Below are positions 1 through 64,000 of a stretch of DNA of 64,000 nt, piece by piece. The notes under the pieces are model-generated. The model was not told the origin of the DNA, ran no database searches, and saw only the letters and a list, made by a program, of their open reading frames with translations. The position numbers were made by a program, and so were the translations under genes. The stretch's first letter is position 1. Every line of letters starts with the position of its first letter. The stretch is from Catellatospora vulcania (GTDB lineage: Bacteria > Actinomycetota > Actinomycetes > Mycobacteriales > Micromonosporaceae), in assembly GCF_009720385.1 (NCBI RefSeq), contig NZ_WARX01000017.1, positions 62,001 through 126,000 on the forward strand, in the 5' to 3' direction.

Positions 1-148
1 CGAACGTGAGCGGTCCGCTGAACCGGTCGGCGAGTTCCGCCTCGGTGCCCGGCAGGGCGTCCAGCAGCTGCTGGAGCTCCGTACGGGAGTCGGGGTCGGG
101 GTCCTGGGCGATCCAGTGGCGTACGCGATCGGCAAGGTTGTCGGTCAT
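1..148 (-). CDS. Phospho-sugar mutase (phosphoglucomutase/phosphomannomutase family), N-terminal fragment
   Basis: Only the first 49 codons are inside the window; the gene runs off the left edge. The ATG lies at 148-146 on the minus strand. The start reads MTDNLADRVRHWIAQDPDPD and continues with an EL-rich helix and a DRFSGPLTF stretch, the usual N-terminus of actinobacterial alpha-D-phosphohexomutases, which goes on to FGTAGLRG just beyond the edge. Such enzymes interconvert hexose 1- and 6-phosphates in the cytoplasm. The active-site serine loop and the metal site are outside the window, so glucose or mannose specificity cannot be judged. No clear Shine-Dalgarno sequence is visible. Confidence 0.75.
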   Translation of the reverse strand, partial: MTDNLADRVRHWIAQDPDPDSRTELQQLLDALPGTEAELADRFSGPLTF

Positions 149-193
149 CGGAGTTTCATAACACGCGGACCGGTGCTTTGCGCAGCAAACCCC

Positions 194-2008
194 TCAGGTC
201 GCGGTGATCGCGAACGACTCGACCGCCTGGTCGAAGACCGCCTTGTCCTGGGCGAACGAGTCCTCCCACGTCGAAAGGTAGACGTGGTACGCCGTGCCGC
301 CCTCGACCCCGATCCGCCACACCGCGTGCCGCGGGTTCTTGTTGGGCGGGGTGCACTGGTACTCCAACTGCGCCGCGGTCTCCAGCGTGCTCAGCTTCTG
401 GTTGCTCAGCTCGACCCGCTGGTAGGTGTCCGGCTGGCAGCGGTCGGGCTTCTTGAAGTTCTTCTCCGCGCCTTCCAGCTCCCGGGTCGGGTTGCCGCCC
501 GACCGGTAGACGTTGATGCGCAGCCAGCGTTCCTTGTCGTTCGGGTCGCGGTAGTCGACGTAGCTGCCCGACTTGGCCGGTGTCCAGCCCTTCGGGATCA
601 GCACCTTCACGTTCTTGAAGGTGACCCACTCCATGCCCTCGGGCGCCGGGGTCTGCGCGGCGGCGGAGGAGGCGGCCGGGGCGCTCGGCGTGCCGCCGAC
701 CGCCGCGCCGGGCGGGGTCTCGTCGTCGCCGCCCATCACGGCCCAGGCCACGCCGGTGATCAGCAGCACGGCGGCCAGGCCCGCGCCGACGGCCAGGCGC
801 ATCTTCTTCGGCAGGGCCTTGACCTGCCCGACCACGCCGTCCAGCGCCGACGGGCCGGCGGGCTTGGGCGGGACCGCCCTGGGCGTGACGGTCTGCATGG
901 CGCCGGTCGGCGCGGGGTGCGCCCCGGTCGGCATGTCCAGGGGGTCCGGCGCGCTCGGTCGGCCGTGGCCGCCCGAGCGGGAGGACGGCATCTCGCCGGT
1001 GTGCAGCAGCGCCCGGCCGCCGATCTCCTTGGCGGGCCGTTCGGGCTGTGCCGCCGCCGGGGTGACCCAGGCGGTGGTGGCAGGCTGCGGCGCGACGACG
1101 GCCCAGGGGTCGGTGACGTGCTGCGGCACGGCGTTCTGCGCCAGCGCGCCGGCCAGCAGCTCGCGCAGCGTGGCGCGGGCGGTGGGCACGTCCCAGCGCC
1201 GGTCCGGGTCCTTCTCCATGAGGCCGTAGAGCACCTCGCGCAGCGGACCGCAGCGCTGCGGCGGGACGGGCTCCTCCTCGACCACGGCGTGCATGGTGGC
1301 CAGCGGGTCGCCCTTGTCGAACGGCGGGCGGCCCTCGACGGCGGTGTACATGGTCACGCCGAGCGAGAACAGGTCGCTGGGCGGGCCGAAGCGGTGGCCG
1401 AGAGCCCGCTCGGGGGAGATGAAATGCGGCGAGCCCAGCACCATGCCCGGGGTGGTCAGCTGCACGTCGGTCGGCAGCTTGGCCACACCGAAGTCGGTGA
1501 GCACGCAGCGGCCGTCCTTGGTGATCAGGACGTTGGCGGGCTTGACGTCGCGGTGCAGCACGCCCGCGGCGTGCGCCACCTCCAGCGCGCCCAGCAGCGC
1601 GATGCCGATCTTGGCGACCGCGCGCGGGGCCAGCGGGCCGTCCTCGATCACCATGTCGGCCAGGCCGCGGGCGTCGAGCAGCTCCATCACGATCCAGGGC
1701 CGGCCGCCCTCGGTGACCACGTCGAAGACCTGGACCACGCTCGGGTGCGACAGGCTGGCCGCGGCGCGGGCCTCGCGCAGCGTGCGCTCGTACATCGAGG
1801 CGGCGTCGCTGGCGGCCAGGCCCGGCGGCAGCACGACCTCCTTGACGGCGACCTCGCGGCGCAGCACGGTGTCGGCGGCACGCCAGACCGTGCCCATGCC
1901 GCCGTGCCCGATCGCGGTGCGGAGTGAATAGCGTCCGCCGATGACGGTGCCCGGAGCCGCGCGGCCGGGGGTAGGGCTGCCGCTCCAGGTGGATGCATGG
2001 GTGGTCAC
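194..2008 (-). CDS. Membrane-anchored Ser/Thr protein kinase, PknB-like
   Basis: 604 residues with a GTG start. The kinase domain spans about residues 24-285: glycine loop GHGGMG (34-39), VAVKEV with the ATP-binding Lys56, the catalytic loop HRDVKPANV (Asp154), DFG (172-174) and the SPE motif near 199. A proline- and alanine-rich linker (about 290-400) leads to one membrane helix (about 404-426). An extracellular domain of roughly 175 residues follows; it has no PASTA repeats. The kinase should therefore sense an external signal and phosphorylate cytoplasmic Ser/Thr targets. The ligand is unknown. It is transcribed towards the phospho-sugar mutase, with only 45 bases between them. Confidence 0.93.
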   Translation of the reverse strand: MTTHASTWSGSPTPGRAAPGTVIGGRYSLRTAIGHGGMGTVWRAADTVLRREVAVKEVVLPPGLAASDAASMYERTLREARAAASLSHPSVVQVFDVVTEGGRPWIVMELLDARGLADMVIEDGPLAPRAVAKIGIALLGALEVAHAAGVLHRDVKPANVLITKDGRCVLTDFGVAKLPTDVQLTTPGMVLGSPHFISPERALGHRFGPPSDLFSLGVTMYTAVEGRPPFDKGDPLATMHAVVEEEPVPPQRCGPLREVLYGLMEKDPDRRWDVPTARATLRELLAGALAQNAVPQHVTDPWAVVAPQPATTAWVTPAAAQPERPAKEIGGRALLHTGEMPSSRSGGHGRPSAPDPLDMPTGAHPAPTGAMQTVTPRAVPPKPAGPSALDGVVGQVKALPKKMRLAVGAGLAAVLLITGVAWAVMGGDDETPPGAAVGGTPSAPAASSAAAQTPAPEGMEWVTFKNVKVLIPKGWTPAKSGSYVDYRDPNDKERWLRINVYRSGGNPTRELEGAEKNFKKPDRCQPDTYQRVELSNQKLSTLETAAQLEYQCTPPNKNPRHAVWRIGVEGGTAYHVYLSTWEDSFAQDKAVFDQAVESFAITAT

Positions 2009-2217
2009 TGCTTATGCCGCCAAAGGAGAGGGGACGATGGCAAAAGGGGAATGGGTCACTCGACCCCTATCCTGTACGACGCGCCGCCGCAGCGAAAGCC
2101 GTGGGCGGGTTCTGAGGCCGAATTTCACGGTTCCGTCCGCTTGCCATCACCCTGGGTGTGCGTGATGTGCGTTATCCCTCACCCCGGGACGCGGCCCGGA
2201 CGCCTAACATCCCCGGT

Positions 2218-3783
<1,566 letters not shown>

Positions 3784-3797
3784 CCCACGCGCCTCAC

Positions 3798-3836
3798 CCA
3801 CCCCGGCGGGCGACCCCCGCCGGGGTGGTCTTTTTT
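3798..3836 (+). terminator. Rho-independent terminator of the mutase gene
   Basis: Perfect 13-base stem (3798-3810 with 3816-3828) around the 5-base loop CGACC, followed by TC and six T. It begins 15 bases after the mutase stop codon. Confidence 0.93.
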
Positions 3837-3842
3837 CCGCGA

Positions 3843-3902
3843 TGATCATGAACTTATGGCACGGGTCGGCGGCGTGTCATGGCCAGAGGTCCCTGATCGA
3901 CT
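3843..3902. repeat. Decayed copy of the TGATCATGAACTTATGGC palindrome
   Basis: The left arm (3843-3861) and the central GGCGTGTC match the intact copy at 46737-46795, but the right arm has diverged (CTGATCGA remains). Together with 3784-4192 this is a 409-base stretch without a gene: terminator, this repeat, an unexplained 180 bases, then the promoter and inverted repeat of the next gene. Confidence 0.7.
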
Positions 3903-4085
3903 CCGCCGTGCGGTCCTCCTTGCGGGGCAACGGAATCGGTGCGGACCGCATGTGCGACGGAAATATAGGCGGTGATGTCAGTCTCGCCTGATGCGTGACC
4001 CGGCACGTCGTCACCCGTTGTAGGAGGTGAGGACATATGCAATCGAGGGTCCTGCACACTTGTGAACGCTCCGACCTGCTCGAAT

Positions 4086-4152
4086 GTGACTCTGCGCGAC
4101 GCAACTACTACAAAGACGCAGTTGCGCAGAGTCACCGGTGCAGGGCTAGGCT
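4086..4152 (+). promoter_or_regulatory. Promoter overlapped by a 12-base inverted repeat, upstream of the M20 amidohydrolase
   Basis: GTGACTCTGCGC (4086-4097) is repeated in inverse as GCGCAGAGTCAC (4124-4135). The right arm contains TTGCGC (4122-4127), a possible -35 box, with TAGGCT (4147-4152) as -10 box after 19 bases. The arrangement suits a repressor that covers the -35 region. Boxes were read by eye. Confidence 0.5.
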
Positions 4153-4192
4153 GGACGCTGTTTATCCCATCGACCGAGATCGAGAATCTGCC

Positions 4193-5455
4193 GTGACGAG
4201 TGCGCTGGCGCTGCCGCAGAGCAGCTTGCTGACGTCGTCCATGGTGTCCGAGATCATGTCGGACACCGACCCACTACCCGGCCGGCTGGACCGCTGGCTT
4301 ACCGCGCACGGCGCGAACCTGGTAGCGGTACGACGTCACCTTCACGCGCACCCGGAACTCTCGCACCAGGAGTTCGAGACGGCGGCCCTGGTCGCCCGCG
4401 AGCTCGCGGCCGTCGGCCTGCAGCCGAAGTTCCTGCCCCGGGGCAACGGCGTCATGTGCGACATCGGGTCCGGTGACCGCGTCATCGCACTGCGGGCCGA
4501 CCTCGACGCGCTGCCGCTGCCGGACACCAAGGACGTGGCATACCGCTCGACGGTGGCCAACGCGGCCCACGCCTGCGGCCACGACGTGCACACCACGGTG
4601 CTGCTCGGCGTCGGCCTGGCGCTGGCCCAGCTGGAGCAGCAGGGCGGCATCGGCGGCCGGGTGCGGCTGATCTTCCAGCCCGCCGAGGAGTCGATCAACT
4701 CGGGTGCGCCCGAGATGATCTCCGCGGGCGCGCTGAAGGACGTCGCGGCGATCTACGCGCTGCACTGCGCGCCGCAGCTGCCCGTGGGCATCGTGGGAGT
4801 GCGCTCCGGCGCGATCACCGCCGCCTGCGACGCGGTCGAGGTGCGGCTGAGCGGCAAGGGCGGGCACACCGCCCGCCCCCACCTGACCGCCGACCTGGTG
4901 TACGCGCTGGGCCGGGTGGTCACCGAGGTGCCCGCGCTGCTGGGCCGCCGGGTCGACCCGCGAGCCGGGCTGTCCATGGTCTTCGGCTCGATCCACGCCG
5001 GTGAGGCGTCCAACGCCATCCCCAACGAGGGCAGCGCCAGGGGCACCATCCGGGTGCTCAACCGCGACGCCTGGCGCGAGGCCCCCGACCTGGTCACTCA
5101 GCTGATCAAAGACGTGGTGGCCGGCACCGGGGCGAAGGCCGACGTGCACTACACCCGCGGCGTGCCCCCGGTGATCAATGACCGGATGGCCTCCGCGGTG
5201 ATCGCGGGCGCGGCCGGCGCGGCGCTGGGCGCGGAACGGGTCGTCGAGGCCGAGATCAGCATGGGCGGCGAGGACTTCGCGTTCTACCTCGAACACGTGC
5301 CCGGCGCGATGATCCGCCTGGGCACCGGCATCCCCGGCGCGGCCCCGATGGACATCCACCAGTCCGCCTTCGACGTCGACGAGCGCGCCATCGGCTACGG
5401 CGTCCGCACCATGGTCCACACCGCCCTCGCGGCCCTGGCCTCCCCGTCCTTCTGA
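4193..5455 (+). CDS. M20-family amidohydrolase (N-acyl-amino-acid hydrolase type)
   Basis: 420 residues from GTG 4193, placed about 35 bases after the predicted transcription start; ATG 4241 or 4256 are alternatives, giving a more typical length. M20D metal and catalytic motifs are present in order: RRHLHAHPELS, LRADLDALP, ACGHDVHT, QPAEES, the GKGGHTARP dimerisation-domain motif, and MGGEDFAFYLE followed by HQSAFD. The family hydrolyses N-acyl amino acids, hippurate or related amides using two metal ions in the cytoplasm; the substrate cannot be told from sequence. It stands alone, with its own promoter and terminator. The annotation is firm at family level. Confidence 0.88.
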   Translation: MTSALALPQSSLLTSSMVSEIMSDTDPLPGRLDRWLTAHGANLVAVRRHLHAHPELSHQEFETAALVARELAAVGLQPKFLPRGNGVMCDIGSGDRVIALRADLDALPLPDTKDVAYRSTVANAAHACGHDVHTTVLLGVGLALAQLEQQGGIGGRVRLIFQPAEESINSGAPEMISAGALKDVAAIYALHCAPQLPVGIVGVRSGAITAACDAVEVRLSGKGGHTARPHLTADLVYALGRVVTEVPALLGRRVDPRAGLSMVFGSIHAGEASNAIPNEGSARGTIRVLNRDAWREAPDLVTQLIKDVVAGTGAKADVHYTRGVPPVINDRMASAVIAGAAGAALGAERVVEAEISMGGEDFAFYLEHVPGAMIRLGTGIPGAAPMDIHQSAFDVDERAIGYGVRTMVHTALAALASPSF

Positions 5456-5469
5456 CCTGATCCGCGCAC

Positions 5470-5500
5470 GAAGCCCCGGCCCCGACGGTGCCGGGGCTTC
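5470..5500 (+). terminator. Hairpin terminator after the M20 gene
   Basis: GAAGCCCCGGC (5470-5480) pairs perfectly with GCCGGGGCTTC (5490-5500) around a 9-base loop, 14 bases after the stop codon. There is no T run, as is common in high-GC actinomycetes. Confidence 0.7.
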
Positions 5501-5517
5501 GCCGTCGTTCCGGCGGC

Positions 5518-5582
5518 ATGATCGCCGTTTCAGGTCGAGAAGTGTGGTGCGACAGCACAACTTGACCTGAAACGGCGATCAT
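5518..5582. repeat. Long palindrome with ATGATCGCC ends
   Basis: Perfect 19-base arms (5518-5536 and 5564-5582) beginning ATGATCGCCGTTTC, with an inner partial hairpin. It lies between two convergent genes. The outer ends resemble those at 8807-8881, 11883-11949 and 41690-41747, while the interior differs. Confidence 0.85.
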
Positions 5583-5605
5583 CCAGCTTGCCGCGTCGCG
5601 GTGGG

Positions 5606-6610
5606 TCAGTCCTCGTCGGAGGCGGCGGGCGGGACCGCGGCCACGGGCGCCGGCGCGGGCGGGACGGGTGTGGGCGGGACCGGCGCGGGCGGGGCCGGCG
5701 CGGGCGGGGCCGCACGACGCCGGCGGCGCAGGGCGATCACCAGGACCACCGGGATCGCGAGCGCGACCAGGAACGGCAGCAGGAAGCCCAGGACGGCCAG
5801 CCCGACCTGCACCGTGGCGACGAACGCGTCCCAGCCGGCCTCCAGGCCGCCCAGGAAGCCCGGGGCGGGCTCCTCCTCGGGCTCGGGCAGGACGGTGTTC
5901 GGCCCGATCAGCGTGACGGTGATCGTGGACAGGGAGACCAGGTCGTCCAGGCCGGCCTTCTTGCGCTCCAGGGAGGCCAGCTCGGCCTGGCGCTGGTTGA
6001 GCTCGCGCTCCAGCATCACCACTTCACTGAGCTGCTTGGCCTGCGCGAACATCCGGCGCACCGACTCGACGCTGGCGCGCTGGGCGGCGATCCGGGTGTC
6101 CAGGTCGACGACCGCCTCGGTGACGTCCTCGGTGTTCGAGCTGCGGCTGATCTCGGTGCCCAGCTTCGCGATCTGCTCCACCACGCCGTGGAACTGCTTC
6201 GCGGGCACCCGGACCGTGATCCAGGCCTGGGACTCGGTGCCGTCGTTGACGCGCTTCTCCGCCCCGATGTGCCCGCCCGCGGTGCCGACCAGCGAGGTCA
6301 GCCGCTCCGCGGACGCGGGGACGTCGTCGACGCGTACGGACAGTTCACCGCGGTAGATCAGCGACCGGCCGACGACCGGCCCGCCGGTGGCGTTGACTCC
6401 GTCCTGCGGGGGCGCGGCGGGGGCGTCCCCGGCCTCGCCCTTCTGGTCCTGGTAGCCCAGGTTGTTGTTGGGGTTGCCCGCGGCGGGGGCGACCGCCCCG
6501 CTGTCGGTCGCCGCCTTGTCATTCGACGCCGAACACCCCGCGAGCAACAGCAGGCCGCTCAGCGCCGCTACTACGAACGTCTTCCTCATGCCTTTGCGGA
6601 CGTCACTCAT
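5606..6610 (-). CDS. DUF4349 lipoprotein
   Basis: 334 residues. The N-terminus has a lipoprotein signal, with the lipobox LLAGC placing the lipidated Cys at 26; an in-frame ATG at 6589 would give a shorter, more typical signal. The central part (about 80-275) is the DUF4349 domain, with LIYRGELSVRVDD and a long charged helical segment likely to form a coiled coil (about 165-215). A membrane helix (about 270-298) is followed by an arginine stretch and a Pro/Ala/Val-rich tail. It is probably anchored at the outer face of the membrane by lipid and helix. No biochemical role is known for the family. It diverges from the MBL-fold gene. Confidence 0.85.
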   Translation of the reverse strand: MSDVRKGMRKTFVVAALSGLLLLAGCSASNDKAATDSGAVAPAAGNPNNNLGYQDQKGEAGDAPAAPPQDGVNATGGPVVGRSLIYRGELSVRVDDVPASAERLTSLVGTAGGHIGAEKRVNDGTESQAWITVRVPAKQFHGVVEQIAKLGTEISRSSNTEDVTEAVVDLDTRIAAQRASVESVRRMFAQAKQLSEVVMLERELNQRQAELASLERKKAGLDDLVSLSTITVTLIGPNTVLPEPEEEPAPGFLGGLEAGWDAFVATVQVGLAVLGFLLPFLVALAIPVVLVIALRRRRRAAPPAPAPPAPVPPTPVPPAPAPVAAVPPAASDED

Positions 6611-6693
6611 GACCCCTCAGGTTCCGGCAGACTGGTCACGGAAGGACGACAGTCGGGACACGGTTCCGAACGGACACCGAAAGGCGGCCACCG

Positions 6694-7332
6694 ATGCGGG
6701 TGACGAAGTTCTCGCACTCCTGCCTGCGTATCGAGCACGACGACGCGGTCGTGGTGATCGATCCGGGGGTATGGAGCGAGTCGGAGCGCGCCCTCGACGG
6801 GGTCGACGCGGTGCTGCTCACCCACGAGCACGCCGACCACGTGGACGCCGACCGGCTGGCCGACGCGCTGGCCAAACGGCCCTCCACCGCGATCTACGCG
6901 CACCCGGACGTGGTGGACAAGTTCTCCGCCCAGTGGGAGGGCGCGGCGGTCCCGGTGACCTCCGGGCACGCGTTCACCGCGGCCACCCTGCTGGTACGCG
7001 CCTACGGCGGGCTGCACGCCGTGATCCACCCGGACATCCCGCAGGTGGCGAACCTGGGCTTCCTGATCAACGAGTCGCTCTACCACCCCGGGGACTCGTT
7101 CGACGTGCCCGCGGGCGCGACCGTGCAGACGCTGTTCGTGCCGGTCTCCGCGCCCTGGCTGAAGATCGCCGAGTCGATCGAGTTCGTCCGCGCGGTCCAG
7201 CCGCAGCGGGCGTACGCGCTGCACGACAGCCTGCTCTCGGACAACGGGCTCACCCTGACCGACGCCCTCATGACGGCCCGGTCGGGCGCCGAATACGCCC
7301 GGCTCGCCCCGGGGGCGTCCGTGGACCTCTAG
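6694..7332 (+). CDS. MBL-fold metal-dependent hydrolase (UlaG-like)
   Basis: 212 residues. It opens with MRVTKFSHSCLRIE and carries the zinc motif HEHADH (about residues 49-54), further histidines in GLHAVIHPD and LYHPGDSFD, and a late LHDSLL, the pattern of small UlaG-like metallo-beta-lactamase-fold hydrolases. The substrate cannot be predicted. An AAAGGCGG sequence shortly before ATG 6694 is the likely ribosome site. The stop codon shares the four bases CTAG with the stop of the convergent exonuclease gene. Confidence 0.86.
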   Translation: MRVTKFSHSCLRIEHDDAVVVIDPGVWSESERALDGVDAVLLTHEHADHVDADRLADALAKRPSTAIYAHPDVVDKFSAQWEGAAVPVTSGHAFTAATLLVRAYGGLHAVIHPDIPQVANLGFLINESLYHPGDSFDVPAGATVQTLFVPVSAPWLKIAESIEFVRAVQPQRAYALHDSLLSDNGLTLTDALMTARSGAEYARLAPGASVDL

Positions 7333-7886
7333 GGTTGCCAGGTCATCAGGTTCGCGAACAGGTCGGCCTGCTCGACCGCGTCGTCGAGGGCGTGGTGGGT
7401 GTGCCGCCGTGTCGACAGCAGGTGCCGGGGCATCGCGCGCTTGTGCGCCGCGCCGAACAGCACGTCCGCCCGGATCGCGTACGCCGTCTTCACGTCCAGG
7501 CAGCCGGAGTGCCCGAACACGCTCGCGCCGGTGAACCGGATCAGGTACCAGTACACGAACATCCAGTCGAAGCTGGCCGGATACGCGACGAACACCGGGC
7601 GGAACTCGCCCGCGGTCGCGGTCACCCATCGGCTGAACTCGCGCATCGCCACTGCCGGGTCGGCCCCCTCGCGCTGCAGCGCGACCCGGTCCAGCCCGGA
7701 CACCTCCAGCGCCGCCGGCACGAACTCGTCGCTGATCGGCCGTAGCTCGCGGTAGAACGTCGCCGCGGTCGGATCCGTCCGCTCGAACTCCTCGCCCCTG
7801 GTCCCGGCCACCGCCGCGCCGAAGCTCAGCATCGAGTACGGCCCCGGGATCGGGCCGTCGGCCTCGACGTCGACCGAGAAGTACAT
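7329..7886 (-). CDS. DEDD-type 3'-5' exonuclease (RNase T/DnaQ-like)
   Basis: 185 residues from ATG 7886; the reading frame is open far upstream, but the domain starts here (MYFSVDVEADGP). Exonuclease motifs: Exo I VDVEADG (Asp and Glu), Exo II around YPASFDWMF, and Exo III HHALDDAVEQADLF (His with Asp). Such enzymes remove nucleotides from the 3' ends of RNA or DNA with two metal ions. The family is clear; the substrate is not. Its stop overlaps that of the MBL gene. Confidence 0.82.
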   Translation of the reverse strand: MYFSVDVEADGPIPGPYSMLSFGAAVAGTRGEEFERTDPTAATFYRELRPISDEFVPAALEVSGLDRVALQREGADPAVAMREFSRWVTATAGEFRPVFVAYPASFDWMFVYWYLIRFTGASVFGHSGCLDVKTAYAIRADVLFGAAHKRAMPRHLLSTRRHTHHALDDAVEQADLFANLMTWQP

Positions 7887-8018
7887 GTCCGCGCGCACTG
7901 CGCACCACGCTTTCGACGAGGGTGTATGCAACGCGGGCCAGCGTAGGGCGGCCGGGCCCACGTCGCACCCGCTTTCCGGGGGGCTGACCCGGCGCGTCCG
8001 GCACGGCACAATCCACAT

Positions 8019-8783
8019 GTGACACCCCCCTTGACGGCGACGCCCATGCAGACCGCGGCGATGGCGGCCGATGCGGTGAACCGGCTCGGCGGCGCGTTCC
8101 TCGAATGCCCCCGGACCCTGCGCCGCGCCCGCGAACTCGGCCTCACCGGCTGGGCCTGCTACGTCGCCGGGCGGGGCGGTGCGCTGGGCGACGTGCGCCC
8201 GGACACCGTCGCCGCGGCGCTGGGCCTGATCACGCCGGAGGCGGTGCGCGACGGCTGGGACGCGGCCCGCCGCGCCCTGTCGCCCCGCGAGGTCGCGGCC
8301 CACCTGCTGGCCGAGTGCTGCCGCTGGGGCAGCGAGCACCTCGACGACGTGCCCAAGGTGGACCGCCTGGTCGAGCTGACCGAGAAGGCGGTGCTCGCCG
8401 CCGACGGGTCCGGCCTGCCGCTGTTCGCCGCGTGGCGGGCGATGCCGGTGCCCGGGGACGGGCCCGGGGCCCGCGCCGCCGTCGCGCTGCACCTGCTGCG
8501 CGAGCACCGGGCAGGGGCCCTGCTGCTCGGGGTGCGGTCCAGCGGGCTGAGCCCGATGGAGGCGCTGATCGCCGGGCCTGAGGGTGAGGCGGCGGCGGTC
8601 GCGTTCGGCTGGCAGCCGCCGTACCCGCCGGTCGCTCCGCTGCTGCGCCGCCGTGCCTGGGCCGACGCGGTGGCCGACCGCATCAGCGGCCAGGCCGTGC
8701 AGAACTTCACCCCCGCCGAGCGCGGCGAACTGGTCACCCTCCTCAGGGACACCACCCGCACCGTCTACCCCCGCCGCCGCTGA
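8019..8783 (+). CDS. SCO6745-family protein of unknown function
   Basis: 254 residues, GTG start. The all-helical sequence, with early ECPRTLRRARELGLTGWACYVAGRGG and a late QNFTPAERGELVTLL, matches the actinobacterial SCO6745/EvbL-like family, for which no activity is established to my knowledge. No signal peptide or membrane helix is seen. CACAAT six bases before the GTG could be a -10 box of a leaderless mRNA. It is followed by a long palindrome. Confidence 0.72.
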   Translation: MTPPLTATPMQTAAMAADAVNRLGGAFLECPRTLRRARELGLTGWACYVAGRGGALGDVRPDTVAAALGLITPEAVRDGWDAARRALSPREVAAHLLAECCRWGSEHLDDVPKVDRLVELTEKAVLAADGSGLPLFAAWRAMPVPGDGPGARAAVALHLLREHRAGALLLGVRSSGLSPMEALIAGPEGEAAAVAFGWQPPYPPVAPLLRRRAWADAVADRISGQAVQNFTPAERGELVTLLRDTTRTVYPRRR

Positions 8784-8806
8784 TCCCGCCGCGCCGTCCC
8801 GCTCAT

Positions 8807-8881
8807 GATCGTCCGACTTGCCCGGCACCTGTGCGTATCTTGAGCTCGCATTCGCCCACCTGCCGGGCAAGTCGGGCGATC
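8807..8881. repeat. Long palindrome with GATCGTCCGACTTGCCCGG arms
   Basis: 21-base arms (8807-8827 and 8861-8881) with one mismatch, preceded by ATG so that the left end reads ATGATCG, as in the palindromes at 5518 and 11883. It is located between two genes on the same strand. Confidence 0.85.
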
Positions 8882-8948
8882 TTGGCCGCTCACGCGGCCG
8901 CGGCTAATCCGGTGGTGATCTGGTGGGGCGGGTTGTCAGGATGGCGGC

Positions 8949-9878
8949 GTGAGCGACGACGAACTTCCCGAGGGCTGGTCTTTCCGGCCCACGCGTGACG
9001 AGGATGCCGGTGACCTGCTGGCGCTCGTGCACGCGAGTGACATGACCGCGGTCGGCTTCGCCGACTTCGCCCCGGAGGACGTCGCCGAGGCGCTGGCGGG
9101 GCCGTACAGCACGGTGGCGGTCACCGCCGCGGGCGCGATCGCGGGCTGGGGCTACCTGGAGAACCCGGGCACCGCACCGCGCGACTTCCTGGAGGTGTAC
9201 GTGCACCCCGAGGGCGGCCGCCCCGCGATGCGGCCGCTGCTGGCCCGGATGCTGGCCGAGGCGGCCCGCCGGGCACACGAGCGCGGCGGCGAGGGCACGG
9301 TGCGGGCCGGGGCGATCCCGGTCGAGCTGCCGTGGATCGAGTCGCTGACGGCGGCGGGCTTCGAGTTCGTCAAGCAGTACGCCCGCATGCAGTTGGACCT
9401 GCCCGCCCCGGCGGTCGACCCGGTGCCCGGCGTGACCGTGCGCCCGGTGCGGGAGGCGGACATGGCCGAGTTCTTCGAGGTCCTCGATGTGGCGTTCCGG
9501 GACACCCCCGACTACCAGCCGACCGGCTACGACCGGTGGCGCGAGCGCTTCCTGGACGGGCACCGGGTACGCCTGGACGAGTGGTTCGTCGCCGAGGTGG
9601 ACGGGACCATGGCCGGCATCCTGCAGTCCTCGGAGCAGAGCGAGGCCGTCGACGAGGGCTGGGTGAAGCACCTGGCGGTGCGCGCCGAGTTCCGCAAGCG
9701 CGGGGTGGGCCGGGCGCTGCTGGCCGCCGCGTTCGCGCGCTACCTGGCCAACGGCCGGGTCTCCGCCGGGCTCGGGGTCGACCTGGCGAACCCGACCGAG
9801 GCCGTCCGGCTCTACACCGGCGTCGGCATGCGGGCGGCCTACCAGGCCAACATCTACGAGCGGGCGGCCCTGGGCTAG
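8949..9878 (+). CDS. Tandem GNAT-domain acetyltransferase
   Basis: 309 residues, GTG start. Two GNAT folds are visible: a degenerate N-terminal one (about 10-150) and a C-terminal one (about 160-305) with the acetyl-CoA loop RKRGVGRALL and the VDLANPTEAVRLYTGVGM segment. This two-domain layout occurs in mycothiol synthase, but without closer sequence agreement I would not call it MshD. The acceptor substrate is unknown. CAGGAT six bases before the GTG may be a leaderless -10 box. The stop shares the bases CTAG with the convergent cyclotransferase gene. Confidence 0.83.
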   Translation: MSDDELPEGWSFRPTRDEDAGDLLALVHASDMTAVGFADFAPEDVAEALAGPYSTVAVTAAGAIAGWGYLENPGTAPRDFLEVYVHPEGGRPAMRPLLARMLAEAARRAHERGGEGTVRAGAIPVELPWIESLTAAGFEFVKQYARMQLDLPAPAVDPVPGVTVRPVREADMAEFFEVLDVAFRDTPDYQPTGYDRWRERFLDGHRVRLDEWFVAEVDGTMAGILQSSEQSEAVDEGWVKHLAVRAEFRKRGVGRALLAAAFARYLANGRVSAGLGVDLANPTEAVRLYTGVGMRAAYQANIYERAALG

Positions 9879-10330
9879 GGCCGGACGGTGCGGGTGGGCC
9901 GGGCGCGCAGTGCGGCGACGTAGTCGTCGGGCGCGCCCGCCTTCTCCGCCGCGTTCGCGATCTCCGACAGGTACCAGGCGGTCGGCAGGCCGCCCTCGTA
10001 CCCGTGGAAGACGTACACGTAGGCCAGCGCGCTGCCGTCGAGTGTCGCGACCCGCAGCTGCAGCTTGGTGTAGGTGCCCGCGTTCGCGCCCTCGACCTCG
10101 TCGAGTGCCGCCTCGTCCCACGGGTGCACGTCGTAGAGCGCCACGAAGATCCGGTCTCCGGGCGATTCGACGATCGTGGTGACCGCGCCTTCCCAGCCGA
10201 CCTCGTCCTCGCCTGCGAAGGTCAGCCGCCAATCTTCGAGCCAGCCGGTCCCGACCATAGGCGAGTGCGGACAGTAGGCCCGCATGCGGGCTGGGTCCAG
10301 GTTCGAGCCGTACGCTGCGTAATGACGCAC
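9875..10330 (-). CDS. Gamma-glutamylcyclotransferase-like protein
   Basis: 151 residues from GTG 10330, where the sequence becomes VRHYAAYGSNLDPARM; TATCGT seven bases upstream supports a leaderless start. The YGSN motif binds the gamma-glutamyl substrate, and an acidic stretch DEVEGANAGTY is a candidate location for the catalytic glutamate. The family converts gamma-glutamyl amino acids or glutathione-like compounds to 5-oxoproline. Because actinomycetes mostly use mycothiol, the physiological substrate is uncertain. The longer open frame starting at 10390 has no family support. Confidence 0.82.
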   Translation of the reverse strand: MRHYAAYGSNLDPARMRAYCPHSPMVGTGWLEDWRLTFAGEDEVGWEGAVTTIVESPGDRIFVALYDVHPWDEAALDEVEGANAGTYTKLQLRVATLDGSALAYVYVFHGYEGGLPTAWYLSEIANAAEKAGAPDDYVAALRARPTRTVRP

Positions 10331-10476
10331 GGCGATGACGATAGCCGCCCGGACGGCTTGCTGAGAATACGCCCGTGCGTGTCGGACCACTCGGTGTCTT
10401 TTCGGGCACGCTGGGTGAGCGTGAGCCGGGTCGCATCCGCGCCTGGCGGACTTGCCGGGTAGGGAAGAATGACACC

Positions 10477-11880
10477 GTGAGTCGGATTGTGATCATCGGT
10501 GGCGGCCCCGCCGGATACGAGGCGGCGCTCGTCGCCGCGCAGCTCGACGCGGACGTCACGGTCGTGGAAGCGGACGGCGCCGGCGGCGCCTGCGTGCTGC
10601 ACGACTGCGTCCCGTCCAAGACCTTCATCGCCAGCTCCGAGGTCGTGACGAGCTATCGCGACAACGAGGAGTTCGGCGTCCACTCCGAGGGCCCGGGGAC
10701 CGTCACCGTCGACGCCGCCGCGGTGCACGGCCGGGTCAAGCGGCTGGCCCTGGCGCAGTCCGGCGACATCCACGCCAAGCTGATCAAGGCCGGGGTCACC
10801 CTGGTCAAGGGCACCGCCAAGATGGGTGACGACACCCTCGGCCACACCCACCGGGTGCGGGTGCGCCCGGCCGACGGCGACGCCGAGTACGCCATCGACG
10901 CGGGCACGGTGCTGATCGCGACCGGTGCGACGCCGCGCCGCCTGCCGTCCGCGGTGCCCGACGGCGAGCGCATCCTGACCTGGCGCCAGATCTACGACCT
11001 GCCCGCGCTGCCCGAGCATTTGATCGTCATCGGCTCCGGTGTCACCGGCGCCGAGTTCGCCTCGTCCTACCTGGCCATCGGGGTGCCGGTCACCCTGGTG
11101 TCGTCCCGCGACCGGGTCATGCCGCACGAGGACGCCGACGCGGCGATGGCTATCGAGCGGGTGTTCCGGGCCCGCGGCATGACCATCCTGAACAACTCGC
11201 GGGCCGACGCGGTCAAGCGGGTCGGCGACGGCGTCGAGGTGACCCTGTCCGACGGTCGGGTGGTCACCGGCTCGCACGCGCTGATGGCGGTCGGTTCCAT
11301 CCCCAATACCGCCGACCTCGGTCTCACCGAGTACGGCGTCAACGTTGGTCCCGGCGGTTACGTCACGGTCGACCGGGTGTCGCGCACCAACGTGCCCGGG
11401 GTGTACGCCGCCGGCGACTGCACCGGCGTGCTCCCGCTGGCCAGCGTCGCGGCCATGCAGGGCCGGATCGCGATGTGGCACGCGCTCGGCGAGGCGGTGG
11501 CCCCGCTGCGGCTGCGCACGGTCGCCGCGAACGTCTTCACCGACCCGGAGCTGGCCACGGTCGGCGTCTCGCAGGCGGACGTGGACAGCGGCAAGGTCCC
11601 GGCCCGGCAGGTCATGCTGCCGCTGGCCGGCAACGCCCGCGCCAAGATGGCCGGTCTCGACGACGGCTTCATCAAGCTGTTCTGCCGCCCGGCCAGCGGC
11701 ATCGTGGTCGGCGGCGTCGTCGTCGCCCCGCGCGCCAGCGAGCTGATCATGCCGCTGACCATGGCCGTCGAGAACCACATGACGGTGGACCAGCTCGCCC
11801 ACACCATCACCATCTACCCGTCACTCAGCGGCAGCCTGGCCGAAGCCGCCCGCCAGCTGATGCAGCACGACGTCGAGTAG
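10477..11880 (+). CDS. lpdA: NAD(P)H-quinone dehydrogenase, LpdA-like flavoprotein
   Basis: 467 residues from GTG 10477. It resembles Mycobacterium LpdA (Rv3303c) along its whole length: GGGPAGYEAALVA FAD site, DCVPSKTF, GERILTWRQIYDLPALPEH, a second dinucleotide site GSGVTGAEF, GDCTGVLPLASVAAMQGRIAMWHALGE, and IYPSLSGSLAEAAR. The lipoamide dehydrogenase His-Glu pair is missing at the C-terminus (YPSLSGS), so it is not an Lpd of the usual kind. Unlike the mycobacterial protein, it keeps two cysteines, Cys39 and Cys44, at CX4C spacing. It should reduce quinones and protect against oxidative stress. Confidence 0.9.
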   Translation: MSRIVIIGGGPAGYEAALVAAQLDADVTVVEADGAGGACVLHDCVPSKTFIASSEVVTSYRDNEEFGVHSEGPGTVTVDAAAVHGRVKRLALAQSGDIHAKLIKAGVTLVKGTAKMGDDTLGHTHRVRVRPADGDAEYAIDAGTVLIATGATPRRLPSAVPDGERILTWRQIYDLPALPEHLIVIGSGVTGAEFASSYLAIGVPVTLVSSRDRVMPHEDADAAMAIERVFRARGMTILNNSRADAVKRVGDGVEVTLSDGRVVTGSHALMAVGSIPNTADLGLTEYGVNVGPGGYVTVDRVSRTNVPGVYAAGDCTGVLPLASVAAMQGRIAMWHALGEAVAPLRLRTVAANVFTDPELATVGVSQADVDSGKVPARQVMLPLAGNARAKMAGLDDGFIKLFCRPASGIVVGGVVVAPRASELIMPLTMAVENHMTVDQLAHTITIYPSLSGSLAEAARQLMQHDVE

Positions 11881-11882
11881 CC

Positions 11883-11949
11883 CATGATCGCTTTTTCGTG
11901 TCAGAACCTGAGGTCTGACCAGAGGTTCTGACACGAAACAGCGATCATG
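11883..11949. repeat. Long palindrome with CATGATCGC ends
   Basis: 27-base arms (11883-11909 and 11923-11949) with a single mismatch and a 13-base loop, starting two bases after the lpdA stop. It could also act as the lpdA terminator. The interior (TTTCGTGTCAGAACC) differs from the other palindromes with similar ends. Confidence 0.88.
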
Positions 11950-12028
11950 CCCTAACCGTCCTAAAGGGACCCGTCCCACATCTCACATCGTTTACGCAAT
12001 CGCAACGCGATCCGCGTAGCGTCGGGAC

Positions 12029-13618
12029 ATGGCGGACCTTTTCGAGGATTACCCGCTCGGTCCCGGCTGGGACGAGATGTTCGGCGTTCCCGGCGAGCCC
12101 CGGCCGACCTACGAGGCGCTGCACGCGACGCTGCGCCCGCTGGCCGGCAGCGAGCTGAGGATCCGGGCCGAGGTGCTGGCCAGAGCCTTCCTCGACCAGG
12201 GCATCACGTTCGCCCTCAAGGGTGTCGAGCGCCCGTTCCCGCTGGACATCGTGCCCCGCATCATCGCCGCCGAGCAGTGGCGGCAGGTCGAGGCCGGGGT
12301 CGCCCAGCGGGTGCGCGCCCTGGAGGCGTTCCTGGCCGACGTGTACGGCGAGGGCAACGCGCTGCGCGACGGCATCGTGCCCCGGCGCATCATCGTGACC
12401 AGCGCCCACTTCCACCGGGAGGCGGCCGGCATCGTCCCGCCGAACGGGGTGCGCGTGCACGTCGCCGGGGTCGACCTGATCCGCGACGAGGCGGGCGAGT
12501 TCCGGGTGCTGGAGGACAACGTGCGCACCCCGTCCGGGGTCAGCTACGTGATGGAGAACCGGCGTGCCATGGCGCACGTGCTGCCCGAGGTGTTCGCGCA
12601 GACGCGGGTGCGGCCCGTGGAGTCGTACCCCGGCATGCTCTTGCAGGCGCTGCGCGCGTCGGCACCGGCCGGAGTGGACGATCCGACCGTGGTGGTGCTC
12701 ACCCCCGGCGTGCACAACTCGGCCTACTTCGAGCACGCGCTGCTGGCCCGGGAGATGGGCGTCGAGCTGGTCGAGGGGCGTGATCTCGTCTGTGCCGGCA
12801 ACGAGGTGGCGATGCGCACCACCGCGGGCGAGCAGCGGGTCGACGTCATCTACCGGCGCATCGACGACGAGTTCCTGGACCCGGTGCACTTCCGGGCCGA
12901 CTCGATGCTCGGCTGCGCGGGCCTGCTCAACGCGGCGCGGGCGGGCAACGTCACCATCGCCAACGCGATCGGCAACGGCGTCGCCGACGACAAGCTGCTC
13001 TACACGTACGTGCCGGATCTGATCCGCTACTACCTGAATGAGGAACCACTGCTGTCCAACGTGGAGACCTACCGCCTCGACGACCCCGACGTGCGCACCT
13101 ACGTGCTGAGCCGGCTGGACGACCTGGTGCTCAAGCCGGTCGACGGGTCCGGCGGCGCGGGCATCGTGATCGGCTCGCAGGCCACCGAGGAGCAACTGGA
13201 GCACGTACGCCAGCGCATCCAGCTCGACCCGCGCGGGTGGATCGCCCAGCGCGAGGTGAAGCTGTCCATGGTGCCGACGCTGATCGAGGACCGGCTCCGG
13301 CCGCGGCACGTGGACCTGCGGCCGTTCGCGGTCAACGACGGCAACCAGGTCCGGGTGCTGCCCGGCGGGCTGACCCGGGTGGCGCTGCCCGAAGGCGCGC
13401 TGGTGGTCAACTCCAGCCAGGGCGGCGGTTCCAAGGACACCTGGGTGCTGCCCGAGCCGGGCGCCCCGGCCGAGGAATGGCAGCAGGACCCGTTCCCCGA
13501 CGAGGTCGCGGTGATCCCCTCGCCGCGCCGCCCCGACCCTGGACCCGGCCAGTCCGGGCATGGCCAGCAGCAGCAACAGCAGCAACAGGCACGAGCCGAC
13601 GGGAGGGTTCAATGCTGA
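12029..13618 (+). CDS. Circularly permuted type 2 ATP-grasp protein
   Basis: 529 residues. DYPLGPGWDEMFG at the start, GVDLIRDEAGEFRVLEDNVRTPSGVSYVMENR in the middle, DKLLYTYVPDLIRYYL, LVLKPVDGSGGAGIVIG, and WIAQREVKLSMVPTL are the signatures of circularly permuted ATP-grasp ligases (predicted peptide-forming amidoligases). The gene overlaps the alpha-E gene by seven bases, and a transglutaminase-like gene follows, the conserved trio of this family. TAGCGT six bases before the ATG suggests a leaderless mRNA. The last 20 residues contain eight consecutive glutamines (codons 13565-13588) and look disordered. The substrate is unknown. Confidence 0.9.
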   Translation: MADLFEDYPLGPGWDEMFGVPGEPRPTYEALHATLRPLAGSELRIRAEVLARAFLDQGITFALKGVERPFPLDIVPRIIAAEQWRQVEAGVAQRVRALEAFLADVYGEGNALRDGIVPRRIIVTSAHFHREAAGIVPPNGVRVHVAGVDLIRDEAGEFRVLEDNVRTPSGVSYVMENRRAMAHVLPEVFAQTRVRPVESYPGMLLQALRASAPAGVDDPTVVVLTPGVHNSAYFEHALLAREMGVELVEGRDLVCAGNEVAMRTTAGEQRVDVIYRRIDDEFLDPVHFRADSMLGCAGLLNAARAGNVTIANAIGNGVADDKLLYTYVPDLIRYYLNEEPLLSNVETYRLDDPDVRTYVLSRLDDLVLKPVDGSGGAGIVIGSQATEEQLEHVRQRIQLDPRGWIAQREVKLSMVPTLIEDRLRPRHVDLRPFAVNDGNQVRVLPGGLTRVALPEGALVVNSSQGGGSKDTWVLPEPGAPAEEWQQDPFPDEVAVIPSPRRPDPGPGQSGHGQQQQQQQQARADGRVQC

Positions 13619-14568
13619 GCCGGATCGCCGAGTCGCTCTATTGGATCGGCCGCTACGTCGAGCGCGCCGAGGACACCGCCCGCATCCTCGACGTACACCT
13701 GCACCGCATGCTGCAGGACCCGTGGACCGACGAGGAGCAGGCCTGCCGGTCACTGCTCGCGGTCATGGGCCTGCCGATCGGCGAGCAGGAGAGCGCCAGC
13801 CTGCCCGGCGTGGTGGAACGCCTCGGCCTCGACCTGACCAGCACCAGCTCGGTGCTGGGCGCGCTGGCCGCGGCCCGGGAGAACGCCCGCGGCGCCCGCG
13901 AGACGGTCAGCGCGGAGATGTGGGAGTGCCTCAACACCACCTGGCTCGGCCTGGCCGGATCGCGCCGCCGCATCGAGGAGGGCGGCGTGCACCAGTTCTT
14001 CACCTGGGTACGCGAACGCTGCTCGGTGCTGGCCGGGCTCGCCGACGCCACGATGAGCCGCGACGAGGGCTGGCTGTTCCTGGTGCTGGGCCGCAGCGTG
14101 GAACGGGTCGACATGACCGCCCGGCTGCTGTCCACGCACACCCGGGCCGGCGGCAGCATCCCGAACTGGCTGACCCTGCTGCGCTCGTGCGGGGCGTGGG
14201 AGACCTACCTGCGCACCTACCGCGGGTCGCTCAGCGACCGGCACGCCGCCGAATTCCTGCTGCTCGACCGGCTCTTCCCGCGCTCGATCCTGGCTGCGCT
14301 GGTCACCGCTGAGTCCTGCCTGGCCGAGCTGGAGCCGGGCGGCGGCACCACCCGCACCGGCCGGGTCGGCGTGGGCACCGACGCCCAGCGCATCCTCGGC
14401 CGCGCCCGCACCGACCTGGCCTACCGCGCCCCCGACGACCTCCTCGCCGACCTCGGCCCGGTCCTGTCCGGCCTGGAACGCACCTGCTCCCAGGTCAACG
14501 ACGCGGTCTCCGCCCGCTACTTCCGCCAGACCGCCGCCGTCCACTGGCAGGCCGGAGCCGTCGCATGA
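13612..14568 (+). CDS. Alpha-E domain protein
   Basis: 318 residues from ATG 13612, inside the end of the ATP-grasp frame (ATGCTGA overlap), so translation is probably coupled. The opening MLSRIAESLYWIGRYVERAEDTARILDVHLHRML and the repeated Glu-rich helices define the alpha-E domain, always found with ATP-grasp and transglutaminase-like partners. It has no known catalytic motif and probably acts as a helical partner or scaffold. Confidence 0.9.
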   Translation: MLSRIAESLYWIGRYVERAEDTARILDVHLHRMLQDPWTDEEQACRSLLAVMGLPIGEQESASLPGVVERLGLDLTSTSSVLGALAAARENARGARETVSAEMWECLNTTWLGLAGSRRRIEEGGVHQFFTWVRERCSVLAGLADATMSRDEGWLFLVLGRSVERVDMTARLLSTHTRAGGSIPNWLTLLRSCGAWETYLRTYRGSLSDRHAAEFLLLDRLFPRSILAALVTAESCLAELEPGGGTTRTGRVGVGTDAQRILGRARTDLAYRAPDDLLADLGPVLSGLERTCSQVNDAVSARYFRQTAAVHWQAGAVA

Positions 14569-14583
14569 CGCACCCCCCTCTGC

Positions 14584-14646
14584 CGCAACTCTTAAAGAGT
14601 CGCGGCCTTCAGGACACGATCAGAGCGCATGTCTTTCAGAGTTGCG
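14584..14646. repeat. GCAACTCTTAAAGAGTCGCG palindrome, partly decayed copy
   Basis: The left arm (14584-14607) is identical to the copies at 17061 and 55343. The right arm is eroded, keeping GTCTTTCAGAGTTGCG (14631-14646). It sits between the alpha-E and transglutaminase genes, which would otherwise form one operon. Confidence 0.82.
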
Positions 14647-14692
14647 CCAGGTGGGCGGGCCGCCGCGGTGCGAAGCGCGGGGAGGAGAGGGC

Positions 14693-15553
14693 ATGACGAT
14701 CTCGGGACCCGGGTGGCGGTTGCAGATTCGGCACCGGACCGGTTTTCAGTACGGCGGGCCGGTGGCGTCGTCGTACAACGAGGCGCGGATGTCGCCCAGC
14801 TCGGAGGCGCGGCAGACGGTGCTCGACGACCGGGTCAGCGTGTGGCCCACCGCGCGCACCTATCGGTACCAGGACTACTGGGGAACGACGGTGACGTCGT
14901 TCGACGTCCAGGTGGCGCACGAGGTGCTGGAGGTCATCGCCGACTCGACCGTGGAGACCTCCGGCCCCGCCGCGCTGCGCACCGACGGGCCCGGTTGGGC
15001 GGAGCTGACCGACCCGGACGACGTCGACCGCTGGCAGGAGCTGCTGCTGCCGACCCCGCGTACCGCGCTCGACGCGGAGCTGGGCGCGCTCGCCGCGGAG
15101 CTGCGCGCCGCGCACGGGCCGGACGAGGCGGCGCTGGCCGTGTTCGACCTGGTCCGGCGGGAGGTGGAGTACACCCCGGGCGCGACCGGGGTGATGACCG
15201 ACGCGGTGCACGTGTGGCGGCAGAAGCAGGGCGTGTGCCAGGACATCTCGCACCTGTCCGTGGCGCTGCTGCGGGCTATGGGCCTGCCCGCCCGGTACGT
15301 CTCCGGCTACCTGCACCCCACCCCGAACGCGCCGCTGGGCAAGCCGGTGACCGGGCAGAGCCACGCCTGGGTGGAGTGGTGGTCGGGGGAGTGGCACGCC
15401 TACGACCCGACGAACGGTGTGCCGGTCGGGGAGCGCCACGTGGTGGTCGGCCGCGGCCGCGACTACGGCGACGTGCCCCCGCTCAAGGGCGTCTACGCGG
15501 GCCCCTCCAACACCGGCCAGTCTGTGGAGGTCACCCTGACCCGGGTGCGGTGA
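14693..15553 (+). CDS. Transglutaminase-like cysteine protease family protein
   Basis: 286 residues from ATG 14693, preceded by GGAGGAGAGG. The N-terminal part (RLQIRHRTGFQYGGPVASSYNEARM) is the beta domain typical of this group. The core has the Cys-His-Asp triad: GVCQDISH, QSHAWVEWW, and AYDPTNG. With the ATP-grasp and alpha-E genes it belongs to a predicted peptide synthesis or processing system, in which this member may cleave or transfer an amide bond. No signal peptide is present, so it should act in the cytoplasm. Confidence 0.9.
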   Translation: MTISGPGWRLQIRHRTGFQYGGPVASSYNEARMSPSSEARQTVLDDRVSVWPTARTYRYQDYWGTTVTSFDVQVAHEVLEVIADSTVETSGPAALRTDGPGWAELTDPDDVDRWQELLLPTPRTALDAELGALAAELRAAHGPDEAALAVFDLVRREVEYTPGATGVMTDAVHVWRQKQGVCQDISHLSVALLRAMGLPARYVSGYLHPTPNAPLGKPVTGQSHAWVEWWSGEWHAYDPTNGVPVGERHVVVGRGRDYGDVPPLKGVYAGPSNTGQSVEVTLTRVR

Positions 15554-17041
<1,488 letters not shown>

Positions 17042-17060
17042 CAGGCGCGGGTTCTCCGCT

Positions 17061-17123
17061 CGCAACTCTTAAAGAGTCGCGGCCTCAGGGCGTCCCCGAG
17101 GCCGCGACTCTTTAAGAGTTGCG
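17061..17123. repeat. GCAACTCTTAAAGAGTCGCG palindrome, perfect copy
   Basis: Two perfect 26-base arms (17061-17086 and 17098-17123) with an 11-base loop, between the convergent guaB1 and accA genes. The long stem may terminate transcription from both sides. Other copies: 14584-14646 and 55343-55407. Confidence 0.93.
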
Positions 17124-17134
17124 CGGGTGGTGGG

Positions 17135-18892
17135 TTACTTGATCTCGCAGAGGGTGGTGCCGGATTGGACTACCTCGCCTATGGCGGCGGTCAGGCCGGT
17201 GATCACGCCGGATTTGTGGGCGGTGAGGGGTTGTTCCATCTTCATGGCCTCCAGGACCACGACGGTGTCGCCCTCGGCCACGGTGTCGCCGTCGGCGACC
17301 GCGAGCTTGACGATGGTGCCCTGCATGGGGGCGGTCAGCGCGTCGCCACCGGCGGCCACGTTCGCGCCGCGCTTGCCGCCGGCCCGCTTGGCGGGACGTC
17401 CCGCTCCGGCGGGCGCGGCCACGGCCGTACCCCCGAAGGATGCGGGGAGTGACACTTCCAGGCGCTTGCCGCCGACCTCGACCACGACGGTCTGCCGGTC
17501 GCCGGCTTCGTCGTCGGCGGTGGCAGCCTGGGTGAAGGGCGGCACGGTGTTGTTCCACTCCGTCTCGATCCACCGGGTGTGCACGGTGAACTCGACGAAG
17601 GCCGGGTCGCGCACGATGGCGCGGTGGAACGGCAGGGCGGTGGCCATGCCCTCGACGACCATCTCGTCCAGGGCGCGGCGGGCCCGCTCCAGGGCCTCGG
17701 TGCGGTTCTCGCCGGTGATGATCACCTTGGCGAGGAGTGAGTCGAAGTTGCCGCTGATCGCGTTGCCGGTCTCGAAACCGGTGTCCACGCGTACGCCGGG
17801 GCCGCCGGGCAGGTGCATCTTGGTGATCAGGCCGGGGGCGGGCAGGAAGTTGCGGCCCGGGTCCTCGCCGTTGATGCGGAATTCGATCGAGTGGCCGCGC
17901 GGGGCGGGGTCGTCGGCCAGGCGCAGCTTCTCGCCCGCGGCGATGCGGAACTGCTCGCGGACCAGGTCGATGCCGGAGGTCTCCTCGGTGACCGGGTGTT
18001 CGACCTGGAGCCGGGTGTTGACCTCCAGGAAGGAGATGGTGCCGTCCACGCCCACGAGGTATTCGACCGTGCCCGCGCCGTGGTATCCGGCCTCGCGGCA
18101 GATCGCCTTCGCGGAGTCGTGAATGGCCGCGCGCTGCACCTCGGTCAGGAACGGGGCCGGGGCCTCCTCGACCAGCTTCTGGTGGCGGCGCTGCAGCGAG
18201 CAGTCGCGGGTGCCGACGACGATGACGTTGCCGTGCTGGTCGGCCAGTACCTGCGCCTCGACGTGGCGGGGCCGGTCGAGGTAGCGCTCGACGAAGCACT
18301 CGCCTCGGCCGAACGCGGCGACGGCCTCGCGGGTGGCCGAGTCGAACAGCTCGGGGATCTCGTCCAGGGTGCGGGCGACCTTGAGGCCGCGGCCGCCGCC
18401 GCCGAACGCCGCCTTGATGGCGACGGGCAGGCCGTACTCCCGGGCGAAGGCGACGATCTCGTCGGCGTGCTTGACGGGGTCGGGTGTGCCGGGCACCAGC
18501 GGCGCGCCGGCGCGCTGCGCGATGTGCCGGGCGGTGACCTTGTCACCGAGGTCGCGGATGGCCTGCGGGGAGGGCCCGATCCAGGTGAGGCCCGCTTCGA
18601 TGACGGCCTCGGCGAACGCGGCGTTCTCGGACAGGAAGCCGTAGCCGGGGTGCACCGCGTCCGCGCCGGAGCGCTGGGCCACCTCGATCAGCTTGTCGAT
18701 ACGCAGGTAGGTGTCGGCGCTGGTCTCGCCGCCGAGGGCGTACGCCTCGTCGGCGATGGTCACGTGCAGCGCGTCACGGTCGCCGTCGGCGTACACGGCG
18801 ACGCTGGCCAGGCCCGCGTCGCGGCAGGCACGTGCCACGCGTACGGCGATCTCGCCACGGTTCGCGATCAACACTTTGGACAGCATCGTCAT
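17135..18892 (-). CDS. accA: Acyl-CoA carboxylase alpha subunit (biotin carboxylase plus biotin carrier)
   Basis: 585 residues. The biotin carboxylase half ([22 protein letters not shown]-grasp [29 protein letters not shown]) occupies about 1-450, and the biotin carrier domain is at the end, with [10 protein letters not shown] carrying the biotinylated lysine. It carboxylates its own biotin with bicarbonate and ATP and passes CO2 to an AccD beta subunit such as the one at 28751-30346. Three ATGs are near (18895, 18892, 18886); 18892 has the best distance to GGAGG. TAGACT (18927-18922) is a candidate -10 box, with an operator-like site upstream. Confidence 0.95.
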
Positions 18893-18943
18893 CATCGTCC
18901 TCCCCGAACGGGCCTGCGCGGAGTCTATCGGTGGAGTTGATCA

Positions 18944-18992
18944 TTAACGAGCGCTCAGGTGCCATGTGACCTGTGTCATGAACGCTCGTTCA
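18944..18992. promoter_or_regulatory. Two TGAACG-type operator sites between accA and padR
   Basis: TGAACGCTCGTTCA (18979-18992) is the exact reverse complement of the site on the mutase start. TTAACGAGCGCTCA (18944-18957) is a copy with two changes, and lies over the expected -35 region of the accA promoter. Centre-to-centre distance is 35 bases. Confidence 0.55.
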
Positions 18993-19052
18993 GATCACTG
19001 CTGGTGGGGGTGGCATACCCCGGATCGCCGTTGCGGACGCACACTGTTCACC

Positions 19053-19667
19053 GTGTCGACGACCCGAATGATGATCCTCGGCGTGGTGCGCATGTTGCAG
19101 CCGGTGCACGGCTACGACGTACGCCGGGAGCTGCTGAGCTGGCATGCGGACAAGTGGGCCAACGTGCAGCCCGGTTCGGTCTATCACGCGCTGAAGAAGC
19201 TCGCCGACGAGGGCGCGCTGCGGGAGGTCGGCAGCGAGCAGGTGGGCGGCCGGCCCGCCCGGATGCGGTACGAGATGACCGTCAAGGGTGACGAGCAGTT
19301 CCGTGACCTGCTCGGCGGGGCGCTGTGGGAGCAGCGGGAGGTGGAGGACCCGTTCCTGGCGGGGTTCTCGCTGATGACCGAGCTGCCCCGGGAGGAGGTC
19401 GCGGCGGCGCTGCGGCACCGGGCGCGGCGGCTGCGGGCGGACAACGAGGGTGCCGGGGCGGCCATCGCCTCGGGCTGGGCGGTGCCGGAGAACAAGCCGA
19501 CCCACGTGCGCTGGATGCTCGAACTCGGCATCGCCCGCAACGAGGGCGAGATCGCGTGGTGCGAGCGGGTGGCGGAGCGGATCGAGTCCGGTGAGCCCTA
19601 TATGTCGCAGGAGCTGCAGGCGCGCTGGAAACAGGCACTGGAGCAACGGGATCACGCAACCGATTAA
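19053..19667 (+). CDS. PadR-family transcriptional regulator
   Basis: 204 residues from GTG 19053, where the domain begins (MMILGVVRMLQPVHGYDVRRELL). The N-terminal winged helix has the PadR pattern (NVQPGSVYHALKKLADEGAL, GGRPARMRYEMTVKGDEQF), and the C-terminal half (about 95-204) is the helical dimerisation domain. PadR proteins often repress neighbouring exporters and release DNA when binding a toxic ligand. The ABC exporter genes follow at once on the same strand, so they are the probable targets. The upstream TGAACG sites might instead serve accA. Confidence 0.88.
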   Translation: MSTTRMMILGVVRMLQPVHGYDVRRELLSWHADKWANVQPGSVYHALKKLADEGALREVGSEQVGGRPARMRYEMTVKGDEQFRDLLGGALWEQREVEDPFLAGFSLMTELPREEVAAALRHRARRLRADNEGAGAAIASGWAVPENKPTHVRWMLELGIARNEGEIAWCERVAERIESGEPYMSQELQARWKQALEQRDHATD

Positions 19668-19732
19668 TCAAACTTGACTACTGTCGGACCACGGTCCTAC
19701 GCTCCAGGTCTCCCTCGACCTTGGAGCTAAAA

Positions 19733-20686
<954 letters not shown>

Positions 20687-20689
20687 GCA

Positions 20690-21451
20690 GTGAAGTTCCT
20701 TCGTGACACCTGGCTGGTCTTCCAGCGCCAGATGCTGTTGCTGCTGCGCAACCCGGTCTGGGTCGCCGTCGGCATCATCCAGCCGATGTTCTACCTGCTG
20801 CTGTTCGCACCGCTGATGAAGCAGGCGCTCAGCCAGGGCGGGACGATGACCGACGAGCAGGCATACCGGATCTTCGTGCCCGGCATGCTGGTCATGGTCG
20901 CCCTGTTCAGCGCCTTCTCCGGGTTCGGCATCATCGCCGAGCTGCGGGCCGGTGTGATCGAGCGCAACCGGGTCACCCCGGTCAGCCGGGTCGCGCTGCT
21001 GCTCGGCCGGTCGCTGCGCGACGTCGTGCAGCTGCTGTTCCAGGCCGTGCTGGTGACCCTGCTCGCGGTGCCGTTCGGGCTGCGGGTCGCGGTCGGCGAC
21101 GCGCTGCTGGCCTACCTGCTGATCGGCCTGATGACGCTGCTGCTGTCGTCGACCGGGTACGCGCTGGGCCTGACCTTGCGCAGCGAGGACGCCATGGCGC
21201 CGATGCTGAACACGGTCATCCAGCCGATCATGCTGCTGGCCGGCATCTTCCTGCCGCTGACCTTCGCGCCGACGTGGCTGAAGAACGTCGCCAAGGCCAA
21301 CCCGTTCAAGTGGGCGACCGACGGGGTGCGTGCGCTGTTCGCGGGCAACCCCGGCGACGACGCGGTCTGGCAGGCGCTGGCGATCCTCACCCCGCTGACC
21401 GTGCTCGCGCTGGTCATCTCGTCGCGGACGTTCGCCAGGTCGGTCCGCTGA
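20690..21451 (+). CDS. ABC-2 type exporter permease, DrrB-like
   Basis: 253 residues, GTG start four bases after the ATPase stop. About six membrane helices are seen: near 25-45, 60-80, 105-135, 140-165, 170-195 and 228-248. The segment LRAGVIERNRVTPVSRVALLLGR is the conserved cytoplasmic loop of ABC-2 permeases. With the DrrA-like ATPase it should form a dimeric efflux pump under PadR control. Confidence 0.92.
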   Translation: MKFLRDTWLVFQRQMLLLLRNPVWVAVGIIQPMFYLLLFAPLMKQALSQGGTMTDEQAYRIFVPGMLVMVALFSAFSGFGIIAELRAGVIERNRVTPVSRVALLLGRSLRDVVQLLFQAVLVTLLAVPFGLRVAVGDALLAYLLIGLMTLLLSSTGYALGLTLRSEDAMAPMLNTVIQPIMLLAGIFLPLTFAPTWLKNVAKANPFKWATDGVRALFAGNPGDDAVWQALAILTPLTVLALVISSRTFARSVR

Positions 21452-21549
21452 CGCGGCGCGGCCGACTCGCGGGCCGGCCGCCCGGAACACGGCGTTAGCT
21501 CCGTCTCAACCCGAGGCCGGGGTACCTGTAAGGAGCGTAGCTTCGGTAG

Positions 21550-22845
21550 GTGCCCCGGCTTTCGCGTGACCTCGCCACCTGGTTGATCTACCTGCAACTG
21601 GGGCTCTGGGGCTACTTCAACTACGGCTTCGGCCCGATCGTGCCGCTGCTGCGCGCCGAGCAGGGCACCTCCGCCGCCGTGGCCGGGCTGCACAGCACCG
21701 CCATCGCGGTCGGCGCGGTGGCCGGCGGCGCGCTCTACCCGCACCTGTCCCGCCGCTTCGGCCGCGGGCCCGTGCTCTGGGCCTGCCAGGCCGTCATCGC
21801 CGCGAGCGTGCTCGGCTACGTGCTGCTGCCCGCGTACTTCGCGGTGACCATCGGGCTCACCATCCTGGTCGCGACGGCCGGCATCGCCGCGATCGGCGGC
21901 ATCGTCTCCGCGCTGTCCGAGCGGCACGGACCGGCCGGTCCCGCCGCGATCAGCGAGGCCAACGCCGTCGCCTGCGCCGCCGGGCTGGCCGCCCCGCTGA
22001 TCATCGGCGGAGCCATCCGCGCCGGGCTGGGCTGGCGAGCCGGTCTCGCCCTGCTGGTCGCCCTGATCGCCCTGGTCGCGGTCATTGCCAAGATCAAGGG
22101 TGTGCGCATCCCGTCAGGCCTTCCGGCACCGGCGCCGGTGCCGGTTCTCGCCGGGTCAGGCGCTCGCGCGCCGCTCGATGCTACGGCCGGGCCGGTCGCG
22201 GCCGGTCGCGAGCAGCCTGCCGAGGTGGCCGAGCCGCGTGCGCGGGGCGAGCGCCGGCCGCTGCCGCCGGCGTACTGGCTGGCCTGGGGAATGATGACGG
22301 TCACCGGCGCGGTCGAGGTCGTGCTGTCGATGTGGACCGCCGAGGTGCTGCGCGACCAGGTCGGGCTGTCCGCCGGGGCGGCCACCGCGGTGATGTCCGC
22401 CATCGTCGGCGGCATGTTCGTGGGCCGGCTGGCCGGGGCGCGGATCGCGCTGCGCCTGCCGTCGATCCCGCTCTACCTGGGCGCGCTGGTGCTGAGCCTG
22501 GCCGGCTTCACCGTGTTCTGGGGCGCCGGCAGCGCCGTGGTCGCCGTCGCGGGCCTGGTCATCGTGGGGCTCGGCAACGCCATGCACTACCCGCTGGCCA
22601 TCTCGCTGGCGGTGGCCGCCGCGCCCGGCCAGGCCGACCGCGCCGCCGGGGTGGCGTCGTACTCCATGGCGGTCAGCTTCGGCGCGGGCCCGCTGCTGCT
22701 CGGCCTGGTCGCCGATCAGGTCGGCGCGCACACCGCGTTCCTGTTCATCCCCCTGCTGATCGCGGGCGCGGCCTTCCTGGCCTGGCGCTTCGCCACCACC
22801 ACCCGCACCCCGCTCACCCCGGCCCTGGCGACCGACCTCGCCTGA
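21550..22845 (+). CDS. MFS transporter
   Basis: 431 residues, GTG start, with TAGCTT six bases upstream suggesting a leaderless mRNA. About twelve membrane helices in two halves are separated by a charged Pro/Ala-rich loop (about 185-235). The RRFGRGPVLW loop between helices 2 and 3 is the MFS motif A region. The hydrophobic second half contains GLGNAMHYPLAISLAVAAAPGQADRAAGVASYSMA. Substrate unknown. It may belong functionally to the upstream exporter unit but has its own promoter. Confidence 0.88.
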   Translation: MPRLSRDLATWLIYLQLGLWGYFNYGFGPIVPLLRAEQGTSAAVAGLHSTAIAVGAVAGGALYPHLSRRFGRGPVLWACQAVIAASVLGYVLLPAYFAVTIGLTILVATAGIAAIGGIVSALSERHGPAGPAAISEANAVACAAGLAAPLIIGGAIRAGLGWRAGLALLVALIALVAVIAKIKGVRIPSGLPAPAPVPVLAGSGARAPLDATAGPVAAGREQPAEVAEPRARGERRPLPPAYWLAWGMMTVTGAVEVVLSMWTAEVLRDQVGLSAGAATAVMSAIVGGMFVGRLAGARIALRLPSIPLYLGALVLSLAGFTVFWGAGSAVVAVAGLVIVGLGNAMHYPLAISLAVAAAPGQADRAAGVASYSMAVSFGAGPLLLGLVADQVGAHTAFLFIPLLIAGAAFLAWRFATTTRTPLTPALATDLA

Positions 22846-22860
22846 GCCCGCGCGCCGGTT

Positions 22861-22920
22861 GCAGTTTCGGGGAAACTGCGGGAATCGGACCTCCGATGGC
22901 CGCAGTTTCCCCGAAACCGC
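22861..22920. repeat. Nested palindrome GCAGTTTC-GGG-GAAACTGC
   Basis: Outer arms of 21 bases (22861-22881 and 22900-22920) pair with one mismatch. Each arm is itself a hairpin (GCAGTTTC with GAAACTGC around GGG), so a cruciform or two small hairpins could form. It lies between convergent genes. No GATC ends. Confidence 0.85.
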
Positions 22921-22926
22921 AGGCGG

Positions 22927-23586
22927 TCAGCGTTTGCGGGCGAGGGTGACGCCGTCGGAGAAGGGGAGCATGACGACGTCGACGCGGTCGTCGGCGGCGG
23001 CTTTGGCGTTGAAGGCGATCAGCGCGGTGGTGGAGGAGTCCTTCGGCTTCTCGTCCAGGACGTGGCCCGACCAGAGCACGTTGTCCACGATCAGCATCCC
23101 GCCGGGGCGCATCCGCGGCACCAGGGCGTCCCAGTACGCGGCGTAGCCCTCCTTGTCCGCGTCGATGAAGGCGAGGTCCAGGTGGGGCTCTTCCGGCAGC
23201 GCGGCGAGCCCTTCGACGGCTGGGCCGAGGCGCAGCTCGATGCGGTCGTCCAGCCCGGCCCGCTGCCAGTAGCGCTGCGCGATGGCCGTGTACTCGGCGG
23301 AGATGTCGAAGCAGACCAGCTTGCCGCCGTCGGCCAGGCCCCGGCCGATCGCCAGCGAGGACATGCCCGTGAAGGTGCCCACCTCAACCGCGTTGCGGGC
23401 GTTGGTCAGCCGGGTCAGCATGGTCAGCAGCGCGGCGTACTCCGGCTCGATCTGCATGCGCGACGCGCCGCCGGTGGCCCGCAGCGTCTCGGCGACCAGG
23501 TCGCGTTCCAGATCGCCGGGCGGGGTGCCGTGCGCGACGACGTAGTCGTGCAGCTCGTCGGTGACCGTGATGAACGCGCGGCCCAT
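22927..23586 (-). CDS. SAM-dependent O-methyltransferase (catechol O-methyltransferase type)
   Basis: 219 residues from ATG 23586, which follows GAGGAGGAA. The SAM-binding motif is VEVGTFTGMSSLAIGRGL. The metal and catalytic aspartates lie in LAFIDADKEGYAAYWD and GGMLIVDNVLWSGHV, as in the metal-dependent class I family that includes caffeoyl-CoA O-methyltransferase. It would methylate a catechol-type hydroxyl; the substrate is unknown. The downstream part of the acc-maf region starts here. Confidence 0.9.
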   Translation of the reverse strand: MGRAFITVTDELHDYVVAHGTPPGDLERDLVAETLRATGGASRMQIEPEYAALLTMLTRLTNARNAVEVGTFTGMSSLAIGRGLADGGKLVCFDISAEYTAIAQRYWQRAGLDDRIELRLGPAVEGLAALPEEPHLDLAFIDADKEGYAAYWDALVPRMRPGGMLIVDNVLWSGHVLDEKPKDSSTTALIAFNAKAAADDRVDVVMLPFSDGVTLARKR

Positions 23587-23669
23587 GGCTTCCTCCTCGC
23601 TCCGTCCGCCGCCGGCACGTGCCCGCGGCGGGTCCACCCCTACGCCGAGACCCTATGCCAGGAGGGCGG

Positions 23670-24293
23670 TCAGCGCTGCCGCCAGAGTTCGGTGATCGGG
23701 ATGTCCAGCGACGCCAGCAGGCGGCGCAGCAGCGGCAGGGAGAGCCCGACGACGTTGCTGTGGTCGCCCTCGATGCGCTCGACGAAGGGACCGCCCAGCC
23801 CGTCGATGGTGAAGGAGCCGGCGACCCACAGCGGCTCACCGGTGGCGACGTACGCCTCGATCTCGTCGTCGCTGAGGTCGGCGAAGTGCACCACGGTCGA
23901 GCCGACCTCCTCGGCGACCCGGCCGGTGTGCAGCTCCACCAGGCAGTGGCCGGTGTGCAGCACGCCGCTGCGGCCGCGCATGGCCTGCCAGCGCTTGAGC
24001 GCCTCGTCGGCGTCTTCGGGCTTGCCGAGGATCTGCCCGTCGAAGGCGAGGACCGAGTCGCAGCCCAGGATGAGCGCCCGGGTGGGGGCCTCGGCGCTGT
24101 GCCGCAGGCGCTCGGCGACGGCGTGCGCCTTCATCCGGGCCAGCACCGCGCTGAGCGCCTCGGCCGTGGTCGCCTCGACGGCGTCCTCGTCGACGCCGCT
24201 CACGATCACCTCGGCGTCGATGCCCGCCGAGTCGAGCAGGGTGCGCCGGGCCGGGCTCGCAGAGGCGAGGATGAAGGTCGGTCGAGCTGCCAT
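23670..24293 (-). CDS. maf: Maf nucleotide pyrophosphatase
   Basis: 207 residues from ATG 24293, with TACGCT seven bases upstream (leaderless). Motifs of the family: ILASASPARRTLLDSAG, VDEDAV, LILGCDSVLAFDGQILGKPEDADEA, and GSFTIDGLGGPFVERIEGDHSNVVGLSLPLL. Maf proteins hydrolyse non-canonical or unwanted nucleoside triphosphates to monophosphates. In mycobacteria maf follows accE; here a secretion cassette separates them. Confidence 0.93.
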   Translation of the reverse strand: MAARPTFILASASPARRTLLDSAGIDAEVIVSGVDEDAVEATTAEALSAVLARMKAHAVAERLRHSAEAPTRALILGCDSVLAFDGQILGKPEDADEALKRWQAMRGRSGVLHTGHCLVELHTGRVAEEVGSTVVHFADLSDDEIEAYVATGEPLWVAGSFTIDGLGGPFVERIEGDHSNVVGLSLPLLRRLLASLDIPITELWRQR

Positions 24294-24355
24294 GCAGGGC
24301 AGCGTACCGGTCGCCGCCCCGGGTGGCCGCGCCGTGCGGCGCGGCGCACCGGGGG

Positions 24356-25498
24356 TCAGCGGCGCTTGCGCAGGACCAGGAACACCACGACGGCGACGAC
24401 GATCAGGACCCCGCCGACGAGCAGCACGACCAGCAGCCCGACGCCCAGGAAGAGCTTGCCGGTGTCCGGCTGGCCGGGGATCGAGGGCAGGGAGACCTCG
24501 ACCGAGGGCGCGGTCGAGGGGGCGACGGCGGACGGGCCCGCGGCCGGGGCGGTCAGCGCAGCCACCGGGTCGATGAGCCCGAAGCCGTAGTCGTTGTCCC
24601 GGCCCGGCTGCCCCTTGTCCTGGGCGGTCCGGGTCAGCCGCTCCAGCACCTGGTCGGCGGTCAGGTCCGGGTACTTCGACCACACCAGCGCCGCGACGCC
24701 GGCCGTGATGGCGGTCGCCGGGCTGGTCCCGCTGGACCGCCGGTACTGCGTGTTCGCGGATTTGTTGATGCGGCTGGTGCTGGTGATGTCGACGCCCGGC
24801 GCGACGAGCTGCACCTCGGGGCCGCGCACCGAGACGGCGGCGACGGCGCCCTTCTGGTCGACCGCGCCCACCGCGACCGCACCGGGGTAGCGGCCCGGGG
24901 CCGCGACGTAGAAGTTGGCCGGCTGGTTGCCCGCGGCGGCGATGACCAGCACGCCGGCCGCGTGGGCCCGCGCCACGGCGTTGATCAGCACCGAGGAGTC
25001 GGCCGAGGGGAACGACTCCGAGATGGAGATGATCTTCACGCCGCGTTTGACGGCCTCGTCGATGCCGATGGCGATGGCATCGCCGCCGCCGTGGCCCTTG
25101 GCCGTGGAGATCCGGATCGGCAGGATCTTCGCCTTCGGGGCCAGGCCGAGCACGCCGTCCTTGCCGCCGGCGCCGTGGCCGTGGGCGGCGATCAGGCCGG
25201 CCATGTTGGTGCCGTGGCCCTCGTCGTCGCCCCAGCCGTCGCCGTCCCCGCCGACGATCGTGTCGAAGCCCTTGAGCACGTTGCCGGTCAGGTCGGGGTG
25301 CTTGCCCTCGACGCCGCTGTCGATGACGGCGACGGTCACGCCTTCGCCCTGGCTGATGGCGTGCGCCTCGCTGACGTGCAGGAAGGGCAGGTACCACTGG
25401 TCGTTGCGGTACCGGTCGGCGTGGGCGGGAGTGCCCACGCCGACCGTGGTGACGGCGGCGAGCAGGCTCACCGCCGCCAGACGTGCGGCGAATCTCAT
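24356..25498 (-). CDS. mycP: Mycosin: type VII secretion-associated subtilisin-like protease
   Basis: 380 residues. Signal peptide (about 1-27, cut after AHA), then a subtilase domain with the triad Asp60 (VAVIDSGV), His95 (EGHGTNMAG) and Ser259 (SSGTSPAT). A Pro/Ala-rich linker leads to a C-terminal membrane helix (about 345-375) and a short basic tail. This is the mycosin layout, anchored with its protease domain outside the cytoplasm. Its ATG overlaps the stop of the upstream substrate gene (ATGA), so the two are coupled. The ESX core genes eccB, eccC, eccD and eccE are not in this window. Confidence 0.92.
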   Translation of the reverse strand: MRFAARLAAVSLLAAVTTVGVGTPAHADRYRNDQWYLPFLHVSEAHAISQGEGVTVAVIDSGVEGKHPDLTGNVLKGFDTIVGGDGDGWGDDEGHGTNMAGLIAAHGHGAGGKDGVLGLAPKAKILPIRISTAKGHGGGDAIAIGIDEAVKRGVKIISISESFPSADSSVLINAVARAHAAGVLVIAAAGNQPANFYVAAPGRYPGAVAVGAVDQKGAVAAVSVRGPEVQLVAPGVDITSTSRINKSANTQYRRSSGTSPATAITAGVAALVWSKYPDLTADQVLERLTRTAQDKGQPGRDNDYGFGLIDPVAALTAPAAGPSAVAPSTAPSVEVSLPSIPGQPDTGKLFLGVGLLVVLLVGGVLIVVAVVVFLVLRKRR

Positions 25499-26754
25499 CG
25501 AGCGAGGCCGATCGCCGGACCCGGGTCCACCGGACCGGGCGCGTCCGGCGCGTCCAGCACCGGCGCGACGCCCTGATCCACGGCCCACATGGTGTCCGGA
25601 TCGAAATCGGGATCGTCGGAGTCACGACGTTTGCCCGCACCGGGCGCACCGACCCCGGGCGCGCCCAAGCCGTTGGCGCCGCGGCCGCTGACCGTGCCCG
25701 CCGCACCGCGGCCGCCAGCACCGCCGCCCGGACCGCCGATCATGCCGCCGACCGGGTTCGCGCGCGCCCCCGCAGCGCCGGCGCGCGCGCCCATGCCGCC
25801 ACCGGGAGCGCCGCCGATGACACCGCCGGCGGGCATCGCGCGGGGCGCGTTCGCGTTCGGCCCCAGGCCGCCGATGACCGGGCTGGTGCCGATGGGCTTG
25901 CCGCCCACCCCGGGCAGGCCGGGAATCGGCGGCGGAGCACCGATGACAGGGCCGGTGCCGAACGGCGGCGTGCCGCCGGGGGTCACCGGGCCGGGCACAC
26001 CGGGGATCGTCGGCGTGGGCGTGGTCGGCGTGGGGGCCGGGGCGAGCCCGGTCAGGTCCGGGCCGATCGCCACCGGTACGGGTGCCAGCGTCGCGCCGGA
26101 CACCGTGGGCGTCGGGGCGATCGCGCCGCCGAACGGCGTCACCGGCGGGATCACCGGCGGCACCACGCCGCCGTAGTCGTTGTCGCCCTCGCTCTGGTGC
26201 CCGCCCGGGGGCAGGTACGGCTTCGGCGGGGCCATGCTGACCCGGACCAGGGACAGGTCCGCGGACAGGCCGCGCATCACGCCGCGGGCCTCGTTCAGCT
26301 TGCCCTGCAGGAACTTCTCCGGCGTCTGTCCACTCGGCAGCGCCACCGGCTGGTGGTTGCGCACGGCCCGGTCGATGCGGTCGTACTCGTCGCGGATCGG
26401 CTTCAGCTTCCGCTCCGCCTCGCTGAACGCGGCCGGGATGTCGCTGGAGTACTGGTGGTTCTGGGTGGACACGCGGGCCACGTCCTCGACCGCCTTGATC
26501 AGGTCGTCGAGTTTGGCCAGGTAAGCCTTGGCGGCGTCGCTGGACTCCGGCGGCCAGGCCTGCGCCAGCTTGTCGCGGTACGTCTCCAGCCGGCTCTTGT
26601 GCAGGTACGCCAGCTCGCCGGCGCGCTTCCAGCCGGACGCCTGGGTGTAGTGGGGCGTCAGCTGACGGCCCGCCACCAGCTCCCACATCTGCTGCATCGA
26701 CTTGCCGTACCAGTTGGTGCCGGCCGGGGCGCGGTCCTCGGGTGGGATGGCCAT
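25495..26754 (-). CDS. EspB/PPE-like type VII secretion substrate with Pro/Gly-rich tail
   Basis: 419 residues. The first 175 are a helical bundle: NWYGKSMQQMWELVAGRQL, AWPPESSDAAKAYLAKLDDL (a WxG-like turn at Trp67), and EYDRIDRA, with Tyr124 and Asp128 giving the YxxxD secretion motif. Then comes a long Pro/Gly/Ala/Thr-rich region with many GG and PP repeats, and an acidic end (DSDDPDFDPDTMWAVDQG). No signal peptide is present. The start overlaps the previous stop by one base (TGATG), and the end overlaps mycP. I infer an ESX-exported protein that may be processed by the mycosin. Confidence 0.75.
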   Translation of the reverse strand: MAIPPEDRAPAGTNWYGKSMQQMWELVAGRQLTPHYTQASGWKRAGELAYLHKSRLETYRDKLAQAWPPESSDAAKAYLAKLDDLIKAVEDVARVSTQNHQYSSDIPAAFSEAERKLKPIRDEYDRIDRAVRNHQPVALPSGQTPEKFLQGKLNEARGVMRGLSADLSLVRVSMAPPKPYLPPGGHQSEGDNDYGGVVPPVIPPVTPFGGAIAPTPTVSGATLAPVPVAIGPDLTGLAPAPTPTTPTPTIPGVPGPVTPGGTPPFGTGPVIGAPPPIPGLPGVGGKPIGTSPVIGGLGPNANAPRAMPAGGVIGGAPGGGMGARAGAAGARANPVGGMIGGPGGGAGGRGAAGTVSGRGANGLGAPGVGAPGAGKRRDSDDPDFDPDTMWAVDQGVAPVLDAPDAPGPVDPGPAIGLAR

Positions 26755-27338
26755 CAGTAGTCCCCTCCGGTGGTGGTCGTGGTGCCACCCGTCGGGTTCA
26801 CCTGCGGGATGGTGGTGGCCGGCGTGGTCGTGGCCGGCGTGGTGGCGGCGGGCGGCTGCGTGGTGGTGGCCGGCTGCGTGGTCGCGGGCACCTGCGCGGT
26901 GGTGGGCACCACCACGGTGAGGTTGCGGTTCACGTCCTGCGCCTTGGCCGCGCCGAGCGCGTCGGCCTCGCCGTACTTCTTGCTGATCTCGCGGGCCGCG
27001 GTGACGAACGCCAGCACCGCCTGATCGTGCTTGAGCAGCGCGTCGGAGGTCTGCACCAGCAGCTCTCGCTGCCAGCCCAGACTCGAGCACAGCTCGATGA
27101 AGTCGGCGTGCGGATCGGCCACCTTCACCGACATGTCCTTGAAGACTTCCTGCGCGTGCGGCCGGTAGTCCTTGGTGTGCTCAGTCTCCAGCGCCTCGGC
27201 GAAGTCGACGAGACTCTGCAGGTCCACGGCGAGGGAGCCCTCGTCGTAACCCGTCATCACGTTCGCCTTGGTATACCCGCTCTCGCGACCGTAGTCGCGC
27301 AGCCAGGCAGGTCCTTTGTCCTCTTCGGGCAGACCCAT
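26754..27338 (-). CDS. Small ESX-type secreted protein with YxxxD motif and Thr/Pro-rich tail
   Basis: 194 residues, first gene of the cassette. The helical part (about 35-130) ends in KKYGEADALG, where Tyr122 and Asp126 form the YxxxD motif; LGWQRELL may be the WxG-like turn. Residues 140-194 are a low-complexity Thr/Pro/Gln region ending in Thr- and Gly-rich sequence. No signal peptide. Its partner is probably the next gene, as ESX substrates are usually exported as helical-bundle heterodimers. A possible -10 box, TAGTCT, lies at 27422-27417. Function beyond this is unknown. Confidence 0.7.
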   Translation of the reverse strand: MGLPEEDKGPAWLRDYGRESGYTKANVMTGYDEGSLAVDLQSLVDFAEALETEHTKDYRPHAQEVFKDMSVKVADPHADFIELCSSLGWQRELLVQTSDALLKHDQAVLAFVTAAREISKKYGEADALGAAKAQDVNRNLTVVVPTTAQVPATTQPATTTQPPAATTPATTTPATTIPQVNPTGGTTTTTGGDY

Positions 27339-27474
27339 CTCGCACGCCCTCCCCAGGGGTTCTCGTCCGCGATCGGCGGTGCCGCGGTCAGGTGACCAAC
27401 GCGGTCCAGCGCTAGCAGACTACCGAAATGGGGCAAGGATGCACACCGGGCTATCGGCCGTGCCCGTCCGCTGG

Positions 27475-27675
27475 TCAGCGGGGCAGGCCGGAGCTCCGCC
27501 ACGCGCCCGGTCCCGCCGCGGTCACCGCGGGCAGGCCGCTGCGCCACCACGCGGACACCGGGGCCGCGGGGGCCGGTGCCGCCGCGGGCCGGGCCGAAAG
27601 CACCGCCACCAGGGCGGCGACCTCCTCGGCCGTCGGCGTGCCACGTCCGATCCGGATCATCGGCTGCTCCGTCAT
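27475..27675 (-). CDS. accE: Acyl-CoA carboxylase epsilon subunit
   Basis: 66 residues. MIRIGRGTPTAEEVAALVAVLSARPAAA, an Ala/Pro linker, and the ending AWRSSGLPR match the small actinobacterial AccE/PccE subunit, which stabilises the alpha-beta acyl-CoA carboxylase complex. It begins one base after the NYN-gene stop codon, so all three genes (accD, NYN, accE) can be one transcript. The gene is short and easily missed. Confidence 0.87.
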   Translation of the reverse strand: MTEQPMIRIGRGTPTAEEVAALVAVLSARPAAAPAPAAPVSAWWRSGLPAVTAAGPGAWRSSGLPR

Positions 27676-27676
27676 C

Positions 27677-28639
27677 TCAACCCTCCCCGTTCGGCCTGGC
27701 CAGGCCGAACTCCCGATACACCCGCGACCAGAAGCCGTCGCGGACCCACAGCCGTGCCTTCTCGAAGGGGCGCAGCGAGATGCCCAGCTCCTTCTCCGCC
27801 TCCACCAGCAGCTCCTTGTCGATGACCGTCGGCAGCAGCGGACCCGGCAGCAGGTCGCCGATGTTGTCACGGCCCCGGGTGAGGATCCACTTCTGGGCCA
27901 CGTACTCGCCGATGTCGAGGATCTCGGCGCGCTCCGGCGGCTGCGGGTGGGCCCGGCGCGCCGCCGGCACCGGGCGCGGCTCCGGGGGAACCGAGACCTG
28001 GGCTGCGGGCAGCGCGATCGCGGGACGGCCGGAGAACACCTCGGCGGGTGTGGGGGTGCGGATCCGCCCCGTCGCCGTGAAATACGGCCGGACGAACTCC
28101 GCGTCCAGCGTGTACACCGTGTCGCTCTCCCAGACCAGCCGCTCGGCCTGGTTGGTGCCGTACGGCGGCTCGACGCCCCACAAATGCACCCGCACGCCGT
28201 AGCTCTGCGCCGCCTCGACCGCCGACAGCATGTCCTCGTCGCCGGCGACCAGCACCGCGTCGGTGACCGAGCGGTGCCGGGCCAGCGTCTCCAGATCGCT
28301 GCGGATCTGCGCGTCGACGCCCTTCTGCTGCCCGCGCAGGTTCAGGTTGCCCAGCCGCAGCTTGACCTGCGCCATCTGCGCGATGACGCGCTGGTCGATG
28401 GTGGGCACCCGGTCGCGTGCCGCGTCGAACCAGTACAGCCGCAGCAGGTCGACGCCGTAGCAGCTCGCCGCCTGCGCCATGAGCGCGTGAATCATCCGCT
28501 CGGCGTCCACTTTGAACTCGGAGCGGTTCGACGTGCCGAGCAGCAGCTCCCCGGAGGCCGCGTACAGGTAGCCCACGTCCACCAGCACCGTGTACCGGCG
28601 CGGCAGCAGGTGACGATCGGCAGGCTCCTGCACGGTCAT
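27677..28639 (-). CDS. NYN-domain protein (predicted PIN-like ribonuclease)
   Basis: 320 residues from ATG 28639. The NYN fold (about 15-190) shows its acidic residues: YTVLVDVGYLY, WFDAARD, KGVDAQIRSDL, and VLVAGDEDMLSAVEAAQSYGVRVHLWG. The C-terminal part (about 225-320) contains EILDIGEYVAQKW and a helical stretch resembling an OST-HTH/LOTUS-like region, though that is uncertain. NYN proteins usually cleave RNA with metal ions. It sits between accD and accE with one-base spacing to accE. AACGAT six bases before the ATG may be a leaderless -10 box. Confidence 0.83.
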   Translation of the reverse strand: MTVQEPADRHLLPRRYTVLVDVGYLYAASGELLLGTSNRSEFKVDAERMIHALMAQAASCYGVDLLRLYWFDAARDRVPTIDQRVIAQMAQVKLRLGNLNLRGQQKGVDAQIRSDLETLARHRSVTDAVLVAGDEDMLSAVEAAQSYGVRVHLWGVEPPYGTNQAERLVWESDTVYTLDAEFVRPYFTATGRIRTPTPAEVFSGRPAIALPAAQVSVPPEPRPVPAARRAHPQPPERAEILDIGEYVAQKWILTRGRDNIGDLLPGPLLPTVIDKELLVEAEKELGISLRPFEKARLWVRDGFWSRVYREFGLARPNGEG

Positions 28640-28750
28640 CCCGACATCGTTACACAATGACCCGTCGGCGTGAACGTTCTGCCACATGACCGTCACTCAA
28701 CGATTAACAGGCGTCGTCACAGCGGAGTGCCGAACTGCCCGACACCGGCG

Positions 28751-30346
28751 TCACAGCGGGATGTTCCCATGCTTCTTCGGCGGCAGCGTCTCCCGCTTGG
28801 TGGCCAGCGCGCGCAGGCCCCGCACGATGTGCGCGCGGGTCGCCGACGGCCGGATCACCGCGTCCACGTACCCGCGCTCGGCGGCCACGTACGGGTTGGC
28901 CAGGGCGTCCTCGTACTCGGTGATCAGCTCGGCGCGGCGGGCCACCGGGTCGTCGGCCGCGGCCAGCTCCGCCCGGTAGAGGATGTTGACCGCGCCCTGC
29001 GCGCCCATCACCGCGATCTGTGCCGTCGGCCATGCGAAGTTGAGGTCGGCCCCGAGGTGCTTGGACCCCATGACGTCGTACGCGCCGCCGTACGCCTTAC
29101 GGGTGATCACGGTGATCTTGGGGACGGTGGCCTCGGCGTACGCGTAGATGAGCTTCGCGCCGCGCCGGATGATGCCGTCCCACTCCTGGCTCGTGCCCGG
29201 CAGGAAGCCCGGCACGTCCACGAAGGTCAGCACGGGGATGTTGAATGCGTCACAGGTGCGCACGAACCGCGCCGCCTTCTCCGAAGCCGCGATGTCCAGG
29301 CACCCCGCGAAGTGCATGGGCTGGTTGGCGACCACGCCCACCGGCCGCCCCTCGACCCGCCCGAACCCGGTCAGGATGTTCTGCGCGTACAGCGGCTGCA
29401 CTTCCAGGAACTCGCCGTCGTCGAGGATCGACTCCAGCACCGAGTGCATGTCGTAGGGCTGGTTGGCCGAGTCCGGGATCAGCGTGTCCAGCTCGGCGTC
29501 GGTGTCGCTCGTCGCCAGGTCGGCCGCGACCGGCCAGACCGGCGGCGCGTCCAGGTTGTTGCTCGGCAGGTACGACAGCAGCGCCTTCACGTAGTCGACG
29601 GCGTCCTGCTCGTCGCTCGCCAGGTAGTGCGCGTTGCCGCTCTTGCTGTTGTGCGTGCGCGCCCCGCCCAGCTCCTCCATGCCCACGTCCTCGCCGGTCA
29701 CCGTCTTGATGACGTCCGGCCCCGTGATGAACATGTGCGAGGTCTGGTCGACCATCACCGTGAAGTCGGTGACCGCAGGCGAGTACACCGCCCCGCCCGC
29801 ACACGGCCCCACGACCAGCGAGATCTGCGGGATGACACCCGAAGCCCGCACGTTGCGGAAGAAGATCTCGCCATAGAGCCCGAGCGAGACCACACCCTCC
29901 TGGATTCGCGCACCCCCGGAGTCGTTGATCCCGACAACCGGGCAGCCCGTCTTCATCGCCAGGTCCATCACCTTGACGATCTTCTCGCCGAACACCTCAC
30001 CCAGCGACCCGCCGAACACGGTGAAGTCCTGCGCGAACACGCACACCGGCCGCCCGTCCACGGTCCCGTACCCGGTGACCACCCCGTCGCCGTAGGGCCG
30101 GTTCCGCTCCTGCCCGAACGCCGTCGACCGGTGCCGCGCCAGCTCGTCGAGCTCGACAAAGGACCCCTCGTCGAGCAGCATCGCGATCCGCTCCCGCGCG
30201 GTCTTCTTACCCCGCGCGTGCTGCTTCTCCACCGCCCGCGCCGACCCCGCGTGCACGGCTTCCTCAACCCGCCGCTCGAAGTCCGCAAGCTTCCCCGCCG
30301 TGGTCCGCCCGTCAACCCGGCCACTGTCCGGCACCGTAGTAGTCAC
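28751..30346 (-). CDS. accD: Acyl-CoA (propionyl-CoA) carboxylase beta subunit
   Basis: 531 residues from GTG 30346. The carboxyltransferase domains show [19 protein letters not shown], the acyl-CoA oxyanion motif [24 protein letters not shown], the carboxybiotin site [12 protein letters not shown], and [25 protein letters not shown]. It resembles PccB/AccD5, which carboxylates propionyl-CoA to methylmalonyl-CoA using the biotin on AccA. The residue equivalent to the substrate-size Asp of PccB was not checked by alignment. TAGAGT seven bases before the GTG indicates a leaderless mRNA, with an operator-like site just upstream. Confidence 0.94.
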
Positions 30347-30368
30347 GCCCCGGACTCTATAACCCACC

Positions 30369-30382
30369 TGAACCCCCGTTCA
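30369..30382 (-). promoter_or_regulatory. TGAAC-N4-GTTCA operator-like site upstream of accD
   Basis: On the accD strand it reads TGAACGGGGGTTCA: the TGAACG/CGTTCA family with one changed base. It lies 23-36 bases upstream of the proposed transcription start, over the -35 region of the TAGAGT promoter. Confidence 0.5.
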
Positions 30383-30412
30383 GTCATCTACACCACACCA
30401 CCGCCTCCGAGG

Positions 30413-30485
30413 GACGATCTTGCGTGGGCTGTGGGTACGACACACTCATATCGGATGAATGGGTAACAGTTCGCGCAAGATAGTC
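30413..30485. repeat. GACGATCTTGCG palindrome family, copy 1
   Basis: Arms GACGATCTTGCG (30413-30424) and CGCAAGATAGTC (30474-30485, one mismatch). The inner part carries GTGGGTACGACAC and GTAACAGTTCGCG, shared with the copies at 39395 and 63625. It lies in the divergent gap between accD and a hypothetical gene. Confidence 0.87.
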
Positions 30486-30546
30486 GTGATCATGCGCCGT
30501 TCAGGTTGTTCGTTTCGTCCGGTTCGGGCGAATCGTTGAGTATTTT

Positions 30547-31290
30547 GTGACGACGCTGTTCGGGGTACTGCTGCTGGTGGGCGGGTTTACGGTGCTTGCC
30601 GTGGTGCGGCCGTGGCAGTCGGAAGGCCGGGAGCGGCGGAAGGCCGATCCGCCGGGCAGGGGCGGATTTCCGCCGTCCCGTCCGCGCCCGGGTCCGGGCC
30701 GCGGCGCGGCGGTGACCGGGGCGGCAGCGGCGCGCGGCGGCGTAGCGGCCGGCGGCGGCACGGCGACCGGCAGTGCGGCGACCGGCAGTGCGGCGACCAC
30801 GGCGGACGGCGCGAGGATGCGTAGCTCTTCGACGAGTGGCGGCGGCGCGGCCCGGCGACCCCGCCCCGTGCGCGGTCTGGGGACCGCGGTCCCGGCCGGT
30901 CCGGTCGAAGAAGTCGCTCCCGAGCCCGTGACCACCATGATCCCGAGGATCACTCCGGTGCCGACCGCTTCGGCCGGCCCTCGGACCAGGGCCTTCGAAG
31001 CTCCGGTTTTCGAGGCGCCGGTGGTGGACGGGCCGTCGGACGGCCAGGCCGGGCCGGTCGGAGCGCCCAGCCCGGTGGTGCCGCTCAAGCCGCGTCCCGC
31101 CGCCCGGCGCGCCGAGCCGCGGCCGGACAGGGTGCCGGTGCGCCACCACCGGGTGGAGAGCATCCAGCGGGGGCGGCTGGTGTCCACCGAGCCGGGGGAG
31201 ACCGAGATCGTGCTGCCGGAGTGGCTCGGCCCGATGTCGGTGCCCGACAGCGACGCCGCGCCGGTGCGCGCCGCCCGCCACGCGGGCTGA
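30547..31290 (+). CDS. Hypothetical protein with N-terminal membrane helix
   Basis: 247 residues, GTG start. One hydrophobic helix (about 3-21), then a positively charged, low-complexity Gly/Ala/Pro/Arg region of about 180 residues, and a short ordered-looking end (HHRVESIQRGRLVSTEPGETEIVLPEWLGPM). I recognise no family. It probably sits at the membrane with most of its length in the cytoplasm, by the positive-inside rule. It lies upstream of birA on the same strand. Function unknown. Confidence 0.6.
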   Translation: MTTLFGVLLLVGGFTVLAVVRPWQSEGRERRKADPPGRGGFPPSRPRPGPGRGAAVTGAAAARGGVAAGGGTATGSAATGSAATTADGARMRSSSTSGGGAARRPRPVRGLGTAVPAGPVEEVAPEPVTTMIPRITPVPTASAGPRTRAFEAPVFEAPVVDGPSDGQAGPVGAPSPVVPLKPRPAARRAEPRPDRVPVRHHRVESIQRGRLVSTEPGETEIVLPEWLGPMSVPDSDAAPVRAARHAG

Positions 31291-31314
31291 CCCGCGGCTG
31301 GATACGCTCCTGCG

Positions 31315-32109
31315 GTGGAGATGAGCAGGCTGCCGCTGGACCGCGCCCACCTTGCGGCGCTGACGCGCTGGCACGTCGAGGTGAGTGACGAGACCGGCTC
31401 CACCAACGCCGATGCGGCCGCCGCGGCGCGGGACGGTGCCGCCGAGGGCCTGGTCGTGACCACCGAGTCGCAGACTGCCGGCCGGGGGCGGCTCGGCCGC
31501 ACCTGGCAGTCGCCGCCGCGCGCCGGGCTGGCGGTGTCCGTACTGCTGCGCCCGGCCTCGGACGTCTCCGGCTGGGGGTGGCTCCCGCTGCTCGGCGGGG
31601 TCGCGCTGGCCGAGGCGGTACGCGCGGTGACCGGGCTGGAGGCCGCCCTCAAGTGGCCCAACGACCTGCTGATCGGGGGCCGCAAGTGTGCCGGGCTGCT
31701 GGCCGAGGTGCCCGTGCCCGGCGCGGTGGTGATCGGCATCGGCCTGAACGTGAGCCTGCGGCCCGACGAACTGCCGGACACCTCGACCGGGCTGCCCGCG
31801 ACCTCGCTGCTGCTGGCCGGCGCGGCCGAGCCGGACCGGACCGCACTGCTGGCCGCGCTGCTGGAGCGGCTCGGTGAACGCTACGACGCCTGGCAGCAGG
31901 CGGGCGGCGACCCCGACAAGAGCGGCCTGCGGGACGCGTACCTGCGGATGTGCGGGACCCTCGGGCGGCAGGTGTCGGTGCTCCTGCCCGGCGGCGCCAC
32001 GGAGCTGACCGGCGAGGCCGTGACGGTCGACACCGACGGCCGCCTCGTCGTGCGCACCGCGACCGGGGACCGGCCCGTAGCCGCGGGCGACGTCGTCCAC
32101 CTGCGCTGA
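31315..32109 (+). CDS. birA: Biotin--[acetyl-CoA-carboxylase] ligase, without DNA-binding domain
   Basis: 264 residues, GTG start with TACGCT six bases upstream (leaderless). Motifs: DETGSTN, ESQTAGRGRLGRTW (biotinyl-AMP loop), KWPNDLLIGGRKCAGLLAEV and GIGLNVS. There is no N-terminal winged helix, so it is a class I ligase that does not repress transcription itself. It should attach biotin to the AccA carrier lysine. The birA-accD neighbourhood is conserved in actinobacteria. Confidence 0.94.
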   Translation: MEMSRLPLDRAHLAALTRWHVEVSDETGSTNADAAAAARDGAAEGLVVTTESQTAGRGRLGRTWQSPPRAGLAVSVLLRPASDVSGWGWLPLLGGVALAEAVRAVTGLEAALKWPNDLLIGGRKCAGLLAEVPVPGAVVIGIGLNVSLRPDELPDTSTGLPATSLLLAGAAEPDRTALLAALLERLGERYDAWQQAGGDPDKSGLRDAYLRMCGTLGRQVSVLLPGGATELTGEAVTVDTDGRLVVRTATGDRPVAAGDVVHLR

Positions 32110-32353
32110 CGCCCGCTGCGGGAGGCGGGCCCGGGAAGATCGGCCTCTCGGGTGGGAACTTCGACCAGACCGCACCGATTGACCGGAATCGGCGATCAAC
32201 CTCCCCGAACCCGCCGCGGCGACCGCGGTCCCCGCCCGGACAGACCGATTGCCGACGGAGCACCGATGGCGGATGGCCGGGCGTCGCCTCGTGGAACTAC
32301 CCTGCTCGCGGACAATCGTGCGTTTGATCGCAGGCTGTAACGAGGAGGCACGG

Positions 32354-32905
32354 ATGGCGTTCCCCGAGGACGTGTTGACCGCGGACGAGCACGTGGTGCT
32401 CGACCTGCACCCCCATTGGAAGGCCATGATCCGGCCGGTGACGATCCTGGTCCTGGCGGTGGCGGCGGTGATCACCGCGCTGCTGTTCGACCTCGACGCG
32501 ATCCTGGTCTACATCGTGGCGGGCCTGGCCGTGGTCGCCGTGGCCTGGCTGACGTTCTGGCCGTGGCTGGTCTGGCGCACCACGCACTACGTGCTGACCA
32601 ACGAACGCGTGCTGCTGCAGACCGGGGTCTTCTCGCGGGACCGGCGGGACATCCCGCTGTCGCGGGTGAACGACCACGCGATGAGCCAGAAGTTCATCGA
32701 GCGGCTGCTGGGCTGCGGCACGCTGACCATCGAGTCGGCGGGCGAGCGCGGCCAGTCGGTGCTCAACGACATCCCGCACGTCGAGAAGGTGCAGACGACG
32801 CTGTACGAGCTGGTCGAGGCCGACCGGGACTCGCACTCGTTCAACGACAACGAGCGGCGGCCGGTCACCCCGGTGCAGCAGGCCAAGGTCGAAGAGACGC
32901 AGTGA
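32354..32905 (+). CDS. PH domain-containing membrane protein
   Basis: 183 residues from ATG 32354, after GAGGAGG. Two membrane helices (about 35-55 and 58-82) are followed by a bacterial PH domain (WRTTHYVLTNERVLLQTGVFSRDRRDIPLSRVNDHAM...GTLTIESAGERGQ...LNDIPHVEKVQTTLYELV) facing the cytoplasm. Mycobacterial relatives lie next to birA too. Role unknown. The 244 bases between birA and this gene contain no gene that I can support. Confidence 0.87.
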   Translation: MAFPEDVLTADEHVVLDLHPHWKAMIRPVTILVLAVAAVITALLFDLDAILVYIVAGLAVVAVAWLTFWPWLVWRTTHYVLTNERVLLQTGVFSRDRRDIPLSRVNDHAMSQKFIERLLGCGTLTIESAGERGQSVLNDIPHVEKVQTTLYELVEADRDSHSFNDNERRPVTPVQQAKVEETQ

Positions 32906-32911
32906 GTCTGG

Positions 32912-33652
32912 CTACCGCTCTGGGCGCGGCTTCGCGCGCGTGAGTTCCTCGGCGAGCTCCGTGTCGGTGAATTCCGCGTCCAGGGCGGCCAGCTGCTCGG
33001 CGGCCCGGTGCTCGGCGGCGAACTCCGCCTCCAGCGGGGCGGTGAGCCGGGAGAAGTCGTCGGGCCGCAGCTGGGCCGGCACCGGCACGCCGGCCAGCGC
33101 GCTCGCGGCGGCCTCGGCGTCGACCAGTTCCTCGACGCTGTCGAGGTGCACGTGCGCCGGGCCGAGGTCGGCGTCGACGCCACCGGCCGCGACGGCGACC
33201 TGGTTCGCGGGGGCGAACACGAAGGTGCGGTACGTGTAGAAGCGGAACAGCGTGCCGAGCACGAGGCCCAGCAGCTTGGCCGCGTTGAGCGCCAGCAGGC
33301 CGTGCAGGCCCAGGGCGTACTTGGTGGCGCCCATGATGGCGAGCTCGATGGCCAGGCCCGCGGCGTTGAACAGGACGAACAGCAGGAACTCGCGCCCCAT
33401 CGCCTGGCTCATCCGGTCGCGGTAGGTCCAGTGCCGGTTCATCAGGTAGGACGCGACCATCGCCACGATGGTGGCGACCACGTTGGCCTTGAGCTGGCCG
33501 GACGGGAAGATCGTCAGCACCAGGGCGTTCAGCACCACGAAGTTGACCACGGTGTTCACGCCGCCGACGATGGCGAACTTCAGGGCCTCGGGCCCCATCT
33601 TGCGGAGGCGTTCGGGCAGCAGGCGATCGAGCATCGTCAGGTCAGGGCGCAC
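32912..33652 (-). CDS. GtrA-family membrane protein with acidic C-terminal extension
   Basis: 246 residues, GTG start supported by TAAGGT six bases upstream. The GtrA domain (about 20-150) has four membrane helices, with FAIVGGVNTVVNFVVLNALV at the start and NRHWTYRD between helices 2 and 3. A cytoplasmic Glu/Ala-rich tail of about 90 residues is unusual for the family. GtrA proteins help move lipid-linked sugars across the membrane or feed cell-wall glycosylation. It is the second of two GtrA genes in a row. Confidence 0.87.
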   Translation of the reverse strand: MRPDLTMLDRLLPERLRKMGPEALKFAIVGGVNTVVNFVVLNALVLTIFPSGQLKANVVATIVAMVASYLMNRHWTYRDRMSQAMGREFLLFVLFNAAGLAIELAIMGATKYALGLHGLLALNAAKLLGLVLGTLFRFYTYRTFVFAPANQVAVAAGGVDADLGPAHVHLDSVEELVDAEAAASALAGVPVPAQLRPDDFSRLTAPLEAEFAAEHRAAEQLAALDAEFTDTELAEELTRAKPRPER

Positions 33653-33714
33653 TGGGCCACCTTACGCGAGTCGGTGTGGACGGGTCGGCATCGCAACTCC
33701 GAATGCAAGCCAAC

Positions 33715-34230
33715 TCACCCCACCTGGGCGGGTGCGGGGGTCGCGGCGGCCGGTGCGCCGTTGAAGACGAACCGGCGGTATGCCCAGAACCGGAAGACGC
33801 TGGCGATGGCGTTGCCGACCAGCATCTTGGAGACGTTGTCGGCCAGGCGGGTCTGGAACAGCTCCGGCCACATGGCCCCCAGCACGTCGTGGCTGAGCCA
33901 CAGCACGCCGACGCTGATGCCCAGCCCGACCACGTTGAAGAAGAAGTAGAGCAGGTATTCGCGGGCCAGGCTCGACCGCTCGCGGTCGCGCCAGGTCCAG
34001 TACCGGTTGCCGATGAAGGCCCCGGTCGCGGCGACCGTGGTGGAGATCACGGTGGCGGGCAGCCATCCGGTCACCGACAGCAGCAAGTTGAAGATCACCA
34101 GATCGACGACGTACGCGGCTCCGCCGACGACGCCGAACTTGCCCAGCTCGTGGATGAGGTGCCGGAACTGCGCGACGAGCCGCAGCGGCAGTGCTGGGGC
34201 GGGTGGCGCGGTCGGCGATTCGGGGGTCAC
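33715..34230 (-). CDS. GtrA-family membrane protein
   Basis: 171 residues, GTG start nine bases after the sigma-fusion stop codon, so probably co-transcribed with it. The four-helix GtrA domain covers about 28-160 (KFGVVGGAAYVVDLVIFNLL, GNRYWTWRDRER, FRFWAYRRFVF). It is related to the next gene but lacks the acidic tail. Confidence 0.87.
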   Translation of the reverse strand: MTPESPTAPPAPALPLRLVAQFRHLIHELGKFGVVGGAAYVVDLVIFNLLLSVTGWLPATVISTTVAATGAFIGNRYWTWRDRERSSLAREYLLYFFFNVVGLGISVGVLWLSHDVLGAMWPELFQTRLADNVSKMLVGNAIASVFRFWAYRRFVFNGAPAAATPAPAQVG

Positions 34231-34239
34231 CCCGCGAGC

Positions 34240-37143
34240 CTACCGTGCCGGGGCGGCCTTGCCCGCCGTGCGCGGAGGGCCGGTGATCACCGCGAGCAGC
34301 CCCACCTCCATGGGATCGCCGCCCATCCGCAGCTCGGCGACGCCGCCGGTCGGAGCCTTGCCGGCCACCCAGAGCACATCCAGCCCAGGGGTGCGCCAGG
34401 GGCACAGACCGGGCACGGTACGGCAGGCGACCGCCGCGGCCCCCGCGTTGCGCCCGCCGCCGAGGTTGCCCGGCTCTCCCGCGGGGACGCCGTCGATGAC
34501 CAGCTCGTCGCCGGTCAGCGCCAGGTCGCCGTCCCACAGGGCGAGGCCGACCCGCACTCCTCCCGCCCCGCCCAGCCCGACGATGGTCGCCGCGTCGCCC
34601 CGCCCGGCACGCGGGCCGAGGTAGACCGCCGCCTCGCCGCGGGGCACGTCGCCGTGCTCGTACACCACGGCCAGCGTCCAGCCCGCGAACTGCTTCTTTC
34701 CCCGCGGCAGCGGCTCGGCGGGGGCGGCCAGCCACCAGTCGCCGCCACCGCCCCTGCGCAGCAACCTGGTCACGTCGGCGAAGCCCTGGGTCAGCGACGC
34801 CCCGGACCCGGCGTGCTCGAAGCGCACCTCCACCGGTGACCAGTCGCCCTTCGGCCCGTGCAGCGCGACCAGCTCGGGCAGCCGCGCCGCGGAGGCGGCG
34901 ACGACCAGCCCGGCCCAGCGGACCTTCGCGCCGTCGGGCACCTCCAGCCGGGCTCCGCTGGCCGCCTTCTCCCCGGCCAGCGCGGTGATCGGACCCTTCG
35001 GCCCGGCCGGGCCCGGCTCGTCGAGCAGGCCGTCGGGCGCGGCGGGCTCCCCGAACGCGGGCAGCAGCGCGGACATGTCGAGCATGTTGTTGTCCGTGCC
35101 GAGCAGGCACAGCGGGCGCGGTCGGCAGGACAGCAGGCTGCTGCCCGCCATGGCGACGTCGACCCGGCCGCGGGCCGCGTGCCCGAGGCGCAGCCCGGAC
35201 GGCGCGACGGGCACCCGGAACGCGGTCGCGGTGTGCCGCTGCCCGTACGTCGCGGTGACGCCGACCTGCTGGAACCCGCTGACCGTGGCGTCGGCCAGCA
35301 CGGGCAGCCGGGCCACCGACCGGGCGCCCTTCTTCCAGCGCGGCCGGTCACAGGACGCACCCGAGGCGGTCGCCTCGCACTGCCAGCCGTCCCCGGCCCC
35401 GGTCCCGGCCAGCCGAAGCCCGGCGGGCAGCGTCACGTCGATGCGCACCGCCCCGGGCGGCGCGGCGGGCTCGGCCGCCGGAGATGCGCTCGGTTCCGGT
35501 GCTGCGGACGCGGAAAGGCGAAGCGCGGTGGGCCGGAACTGGGCGGCGACGGTGACAGTCGGGGCCCCACCCGCCGCCCCGATCGCCTCCGGGACGGTGC
35601 CGGGCGCTGCAGCGGGCGTGTCGGCAGCGGTGCCCGATTGATCATCCGGGGTGTCGGCAGGGGTGCCAGGTTGATCAGCCGACGTGTCGGTTGCGGATTC
35701 CGGCAGGTCGGCGCGGTCGTCGGCGGACGCGCGCACCGGAATGGGCAGCGTGCCGGCGCGGCCTGCCACCAGGTCGACCTCGGTGAACTCCGGTGCCGAG
35801 ACCTCGGCGTCGGGTTCGGCCGGGGGCGCGGGAGCGACCGGAGCCACGGGCGCGACCGGCGCGGGGGCCGCGGGCGGCGGCTTGGGCCCGGTGACGGGCG
35901 CGGGCCGGGCGGGCAGCAGGTCGACCGGCGGAGCCTGCGCGGCCGGCGGGGCCTGCGCGGTGCTGCCGGGCGGCGACGCCGAGGGCAGGGCGGTGGTCAC
36001 CCTGGGCGACGGCGGTGGGGGTACGAACACCGGCGGCGCGGCCGGTGCCGGCACCGGCACCGCCCGGGACGGGTCCGCACGCGGCGTGGGTGTGGCCGTC
36101 ATGGCGACGAACACGACGATCCCGGCCAGCGCCGCGATCCCGACGCCGGTCCCGGCGACGATGCTCGCGCCGCCGTACCGGCTGATCAGGCGGCCGGGCG
36201 CGGTCAGCAGCCACCGCCCGCCGGCGAGCGCGAGCCCGGCCGCGGCGGCCGACCACCCGCCTACGGTCTCCCGGACCTGCGGCCACCACAGCACGAGCGC
36301 TCCCCAGGCGGCGGCGAGCCGGCCGCCGAACGCGAGCCTGCCCGCGCCGGCCAGGTAGGCGGGCGCGGCGGCCCCCAATAAGAGAGGCGCGATGACGCTG
36401 CGCAGGCCGGCGTTCTCCTCGGTCAGCTCGCGGTGCAGGCGGCGGCACTCGGAGCAGCCGGACAGGTGCTCGTCGACCTTGCCGCGGTCGCGCTTGGCCA
36501 GTGCCGCCCGTACGTATCCGGCCAGGTGCGAGCCGGTCCAGTGGCAGCGCGGGTTGCCGGTGAGCGCGATGTGCTCCTGCAGGTACATCTGCCGCAGCCG
36601 CTCCCGGGCCCGGTAGGCCAGCGCCGCGACGCCGTTCGGGGTGAGCCCGAGCAGCGGGGCGACCTGCGACGGGCTCTCGCCCTCGACCTCGGTGTGCCAG
36701 AGCACGGCCCGCCAGCGTTCGGGCAGCCGGTTGAAGGCCCGCGCCGCGTACGACGTCTCCAGCCGGGAGATGGTCGGGTCGTCGACGGGCTCCGCGGTCT
36801 CGTACCGGGTGAGGTCGTCGGTGAGTTCGAGGCGGCGCTCGCGCCGGGCCCGGTCGTAGCGGGTGTGCCGCATGGTGGTGAGCAGGTAGGCCCGGAACGC
36901 GGTGTCCGGCCCGCCGCCGTTGCGCAGCACCGCCAGCACCTTGGCGAAGGTGTCGGCGATCAGGTCGTCGGCGTCGGCGTGGTCGGAGCTGAGCACCCGC
37001 GCCAGCCGCCGCGCCGATTCGAGATGGCGTTCGTAGAGCAGCCCGTACGCGTCGGTGTCGCCGCCACGTACCAGGGAGATGAGTTGTGGGTCGCTCTGCG
37101 GGTCGGTGGACTGTTCCTGGGCAGGGTAAAACGCACTGGTCAC
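34240..37143 (-). CDS. ECF-type sigma factor fused to an anti-sigma zinc finger, membrane helix and large exported region
   Basis: 967 residues from GTG 37143, chosen because GGAGG stands six bases upstream and the sigma domain begins soon after. Sigma region 2 is at about 25-105 (AYGLLYERHLESARRLARVLSSDHADADDLIADTFAKVL) and region 4 at about 133-190 (LPERWRAVLWHTEVEGESPSQVAPLLGLTPNGVAALAYRARERLRQ). A zinc-finger anti-sigma motif HLSGCSEC (His226, Cys230, Cys233) follows, then hydrophobic segments and a membrane helix (about 327-348). A Pro/Ala/Thr-rich stalk leads to a beta-rich outer part of about 400 residues. Such ECF groups with C-terminal extensions are known; release may need proteolysis. 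Confidence 0.85.
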   Translation of the reverse strand: MTSAFYPAQEQSTDPQSDPQLISLVRGGDTDAYGLLYERHLESARRLARVLSSDHADADDLIADTFAKVLAVLRNGGGPDTAFRAYLLTTMRHTRYDRARRERRLELTDDLTRYETAEPVDDPTISRLETSYAARAFNRLPERWRAVLWHTEVEGESPSQVAPLLGLTPNGVAALAYRARERLRQMYLQEHIALTGNPRCHWTGSHLAGYVRAALAKRDRGKVDEHLSGCSECRRLHRELTEENAGLRSVIAPLLLGAAAPAYLAGAGRLAFGGRLAAAWGALVLWWPQVRETVGGWSAAAAGLALAGGRWLLTAPGRLISRYGGASIVAGTGVGIAALAGIVVFVAMTATPTPRADPSRAVPVPAPAAPPVFVPPPPSPRVTTALPSASPPGSTAQAPPAAQAPPVDLLPARPAPVTGPKPPPAAPAPVAPVAPVAPAPPAEPDAEVSAPEFTEVDLVAGRAGTLPIPVRASADDRADLPESATDTSADQPGTPADTPDDQSGTAADTPAAAPGTVPEAIGAAGGAPTVTVAAQFRPTALRLSASAAPEPSASPAAEPAAPPGAVRIDVTLPAGLRLAGTGAGDGWQCEATASGASCDRPRWKKGARSVARLPVLADATVSGFQQVGVTATYGQRHTATAFRVPVAPSGLRLGHAARGRVDVAMAGSSLLSCRPRPLCLLGTDNNMLDMSALLPAFGEPAAPDGLLDEPGPAGPKGPITALAGEKAASGARLEVPDGAKVRWAGLVVAASAARLPELVALHGPKGDWSPVEVRFEHAGSGASLTQGFADVTRLLRRGGGGDWWLAAPAEPLPRGKKQFAGWTLAVVYEHGDVPRGEAAVYLGPRAGRGDAATIVGLGGAGGVRVGLALWDGDLALTGDELVIDGVPAGEPGNLGGGRNAGAAAVACRTVPGLCPWRTPGLDVLWVAGKAPTGGVAELRMGGDPMEVGLLAVITGPPRTAGKAAPAR

Positions 37144-37548
37144 GGCCGCCTCCGGGGGGAATGTCACGGTTTCGCCGGCTGCTAGGGACGTTAGACCAAT
37201 CACCCGATTTGCGGAATATGCGGAGCTCATGATGAAGTCGCGATAGCCGCGTTCGGCCGGGCCTGGAACGGGTATGCAAGAAGGAGTGACCGGGCTCGCA
37301 CGCGCCAGGGCCGTCGCGCGACGCGGGCGCTGCAAGATCGAAAACGGGATTTGCGGAAACGTGCGCGATCGGCCGAAGAATCGTGCGCGTGCAAGCACCC
37401 GGACCGACGCTTGTGCACTTATTCACAAGGCGGGAAGGGCCTCAGGCAACAAACCGGGCTTACGCTGAGGCCACATCCCGGACGACCCCCGGCCACCTGG
37501 CCGTGGTCAGTCGTATCCGTCGGTCAAAGACGACCACGAGGAGAATCC
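37144..37548. other. 405-base divergent intergenic region, sigma-fusion gene and pckG
   Basis: No supported gene. It holds the upstream region of the sigma gene (with CTAACGTC as a possible ECF-type -10 element near 37195-37188) and of pckG. On the pckG side, TACGCT (about 37461-37466) is a candidate -10 box. No riboswitch or palindrome was recognised. Confidence 0.4.
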
Positions 37549-39384
37549 ATGACCGCGCCGGCAGTCATCGCAGGGCTTGACCAGCATCCGACCTCGCACC
37601 CGAAGCTGCTCGCCTGGGTGCGCCAGATCGCAGAGCTCACCACTCCGGACAGCATCGTGTGGTGCGACGGCTCGCAGGACGAGTGGCAGCGCCTCACCGA
37701 GGAGCTCGTCACCGCCGGCAGCCTGGTCCGCCTGGACCCGGTCAAGCGGCCCAACTCCTTCTGGGCCCGCACCGACCCCTCCGACGTGGCCCGGGTCGAG
37801 GAGCGGACCTTCATCTGCGCCGTGGACGAGGCCGACGCCGGCCCGACCAACAACTGGATGGCCCCGTCCGAGATGAAGCAGCTCATGACCGAGCTGTACC
37901 GGGGCTGCATGCGCGGCCGCACCATGTACGTCATCCCGTTCTGCATGGGCCCGCTCGACGCCGAGAACCCCATGTTCGGCGTGGAGATCACCGACTCGGC
38001 GTACGTCGTGGCCAGCATGCGGATCATGACCCGGATGGGCGCCAACGTGCTCGAGGCGATGGGCGAGACCGCGGAGTTCGTGCCCGCCCTGCACTCGGTC
38101 GGCGCGCCGCTGGAGCCGGGCCAGGCCGACGTGCCGTGGCCGTGCTCGACCACCAAGTACATCTCCCACTTCCCGGAGACCCGCGAGATCTGGTCGTTCG
38201 GCTCCGGCTACGGCGGCAACTCGCTGCTGGGCAAGAAGTGCTACTCGCTGCGCATCGCCAGCGTGATGGGCCGCGACGAGGGCTGGCTCGCCGAGCACAT
38301 GCTGATCCTCAAGCTGACCAACCCGGCCGGCAAGGTGCACTACATCGCCGCCGCGTTCCCGTCGGCGTGCGGCAAGACCAACCTCGCCATGCTGGAGCCG
38401 ACCATCCCCGGCTGGAAGGTCGAGACCCTGGGCGACGACATCGCCTGGATGCGGTTCGGCGAGGACGGCCGCCTGTACGCGGTGAACCCGGAGTACGGCC
38501 TGTTCGGCGTCGCGCCGGGCACCGACTGGAAGACCAACCCGAACGCGATGCGCACGCTCGCCGCGGGCAACTCGCTGTTCACCAACGTGGCCCGCACCGA
38601 CGACAACGACATCTGGTGGGAGGGCATGGGCGAGCCCCCGGCCCACCTCACCGACTGGCACGGCAACGACTGGACCCCGGACTCCGACCAGGTCTCCAGC
38701 CACCCGAACTCGCGCTTCTGCACCCCGATCACGCAGTGCCCGATCCTGGCGCCGGAGTACGACGACCCGAAGGGCGTGCCGATCTCGGCGATCCTCTTCG
38801 GCGGCCGCCGCAAGACCACGATCCCGCTGGTCAGCCAGGCCCGCGACTGGGTGCACGGCGTCTTCCAGGGCGCGACCCTGTCCTCGGAGACCACCGCCGC
38901 CGCGGTCGGCCAGGTCGGCGTGGTCCGCCGCGACCCGATGGCGATGCTGCCGTTCATCGGCTACAACGCCGGCGACTACTTCCGCCACTGGATCGCCATG
39001 GGCAAGGGCGTCGACGGCAACGCCGACAAGCTGCCCAGCATCTTCTACGTCAACTGGTTCCGCCGCGGCGACGACGGCCGCTTCCTGTGGCCCGGATTCG
39101 GCGAGAACTCCCGCGTCCTGAAGTGGGTCGTCGAGCGCCTGGAGGGTGACGGCGGCGCTGTCGAGACCCCCGTCGGCTTCGTCCCCCGCGCCCAGGACCT
39201 GGACCTCGTCGGCCTCGACGTGCCCGCCGCCGACGTCGACCTCGCCCTCGAAGTCCGCACCGACGAGTGGGCCGCCGAGATCCCGCAGATCACCGAGTGG
39301 TTCGACAAGTTCGGCGACAAGCTCCCGGCAGTCCTCTGGTCCGAGCTCGACGCCCTCAAGGCCCGCCTCAACGTCACCGAGTGA
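37549..39384 (+). CDS. pckG: Phosphoenolpyruvate carboxykinase (GTP)
   Basis: 611 residues from ATG 37549, after GAGGAGAATC. GTP-type PEPCK features: WCDGSQDEW, the substrate arginine segment, [23 protein letters not shown], the P-loop [14 protein letters not shown] (with the reactive Cys), DDIAWM for metal and PEP binding, and [12 protein letters not shown]. It converts oxaloacetate and GTP to PEP, CO2 and GDP, the entry to gluconeogenesis, in the cytoplasm. Succinyl-CoA from the mutase would feed this step through the citric acid cycle. The ORF is open 66 codons upstream, but the match to the family starts here. Confidence 0.97.
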
Positions 39385-39394
39385 CCCACGGGGC

Positions 39395-39467
39395 GACGAT
39401 CTTGCGTGAACCGTGGGAATGACACGCCCTAACCGGACGAATCGTTAACAGTTCCCGCAAGATCGTC
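39395..39467. repeat. GACGATCTTGCG palindrome family, copy 2
   Basis: Perfect 12-base arms (39395-39406 and 39456-39467), ten bases after the pckG stop. The inner GTGGGAATGACAC and GTTAACAGTTCCCG match copies 1 and 3. Confidence 0.9.
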
Positions 39468-39486
39468 ACGATCTTGGCACAGTCAC

Positions 39487-39517
39487 GCAGGCCCCCCGGC
39501 AGAGTCGGGGGGCCTGC
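39487..39517 (+). terminator. GC-rich hairpin terminator after pckG
   Basis: GCAGGCCCCCC (39487-39497) pairs perfectly with GGGGGGCCTGC (39507-39517) around a 9-base loop. No T run. It ends 15 bases before the next start codon, so it could also affect that gene's leader. Confidence 0.65.
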
Positions 39518-39532
39518 GGGCATCATGGAGGC

Positions 39533-39988
39533 GTGCAGATCTCGGCTAGAGGCGACTATGCGGTCCGGGCCGCTCTGGAGCTGGCCAATGCGTACCCGGC
39601 CACCATCTCGGCGCAGGCCCTCGCGGACGCTCAGGGGCTGCCCCGCAAGTTCCTGGAGGCGGTCCTCGCCGATCTGCGCCGCAGCGGGGTGATCCACGCC
39701 GTGCGGGGGGCCGACGGCGGTTACAGCCTCAGCTCGCCGCCGGCCGAGGTGACCATCGGCATGGTGCTGCGCGCCGTGGACGGGCCGCTGGCCGGCGTGC
39801 GCGGGCACCGCCCCGAGCAGACCAGCTACACCGGCACCTCCACCCACCTGCCCCTGGTATGGGTCGCGGTGCGCTCCGCGGTACGCGGCGTCGTCGACGA
39901 GGTCACCCTCGCCCAGGCCGTCACCGGCCAGCTGCCCGAGGCCGTCCGAGATCTGACCACGGTCCCGGACGCCTGGCAGCCGCGCTGA
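39533..39988 (+). CDS. Rrf2-family transcriptional regulator without Fe-S cysteines
   Basis: 151 residues, GTG start. The winged helix (QISARGDYAVRAALELANAYP, LPRKFLEAVLADLRRSGVIHAVRGADGGYSLSSP) is that of Rrf2. The three clustered cysteines that hold an iron-sulfur cluster in IscR and NsrR are absent; the protein has no Cys in the effector region (about 85-110). It may sense another ligand or act constitutively. Targets unknown. CATCAT six bases before the start may be a leaderless -10 box. Confidence 0.87.
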   Translation: MQISARGDYAVRAALELANAYPATISAQALADAQGLPRKFLEAVLADLRRSGVIHAVRGADGGYSLSSPPAEVTIGMVLRAVDGPLAGVRGHRPEQTSYTGTSTHLPLVWVAVRSAVRGVVDEVTLAQAVTGQLPEAVRDLTTVPDAWQPR

Positions 39989-40017
39989 TCTGCGCGAGCG
40001 GCGTTAGGCTGCCCAGG

Positions 40018-40788
40018 ATGAAACTCCGCGACCTCGTCTACTCCGTGTATGAACGCCGCCTCATCCAGCTGCTGGCAGGCAAGCCGCGGCCCCGGCACGT
40101 CGGCGTCATGTGCGACGGCAACCGCCGCTGGGCGCGCGACATGGGCTACGTGGACCCCAACGACGGCCACCGGGTCGGCGCCGCGCGGATCAAGGAGCTG
40201 CTGCGCTGGTGCGACGAGGCCGGCATCGCCCACGTCACGCTGTACCTGCTGGCCACCGACAACCTGCGCCGCCCGGCCGCCGAGCTGGACCCGCTGCTGG
40301 AGATCATCGAAAACCTGAGCACCGAGCTGGCCGAGGACGGCAACCCCTGGCAGCTGCGGATGGTCGGCGCGCTCGACCTGCTGCCCGCCGACACGGCCGC
40401 CGCGCTCAAGGCCGCCCAGGAGCGCACCGCGGGCCGCCACGGCGGCGCGCACGTCAACATCGCGGTCGGCTACACCGGCCGCCGGGAGATCGCCGACGCG
40501 GTGCGCTCGCTGCTCCAGGAGCACGCGAAGGCCGGGGCCACGCTGGAGGAGGTGGCCGAGAAGCTCGATGTCGAGCACATCGCCGAGCACCTCTACACCC
40601 GCGGCCAGCCCGACCCGGATCTGATCATCCGGACCAGCGGCGAGCAGCGGCTGTCCGGCTTCCTGCTGTGGCAGTCGGCCCACTCGGAGTTCTACTTCTG
40701 CGAGCTGAACTGGCCGGACTTCCGGCACGTGGACTTCCTGCGCGCGCTGCGGGCGTACGCCGGCCGCCAGCGCCGCTTCGGCGCGTGA
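40018..40788 (+). CDS. Short-chain cis-prenyltransferase (isoprenyl transferase)
   Basis: 256 residues from ATG 40018, with TAGGCT seven bases upstream (leaderless). The core has GVMCDGNRRWARDMGY, where the catalytic Asp lies in CDGNRRWA, then LYLLATDNLRRP, VGYTGRREIADAVRSLL, and PDLIIRTSGEQRLSGFLLWQSAHSEFYF. CDGNRRWA instead of MDGNGRWA and the overall resemblance to Mycobacterium Rv1086 suggest a (Z,E)-farnesyl diphosphate synthase rather than the long-chain UppS. Product length remains an inference. Confidence 0.9.
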   Translation: MKLRDLVYSVYERRLIQLLAGKPRPRHVGVMCDGNRRWARDMGYVDPNDGHRVGAARIKELLRWCDEAGIAHVTLYLLATDNLRRPAAELDPLLEIIENLSTELAEDGNPWQLRMVGALDLLPADTAAALKAAQERTAGRHGGAHVNIAVGYTGRREIADAVRSLLQEHAKAGATLEEVAEKLDVEHIAEHLYTRGQPDPDLIIRTSGEQRLSGFLLWQSAHSEFYFCELNWPDFRHVDFLRALRAYAGRQRRFGA

Positions 40789-40889
40789 GGCTCAGGGTTT
40801 TCCACCCATAGCCTGAGTCCGATTTCTTCCCCTGTCCCACCTGCGCTCCCGTTGAGAATGTGACCTGTTTCACGATCGACGTGACGGAC

Positions 40890-40919
40890 TTGGCACGCCG
40901 CCGGAAAACCCGGCAGGGT
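40890..40919 (+). promoter_or_regulatory. Candidate promoter of the first transglycosylase gene
   Basis: TTGGCA (40890-40895) and CAGGGT (40914-40919) are separated by 18 bases and stand about 60 bases before the GTG. The boxes were found by eye and the match is moderate. Confidence 0.35.
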
Positions 40920-40979
40920 CCCTGAACAGCGCCTTTCCTCCCCCCGAGGCGCGGCAACCCCCTACGAAGGGACCGACTC

Positions 40980-41681
40980 GTGTCGACACCCCGTGACCCT
41001 CTGCTGGGCCGCCACCGTGAAATCCGCCAGCGCAGCGGTCCGGCCCGCCTCCTGGCCGTCCACTCCCGAAAGATCGCGCTCGGCGTGCTCTGCGCCGCCG
41101 TGCTCGGCGCGGTCGGCTACGGCCTCGCCGGCAACGACGACTCCGTTTCCCCGGCCACCGACCTGGCCGCGGCCCGCGCCGCTGAGGCCGAGGCGGCGAC
41201 CCGCGACCACGACCGCCTCCTGGAGGCGACGCCGACGCCGAGCGTCACCGCCACGCCGTCGCCGAGCGTGAGCCCGACCCGGGCCACCACGCCGAAGGCG
41301 AACCGGCCGGCCACCGCGAAGCCGAAGCCGACGGTCAAGCGCACCGCCACGACCCCGACGCCGACCTCGTGCAAGAGCTTCTCCGGCAACCAGCTCACCG
41401 CGTGCAAGCTGCTGCCGAGCTTCGGGTTCGCGTACAGCCAGATGAGCCCGCTGGTGAAGCTCTGGCAGCACGAGAGCGGCTGGAACCACAAGGCCGAGAA
41501 CTCCGGCTCCGGGGCCTACGGCATCCCGCAGGCGCTGCCCGGCAGCAAGATGGCGAAGTTCGGCGACGACTGGAAGACCAACCCCGCCACGCAGATCAAG
41601 TGGGGCCTGGACTACATCAAGAACCGGTACCAGACGCCCGCGGGCGCGTGGTCGCATTTCCAGGATGTCAGCTGGTACTGA
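40980..41681 (+). CDS. Secreted lytic transglycosylase-like protein A
   Basis: 233 residues, GTG start after GAAGGGACC. A membrane helix or signal (about 30-50) is followed by a Thr/Pro/Lys-rich linker (about 70-130). The SLT-like domain (about 132-233) has the catalytic Glu in WQHESGWNHKAEN and the typical SGAYGIPQALPGSKMA. It should cleave the peptidoglycan glycan strand outside the cell. The last 100 residues are nearly duplicated in the gene at 43383, across a PhoH gene. Confidence 0.88.
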   Translation: MSTPRDPLLGRHREIRQRSGPARLLAVHSRKIALGVLCAAVLGAVGYGLAGNDDSVSPATDLAAARAAEAEAATRDHDRLLEATPTPSVTATPSPSVSPTRATTPKANRPATAKPKPTVKRTATTPTPTSCKSFSGNQLTACKLLPSFGFAYSQMSPLVKLWQHESGWNHKAENSGSGAYGIPQALPGSKMAKFGDDWKTNPATQIKWGLDYIKNRYQTPAGAWSHFQDVSWY

Positions 41682-41689
41682 GTACGTGA

Positions 41690-41747
41690 ATCGCCGCTCG
41701 TTTCACGACTCGCAGTGACCCTGTGAATGCGTAAAGCGAGCGGCGAT
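41690..41747. repeat. Palindrome with ATCGCCGCTCG arms
   Basis: Perfect 11-base arms (41690-41700 and 41737-41747), nine bases after the stop of transglycosylase A and followed by GTTTTT, so it may terminate transcription. The ends ATCGCC/GGCGAT resemble the palindrome at 5518. Confidence 0.75.
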
Positions 41748-41850
41748 GTTTTTCGGCATCCCCCGACCGGATGATGCCAGGATCGGCGGATCGTCGGACG
41801 GATCGCGAAGACATGCTGGCCAAACGGGTTTCTTGCGGTTAGCGTGAGTC

Positions 41851-43143
41851 ATGGTCGATGTCCCGATACGAACGTACGTACTCGACACCTCCGTGCTGCT
41901 GGCTGATCCGGCCGCGATCCGCCGCTTCTCCGAGCACAACGTCGTGCTGCCGCTCGTGGTCATCTCCGAGCTGGAGGGCAAGCGGCACCACCCGGAGCTC
42001 GGCTGGTTCGCCAGGCAGTCGCTGCGACTGCTCGACGACCTGCGGGTCAAGCACGGCAGGCTGGACGTGCCGCTGCCGGTGAACGACGCCGGCGGCACGC
42101 TGCGGGTGGAGCTGAACCACTCCGACCCGCAGATACTGCCCAGCGGTTTCCGCAACGACACGAACGACGCCCGCATCCTGTCGGTGGCGCTCGGTCTCGC
42201 GGCGGACGGGCAGCAGGTGACCCTGGTCAGCAAGGACATGCCGCTGCGGGTCAAGGCCGCCGCGGTGGGCCTGGCGGCCGACGAGTACCGGCATGACCAG
42301 GCGGTCGATCCGACCTGGTCCGGGCTTGCGGAGGTGGACCTGTCGGACGCGGACATGACCGCGCTGTATGCCGGGGACGGCATCGACCATGACGAGGCGG
42401 CGGGGCTGCCCGTCCATACGGGACTCATCCTGCACGCGGGGCGCGGTTCGGCGCTCGGGCGCGTGCACACGGACAAGACGGTGCGCCTGGTCCGCGGCGA
42501 CCGCGAGGCGTTCGGCCTGCGCGGGCGATCGGCGGAGCAGCGCATCGCACTGGACCTGCTGCTCGACGACAGCATCGGCATCGTCTCGCTGGGCGGCCGG
42601 GCCGGCACCGGCAAGTCCGCGCTGGCCCTGTGCGCGGGGCTGGAGCAGGTGATGGAGCGCGGCAAGCACAAGAAGGTCATCGTGTTCCGCCCGCTCTACG
42701 CCGTCGGCGGCCAGGAGCTGGGCTACCTGCCCGGCAGCGAGGCGGAGAAGATGTCGCCGTGGGCGCAGGCGGTGTTCGACACCCTCGGCGCGCTGGTGCA
42801 CGACAACGTACGCGACGAGGTGCTGCACCGGGGCATGCTCGAGGTGCTGCCGCTGACCCACATCCGCGGCCGCAGCCTGCACGACGCCTTCGTCATCGTC
42901 GACGAGGCCCAGTCGCTGGAACGCGGCGTGCTGCTCACCGTGTTGTCCCGCATCGGCGCGGGCTCGCGGGTGGTGCTCACCCACGACGTGGCCCAGCGGG
43001 ACAACCTGCGGGTGGGCCGGCACGACGGTGTCACCGCGGTCATCGAGACCCTCAAGGGACACCCGCTCTTCGCGCACGTGACCCTCACCCGGTCGGAGCG
43101 CTCCGCCATCGCCGAGGTGGTGACAGATCTCCTGGAGGAGTGA
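41851..43143 (+). CDS. PIN-PhoH ATPase (PhoH2-like)
   Basis: 430 residues; TAGCGT lies five bases before the ATG. N-terminal PIN domain (about 5-150) with acidic residues in [20 protein letters not shown], and [13 protein letters not shown], then the PhoH AAA-type domain (about 225-430): Walker [33 protein letters not shown] as Walker B, and TRSERS near the end. PhoH2 proteins couple RNA unwinding with PIN-type RNA cleavage. No antitoxin-like gene precedes it here. Confidence 0.92.
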
Positions 43144-43174
43144 ATCTGTCCTGAATTGACACTCTTTGGTGTGT

Positions 43175-43219
43175 GACCGGGGCCACAGTCGCCTGGCCGG
43201 GCGACGACAGGCCCCGGTC
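43175..43219 (+). terminator. Two-part hairpin after phoH
   Basis: Outer stem GACCGGGGCC (43175-43184) with GGCCCCGGTC (43210-43219), inner stem GTCGCC with GGCGAC; all pairs perfect. It starts 31 bases after the PhoH stop and lies about 160 bases before the next gene. No T run follows. It could be a terminator or a leader structure of transglycosylase B. Confidence 0.65.
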
Positions 43220-43382
43220 CTCTGCGTAAGGGTGGCAGTGAGCGCCCCGCAATCCGGCGCCCCGGCGTGCCGCCCCCGCGGCGTGCCGTGCGGCCCGCGC
43301 ATTGCCCGGCAGGCGCGCTCCCCCGCGACCGTCCACCCCCGACTTCGGGCGGACCCGGGGCCCACCGCCGAGAGGAACCCCT

Positions 43383-44048
43383 GTGTCCCGGCAACGTCGC
43401 GCCCCCCAATCGGCGCACCCCGCGACCGGCCGCCTGATCGTGCGTAGCCTCGCCGTGTTGACCCTGCTCGGCGGGGTCGCCGGTGCGATGCGGCTCGACG
43501 AGACCGCGCAGTGGCAGGCCGACGCCCTCACCGCGAGCCACCAGGCGCAGGTCGTCGCGCAGGCCGAGTCGGCCGCCCTCACCCTGCAGCAGCACCAGCT
43601 CCTCACCGAGGCCAAGGACCGCGCCGCGGCCGAGGCCAAGGCCGCCGCGGCCCGCGCCGCCGCGGTGGAGAAGGAGGTCAGCCGCCGCGGGGCCGCCCGC
43701 ACCACCCCCGTCGACTTCGGCCCCATCCCGAAGAGCTGCCAGGAGTTCAGCGGCAACCGCGCGATCGGGTGCGCGCTGGTGCTCGCCGCCGGCATGGACC
43801 TCACCCAGATGGCCTGCCTGAACAAGCTGTGGACCCGCGAGTCCGGCTGGAACCACAAGGCCGAGAACAAGAGCTCCGGGGCGTACGGCATCCCGCAGTC
43901 GCTGCCCGGCACCAAGATGGCGACGTTCGGCGCCGACTGGAGGACCAACCCCGCCACGCAGATCAAGTGGGGCCTGGACTACATCAAGAAGCGCTACAGC
44001 ACTCCGTGCAAGGCCTGGCAGCACTCCGAGGACGCCGGCTGGTACTGA
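43383..44048 (+). CDS. Secreted lytic transglycosylase-like protein B
   Basis: 221 residues, GTG start after GAGAGGAACC. Signal or membrane helix at about 20-37, an Ala/Gln/Glu-rich helix likely to be a coiled coil (about 48-98), then the SLT-like domain (about 115-221) with the catalytic Glu in WTRESGWNHKAEN and SGAYGIPQSLPGTKMA. It differs from protein A by the helical rather than Thr/Pro linker, and both end in an aromatic WY. Forty-eight bases (41576-41623 and 43943-43990) are identical in the two genes. Confidence 0.88.
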   Translation: MSRQRRAPQSAHPATGRLIVRSLAVLTLLGGVAGAMRLDETAQWQADALTASHQAQVVAQAESAALTLQQHQLLTEAKDRAAAEAKAAAARAAAVEKEVSRRGAARTTPVDFGPIPKSCQEFSGNRAIGCALVLAAGMDLTQMACLNKLWTRESGWNHKAENKSSGAYGIPQSLPGTKMATFGADWRTNPATQIKWGLDYIKKRYSTPCKAWQHSEDAGWY

Positions 44049-44052
44049 TCCG

Positions 44053-44685
44053 TCAGGCGGGTCCGGTGAGGCCGGCGCTGGTGTGCTCCTGGGCCAGCCG
44101 GCGTAGCGCGGTCAGCATCGCCTCGCCGAGCACGGTGCCGGTGACCAGTCCTTCGACCATCGCGGCCCGGTCGCCACGGGCCAGCACCAGGCCGACCTCC
44201 TGGCGGGCCAGCCGCTCGGTCGCCTCGGCGTAGCCGTCGACCATCGCCAGCATGTCCTCCTGCCCGAGTTCCCGCAGCGCCGCGATGGCGTCGGCGAGCT
44301 GGTCCAGGGCGGGGGCGTGTTCGTGCACGCGCCAGCCCCGGTCGGCCACGATCCGTGCGGCCTCGGCCCGCGCCGCCTGCCAGCCCGGGGTGCCGCGTTC
44401 GGCGCGCGAGCTGCCCGCGATCGCCTCGTGCGCGGTGCCGAGCAGGTGGTGGCCAGGCAGCTCGGCGTCGTCGACGGCCTGCAGGACCTGGCGCACCCCG
44501 GCCACGCTCAGGTTGCCGACGTCGATCAGCGCCCGGATCAGGCGCAGCCGCCGCAGGTGCGACTCGCCGTACTCGGCCTGGTTGCGGCCCAGTGCCCGGC
44601 CGGGCGGGAGCAGGCCCTCGCGCAGGTAGTACTTGACCGTGGGCAGTGACACGCCGCTGCTGCGGCTCAGCTCGGAAATCTTCAT
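44053..44685 (-). CDS. MerR-family transcriptional regulator
   Basis: 210 residues. The MerR winged helix (KISELSRSSGVSLPTVKYYLREGLLPPGRALGRNQAEYGESHLRRLRLIRALIDVG) covers about 1-70; the C-terminal part (about 85-210) is helical, without a cysteine metal site, so an organic ligand is likely. TATCGT eight bases before the ATG and a 9-base inverted repeat just upstream suggest autoregulation. The stop lies four bases from the transglycosylase B stop (convergent). Confidence 0.87.
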   Translation of the reverse strand: MKISELSRSSGVSLPTVKYYLREGLLPPGRALGRNQAEYGESHLRRLRLIRALIDVGNLSVAGVRQVLQAVDDAELPGHHLLGTAHEAIAGSSRAERGTPGWQAARAEAARIVADRGWRVHEHAPALDQLADAIAALRELGQEDMLAMVDGYAEATERLARQEVGLVLARGDRAAMVEGLVTGTVLGEAMLTALRRLAQEHTSAGLTGPA

Positions 44686-44703
44686 CGCGGTCGACGATAC
44701 CGA

Positions 44704-44733
44704 ATCGGATAGTGGATAGGAATGCTATCCGAT
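44704..44733. promoter_or_regulatory. Inverted repeat ATCGGATAG-N12-CTATCCGAT upstream of the MerR gene
   Basis: Perfect 9-base arms (44704-44712 and 44725-44733) with 12 bases between. Located 19-48 bases upstream of the MerR start codon, over its likely promoter, so a candidate operator for the regulator. Confidence 0.55.
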
Positions 44734-44881
44734 GGTGGGTCGCGCCAGTCCTGGTCACGGGCCGGACGTCGGCCGACATCGAGGACGCGCGGGACCGCGG
44801 CAGTACGCCAGGGAGCTTCGGCAACATAAAGGATTAATCGCCCAAACAAGCTAATATCGGCATCACCGTCGACCGAGGAGT

Positions 44882-45682
44882 ATGCTGATGCGGGCGATCG
44901 CGCTGTTGATGTGCGTGACGGCGATGGCCGCGGCCGTGGCGGCGCCCGCCGCCGCCAGGCCGGACGACCCCCCACAGGTCGAGGTGGTCGGTGGATCGCG
45001 CGCGGGCGCGGGCGAGTTCCCGTGGATGGTGCGGCTGAGCAACGGCTGCGCCGGCACCATGGTGCGCACCCAGTACGTGCTGACCGCCGCGCACTGCGTG
45101 GGCCGCACCGGCGCCAACTCGTCGATCACGGTGACCGGGGGCGCGGCCGATCTCGGCTCCGGCAGGACGTTCCAGGTGCGCAGCAGCCAGGTGTGGCGGG
45201 CCCGCGGCTTCTCCGACGTGACCCGCGGCGACGACTGGGCCGTGATCCGGCTGTCCCGCGCCGTCGACGTGCCGACGGTCGCACTGCCCTCGGGCGGCGG
45301 ACTGGACGGCGGCACGCTCACCGCGGTCGGCTGGGGCGCGACCCGCGAAGGCTCCCGGGCCCAGCAGCGCTACCTGCGCAAGGTGCAGGTGCCCTTCGTC
45401 GCCGACGCCACCTGCGGCAAGATCTACCATTCGCAGGGGTACGGCTTCACCGACTCGGACATGATCTGCGCCGGCGACCTCAAGCGCGGCGGCAAGGACA
45501 GCTGCCAGGGCGACTCGGGCGGCCCGCTGCTGCGCCGCGACGGCGCGCGCTGGGTGCAGGTCGGCATCGTCAGCTGGGGTGTGGGGTGCGGACGGGCGGC
45601 ATACCCCGGCGTCTATACCCAGGTGTCGCACTTCGCCGCCGATATCAACGCGGCCATTGAGGAGAACGCCCCGCGCGGTTAG
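44882..45682 (+). CDS. Secreted trypsin-like serine protease (S1 family)
   Basis: 266 residues, or 264 if the ATG at 44888, better spaced from GAGGAG, is used. Signal peptide ends near AAARP (about 26). VVGGSRAGAGEFPWM resembles the activation site of chymotrypsin-fold zymogens. The triad is TAAHC, DDWAVI and GDSGGP, and the Asp six residues before the active Ser (KDSCQGDSGGP) points to trypsin-like Lys/Arg specificity. Six cysteines allow three disulfides. An extracellular enzyme. Confidence 0.93.
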   Translation: MLMRAIALLMCVTAMAAAVAAPAAARPDDPPQVEVVGGSRAGAGEFPWMVRLSNGCAGTMVRTQYVLTAAHCVGRTGANSSITVTGGAADLGSGRTFQVRSSQVWRARGFSDVTRGDDWAVIRLSRAVDVPTVALPSGGGLDGGTLTAVGWGATREGSRAQQRYLRKVQVPFVADATCGKIYHSQGYGFTDSDMICAGDLKRGGKDSCQGDSGGPLLRRDGARWVQVGIVSWGVGCGRAAYPGVYTQVSHFAADINAAIEENAPRG

Positions 45683-45691
45683 GTTCACCCC

Positions 45692-45754
45692 ATGAGCGAA
45701 CGAGTCAGATGGCTCGATCCCGCCGTCTACGAGCCAAGCGAGGAGCAGGCGTGA
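45692..45754 (+). CDS. Possible 20-residue leader peptide coupled to the ferredoxin reductase gene
   Basis: ATG 45692 opens a 20-codon frame (MSERVRWLD to EEQA) whose TGA overlaps the GTG of the next gene (GTGA). TAGGTT (45680-45685) stands six bases before the ATG and includes the stop codon of the protease gene. The peptide may only serve to bring ribosomes to the next start. No family is recognised; it could be chance. Confidence 0.4.
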   Translation: MSERVRWLDPAVYEPSEEQA

Positions 45755-46719
45755 GCGAGCGTGGCGAGGTCGATGTCGCGATCATCGGGGCGGGGCCGAC
45801 AGGGCTGTTCGCGGCGTACTACGCCGGGTTCCGGGGGCTGAGCACGCTGGTCGTCGACGCGCTGCCGGAGGCGGGCGGGCAGGTCACCGCCATGTACCCG
45901 GAGAAGATGATTTTCGACGTGGCCGGCTTCCCGGCGGTGCGCGGACGCGAGCTCATCGCGAACCTGGTCGCGCAGGCGGGCGCGTTCTCGCCGCAGTACC
46001 GGCTGGGCGTGCAGGCCGCGGCGCTGACCTACACCGACGGCGTGCCGATCCTCGGGCTCGGCGACGGCACCGAGGTGCGCTGCGGCGCTGTGCTGATCAC
46101 CGGCGGCCTGGGCTCGTTCACGCCCCGCCCGCTGCCTGCCGCGGCCGGCTTCACCGGCGCCGGCATCATCTTCTTCGTGCCGGACCCGGCCACGCTGGCC
46201 GGCAAGCACGTGGTGATCGTGGGCGGCGGCGACTCGGCGTTCGACTGGGCGCTGGCACTGGCCGGGGTCGCCGCGAGCGTCACCCTGGTGCACCGCCGCG
46301 ACAAGTTCCGGGCCCACGCCGCGACGGTGGCCCGGGTCAAGGCGCTGCCGGTGCGCATCGAGATCAACAGCCAGGTCACGAAGATCCTGGGCAGCGGCCG
46401 GGTGGAGTCGGTCGAGCTGAACGGCACCGAGGAGATCCCCGCCGACGTGGTGGTCGCCGCGCTCGGCTTCACCGCCGACCTGGGCCCGCTCGCGATGTGG
46501 GGCCTGGCCCTGGACAAGCGGCACATCACCGTCGACTCGACGATGGCCACCAACCTGCCGCGCATCTTCGCCGCCGGCGACATCGTGGAGTACCCGGGCA
46601 AGGTCCGCCTCATCGCGACCGGCTTCGGCGAGGCCGCCACCGCCGTCAACAACGCCGCCATCGTCATCGACCCGTCCGCCCACCTCTTCCCCGGCCACTC
46701 CTCCGAAGACGTCGTCTGA
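45751..46719 (+). CDS. Ferredoxin/flavodoxin--NADP+ reductase, thioredoxin reductase-like
   Basis: 322 residues from GTG 45751, preceded by GAGGAGC. FAD site IIGAGPTGLFAAYYAGFRGL, DALPEAGGQVTAMYPEK, NADP site IVGGGDSAFDWALALAG, VTLVHRRDKFRAH, and FAAGDIVEYPGKVRLIATGFGEAATAVNNA. The redox CxxC of thioredoxin reductase is absent, as in YumC-type ferredoxin--NADP+ reductases. It should pass electrons between NADPH and ferredoxin in the cytoplasm. Confidence 0.9.
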   Translation: MSERGEVDVAIIGAGPTGLFAAYYAGFRGLSTLVVDALPEAGGQVTAMYPEKMIFDVAGFPAVRGRELIANLVAQAGAFSPQYRLGVQAAALTYTDGVPILGLGDGTEVRCGAVLITGGLGSFTPRPLPAAAGFTGAGIIFFVPDPATLAGKHVVIVGGGDSAFDWALALAGVAASVTLVHRRDKFRAHAATVARVKALPVRIEINSQVTKILGSGRVESVELNGTEEIPADVVVAALGFTADLGPLAMWGLALDKRHITVDSTMATNLPRIFAAGDIVEYPGKVRLIATGFGEAATAVNNAAIVIDPSAHLFPGHSSEDVV

Positions 46720-46736
46720 CCCCACTCCCTTCCGCG

Positions 46737-46795
46737 TTGATCATGAACTTATGGGCAGGTTCGACGGCGTGTCGCTGCCATAACTTCATGATCAA
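46737..46795. repeat. TGATCATGAACTTATGGC palindrome, intact copy
   Basis: Left arm 46737-46758 and right arm 46775-46795 pair with one mismatch and one bulged base; the centre reads GTTCGACGGCGTGTCG. Lies between the convergent reductase and sugar-kinase genes. A decayed copy is at 3843-3902. Confidence 0.88.
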
Positions 46796-46815
46796 CCCGG
46801 GCGAAGGGGGGTCTT

Positions 46816-47739
46816 TCAGACGAGTTGGAAGGCGCGGAGTTCGTCGAGGGTCGGCGGGTCGGCGCCGGGGCGGGTACAGGTGAGGGCTGCGGCGTCGCAC
46901 ATGTGACGGAGCATCAGGCGCAGCGTCTCCGGGGCGAGTTCGCGTCCTAGCTGGTCGGTGAGGCGTCCGGCGTCGTGGAGCCAGGCCAGCAGGGCGCCCA
47001 TCGCGGTGTCGCCGGCGCCGATGCTGTCGATCATCGTGATGGCGGGGGCGGCGACGGTCACCTCCTCGGCCGCGGTCAGCGCCACCGCGCCCGCGTCGCC
47101 GTGCGTCAGCACCAGCAGCCGCGGGCCGGCGGCCAGCCAGCGGCGGGCCGTCTCCATCGGCGGCACGTGCGGGTACGCGTGGGTCAGGTCGCCCTCGCTG
47201 GCGCGTACCAGATGTGCCAGCTCGACCAGGCGCTCCAGCCGGACCAGCGAGTCCGGGCGGGCCAGGGCTACGCCGCGCACGTTCGGGTCGAAGGTGATCG
47301 TGCACCGGTCGCGGTGGCGCAGCGCCCAGCGCTCCAGCGTGTCCGCCCCCGGCGGCAGGAACGCGGCCAGCGAGCCGATGTGGATGGTGCTGCCGTCGGG
47401 CAGCTCGGGCAGCTCGCGCTCGCGCCAGCCGAAATCGGCGGCCCCGGCCAGCCAGAAGTCGTACAGCGCCTCGCCGTCCCCGCCGACCGCGGCCAGCGCC
47501 AGCGCGGACGGCTGCGACGTGGTGACCAGGTACTGGGTGTCCACGCCGGACGAGGTGAGCCGGCGCCGGAACGCGGCGCCGAACGAGTCGCGGCCCACCC
47601 GGGCCGCCATCGCCACGGGCGCGCCGAGCCGGGCCGCCGCGATGGCGGTGTTGGCGGGGCCGCCGCCGAGGGCGGCGCGCAGCAGGCCCTCCCCGGCGGG
47701 GACGAGGTCGACTACTTGCTCTCCGGCTACCACGATCAC
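46816..47739 (-). CDS. PfkB-family carbohydrate kinase
   Basis: 307 residues, GTG start (a second GTG lies two codons later). PfkB signatures: ALGGGPANTAIAAARLG near the N-terminus and MIDSIGAGDTAMGALLAW, with the catalytic Asp in GAGD. Family members phosphorylate fructose, ribose, nucleosides or related sugars with ATP. Sequence alone suggests a fructokinase-like enzyme; the specificity is not certain. It stands alone. Confidence 0.88.
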   Translation of the reverse strand: MIVVAGEQVVDLVPAGEGLLRAALGGGPANTAIAAARLGAPVAMAARVGRDSFGAAFRRRLTSSGVDTQYLVTTSQPSALALAAVGGDGEALYDFWLAGAADFGWRERELPELPDGSTIHIGSLAAFLPPGADTLERWALRHRDRCTITFDPNVRGVALARPDSLVRLERLVELAHLVRASEGDLTHAYPHVPPMETARRWLAAGPRLLVLTHGDAGAVALTAAEEVTVAAPAITMIDSIGAGDTAMGALLAWLHDAGRLTDQLGRELAPETLRLMLRHMCDAAALTCTRPGADPPTLDELRAFQLV

Positions 47740-47788
47740 CCGGATAGTGTGGCGGCCCCGCGACGGCCGGGCAATGCCGCACCCGTCC

Positions 47789-48505
47789 TCACAGACCGAT
47801 GTGTCGCGCCATCACCCGCAGTTGGTGGTCGAAGAACGACCGGCGACTGTCCTCGATCATGTTCTGGAACCGGCCGAACAGCTCGAAGGTCACCACGCCG
47901 AACAGCTGGATCCAGGCGGTGATCCCGCGGGCCAGCAGCTCGCGCGGCACGGTCGGGCAGGCGAGCGCGGCGATCCGGTCCAGCTCGGCGGCCAGGTCCA
48001 CGGGCAGTGGCGAGCCGTGCCCGGCCACCGCGGCCGGCTCGGCGCCGCCCGTGGTCAGCGCACCGGTGGCCACACCGTCGGCGAGCAGGGTGAGGATCAG
48101 GTCCGTGGTGCGGGCGGCCGGGCCGATGGTGGTCTCGGGGGCTTTGTAGCCGGGCACCGGTGAGCCGTAGATCAGGGCGTACTCGGCCGGGTTGGCCAGG
48201 GCCCAGTCCCGGATGCCGTGTCCTGCCGCCAGCCAGCGGCCGAGCAGGTCGGCGCGGTCCACGGCCGCCTCGGCGGTCTCGGCCGCCGTGCCCAGCTCGT
48301 CGTAGCAGTCGATGATCAGCGCGGTGAGCAGGTCGTCCCGGCTGGGGAAGTAGCGGTAGACCGCCGACGAGACCATGCCGAGCTCTCGGGCCACGGCGCG
48401 CAGGGACAGGTTGGCCCCCTCGGTGGCGAGCTGCCGCCGCGCGATGGCCTTGATCTCGCTGGTCAGCTCGTCGCGTACGCGAGCGCGGATGTTCTTGGCG
48501 GTCAT
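47789..48505 (-). CDS. TetR/AcrR-family transcriptional regulator
   Basis: 238 residues from ATG 48505; the frame is open further upstream but the HTH begins here. HTH: EIKAIARRQLATEGANLSLRAVARELGMVSSAVYRYFPSRDDLLTALI. The C-terminal ligand domain (about 85-238) resembles that of TetR_C_13-like regulators. It diverges from the epimerase-like gene, with two related palindromes between them, so it probably represses both itself and that gene. Confidence 0.9.
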   Translation of the reverse strand: MTAKNIRARVRDELTSEIKAIARRQLATEGANLSLRAVARELGMVSSAVYRYFPSRDDLLTALIIDCYDELGTAAETAEAAVDRADLLGRWLAAGHGIRDWALANPAEYALIYGSPVPGYKAPETTIGPAARTTDLILTLLADGVATGALTTGGAEPAAVAGHGSPLPVDLAAELDRIAALACPTVPRELLARGITAWIQLFGVVTFELFGRFQNMIEDSRRSFFDHQLRVMARHIGL

Positions 48506-48528
48506 GTCGGAGAGCGTAGCAACAAAAC

Positions 48529-48596
48529 GAGAGCACTGCTCTTGACAGTTTCGTCGAGCGCGGTGTTGACTGTTCTCAACAGAGAGCGGTGCTCTC
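48529..48596. promoter_or_regulatory. Two AGAGC-type palindromic operators between the TetR and epimerase-like genes
   Basis: AGAGCACTGCTCT (48530-48542) and GAGAGCGGTGCTCTC (48582-48596) share AGAGC/GCTCT arms. A consensus TTGACA (48542-48547) and a second TTGACT (48566-48571) lie between. Each site flanks one of the divergent genes, as expected for TetR operators. Confidence 0.6.
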
Positions 48597-48626
48597 GAAA
48601 TGAAGCAGAGATCTGGGGAGACTGAG

Positions 48627-49544
48627 ATGCACGTGATCGTCGGCGCGGGACCCGTCGGCTCCGCCACCGCACTGCTGCTCGCCGAGCGCGGCGAGCAGGT
48701 CCGGATCATCACCCGCCGCGGCACCGGCCCGCAGGCGCCCGGCATCGAGCTGGTCGCCGCCGACGCCGCCGACCCGGCCCGGCTCGCGGAGCTGGCCGAG
48801 GGCGCCACGGCTCTCTACAACTGCGCGAACCCGGCCTACCACCGCTGGCTGACCGACTGGCCGCCGCTGGCCGCAGCGCTGCTGCACGCCGCCGAGGCCT
48901 CCGGCGCGGTGCTGGTGACCATGAGCAACCTGTACGGATACGGCCCCGTCGACGGCCCGATCACCCACCAGACCCCGCTCGCCGCCACCCACCCCAAGCT
49001 CGCGATGCGCGTACGCATGTGGGAGGACGCGCTGGCCGCGCACCGGGCCGGCCGGCTGCGCGCCACCGAGGCCCGCGCCAGCGACTTCGCCGGCCCCGGC
49101 TCCTACGGGGTGCTGAACGAGATGGCGCTGTCGCGCACCGCGAAGGGCGGCACCGCGTACGTCATGGGCGACCCGGACGCCCCGCACAGCTGGACGTCGA
49201 TCGCCGACGTCGCCCGCACCCTGGTCGCGCTCGCCACCGACGAGCGGGCCTGGGGCCAGGCGTGGCTGGTGCCCACCGCGCCCGCCGTCTCCATCCGCGA
49301 GGCGGCGCAGCGCGCGAACGAGCTGGTCGGCCTGCCCGCGCCCAGGGTCGTCCGGGTGCCCTACCCGGTGTTGTGGACCGCGGGTCTGTTCTCGACCATG
49401 CTCAAGGAGATGCGCACTACGCACTACCAGTTCGCCGCGCCGTTCGTGCTGGACAGCTCACACACCGAGCAGGTGCTCGGCCTCAAGCCCACGCCGCTGG
49501 ACGACGTGCTCGCCGAGACCGCGGCGACGTACCGCGACGCCTGA
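48627..49544 (+). CDS. NAD-dependent epimerase/dehydratase-like (SDR) protein
   Basis: 305 residues from ATG 48627, after GGGGAGACTGAG. The nucleotide site is VIVGAGPVGSATALLLAERGEQV. The usual SDR YxxxK is not evident in order, so it may be an atypical extended SDR; MSNLYGYG has the Ser/Tyr environment. The C-terminal part is like isoflavone-reductase-type atypical enzymes. Controlled by the divergent TetR gene, judging by the operators. Substrate unknown. Confidence 0.8.
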   Translation: MHVIVGAGPVGSATALLLAERGEQVRIITRRGTGPQAPGIELVAADAADPARLAELAEGATALYNCANPAYHRWLTDWPPLAAALLHAAEASGAVLVTMSNLYGYGPVDGPITHQTPLAATHPKLAMRVRMWEDALAAHRAGRLRATEARASDFAGPGSYGVLNEMALSRTAKGGTAYVMGDPDAPHSWTSIADVARTLVALATDERAWGQAWLVPTAPAVSIREAAQRANELVGLPAPRVVRVPYPVLWTAGLFSTMLKEMRTTHYQFAAPFVLDSSHTEQVLGLKPTPLDDVLAETAATYRDA

Positions 49545-49556
49545 CCGGCACGCGGC

Positions 49557-51380
49557 TCAGCCGAGTGAGTCGGGTGGCGGGGTCGGCCCACCACCTGGTC
49601 CGCCGCCCGACGGGGCGGCGGACCGCAGCCCCGGCAGGGGTGTTCCCGCTTCACCACCGTCCGAAGGCGGCCGTTGCCGGTCGGCACCACCACCACCAGC
49701 GCCGTCCGAGGTCGGCTGGACCGTGACAGCGGCGTCACCACCGCCGTCCGAAACCGGCGCGGCGGGAACGGGCGGCACCGGGACCTGCGCGGGAATGGGC
49801 GGCACCGGAACCTGCGCGGGAATGGGCGGCACCGGAACCTGCGCGGGAACGGGCCACACCGGGACCGGGAACGGCATGTCCGGCAGAGCGGGCCGGGCGA
49901 GGGCGGCGTGGACGATCACCCCCGTCAGGGCGAGCACGAAGACGGCCGCCGAGGCCAGCGCGACCGTCCGGTAGTTCGTCGTCGCGCCGGAGCCCCACAC
50001 CACGTACGGCAGGTAGACCGCCAGACCCGCCAGGATCGCCAGGCGGAGGTGCTGCAGCCGCAGCACCCGTCGCGCCGCGCCGATCGGGATGACCACCAAC
50101 GGAACGATCAGCACTGCCACCGCGCCGGCTGCCAGCAGGAGTCCGGCCAGCGCCGTCGAGCCCTCGGCCCGGGGTTGTCCGGTGCCGCCGTCCCCGGGCC
50201 ACACGAGAAACGTCCAGTCCAGCGCGACCAGCGGGCTCATCGCCAATAGGCAGGGTCCCAGCGCCGCGATCAGGCCCGCCGTCAGCGCGCTGCGCTGCGC
50301 GCCGGAGCGCTGCAGGCCCACGACGGTCGCGGCGGTCAGGAACCACAGCGTCGCCAGGAACAGCCACGCCAGCTCAGCCCAGATGCGGTCGAACCAATGG
50401 TGTACCGGTAGCAGCCCGTCAGGCAGTGGCGCGGCCGGGTCCGCCCCGTCGCCGATCCGGGTCCACGCCCCGGTCACGTCCCGCACCACCACGCCGTCGT
50501 GGCCGTTGGCCGCCGCGACCACGTGACCGCCGTCGGGCAGCGCCACGACCACCACCTCGTACGACATCACGCCCGGCGACCCGAACAGGCTGCTGTGCTC
50601 ACGGGCCAGCAGGTCGCGGGTGCGGTCGGGCAGCTCCCAGGCGACCGTCCAGGTCAGCCCGCGGTCGCCGGACTCTTCGATGCGCAGGTGACCGGACACC
50701 GCCCGGTAGCAGAACGACCGGTCGGGCAGGCACTGCTCCCGGTCCGAACGCGAAAGATCGGGGTGATACTGCCGCTGGCCGTACCGCTCGAAGGTGCGCC
50801 CGCCGTCCGTGCTCGCCAGGTAACCGCGGTCTGCCGCGACGACCAGCCGCTGCTGCTCGTCGACCGCGGCGCGGACCGAGGTCCCGGTCTGATCGGCCGA
50901 GGTGGCGGCGACGCCGAGCAGGGCCAGCGGCAGCACCACGCCGATGCGCACCGCCCGGGTCAGCCGGGTCGGGGCGGGGCGGGTGCGGGCGTGCCGCCAC
51001 ACCGCGAGCGTGCCGAGCAGCACGGGCAGCGCCAGCAGATCGGTCAGGTCGGCCCGGACCGTCGACGGACCGGCCACGACGGTCCACAGGTCCGAGGCGG
51101 CGGCCGCGGCCGTACCGCTCGATTTGACGACGGCGAAGCCGACGCCGACCGCGACCGTCGCTCCGGCCGCGACCAGGCGTTGCGGCAGCCGAGGCGCGCC
51201 CAGGGTGACCAGCAGCGCGAGCAGCGGCGGTGCGACCAGCAGCCCGGCCACGTCGCTGAGCTTGCCGGTCACCACACCCGGCCAGGCGGCCTTGAGCACA
51301 TGGTCGTTGACCAGCAGCACCGCGAGCGCCAGCAGCGACACCGGGTGGGCGAGCCAGGCGAGCGAGATCCGTGCGGTCAT
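49557..51380 (-). CDS. Multi-pass membrane protein with Asp-box repeats and Pro-rich tail
   Basis: 607 residues. Around five membrane helices at about 12-32, 40-75, 80-100, 115-130 and 145-162 are followed by an external segment (about 165-345) with two Asp-box-like sequences (STDGGRTFE, ESGDRGLTWT) of sialidase-type propellers, then a further set of helices (about 350-505). The tail (about 515-607) is Pro/Gly-rich and includes three near-exact PAQVPVPPI repeats (49764-49844). I recognise no named family. It is transcribed with the gene at 51433-52419 upstream. Confidence 0.65.
   Translation of the reverse strand: MTARISLAWLAHPVSLLALAVLLVNDHVLKAAWPGVVTGKLSDVAGLLVAPPLLALLVTLGAPRLPQRLVAAGATVAVGVGFAVVKSSGTAAAAASDLWTVVAGPSTVRADLTDLLALPVLLGTLAVWRHARTRPAPTRLTRAVRIGVVLPLALLGVAATSADQTGTSVRAAVDEQQRLVVAADRGYLASTDGGRTFERYGQRQYHPDLSRSDREQCLPDRSFCYRAVSGHLRIEESGDRGLTWTVAWELPDRTRDLLAREHSSLFGSPGVMSYEVVVVALPDGGHVVAAANGHDGVVVRDVTGAWTRIGDGADPAAPLPDGLLPVHHWFDRIWAELAWLFLATLWFLTAATVVGLQRSGAQRSALTAGLIAALGPCLLAMSPLVALDWTFLVWPGDGGTGQPRAEGSTALAGLLLAAGAVAVLIVPLVVIPIGAARRVLRLQHLRLAILAGLAVYLPYVVWGSGATTNYRTVALASAAVFVLALTGVIVHAALARPALPDMPFPVPVWPVPAQVPVPPIPAQVPVPPIPAQVPVPPVPAAPVSDGGGDAAVTVQPTSDGAGGGGADRQRPPSDGGEAGTPLPGLRSAAPSGGGPGGGPTPPPDSLG
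49764..49844. repeat. 27-base tandem repeat, three copies, inside the membrane-protein gene
   Basis: Units 49764-49790, 49791-49817 and 49818-49844; the last two are identical and the first differs at two bases; a partial fourth follows. Each encodes nine residues (PAQVPVPPI on the minus strand), so copy changes keep the frame. Confidence 0.92.
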
Positions 51381-51432
51381 CCCGGCAGGGTCGCACCCGG
51401 GCGCAAGGCTCCCGGATGCGACCTGGCAGCGG

Positions 51433-52419
51433 CTACGCCAGCTTCGCGCGGGCCTCCGCGGCGCGGGCCTCCAGGGTGGCCCACGCGGCGTCCAGCGCGG
51501 CCAGTTCGTCGGCGTGGTCCTCGGTGAACGCCGCCAGCTCGCCCTGCACCAGGCTCATCGCGCCGGTCCAGGCCGGGGTGCGGCAGGTGCTGTCGGCCTT
51601 CACCGCCTCCTGCTGGTACGCCTTCGCGTGCGGCATCAGCGAGGACTCGGGGCGCAGCGGCACACCCTCGTCGTCCTGGAACTTCTTGCTCACCGCCGCG
51701 TACAGCTCGCCGACCGTGTGCACGGGGTAGCCGAGCTTGGCCATGCACGAGGAGTAGAACTCCATCCGCGACGTGACCTCGACGTCCGCGCCGATCCGGC
51801 GCAGCATGTCGAGGAACTCGGCGTCCAGGTCGCCGCTGACGGCGGGGGTGGTCTCCTCGGTCTGCCCCTCGATCGGGGGCTCGCACATCAGCGCGGTGTC
51901 GTCGTAGAGCCGGCGCTTGGACGCGGACAGCTTCTTGTACGACGGGTCCCTGGGCCGCTCCGCGGCCGCCGACTCCTCCGCCACGGTCTGCGGGATCAGC
52001 GTGAGGGCGTCCTCGGCGCCGGGGTCGACGACCGCGGACACCTCGGTCGGCAGCAGCAGCCGGGACTTGTCCGAGAACGGGTCGGCGAACGGGGCCAGCG
52101 TGTACTTGAAGCCGGACGACTTCATGCACTCGCGTACCGGCTCCTCGCGGGCCACGTGGGTGATCACCAGCGCGGCGGTGCGCTGGGCGGGGGTGCCCTG
52201 GATGCGCTCGTACAGCGCGCGCAGGTCGGCGGCGACAGCAGTGGCCTGCTCCGCCCCCAGCGACGGCCGGTGCGCCGCGGCCGCGCAGGTGACCAGCGCC
52301 AGCACGGCGAGCCCGCCGGCGATCGCCGCGTTCACCCGCCTGCCGCGGGGGTCGGTGGGGCGCTTGGACGAGGCCCGGCGAGGGGCGCGCGAAAGGTCCG
52401 GGGAAGGGTGAGCAGTCAT
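51433..52419 (-). CDS. Hypothetical protein with N-terminal membrane segment
   Basis: 328 residues from ATG 52419. A basic N-terminus precedes a hydrophobic helix (about 30-50). The rest is helical and charged, with four to five scattered cysteines (RECMKSSGF, LMCEPP, SSCMAKLGYP, STCRTP) spaced to allow disulfides outside the cell. I recognise no family. Likely anchored or secreted. A candidate promoter TACGGT lies about 105 bases upstream. Confidence 0.6.
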   Translation of the reverse strand: MTAHPSPDLSRAPRRASSKRPTDPRGRRVNAAIAGGLAVLALVTCAAAAHRPSLGAEQATAVAADLRALYERIQGTPAQRTAALVITHVAREEPVRECMKSSGFKYTLAPFADPFSDKSRLLLPTEVSAVVDPGAEDALTLIPQTVAEESAAAERPRDPSYKKLSASKRRLYDDTALMCEPPIEGQTEETTPAVSGDLDAEFLDMLRRIGADVEVTSRMEFYSSCMAKLGYPVHTVGELYAAVSKKFQDDEGVPLRPESSLMPHAKAYQQEAVKADSTCRTPAWTGAMSLVQGELAAFTEDHADELAALDAAWATLEARAAEARAKLA

Positions 52420-52695
52420 CGTGAAGTCCTCGTGGCGTCGCGGCGCAGAGCGGGCCCGTGCGGGGTCGTGGCCCGCGCGGCACGAGATCGTCTCGCGACG
52501 GCGCGGCGGGCGGTCTCACCGTAGTCGTTAACAAATGCGCGCGGCGTCCGCCTGTACGGCGGAGGGGGTCCCCGGATCGTCTGGTCCCGGCTCGCCCGGC
52601 GAGGCAGAAATGGTGAGGAGAATCCGACAGAGCTGTTCCACCGGGCCGGTGCCGTACGGCACCTCGCGCGCGACCGCGTCGGGGCGGCCCCGCCG
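52420..52695. other. 276-base gap without a supported gene
   Basis: It contains the leader of the gene at 51433-52419, with TTGTTA and TACGGT boxes (near 52537-52520 on the minus strand) as a possible promoter. Nothing else is recognised. Confidence 0.4.
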
Positions 52696-53229
52696 TCAGC
52701 GGGCGATCGCCGCGGCCAGCCCGGTCAGGTCGGCATCCGCGCCGACCAGCAGCGTGGTGGTGTTGCCCGCGGTCCGGGCCAGCGCGGTCTGCCCGTCCGG
52801 CCCGCGGAAGCGCTGCCAGGTCACCGTGCCGACCACGGTCTCGCCGTCGGCCTGCGCCTTGCCGTCCAGCTCGTCCTTGACCAGGACGTCCAGCGCGGCG
52901 CGGGACTGCACGAGCCGCGCCCCGTGGTTGTCGGGGTCGAGGTAGCCGATGCGCAGCACGCCCGGCTCCCACTTCGCGGTCACGGTCTGCCAGCCCTCGG
53001 GAGCGGCCATCGGCAGCGGGGCGAACGAGGCCCGCCCGGCGCTCGCGATCGCGTTCGCCGGGTCGACCGTCACGGCGGTGTCCCAGCCGTAGAACAGCCG
53101 GTAGCCCAGCACCAGGAGCAGCACCGGGATCAGCAGCACGCCGAGGGACAGAGCCATGTCCTTCGGGGTGCGGCCGCCCGACGCCGGCACGGACGCCTGC
53201 TCGGTCTCGTCGGTCTCCACGCTGCTCAC
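52696..53229 (-). CDS. DUF4245 membrane-anchored protein
   Basis: 177 residues from GTG 53229, chosen over 53259 because CAAGAT lies six bases upstream and the N-terminus then starts VSSVETDE. One membrane helix (about 25-45) is followed by an outer DUF4245 domain (about 60-177; PEGWQTVTAKWEPGVLRIGYLDP). This actinobacterial family has no known function. It diverges from glpX, as in many actinomycetes. Confidence 0.82.
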   Translation of the reverse strand: MSSVETDETEQASVPASGGRTPKDMALSLGVLLIPVLLLVLGYRLFYGWDTAVTVDPANAIASAGRASFAPLPMAAPEGWQTVTAKWEPGVLRIGYLDPDNHGARLVQSRAALDVLVKDELDGKAQADGETVVGTVTWQRFRGPDGQTALARTAGNTTTLLVGADADLTGLAAAIAR

Positions 53230-53290
53230 CCCACCATCTTGACCGATGTCACAGGTCACACCGTCACGAGGTCACCGCAACGCAACATCC

Positions 53291-53304
53291 CGAACGTACG
53301 TTCA
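53291..53304 (+). promoter_or_regulatory. TGAACG-family operator-like site upstream of glpX
   Basis: CGAACGTACGTTCA matches TGAACG-N2-CGTTCA at 11 of 12 arm positions. It lies 48-61 bases before the glpX ATG and between the divergent DUF4245 and glpX genes. Confidence 0.4.
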
Positions 53305-53351
53305 GCCTGGGGCATGACAGGATCACTTAAGCCGATCGTAGGAGGAGCAGC

Positions 53352-54350
53352 ATGGCGACCCGTACTCCGCAGGATCTCGACCGGAACCTGGCACTCGACC
53401 TCGTCCGGGTGACCGAGGCGGCGGCCATGGCCGCGGGCCGCTGGGTCGGCCGGGGCGACAAGGAGGGCGGCGACGGCGCGGCGGTGGACGCCATGCGCAA
53501 GCTGATCAACTCGCTGCCCATGGCCGGCACCGTGGTCATCGGCGAGGGCGAGAAGGACAACGCCCCGATGCTGTTCAACGGCGAGCGGGTCGGCGACGGC
53601 ACCGGCCCCGAGGTCGACGTCGCGGTGGACCCGATCGACGGCACCACGCTGATGAGCAAGGGCATGCCGAACGCGCTGGCCGTGCTGGCCGTCGCCGAGC
53701 GCGGCGCGATGTTCGACCCGAGCGCCGTCTTCTACATGGAGAAGCTCGTCGTCGGACCCGAGGCGGCCGACGTGATCGACATCACCGCCGGCTGGACCGA
53801 GAACCTGCGCCGTATCGCCAAGGCCAAGCGGGTGCGCGTGTCCGACCTGACCGTCTGCATCCTGGACCGGCCCCGCCACGCCGACCTGATCCGCGAGGTA
53901 CGCGACGCGGGCGCCCGGATCAACTTCATCTCCGACGGCGACATCGCCGGCGCCATCTACGCCGCCCGCGAGAACTCCGAGGTCGACGTGCTGATGGGCA
54001 TCGGCGGCACGCCCGAGGGCATCACCGCCGCCTGTGCGCTCAAGTGCCTCGGCGGGGCGATGCAGGCCCGGCTCTGGCCGCAGGACGCCGCCGAGCGGGA
54101 GCGGGCCGTCGCCGCCGGGCACGACCTGGACCGCGTGCTCACCAACGACGACCTGGTCACCGGCGAGAACGTGTTCTTCGTGGCCACCGGCGTCACGTCC
54201 GGCGACCTGCTGCGCGGCGTGCGCTACCGGGACAACGGCGCGTACACCCAGTCGATCGTCATGCGGTCGAAGTCGGGCACGATCCGCGTCATCGACTCGT
54301 ACCACCGCCTGGAGAAGCTCGCCGGATACTCGGTGGTCGACTTCGCGTGA
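53352..54350 (+). CDS. glpX: Fructose-1,6-bisphosphatase, class II
   Basis: 332 residues from ATG 53352, after GGAGGAG. Class II motifs: [31 protein letters not shown] (metal glutamates), [23 protein letters not shown] and [11 protein letters not shown]. Converts fructose 1,6-bisphosphate to fructose 6-phosphate, the irreversible step of gluconeogenesis. It pairs logically with pckG at 37549-39384. Overlaps the next gene by four bases (GTGA). Confidence 0.96.
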
Positions 54351-55291
54351 GCACGTACACCGAGGTCCGGCCGACCCTCGGGCCCGGCCGGACCGCCGGT
54401 GTCGCGCTGTCCGTGCTCGGCGGCAGCTGCCTGGCCCTGCAGTCGCGGATCAACGGCGAGCTCGGCCACCAGCTCGGCGACGGCATCGCGGCCGCCACGG
54501 TCTCGTTCGGCGTCGGCCTCGTGGTGATGCTGCTGGCCCTGCCGTGGATGCACCGCAACACCCGCCGCATCGTGCACGCGCTGCGCTCCGGGCAGCTGCG
54601 CTGGTGGCAGTGCATCGGCGGGGCCTGCGGCGCGTTCCTGGTCACCACCCAGGGGCTCACCGTGCCCTGGCTGGGCGTCTCGATCTTCATCGTGGCGCTG
54701 GTCGCCGGGCAGTCCGCGTCCAGCCTGGCCATGGACCGGCTCGGCGTCGGCCCCGGCGGCACCCGCCTGATCACCCGGAACCGGGCGATCGGGGCGGTGC
54801 TGTGCGTGGTGGCCGTGGTCATCGCGGTCGGCGACAGTTTCGGCGACCCGCGCTCGCTCGGCTTCGCCGCACTGCCGCTGCTGGCCGGCATCGGCGTGGC
54901 CTGGCAGCAGGGCGTGAACGGGCGGGTGGCGCTGGCCGCGACCTCCCCGTGGCCCGCGACCCTGCTGAACTTCGCGGTGGGCACGGTCGCGCTGCTGGTC
55001 GCGCTCGGCGTCGAGACGGCGGTACGCGGCGGCGGCCCGCCGGGCGCGTTCCCCGCCGAACCCTGGCTCTACGTCGGCGGCCCGCTCGGCATCGTCTTCA
55101 TCGCCATCTCGGCCGCCGTGGTGCACCGCATCGGCGTGCTGCTGCTCGGCCTCGGCATGATCGCCGGCCAGATCCTCGGCGCCCTGACCATCGACGCCGT
55201 CCTACCCGGCCCCGCCGGCCGCCCCGACCTGCTCACCCTCACCGGCGCCGCCCTGACCCTCCTCGCCGTCCGCATCGCCTCCCGCGGCTGA
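54347..55291 (+). CDS. DMT-family membrane transporter, YdcZ-like
   Basis: 314 residues, GTG start overlapping the glpX stop (GTGA), so co-translated. About ten membrane helices in two similar halves: the first half has [38 protein letters not shown], the second [37 protein letters not shown]. These repeated sequences are typical of duplicated YdcZ (DUF606) proteins. Substrate unknown. Confidence 0.87.
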
Positions 55292-55342
55292 CGCCCCACC
55301 ATCCCGCCCGTCCTCGCGCCCTGCCGGGCGCGCCCCCATCTG

Positions 55343-55407
55343 CCGCAACTCTTAAAGAGTCGCGGCTTCCGGCAGCGTCGATGGCCGCGACTCTTTAAGA
55401 GTTGCGG
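55343..55407. repeat. GCAACTCTTAAAGAGTCGCG palindrome, copy 3
   Basis: Perfect 24-base arms (55343-55366 and 55384-55407) with a 17-base loop, between the convergent YdcZ-like and xseB genes. Its arms match the copies at 14584 and 17061 but the loop differs. Confidence 0.92.
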
Positions 55408-55464
55408 CCGAGGGCGGCGGCCGGGCGGCGGGGCGAGGCGGGCGGGGCGGGCGGGGCGGTGGGG

Positions 55465-55707
55465 TCAGGGGGCGGCGGCGTCGAGTTTGGCTTTGGCGCC
55501 GTCGAGCCAGCGCTGGCAGACGGCGGCCAGGTGCTCGCCGCGCTCCCAGAGGGCGAGGGACTCCTCCAGGGTGCCGCCGCCGGACTCCAGTTTCTGCACC
55601 ACCTCGGCGAGCTCGCCGCGCGCCTGCTCGTAGGACAGCTTCTCCTCGGCCACCGCCTCGGTGCCCTTGCCCTTGTCGTCGGCCGCAGCCTCGGTGCGCT
55701 TGCTCAT
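55465..55707 (-). CDS. xseB: Exodeoxyribonuclease VII small subunit
   Basis: 80 residues after GAGGAGAAGGC. The core [53 protein letters not shown] is the two-helix XseB domain. It binds XseA to make the single-strand-specific exonuclease VII. The N-terminal 22 residues are a charged extension. Located 91 bases after xseA. Confidence 0.94.
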
Positions 55708-55798
55708 GCCTTCTCCTCGCTGCGCTCGTCGGCAGCACCGCTTGTGGTCTGCTCGCTGTTTTCACCGGCGGCCGGTCTGCCGCGCCCGGTCTGCCGGT

Positions 55799-57037
55799 TC
55801 ACTTCCGGTCCTCGCCGGTGTCGGTCACGGCGGCCGCCAGCTCGCCCTCCGCGAGGCGGAGCCGCAGCACGTCACCGGTCGACACCTCGCCCGCGGCGCG
55901 GACCACGTGGCCGTCGGCGCGCTGGACGATGGCGTACCCCCTGGTCAGGGTCGCCGCCGGAGACAACGCGCGCAGCCGGGCCAGGGTGTGCGTGAGGTCG
56001 CCCTCGGCCCGGTGCACCCGGTGCGTCAGCGCCCGCGCCGCGCGATCCCGCAGCGCCGCCACGTCGCTCGCCCTGTTCTCGATCATCTGGTACGGCTTGG
56101 CCAGCGCCGGCCTGCTGCGCAGGCTGTCCAGGCGCTGCTGCTCACGCTCGACGCGGTGCCGCATCGCCCGGTTGACCCGCCCCCGGGCCTGCCCGATCAG
56201 GCGGATCTCGTCACCCAGATCGGGGACCACCCGCTTGGCCGCGTCCGTCGGCGTCGACGCGCGTACGTCGGCCACCCAGTCGACCAGCGGAGTGTCCGGT
56301 TCATGCCCGATCGCGGAGATCACCGGCGTACGGCAGGCGAACACCGCCCGACACAGCGCCTCGTCGCTGAACGGCAGCAGGTCCTCGACCGCGCCGCCGC
56401 CACGGGCCATGATGATCACGTCCACGCTCTCGTCGGCGTCCAGCGACTGCAGCGCCCCGATGATCGAGGGGACCGCGGTCGGCCCCTGCACGGTGACGTT
56501 GACCACTCGGAAGTCCACGGCCGGCCAGCGGCGGCGGGCGTTGGTGAGCACGTCGCGCTCCGCGGCGCTGGCCCGTGCCGTGATCAGGCCGACCCGGCGG
56601 GGCAGGAACGGCAGCCGCCGCTTGCGCCGCGGGTCGAACAGCCCTTCGGCCTGCAGCAGCTTCTTCAGCTGCTCCAGGCGGGCCAGCAGCTCGCCCACGC
56701 CCACCTGGCGGATCTCGTCGGCACGCAGGCTCAGCGTGCCGCGCTGGGCGAACCACTCGGGCTTGGCGTGCAGGACCACCCGCGCACCCTCGCTGAGCTG
56801 CGGCGCACCGCTGTCCAGCACGTCCCGGCTGGCGGTCACCGTCAGGCTCAGGTCGGCGGACGGGTCGCGCAGGGTGAGGAACACCGTGGCCGACCCGGGA
56901 CGCCGGGAGAGCTGCGCCACCTGCCCGTCAACCCAGATCCAGCCCAGTCGCCCGATCCAGGCACTGATCTTCTGGCTGACCACTCTTACGGGCCACGGCT
57001 GCTCCGCCGAGCTCTGCTCCGTCACAGGGCTCACCAT
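55799..57037 (-). CDS. xseA: Exodeoxyribonuclease VII large subunit
   Basis: 412 residues from ATG 57037, with TACCGT six bases upstream (leaderless). N-terminal OB-fold (about 15-110: [33 protein letters not shown]), catalytic domain with [80 protein letters not shown], then a long coiled coil. Degrades single-stranded DNA to oligonucleotides in repair. It diverges from ispH with only 22 bases between the start codons. Confidence 0.95.
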
Positions 57038-57043
57038 AGGCCG

Positions 57044-57053
57044 ACGGTACGAT
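57044..57053. promoter_or_regulatory. Overlapping divergent -10 boxes of xseA and ispH
   Basis: TACCGT (57049-57044, minus) and TACGAT (57048-57053, plus) overlap by two bases. Each is exactly six bases from its start codon, so both transcripts should begin at or next to the start codon, and each -35 region lies inside the other gene. Confidence 0.6.
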
Positions 57054-57059
57054 GGTCGG

Positions 57060-58028
57060 GTGATCGAGACTCCTCGCAAGCGTGTCCTGCTGGCCAAGCC
57101 CCGTGGTTACTGTGCCGGCGTGGACCGCGCCGTGCAGACCGTCGAGGAGGCGCTGAAGCTCTACGGCGCCCCCATCTACGTGCGCAAGGAGATCGTGCAC
57201 AACAAGCACGTCGTCACCACCCTGCAGGCCAAGGGCGCCATCTTCGTCGAGGAGAACGAGGAGGTCCCCGAGGGCTCCACGGTCATCTTCTCGGCGCACG
57301 GCGTCGCCCCGGTGGTGCACGACCAGGCGCGCGAGCGCAACCTCAAGGCGATCGACGCCACCTGCCCGCTGGTGACCAAGGTCCACCACGAGGCGAAGCG
57401 GTTCGCCGCGGACGACTACGACATCCTGCTCATCGGCCACGAGGGCCACGAGGAGGTCATCGGCACCTCCGGCGAGGCCCCCGAGCACATCCAGCTCGTC
57501 GACGGCCCCGGCGGCGTGGACGCGGTGACCGTGCGCGACCCGAGCAAGGTCGTCTGGCTGTCGCAGACCACGCTCAGCGTCGACGAGACCATGGAGACCG
57601 TGGCCAAGCTGAAGGAGAAGCTGCCGCTGCTGCAGTCGCCGCCCAGCGACGACATCTGCTACGCGACGCAGAACCGCCAGCAGGTGATGAAGCAGATCGC
57701 GCCCGACTGCGACGTGATCCTGGTGGTCGGCTCGCGCAACTCCTCGAACTCGGTGCGCATGGTCGAGGTCGCCGTGAACGCGGGCGCCCGCCAGGGCCAC
57801 CTGATCGACTTCGCGCACGAGATCGACCCGGCCTGGCTGGACGGCGCCACCACGGTCGGCCTGTCCTCCGGCGCGAGCGTCCCCGAGGAGCTGGTCACCG
57901 ACGTGCTGGCCCGCCTGGCCGAGCTGGGCTTCGCCGACGTCGAGGAGGTCGTCACGGTGCAGGAGCGCCTGATCTTCTCCCTGCCCCAGGAGCTCAAGCG
58001 CGACATGAAGGCCGCCGCCGCCTCCTGA
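57060..58028 (+). CDS. ispH: 4-hydroxy-3-methylbut-2-enyl diphosphate reductase
   Basis: 322 residues, GTG start with TACGAT six bases upstream. The three iron-sulfur cysteines are in [23 protein letters not shown] and [20 protein letters not shown] and GSRNSSNS bind the diphosphate. Last step of the MEP pathway, giving isopentenyl and dimethylallyl diphosphates that feed the cis-prenyltransferase at 40018. The longer open frame upstream is a shadow of xseA. Confidence 0.97.
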
Positions 58029-58039
58029 CCCGTACGCAG

Positions 58040-58075
58040 AAAGGGCACCGCCACGTCGTGGCAGGTGCCCTTTTC
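58040..58075 (+). terminator. Hairpin terminator between ispH and the sigma-like gene
   Basis: Stem AAAGGGCACC (58040-58049) with GGTGCCCTTT (58064-58073), with an inner GCCAC/GTGGC stem, followed by TTC. It starts 12 bases after ispH and lies before the convergent gene end, so may act in both directions. Confidence 0.88.
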
Positions 58076-58089
58076 TGACGGCTGCCGGG

Positions 58090-59304
58090 TCAGCAGCCGC
58101 TTGCGCTGCCGAGCCTGTCGGAGCTGAAGGCGCTGTCGCGCTCGCCCGCCGGGATCGTGGACGGGAAGCCGACCGCGTTGCGCCCGTAATACCAGGCTGC
58201 GGCGGCGCAGTCGTCGACCTCGACCGTCGTGGACCAGGACAGCTTGTCCTTGTCCAGGTCCGCGGAGCCCGAATGGGCCAGGTGCAGCACCCCGTCGGCG
58301 TCCACGGTGTAGCTGACCCACCACACGCGCCGGGTCGTGCCGCAGAACTCCGGCGCGCCGCCCACCCCCTGCGCGGTGAACTGGAGCGCGGTGCCGTCGG
58401 CCGTGGCGCTGACGCTGACCGACACCTGGCAGGCCGGGGACGGCGAGGGCTTGGGCGACGCGGTCGGCGAGCCGGCGGGCGGGTTGCCCGGTCGCGGCGA
58501 CGCGGTCCGGGTCGGCGTCGGTCGCGCCGCGGAGGCACTGGGCCCGGGGCTCGGCGTCGCCGTCGGGCCGCTCGGGGACGGGACGGGATCCTCGGTGCCG
58601 GACGGCTCGGGCCAGGGCGTGTCGGCGAGGGCGCTCGCGGACACCTCCGGCGCGGCGGTGCCGCCGGCCGGCGCGGCGGGCCATCGCATCACCACCACGA
58701 CCGCCGCCACCAGCACGGCCACCGCCCCGGCGGCCACCAGCGACCGGGTACGCCGCGGGCGGCGGCGGGACGTCTTGAGCGAGTGCGAAGCGGTACGCGG
58801 CGCCGCCGCCGGGGCCTGCGCGCGGGACCGGGGCGTCGTGATCTCCCAGCCGGTGCACAGCTGCGCGAACATCGCGGCCGGGTCCTGCCCCGGCAGCGAG
58901 TTGGCCAGGTATTCCAGGGCCTCGTCCCACTGCGCGGCGGGGATGGCGGTCGCGCCGAGCGCGACGTACTCGTGGGAGGGCACGTCGGCCAGCAGCAGCA
59001 CCACCGTCCGGCGGGTGGCCGGGTCGAGCACGGCGAGCGCGGCCACCATCGCGGGGTGGGACTCGTCGCCGCTGGGGCGGGCCGTGCCGAGCCACCGCTC
59101 GTCGACGCGCTGCCAGGCCTCCTGGCGGGCCCAGCGGATCGGGTCCTCCTGCCGCTCCAGCCTGGTCCACCGGCTGCCCGCCAGGCTGAACACCTCTTGG
59201 GCGATCTCGGCCGCGGCGGCGCGGTCGCCGGTGTACGCGTAGATCTCGGCGGCGATCCGGGGTTGCCAGATCTGCTGGTACTCCCGGAAATCGGACGACG
59301 TCAC
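58090..59304 (-). CDS. Membrane-anchored protein with a degenerate sigma-factor-like N-terminus
   Basis: 404 residues from GTG 59304, chosen because GAGGAG lies six bases upstream. The N-terminal 150 residues look like ECF sigma factors: YQQIWQPRIAAEIYAYTGDRAAAAEIAQEVFSLAGSRWTRLE and RWARQEAWQRVDERW resemble region 2, and LDPATRRTVVLLLADVPSHEYVALGATAIPAAQWDEAL resembles a weak region 4. A basic stretch and a membrane helix (about 185-207) are followed by a Pro/Ser/Thr-rich stalk (about 215-290) and a beta-rich outer domain with about four cysteines. It may not be an active sigma factor. Confidence 0.7.
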   Translation of the reverse strand: MTSSDFREYQQIWQPRIAAEIYAYTGDRAAAAEIAQEVFSLAGSRWTRLERQEDPIRWARQEAWQRVDERWLGTARPSGDESHPAMVAALAVLDPATRRTVVLLLADVPSHEYVALGATAIPAAQWDEALEYLANSLPGQDPAAMFAQLCTGWEITTPRSRAQAPAAAPRTASHSLKTSRRRPRRTRSLVAAGAVAVLVAAVVVVMRWPAAPAGGTAAPEVSASALADTPWPEPSGTEDPVPSPSGPTATPSPGPSASAARPTPTRTASPRPGNPPAGSPTASPKPSPSPACQVSVSVSATADGTALQFTAQGVGGAPEFCGTTRRVWWVSYTVDADGVLHLAHSGSADLDKDKLSWSTTVEVDDCAAAAWYYGRNAVGFPSTIPAGERDSAFSSDRLGSASGC

Positions 59305-59472
59305 GGACGGCTCCTCAGTAGGCACGGCGCACCGAGCCTAGATGCGATCGGCCAGATGTGGACCATCCGATTCGGTGATTTACTTCTCCACCGAGCGCTC
59401 CACCACGAACGGGCACGTCGGCGGTGACCGCCGGCGTCCGATGTGGCGCCGCCGGTCACCGTCGACGTGACG

Positions 59473-60918
59473 TCAGGCCGTGACGAACTCTGCCAGGTGC
59501 TGGGCCTGGGCCAGGCGGCTCGGCTCGTGCACGTACATCATGTGGCCGGCCTCGTAGTACTTGAACTCGATGTTGCCCCGCAGCTCGGCGGGGATCTCCA
59601 GGTGCGCGAAGGTGTGCTCGGAGGCGTAGTACGGCGTCGCGCCGTCGTGGTAGCCGCAGGCCACCTGGACCCGCAGGTGCGGGTTGGCGCGCATCGCGGC
59701 GGCCAGCTTGTCGGCCACGTTGACGTGCTGCCCCTCGAACTCCTTGAACGACCACGGGTGCACGTCCGCGGTGAGCGTCTTGTACGGCAGGTCGTTGCGG
59801 TACCCCAGGTCGGCCCGCAGGTACTGGTTGATCGCCGCGGTGTACGGCCCCATGATCGCGTCCAGGGACGGGTCGCTGGACCAGTGCTCGCGCCCGTAGT
59901 CGGCGTCCCAGCCCAGGAAGCGCCCGTCCAGGCGGCCCACCGTGCGGCGGCGCGAGCGCAGCAGCTCGGTGAAGAAACGCACGTGCTCGGGGCGCAGGTC
60001 GACCCGGTCCACGTAGTCGGGGTCCAGTCCGGTCAGCCGGGCCAGCGCGCCGACCGCCGCGGTGCGCTCGGCCTCGGACAGCCGTGCGCCGCGGGCCAGT
60101 GCCCACGGGTAGGTGCGGTCGGCGAACTCCTCCGCCTCGGCCAGCACCTCGCCCAGCGGCCGGTCCCCGTGCAGCCCGTGGTAGTGCGCGATCGCCGCGT
60201 ACGTCGGCAGGAACAGCGGGTACGCCCCGTCGAGGTGTGGGTGGAACTCCAGCGTGCCGATGTTGAGCACACTGGAGACCAGCATCAGCCCGTTGAGCCA
60301 CATGCCGTGCCGGTCCTGCAGGTGGTGGGCCAGCGCCGCGGCGCGCAGCGTGCCGTACGACTCGCCGCACAGGTACTTCGGGGAGGTCCACCGCCCGTGC
60401 CGGGACGTCCACAGCCGGATCAGCTCGCCGACGCTGTCCACGTCGCCGCTGAAGCCGTGGTGCTCCCTGCTCTTGCCGCCCTTGACCGCGCGCGAGTAAC
60501 CGGTCGACACCGGGTCGATGAAGACGAGGTCGGAGTGGCGCAGCAGGGTCTCGGCGTTGTCGGCGAGCCCGTACGGCGGGGGCGTCAGCGCGCCCGCGTC
60601 ACCCATCACCACCCGGCGCGGCCCGAGCAGCCCCAGGTGCAGCCACACGCTGGACGACCCGGGGCCGCCGTTGAAGGCGAACGTCACCGGCCTGGTAGCC
60701 GGGTCGGCGCCGTCCAGCGTGTACGCGACCACGAACATCTCGGCCTTGGCCTGGTGCCCGTCGAACGCGTCGTCGGTGTGCGACTCGGCGCGCACCACCA
60801 GCCGGCCCGCGGTCGCGGTGTAGCGGAGCCCGTTGACCTCGTGATGGGTGACGCTGAGGTCGTCGGCGGGCTCGGCGGCCGGGGTGGGAGCGCCGTTGTT
60901 CTTCTGCTCGTCTGCCAT
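59473..60918 (-). CDS. Serine carboxypeptidase-like protein (S10 family)
   Basis: 481 residues from ATG 60918; TAGGGT is eight bases upstream. PVTFAFNGGPGSSSVWLHLGLLGPRR is the S10 oxyanion motif; the nucleophile is in LCGESYGTLRAA, the Asp in CGYHDGATPYY and the His in YEAGHMMYVH. No signal peptide is seen, which differs from eukaryotic vacuolar members and suggests a cytoplasmic or unusually exported peptidase. The longer frame to 61050 overlaps the winged-helix gene and was not used. Confidence 0.9.
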   Translation of the reverse strand: MADEQKNNGAPTPAAEPADDLSVTHHEVNGLRYTATAGRLVVRAESHTDDAFDGHQAKAEMFVVAYTLDGADPATRPVTFAFNGGPGSSSVWLHLGLLGPRRVVMGDAGALTPPPYGLADNAETLLRHSDLVFIDPVSTGYSRAVKGGKSREHHGFSGDVDSVGELIRLWTSRHGRWTSPKYLCGESYGTLRAAALAHHLQDRHGMWLNGLMLVSSVLNIGTLEFHPHLDGAYPLFLPTYAAIAHYHGLHGDRPLGEVLAEAEEFADRTYPWALARGARLSEAERTAAVGALARLTGLDPDYVDRVDLRPEHVRFFTELLRSRRRTVGRLDGRFLGWDADYGREHWSSDPSLDAIMGPYTAAINQYLRADLGYRNDLPYKTLTADVHPWSFKEFEGQHVNVADKLAAAMRANPHLRVQVACGYHDGATPYYASEHTFAHLEIPAELRGNIEFKYYEAGHMMYVHEPSRLAQAQHLAEFVTA

Positions 60919-60949
60919 GGCGACAGACCCTACTGCGGCCAGATCGGAG

Positions 60950-61504
60950 TCAGGCGGCGCGCCGCAGCCCGATCCCGTTGCCGGGCTCCAGCCGGTAGCC
61001 GAAGCCGTGCACGGTGGCCAGGCCGGTGCCGTGCTCGCCGAGCTTGGCACGCACCCGCCGGACGTGGACGTCCACGGTGCGCTCGCCGCTGAACTCGTGC
61101 CCCCAGACCGCCCGCATCAGCTGCAGCCTGGTGAACGCCGCGCCGGTGTGGCGCACCAGGAAGAACAGCAGCTCGAACTCGCGGCGGGTGAACCGCACCG
61201 GCTCGCCGTGCACGGTGACCGTGCGGCTCGTCGTGTCGATCAGCACCGGGTTCTCCGGCGGCGGCGGTGCCGCCGGGAGCTCGGGCGTGGCGAGCTCGCC
61301 GTCCCAGACCGTGTCGCGCAGCGGTTCCGCGTCGGCCAGCGCGTGCACCAGACGGGTGGCTGCGCTGGCCGCGTCGGGGCCGGTCAGCTTGAGGGTCAGC
61401 GTGACCGTGAGCGGTTCGTCGCCGTCCGCCGGGATGGCGGCGGAGCGGCGGACGGTCTGGAGCGGCACGTCGGTGTACGCGGGCTCGGTGAGCGTGACTG
61501 TCAT
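60950..61504 (-). CDS. OmpR-type winged-helix protein without receiver domain
   Basis: 184 residues from ATG 61504, after AGGAG at seven bases. The C-terminal DNA-binding domain (about 85-178; RFTRREFELLFFLVRHTGAAFTRLQLMRAVWG, RTVDVHVRRVRAKLG, LATVHGFGYRLEPG) is typical of response regulators. The N-terminal 80 residues are not a receiver: they look like a small beta-rich domain (LTVTLTLKLTGPDAASAATRLVHALADAE). It may respond to a ligand bound there. A direct repeat (GAGTTATC GAGTTACG on the minus strand) lies about 115 bases upstream. Confidence 0.83.
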   Translation of the reverse strand: MTVTLTEPAYTDVPLQTVRRSAAIPADGDEPLTVTLTLKLTGPDAASAATRLVHALADAEPLRDTVWDGELATPELPAAPPPPENPVLIDTTSRTVTVHGEPVRFTRREFELLFFLVRHTGAAFTRLQLMRAVWGHEFSGERTVDVHVRRVRAKLGEHGTGLATVHGFGYRLEPGNGIGLRRAA

Positions 61505-61677
61505 CTCGGAACTCCTGGTCGTTGCGGGTCGGGTGGGCAGGTGCGCGATTGCCCGGCGACATCGGAACGTTCGCGGCACGGGACCCTCCACGAGCGACTC
61601 AGCAATTACCTGAACAGCGTAACTCGATAACTCCTATCGGGCTAGTAGGAAATCCATGACTCCGCGTGAGCCCCGTC

Positions 61678-62127
61678 TCAGCGGTGCGTGGACTCGTGCT
61701 CGAGCAGCCACCGCTTGACGTCCAGGCCCCACCGGTAGCCGCCCAGGGTGCCGTCGGTGCGCAGCACCCGGTGGCAGGGGACGATCAGCGCGACCTGGTT
61801 GCGCGCGCAGCCCTGGGCCGCCGCGCGGACCGCCGCCGGGCGGCCGGTCAGCTCCGCGAGCCGGGTGTACGAGACCGGCCCGTCCAGCGTGCGCAGCATG
61901 TCCCAGCACTGCTCCAGATACGCCGTGCCGTGCTGGTTCACCGCGATGCCGTCCAGGGCCGACAGGTCGCCGTCGAAGTAGGCGCGCACCGCCGCGACCG
62001 CCTCGGCCGGAACCTCGCCGGGAGTGGCCCACTCGGGCGGCACGGTGGTGTCGAACACGGCGGCGGTGACCGCCGTGCCGTCGCCGGTCATCGTGAACGG
62101 GCCGGCCGGGGTGTCGATCGTGATCAT
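61678..62127 (-). CDS. ogt: Methylated-DNA--[protein]-cysteine S-methyltransferase
   Basis: 149 residues, ATG overlapping the stop of the AlkA gene (ATGA). The active site is IVPCHRVLRTDGTLGGYRWGL; the helix GRPAAVRAAAQGCARNQ is the DNA-binding segment. The Cys takes the methyl group from O6-methylguanine and is not regenerated. Operates with the upstream glycosylase in alkylation repair. Confidence 0.95.
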   Translation of the reverse strand: MITIDTPAGPFTMTGDGTAVTAAVFDTTVPPEWATPGEVPAEAVAAVRAYFDGDLSALDGIAVNQHGTAYLEQCWDMLRTLDGPVSYTRLAELTGRPAAVRAAAQGCARNQVALIVPCHRVLRTDGTLGGYRWGLDVKRWLLEHESTHR

Positions 62128-63560
62128 GCTGCTCTCCAGAGTCGGATCTGCGCGTACGAGCGCCATGGCCGCCAGCGTTCGGCGTGCCGGGCCAGGTCCG
62201 CGGGGTCTTCGGGCAGGCCGAGCGCCTTCGCGCCACGGCGGGTGCCCAGGTCGGTGGTGAGTAGGACGTCGGGGTCGCCCAGCGCCCGCAGGGCGATGTA
62301 GTCGGCGGTCCACGGGCCCACCCCGGGCAGCGCCAGCAGCGCCTCCCGGGTCGCGGCCCGATCGCTGCCCGCGTCGAGCCGCAGCCCGTCGCGCACCGCC
62401 CCGGCCACCGCGCGCAGCGTGCGCCGCCGCGACGCCGGCATCGAGAACGCCTCGTCGGGCAGCTCCAGCAGCTGCTCCGGGGTGGGGAAGACGCGGGTGG
62501 GCAGGCCCGGCCGGTCCGCCGCGGCGTCGGCGGGCGGGCAGAGCCGGGCCAGCACGGTACGCGCGCCCGCCACGCTGATCTGCTGGCCGACCACCGCCCG
62601 CACCGCCATCTCGAACCCGTCCACGCTGCGCGGCAGCCGTACGCCCGGCTCGGCGGCGACGACCGAGGCCAGCGCGGGATCGGCGGCCAGCACCGCGTCC
62701 ACGGCCGCCGGGTCGGCGTCCAGGTCCAGCAGCCGCCGGCACCGGGCCACGGCGGGCGTCAGATCCCGCATGTCCGACAGCCGCAGCTCTGCCTCGATGA
62801 ACCCGGAACCTGTCTCGTCGCCCCGTGCTCCGGCCGCGGGCCACAGGGTGACCGTCGCGAAGCCGTGCGGCAGGCTCATCGACCGGGTGTACCGGCCGTC
62901 GGCATAGCTGTCGACGCCGTCGATCGTCCGTGCGCCGAGGAAGCCGAACAGCGCCCCGGTGTGCAGCGGCGCGCGGTAGCTCAGCCGCAGCGACACCACC
63001 CCGTCCACCGGAACGTCCTCGCGCCGCAGCGTGGACGGCGCGCAGCCGTACACCTCGCGGAATGTGTCGTTGAACTGCCTGATGCTGCCGAACCCGGCCG
63101 CGAACGCGATCTCCGACAGCCCGAGCCCGGTCTTCGTGATCAGCGTCTTGGCGGTCTGCGCCCGCTGGGTCCGCGCCAGCGCCAGCGGCCCCGCCCCCAG
63201 CTCCTCGGTCAGCAGCCGGTTCAGATGCCGCTCGGTGTACCCGAGCCGCGAAGCCAGCTCCGGCACCCCGCCCCGGTCCACGACCCCGTCCCCGATCAGC
63301 CGCACCGCCCGCGCCGTCACATCGGCCCGGTTGTCCCACTGGGGCGACCCCGGCACCGCGTCCGGCGCACACCGCCGACAGGCCCGAAACCCGTTCCGCG
63401 CCGCAGCCGCCGCGCTGGGGAAGTACTTCACGTTCTCCGACTTGGGCGTCCGCGCCGGACAAGACGGCCGGCAGTAGATCCCCGTCGACGTCACCCCGAA
63501 CCAGAACCGCCCGTCAAACCGCCCGTCCCGACTGCTCACCGCCCGGTAATAACTCTCCAC
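62124..63560 (-). CDS. alkA: Ada-like regulator fused to AlkA DNA-3-methyladenine glycosylase
   Basis: 478 residues from GTG 63560. The N-terminal Ada zinc domain has four cysteines (YCRPSCPAR and ACRRC); one of them would take a methyl group from phosphotriesters. An AraC-type HTH (about 85-185: [41 protein letters not shown]) follows, then the AlkA part with [29 protein letters not shown], with the catalytic Asp. So the protein senses alkylation, can activate transcription, and cuts out alkylated bases. The Ada methyltransferase part is a separate gene downstream. Confidence 0.93.
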
Positions 63561-63624
63561 GCCCCCAACCCTGCCCGCCCCCACCCCAACCTGCTAGCGG
63601 AAATCGGACCTCTCCCTCTCCCGC

Positions 63625-63697
63625 GACGATCTTGCGTGAACTGTGGGTACGACACGCTCATACCACCCAAAAGGGCAACAGTTCGCGCAAGATCGTC
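63625..63697. repeat. GACGATCTTGCG palindrome family, copy 3
   Basis: Perfect 12-base arms (63625-63636 and 63686-63697) with the same inner GTGGGTACGACAC and CAACAGTTCGCG as copies at 30413 and 39395. Between the divergent alkA and ychF genes. Confidence 0.9.
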
Positions 63698-63775
63698 GTG
63701 ATCTCGGCGATGGGGGTCACGGGGGAGAGGGCGGGGAGCGGGGGAGGCGGGGGTGGGTCAGTAAGCTTTGATGTC

Positions 63776-64000
63776 GTGAGCCTCAGCATCGGCATCGTCG
63801 GCCTGCCCAACGTCGGCAAGAGCACCCTGTTCAACGCGCTGACCCGCAACAACGTGCTCGCGGCGAACTACCCGTTCGCCACGATCGAGCCCAACGTCGG
63901 CGTTGTCGGGCTGCCCGACCAGCGGCTGGACAAGCTCGCCGAGATCTTCTCCTCGCAGCGCATCCTGCCCGCGCCGGTGAGCTTCACCGACATCGCGGGC
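63776..64000 (+). CDS. ychF: YchF-type GTPase/ATPase, N-terminal fragment
   Basis: 75 codons from GTG 63776, running off the right edge. [21 protein letters not shown] is the P-loop (NVGKS), [24 protein letters not shown] is the switch region and FTDIAG the G3 motif of this Obg-related P-loop protein. It binds ribosomes and prefers ATP in characterised members. TAAGCT lies eight bases upstream of the start. Confidence 0.95.

What the first reader, a model, noticed from the sequence alone, without database searches (positions are those of the whole stretch)
24356..27338. Three-gene ESX cassette (two YxxxD substrates plus mycosin) inside the conserved accE-maf locus
In mycobacteria the order is GtrA, PH protein, birA, accD5, accE5, maf. 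The same order is here, except that three overlapping genes stand between accE and maf: two helical proteins with YxxxD motifs (Tyr122/Asp126; Tyr124/Asp128) and low-complexity tails, and a full mycosin. No eccB, eccC, eccD or eccE lies in the window, so the cassette is either served by a distant core system or acts alone. The coupling of a substrate pair to its own protease is a possible dedicated export-and-processing module.
Basis: partly seen in the sequence, partly recalled or inferred. Interest (0 to 1): 0.72.

Follow-up and report, generated by a model that had tools for sequence, protein, structure and literature searches.

The report
ESX substrate pair with own mycosin
Between two housekeeping genes of a soil actinomycete lies a three-gene unit that encodes a pair of likely secreted helical proteins and a membrane protease of the type VII secretion machinery; the same trio recurs in related bacteria, sometimes inside the secretion locus and sometimes alone, so each substrate pair seems to travel with its own protease.

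Summary
Between accE and maf of a Catellatospora genome stand three overlapping genes: A (194 aa), B (419 aa) and a mycosin (TIGR03921, 286.1 bits, cut-off 278.75). YxxxD is kept in 25 of 25 aligned A proteins, a Trp at the helical turn in 23 of 23 B proteins, and the catalytic residues in 16 of 16 mycosins. One correction: the YxxxD of B is not conserved (Asp in 4 of 23). B is the PPE-like partner; A is the YxxxD, possibly PE-like, partner. B ends in a conserved tail (PGPxIG in 32 of 34 loci). 'Acts alone' is unlikely: the genome encodes EccB, EccC, EccD, EccE and an Esx pair elsewhere. The new part: the trio recurs. All 21 paralogous loci examined carry A-B-mycosin; 10 lie directly after eccC, 11 show no core gene nearby. 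Mycosin and B trees recover the same acc-maf and core-linked groups; in four of four genomes compared, no partner was swapped. Best reading: a PE/PPE-type pair exported in trans by a shared ESX core, with a dedicated mycosin. Secretion and cleavage are untested.

The parts
26754..27338 (-). gene A: 194 aa, helical hairpin with invariant YxxxD (Y122-D126, codons 26961-26975) at the end of the second long helix, then a Thr/Pro-rich tail; possible PE-like/EspC-like partner
25495..26754 (-). gene B: 419 aa, PPE-like helical N-terminal domain, Gly/Pro-rich linker, conserved C-terminal tail
26185..26733 (-). PPE-like domain of B (the piece folded); Trp67-Pro-Pro lies in the turn between the two long helices
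   Evidence: AlphaFold mean pLDDT 90.1; ranks 1-9 in the PDB are PE-PPE entries; Trp 23 of 23
25498..25605 (-). last 36 residues of B: conserved tail, consensus W..G-V-A-P-V......DPGPAIG..R at the very end
   Evidence: PGPxIG in the last 15 residues in 32 of 34 distinct loci whose B end is in the stretch; Trp and Gly upstream invariant in the 20 rows, which had been selected for PGPxIG; related ends in other classes
24356..25498 (-). mycosin: signal peptide, subtilase domain with Asp60, His95, Ser259, Asn191, Pro-rich stalk, C-terminal transmembrane helix
   Evidence: TIGR03921 286.1 bits against cut-off 278.75; catalytic residues 16 of 16; signal peptide and helix read by eye
27475..27675 (-). 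accE (acyl-CoA carboxylase epsilon), upstream flank
   Evidence: PF13822 46.1 bits
23670..24293 (-). maf, downstream flank
   Evidence: PF02545, TIGR00172

Best explanation
The cassette is a type VII (ESX, T7SSa) substrate-protease module. A and B form a PE/PPE-type heterodimer: A carries the YxxxD signal and B is the PPE-like partner, with a flexible linker and a conserved C-terminal tail. The pair is exported in trans by the eccB-eccC-eccD-eccE core encoded elsewhere in the genome. The mycosin of the module is made with the pair, is Sec-exported and membrane-anchored, joins the outer side of that core, and engages or cuts B (linker or tail) as it emerges. The module and the eccC-linked trios descend from one substrate-pair-plus-mycosin segment; one copy came to lie between accE and maf early in the history of the family. 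Shown: gene order, homology, conservation, co-inheritance, and presence of a core in the genome. Inferred: pairing of A with B, export, docking of the mycosin, cleavage, and which copy came first.
For: Mycosin passes the curated cut-off, with its catalytic residues intact in 16 of 16. B folds like PPE: ranks 1-9 in the PDB are PE-PPE entries (PPE41, PPE15, PPE4 by title and chain length), probability 0.99-1.00, TM up to 0.74. YxxxD of A: 25 of 25 and 41 of 41 trios of all classes. A core is present in the genome: EccB, EccC, EccD, two WXG100 proteins and EccE, all over their cut-offs. Ten of 21 paralogous trios lie directly after eccC. Of 41 trios, 39 are A-B-mycosin and 2 B-mycosin-A, each on one strand. 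Mycosin and B trees both separate acc-maf from core-linked trios. Distance correlations: mycosin-B 0.84, mycosin-A 0.77, A-B 0.88; 0 of 2000 shuffles as high. EccB is in all 118 of 150 family genomes in which A was found.
Against: Neither A nor B of the window reaches any Pfam or NCBIfam cut-off. No PDB match of B reaches E 0.001 (best 5.1e-3). The model of A is weak (mean pLDDT 69.0; PE25 only at rank 25 with E 3.7). The core of this genome has two mycosins of its own, so a third may be redundant; EccB is also present in genomes without the trio, so its presence does not prove use. In mycobacteria mycosin protease activity is dispensable for secretion and the only known substrate is EspB (PMC5082899, passages). 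The distance correlations partly reflect shared species history, and the branching among classes differs between the two trees; the acc-maf group of the B tree has support 42. No expression, secretion or cleavage data exist here.
Confidence: 0.6

Rival explanations
1. The mycosin of the cassette is a structural cap or spare stabiliser of the common ESX core, with no special relation to A and B; the three genes stay together only because they descend from one ESX locus segment and are translated as an operon.
For: In mycobacteria mycosins are needed for complex stability while their protease activity is dispensable (PMC5082899, passages); a MycP5 trimer caps the EccB5 chamber (PMC8131196, passages, one from the abstract). 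The genes overlap.
Against: Acc-maf, core-linked and orphan trios keep their own mycosins over large divergence, with no swap in the four of four genomes compared that have two trios. The catalytic residues are intact in the 16 of 16 acc-maf mycosins aligned. In 11 of 21 paralogous loci the trio is kept together with no core gene found in the 11-20 kb fetched.
Confidence: 0.25
2. The cassette acts without an ESX core: the mycosin is an independent cell-surface protease and A and B are cytosolic or differently exported partners.
For: No EccB, EccC, EccD or Esx match lies in the 24 acc-maf stretches searched (window included), or in 11 of the 21 paralogous loci.
Against: EccB is present in 149 of 150 family genomes and in every genome where A was found; this genome has a full core; ten paralogous trios sit directly after eccC; A keeps YxxxD and B has a PPE-like fold.
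Confidence: 0.07
3. A and B are not substrates but a regulator or chaperone pair of the core (for example an adaptor that brings the mycosin to the core).
For: The end of B is kept while its linker drifts, as expected for a docking peptide; A and B lack a recognisable effector domain.
Against: YxxxD kept in 41 of 41 A proteins is the signal of exported ESX substrates (recalled; the passage of PMC11217815 speaks of a C-terminal signal sequence on PE without naming the motif). A, B and the mycosin change more at the protein level than maf and accD, as secreted proteins tend to.
Confidence: 0.08

Closest known systems
PE-PPE heterodimers of mycobacteria (PE25-PPE41, PE8-PPE15, PE5-PPE4)
   Same: Two adjacent genes; one partner with an invariant YxxxD after its second long helix (A), the other with a PPE-like helical fold (B); low-complexity extension on the PPE-like side.
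   Different: No Pfam PE/PPE match over cut-off; the turn reads mostly W-P-P; B ends in a conserved DPGPAIG-type tail; a mycosin gene follows directly; the host family has no mycolic acids (recalled; PMC4791881 says so of the Micromonosporales species it studied).
EspB and MycP1 of ESX-1
   Same: A helical substrate and a mycosin known to cut it (PMC5082899, passages).
   Different: [quoted passage not shown] here they are split over A and B, and the mycosin is coded next to its presumed substrate, away from the core.
ESX-4 type loci of non-mycolate actinomycetes (Newton-Foot 2016, PMC4791881, passages)
   Same: eccB, eccC, eccD and mycosin; Salinispora tropica (same family) is listed there with ESX-4 clusters.
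   Different: In the passages read, pe and ppe are credited to plasmid-borne ESX and to clusters of mycolic-acid bacteria; here a PPE-like gene with a YxxxD partner sits right after eccC in ten Micromonosporaceae loci, and orphan trios exist.

Membership tests
mycosin (MycP) | curated family model TIGR03921 over cut-off | tested here: met
   286.1 bits, cut-off 278.75
mycosin (MycP) | subtilase Asp-His-Ser triad and oxyanion Asn | tested here: met
   invariant in 16 of 16 (rows with incomplete or broken frames had been left out); residues checked in the window protein
mycosin (MycP) | signal peptide, C-terminal transmembrane helix with basic end | tested here: inconclusive
   seen by eye in the sequence (hydrophobic N-terminus ending AHA; C-terminal hydrophobic stretch ending RKRR); no predictor was run
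mycosin (MycP) | disulphides of the mycobacterial enzymes (recalled) | tested here: not met
   no cysteine in the window mycosin; 0-3 in the matched part of the 41 trio mycosins. The curated model does not require them
mycosin (MycP) | coded in an ESX core locus | tested here: not met
   no EccB, EccC, EccD or Esx match in the acc-maf stretches searched; ten paralogous trios do lie in core loci. Membership rests on the curated model, not on place
PPE family (for B) | PPE fold of the N-terminal domain | tested here: met
   ranks 1-9, probability 0.99-1.00, best E-value 5.1e-3
PPE family (for B) | Pfam PF00823 over cut-off | tested here: not met
   no match for B of the window; B-like proteins of other families reach at most 21 bits, cut-off 26
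WXG100-like superfamily (for B) | sequence link to a curated WXG100 model | tested here: inconclusive
   window B 12.8 bits against 27 for PF25547; the core-linked B of L127, found by the B profile at E 1.4e-18, passes with 29.1, that of L120 just fails with 26.6
PE/EspC-like substrates (for A) | YxxxD after the second helix | tested here: met
   25 of 25, 41 of 41 over all classes; helix 81-122 ends at Y122
PE/EspC-like substrates (for A) | PE fold or Pfam match | tested here: inconclusive
   model pLDDT 69.0; PE25 at rank 25, TM 0.74 over the target but E 3.7; no Pfam match
PE/PPE pair | four-helix heterodimer, EspG chaperone, ESX-dependent export | not testable with these tools
   no complex prediction and no experiments were possible
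EspB | WXG motif and signal in one chain | tested here: not met
   the Asp of the B motif is present in 4 of 23
T7SSa (ESX) | EccB, EccC, EccD, EccE in the genome | tested here: met
   all over cut-off, elsewhere, on contig C3

The most novel reading that the evidence does not exclude
Mycosins work as exchangeable, substrate-specific caps: several substrate pairs share one EccB-C-D-E channel, and each brings its own mycosin, which replaces or joins the resident one and recognises the conserved C-terminal tail of its own PPE-like protein. Channel specificity at the outer face would then be set by the protease and not by the core.
Probability: 0.2. Interest if true: 0.85.

Novelty: new variant of a known kind. 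Interest (0 to 1): 0.6.

Why it matters
The papers consulted place PE/PPE pairs in mycobacteria and other mycolic-acid bacteria (PMC1660551 and PMC4791881, passages). A PPE-like pair wired to a mycosin across a family outside that group would push this substrate type back in time or show that it spread. The role of mycosins is an open question: they are essential for secretion while their protease activity is not (PMC5082899, passages). Trios that each keep their own mycosin give a natural test of whether mycosins recognise substrates, in soil bacteria. The conserved end of B is a concrete candidate recognition signal.

Tried and rejected
Rejected: 'two YxxxD substrates' (Asp of B in 4 of 23); 'no core in the genome'; B as EspB-like single-chain substrate. 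Tried without result: PDB sequence profiles of A and B gave no match that looked related (best E 0.21 and 1); Pfam on all members of A and B gave nothing relevant over cut-off for the window proteins; the promoter and terminator scan of 24250-27800 found no promoter-like site and one terminator-like site inside the mycosin gene on the other strand. dN/dS in this G+C-rich genus is probably compressed and was used only as a rank: against L049 the ratios are A 0.27, B 0.37, mycosin 0.27, maf 0.15, accD 0.06; against L052 and L053, A, B and mycosin are 0.60-0.74, maf 0.28-0.43, accD 0.11-0.13. My own simple gene caller missed genes in low-complexity stretches, so counts rest on profile and tblastn searches.

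Rows dropped and limits. The alignment of B leaves out L063 and L078, whose start did not fit my pattern; both have the Trp. The mycosin alignment leaves out L074, L076, L078 and L048 and loci without a complete frame. The 20 rows of the tail alignment had been selected for PGPxIG, so the invariance of those five columns there is by selection; the count without selection is 32 of 34 distinct loci, with three further loci cut by a contig end, and the two exceptions (L076, L077) have a broken or shortened frame. Of those 34, the loci held only as about 3.5 kb were not checked for accE and maf. Paralogous loci were chosen from listed second matches (7 for B, 13 for A, plus the one of this genome), not at random. 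Empty sites: 15 loci from 16 genomes with weak or no A match; the 16th, at a contig start, was not fetched. Searches with the B profile scored only 8 candidates per genome, so those counts are lower bounds. The trees use 41 trios; acc-maf loci of near-identical Catellatospora and those cut by a contig end were left out, and L074, L076, L077 entered by their profile-matched parts.
Full report
What is there. The window belongs to a Catellatospora genome: genomes marked 'same genus' include contigs whose lengths equal those of named Catellatospora records, and the genus is in Micromonosporaceae. Reading from high to low coordinates: two GtrA genes, a PH-domain gene, a biotin-ligase gene, then on the minus strand accD, an NYN-domain gene, accE, A (26754-27338), B (25495-26754), a mycosin (24356-25498) and maf. 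A and B overlap by one base, B and the mycosin by four, so the three are likely translated as one unit (inference).

The proteins. The mycosin passes its curated model (286.1 bits, cut-off 278.75). Asp60, His95, Ser259 and Asn191 are invariant in the 16 of 16 rows aligned. B has no family over cut-off, but its N-terminal domain gives a confident model (mean pLDDT 90.1). The nine best PDB matches are chains of 162-174 residues of PE-PPE entries (PPE41, PPE15, PPE4), with probability 0.99-1.00 and best E-value 5.1e-3; no match reaches E 0.001. In the model the invariant Trp67 (23 of 23) stands in the turn between two long helices (26-59 and 66-125 of the modelled piece), the place of the WxG motif in that superfamily (recalled). 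A has a weaker model (mean pLDDT 69.0), with two long helices (40-69 and 81-122), the second ending at Tyr122. PE25 appears only at rank 25 (TM 0.74 over PE25, E 3.7). The YxxxD of A is invariant in 25 of 25. So the pair is best read as asymmetric, A the signal-bearing partner and B the PPE-like one.

The end of B. After a variable Gly/Pro-rich linker, B ends in W..G....(D/N)PGPxIG close to its last residue. PGPxIG lies in the last 15 residues in 32 of 34 distinct loci whose B end is in the stretch; the two exceptions have a broken or shortened frame. In the 20-row tail alignment, whose rows were selected for PGPxIG, an upstream Trp and Gly are invariant as well. Other classes end differently: five of five B proteins of one orphan group in PG(G/P/T)G(I/V)(L/I/V)G, ten of ten core-linked B proteins in G(R/K)(A/T/S)LGQ, the six of the other orphan group in a longer, unlike end, and some of other families in GPALG. 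That a short end is kept while the linker drifts suggests a binding or cutting site; this is inference.

Distribution at acc-maf. With the A profile, 118 of 150 family genomes match (37 of 44 genera); this counts paralogs too. Of 20 fetched loci of other genera chosen for an A match, 15 have accE-A-B-mycosin-maf, 2 (L066, L072) have accD-B-mycosin-A-accE-maf, and 3 end at a contig end after A-B. In 15 loci from genomes with weak or no A match, no trio gene was found (0 of 15), and in 8 of 15 the accE and maf matches lie within about 160 bases of each other; in the other seven the gap is larger (3) or accE was not found (4). So the cassette is present or absent between two housekeeping genes. 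With the B profile, 65 of the 76 matching genomes in the order sample of 397 are of the own family, this genome included. In the class sample 4 of 394 match, one of them outside the order. Both counts are lower bounds. Of 11 loci fetched outside the family, 8 have the B-like gene next to eccC, and none has a maf, accD, accE, NYN or biotin-ligase match in the stretch.

The core. This genome has EccB, EccC, EccD, two WXG100 proteins and two further mycosins over their cut-offs and EccE (111.1 bits, cut-off 108), in two places on contig C3 about 540 kb apart. EccB is in 149 of 150 family genomes; the one without it also lacks A. This speaks against a cassette that works in the absence of any ESX core, but does not show that this core serves it, since genomes without the trio have EccB too.

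A recurrent module. This genome holds a second trio on contig C6, beside an F420-ligase gene. Twenty further paralogous loci were fetched (7 chosen by a second B match, 13 by a second A match). All 21 carry A, B and mycosin in that order on one strand. In 10 of 21 the trio lies directly after eccC; in 11 of 21 no EccB, EccC, EccD or Esx match was found in the 11-20 kb held. A YxxxD is present in 41 of 41 A proteins of all trios compared. Over these 41 trios, 39 are A-B-mycosin and 2 B-mycosin-A.

Common descent. Quick maximum-likelihood trees put acc-maf mycosins on one side of a branch (support 92) and core-linked mycosins on one side (99); orphan trios fall in three groups. The B tree also sets apart core-linked (100) and acc-maf proteins (42, weak) and splits the orphans in two. 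How the classes branch from each other differs between the trees: core-linked mycosins lie with one orphan group, core-linked B proteins with another. Distances agree (mycosin-B 0.84, mycosin-A 0.77, A-B 0.88; 0 of 2000 shuffles as high), but this test does not remove shared species history. The better control is genomes with two trios: in four of four compared, the nearest relative of each A, B and mycosin was of its own class, never of the other trio. Two core mycosins of this genome fall outside the trio mycosins; a third lone mycosin-like protein (L060) falls among them on a long branch.

How it most likely works. A and B pair in the cytosol; the YxxxD of A and the PPE-like surface of B lead the pair to EccC. 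The pair passes the EccB-E channel made elsewhere in the genome. The mycosin, exported by Sec and anchored by its C-terminal helix, meets it on the outer side. In the ESX-5 structure a MycP5 trimer caps the EccB chamber with active sites facing inward (PMC8131196, passages), which gives a place for such an encounter. MycP1 cuts EspB, yet protease activity is not needed for secretion (PMC5082899, passages). All steps after gene order and homology are inferred.

Novelty. Searches for Micromonosporaceae with mycosin and type VII secretion (no paper), MycP with substrate, PPE and Micromonosporaceae (no paper), and PPE with Micromonospora and type VII secretion (3 papers in the listing, of which by title only PMC4791881 is on ESX evolution) showed no description of this module; some searches were seen as listings. 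Most subscription journals are not in that library. PMC1660551 (passages) states that PE and PPE are not found outside Mycobacterium; PMC4791881 (passages) reports them in other mycolic-acid bacteria. I rate the finding a new variant of a known kind: known parts in a recurrent, co-inherited arrangement.

Noticed in passing
27677-28696: An NYN-domain gene lies between accD and accE; a match is kept in some relatives and not found in others, where other genes, one of them kinase-like by eye, fill the interval.
   Followed up: partly
L057:9367-12142 (own genome, contig C6): Second A-B-mycosin trio of this genome, beside an F420-0 gamma-glutamyl ligase gene; its B ends in a longer, different tail, and the piece of its mycosin that was scanned scores 247.4 bits, under the family cut-off.
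   Followed up: yes
L060:9138-10301 (own genome, contig C10): A lone divergent mycosin-like subtilase (175.6 bits for TIGR03921, cut-off 278.75) next to helicase-like genes (by eye); no ESX core gene recognised nearby.
   Followed up: no
L062:11203-17746 (own genome, contig C7): A second FtsK/EccC-like ATPase of 1401 aa, followed by small genes and a kinase-like gene (by eye, not family-tested); perhaps another type VII variant.
   Followed up: no
L072:5229-6932: A further mycosin-like gene (567 aa) on the other side of maf in one relative, in addition to the trio.
   Followed up: no
L054:7304-9463: A 719-aa protein without NCBIfam match, coded next to a core mycosin; similar sequences lie beside all ten core-linked trios, so it may be an ESX accessory protein.
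   Followed up: no
L074, L076, L077: Reading frame of B or of the mycosin is broken or shortened; sequencing error or decay not decided.
   Followed up: no
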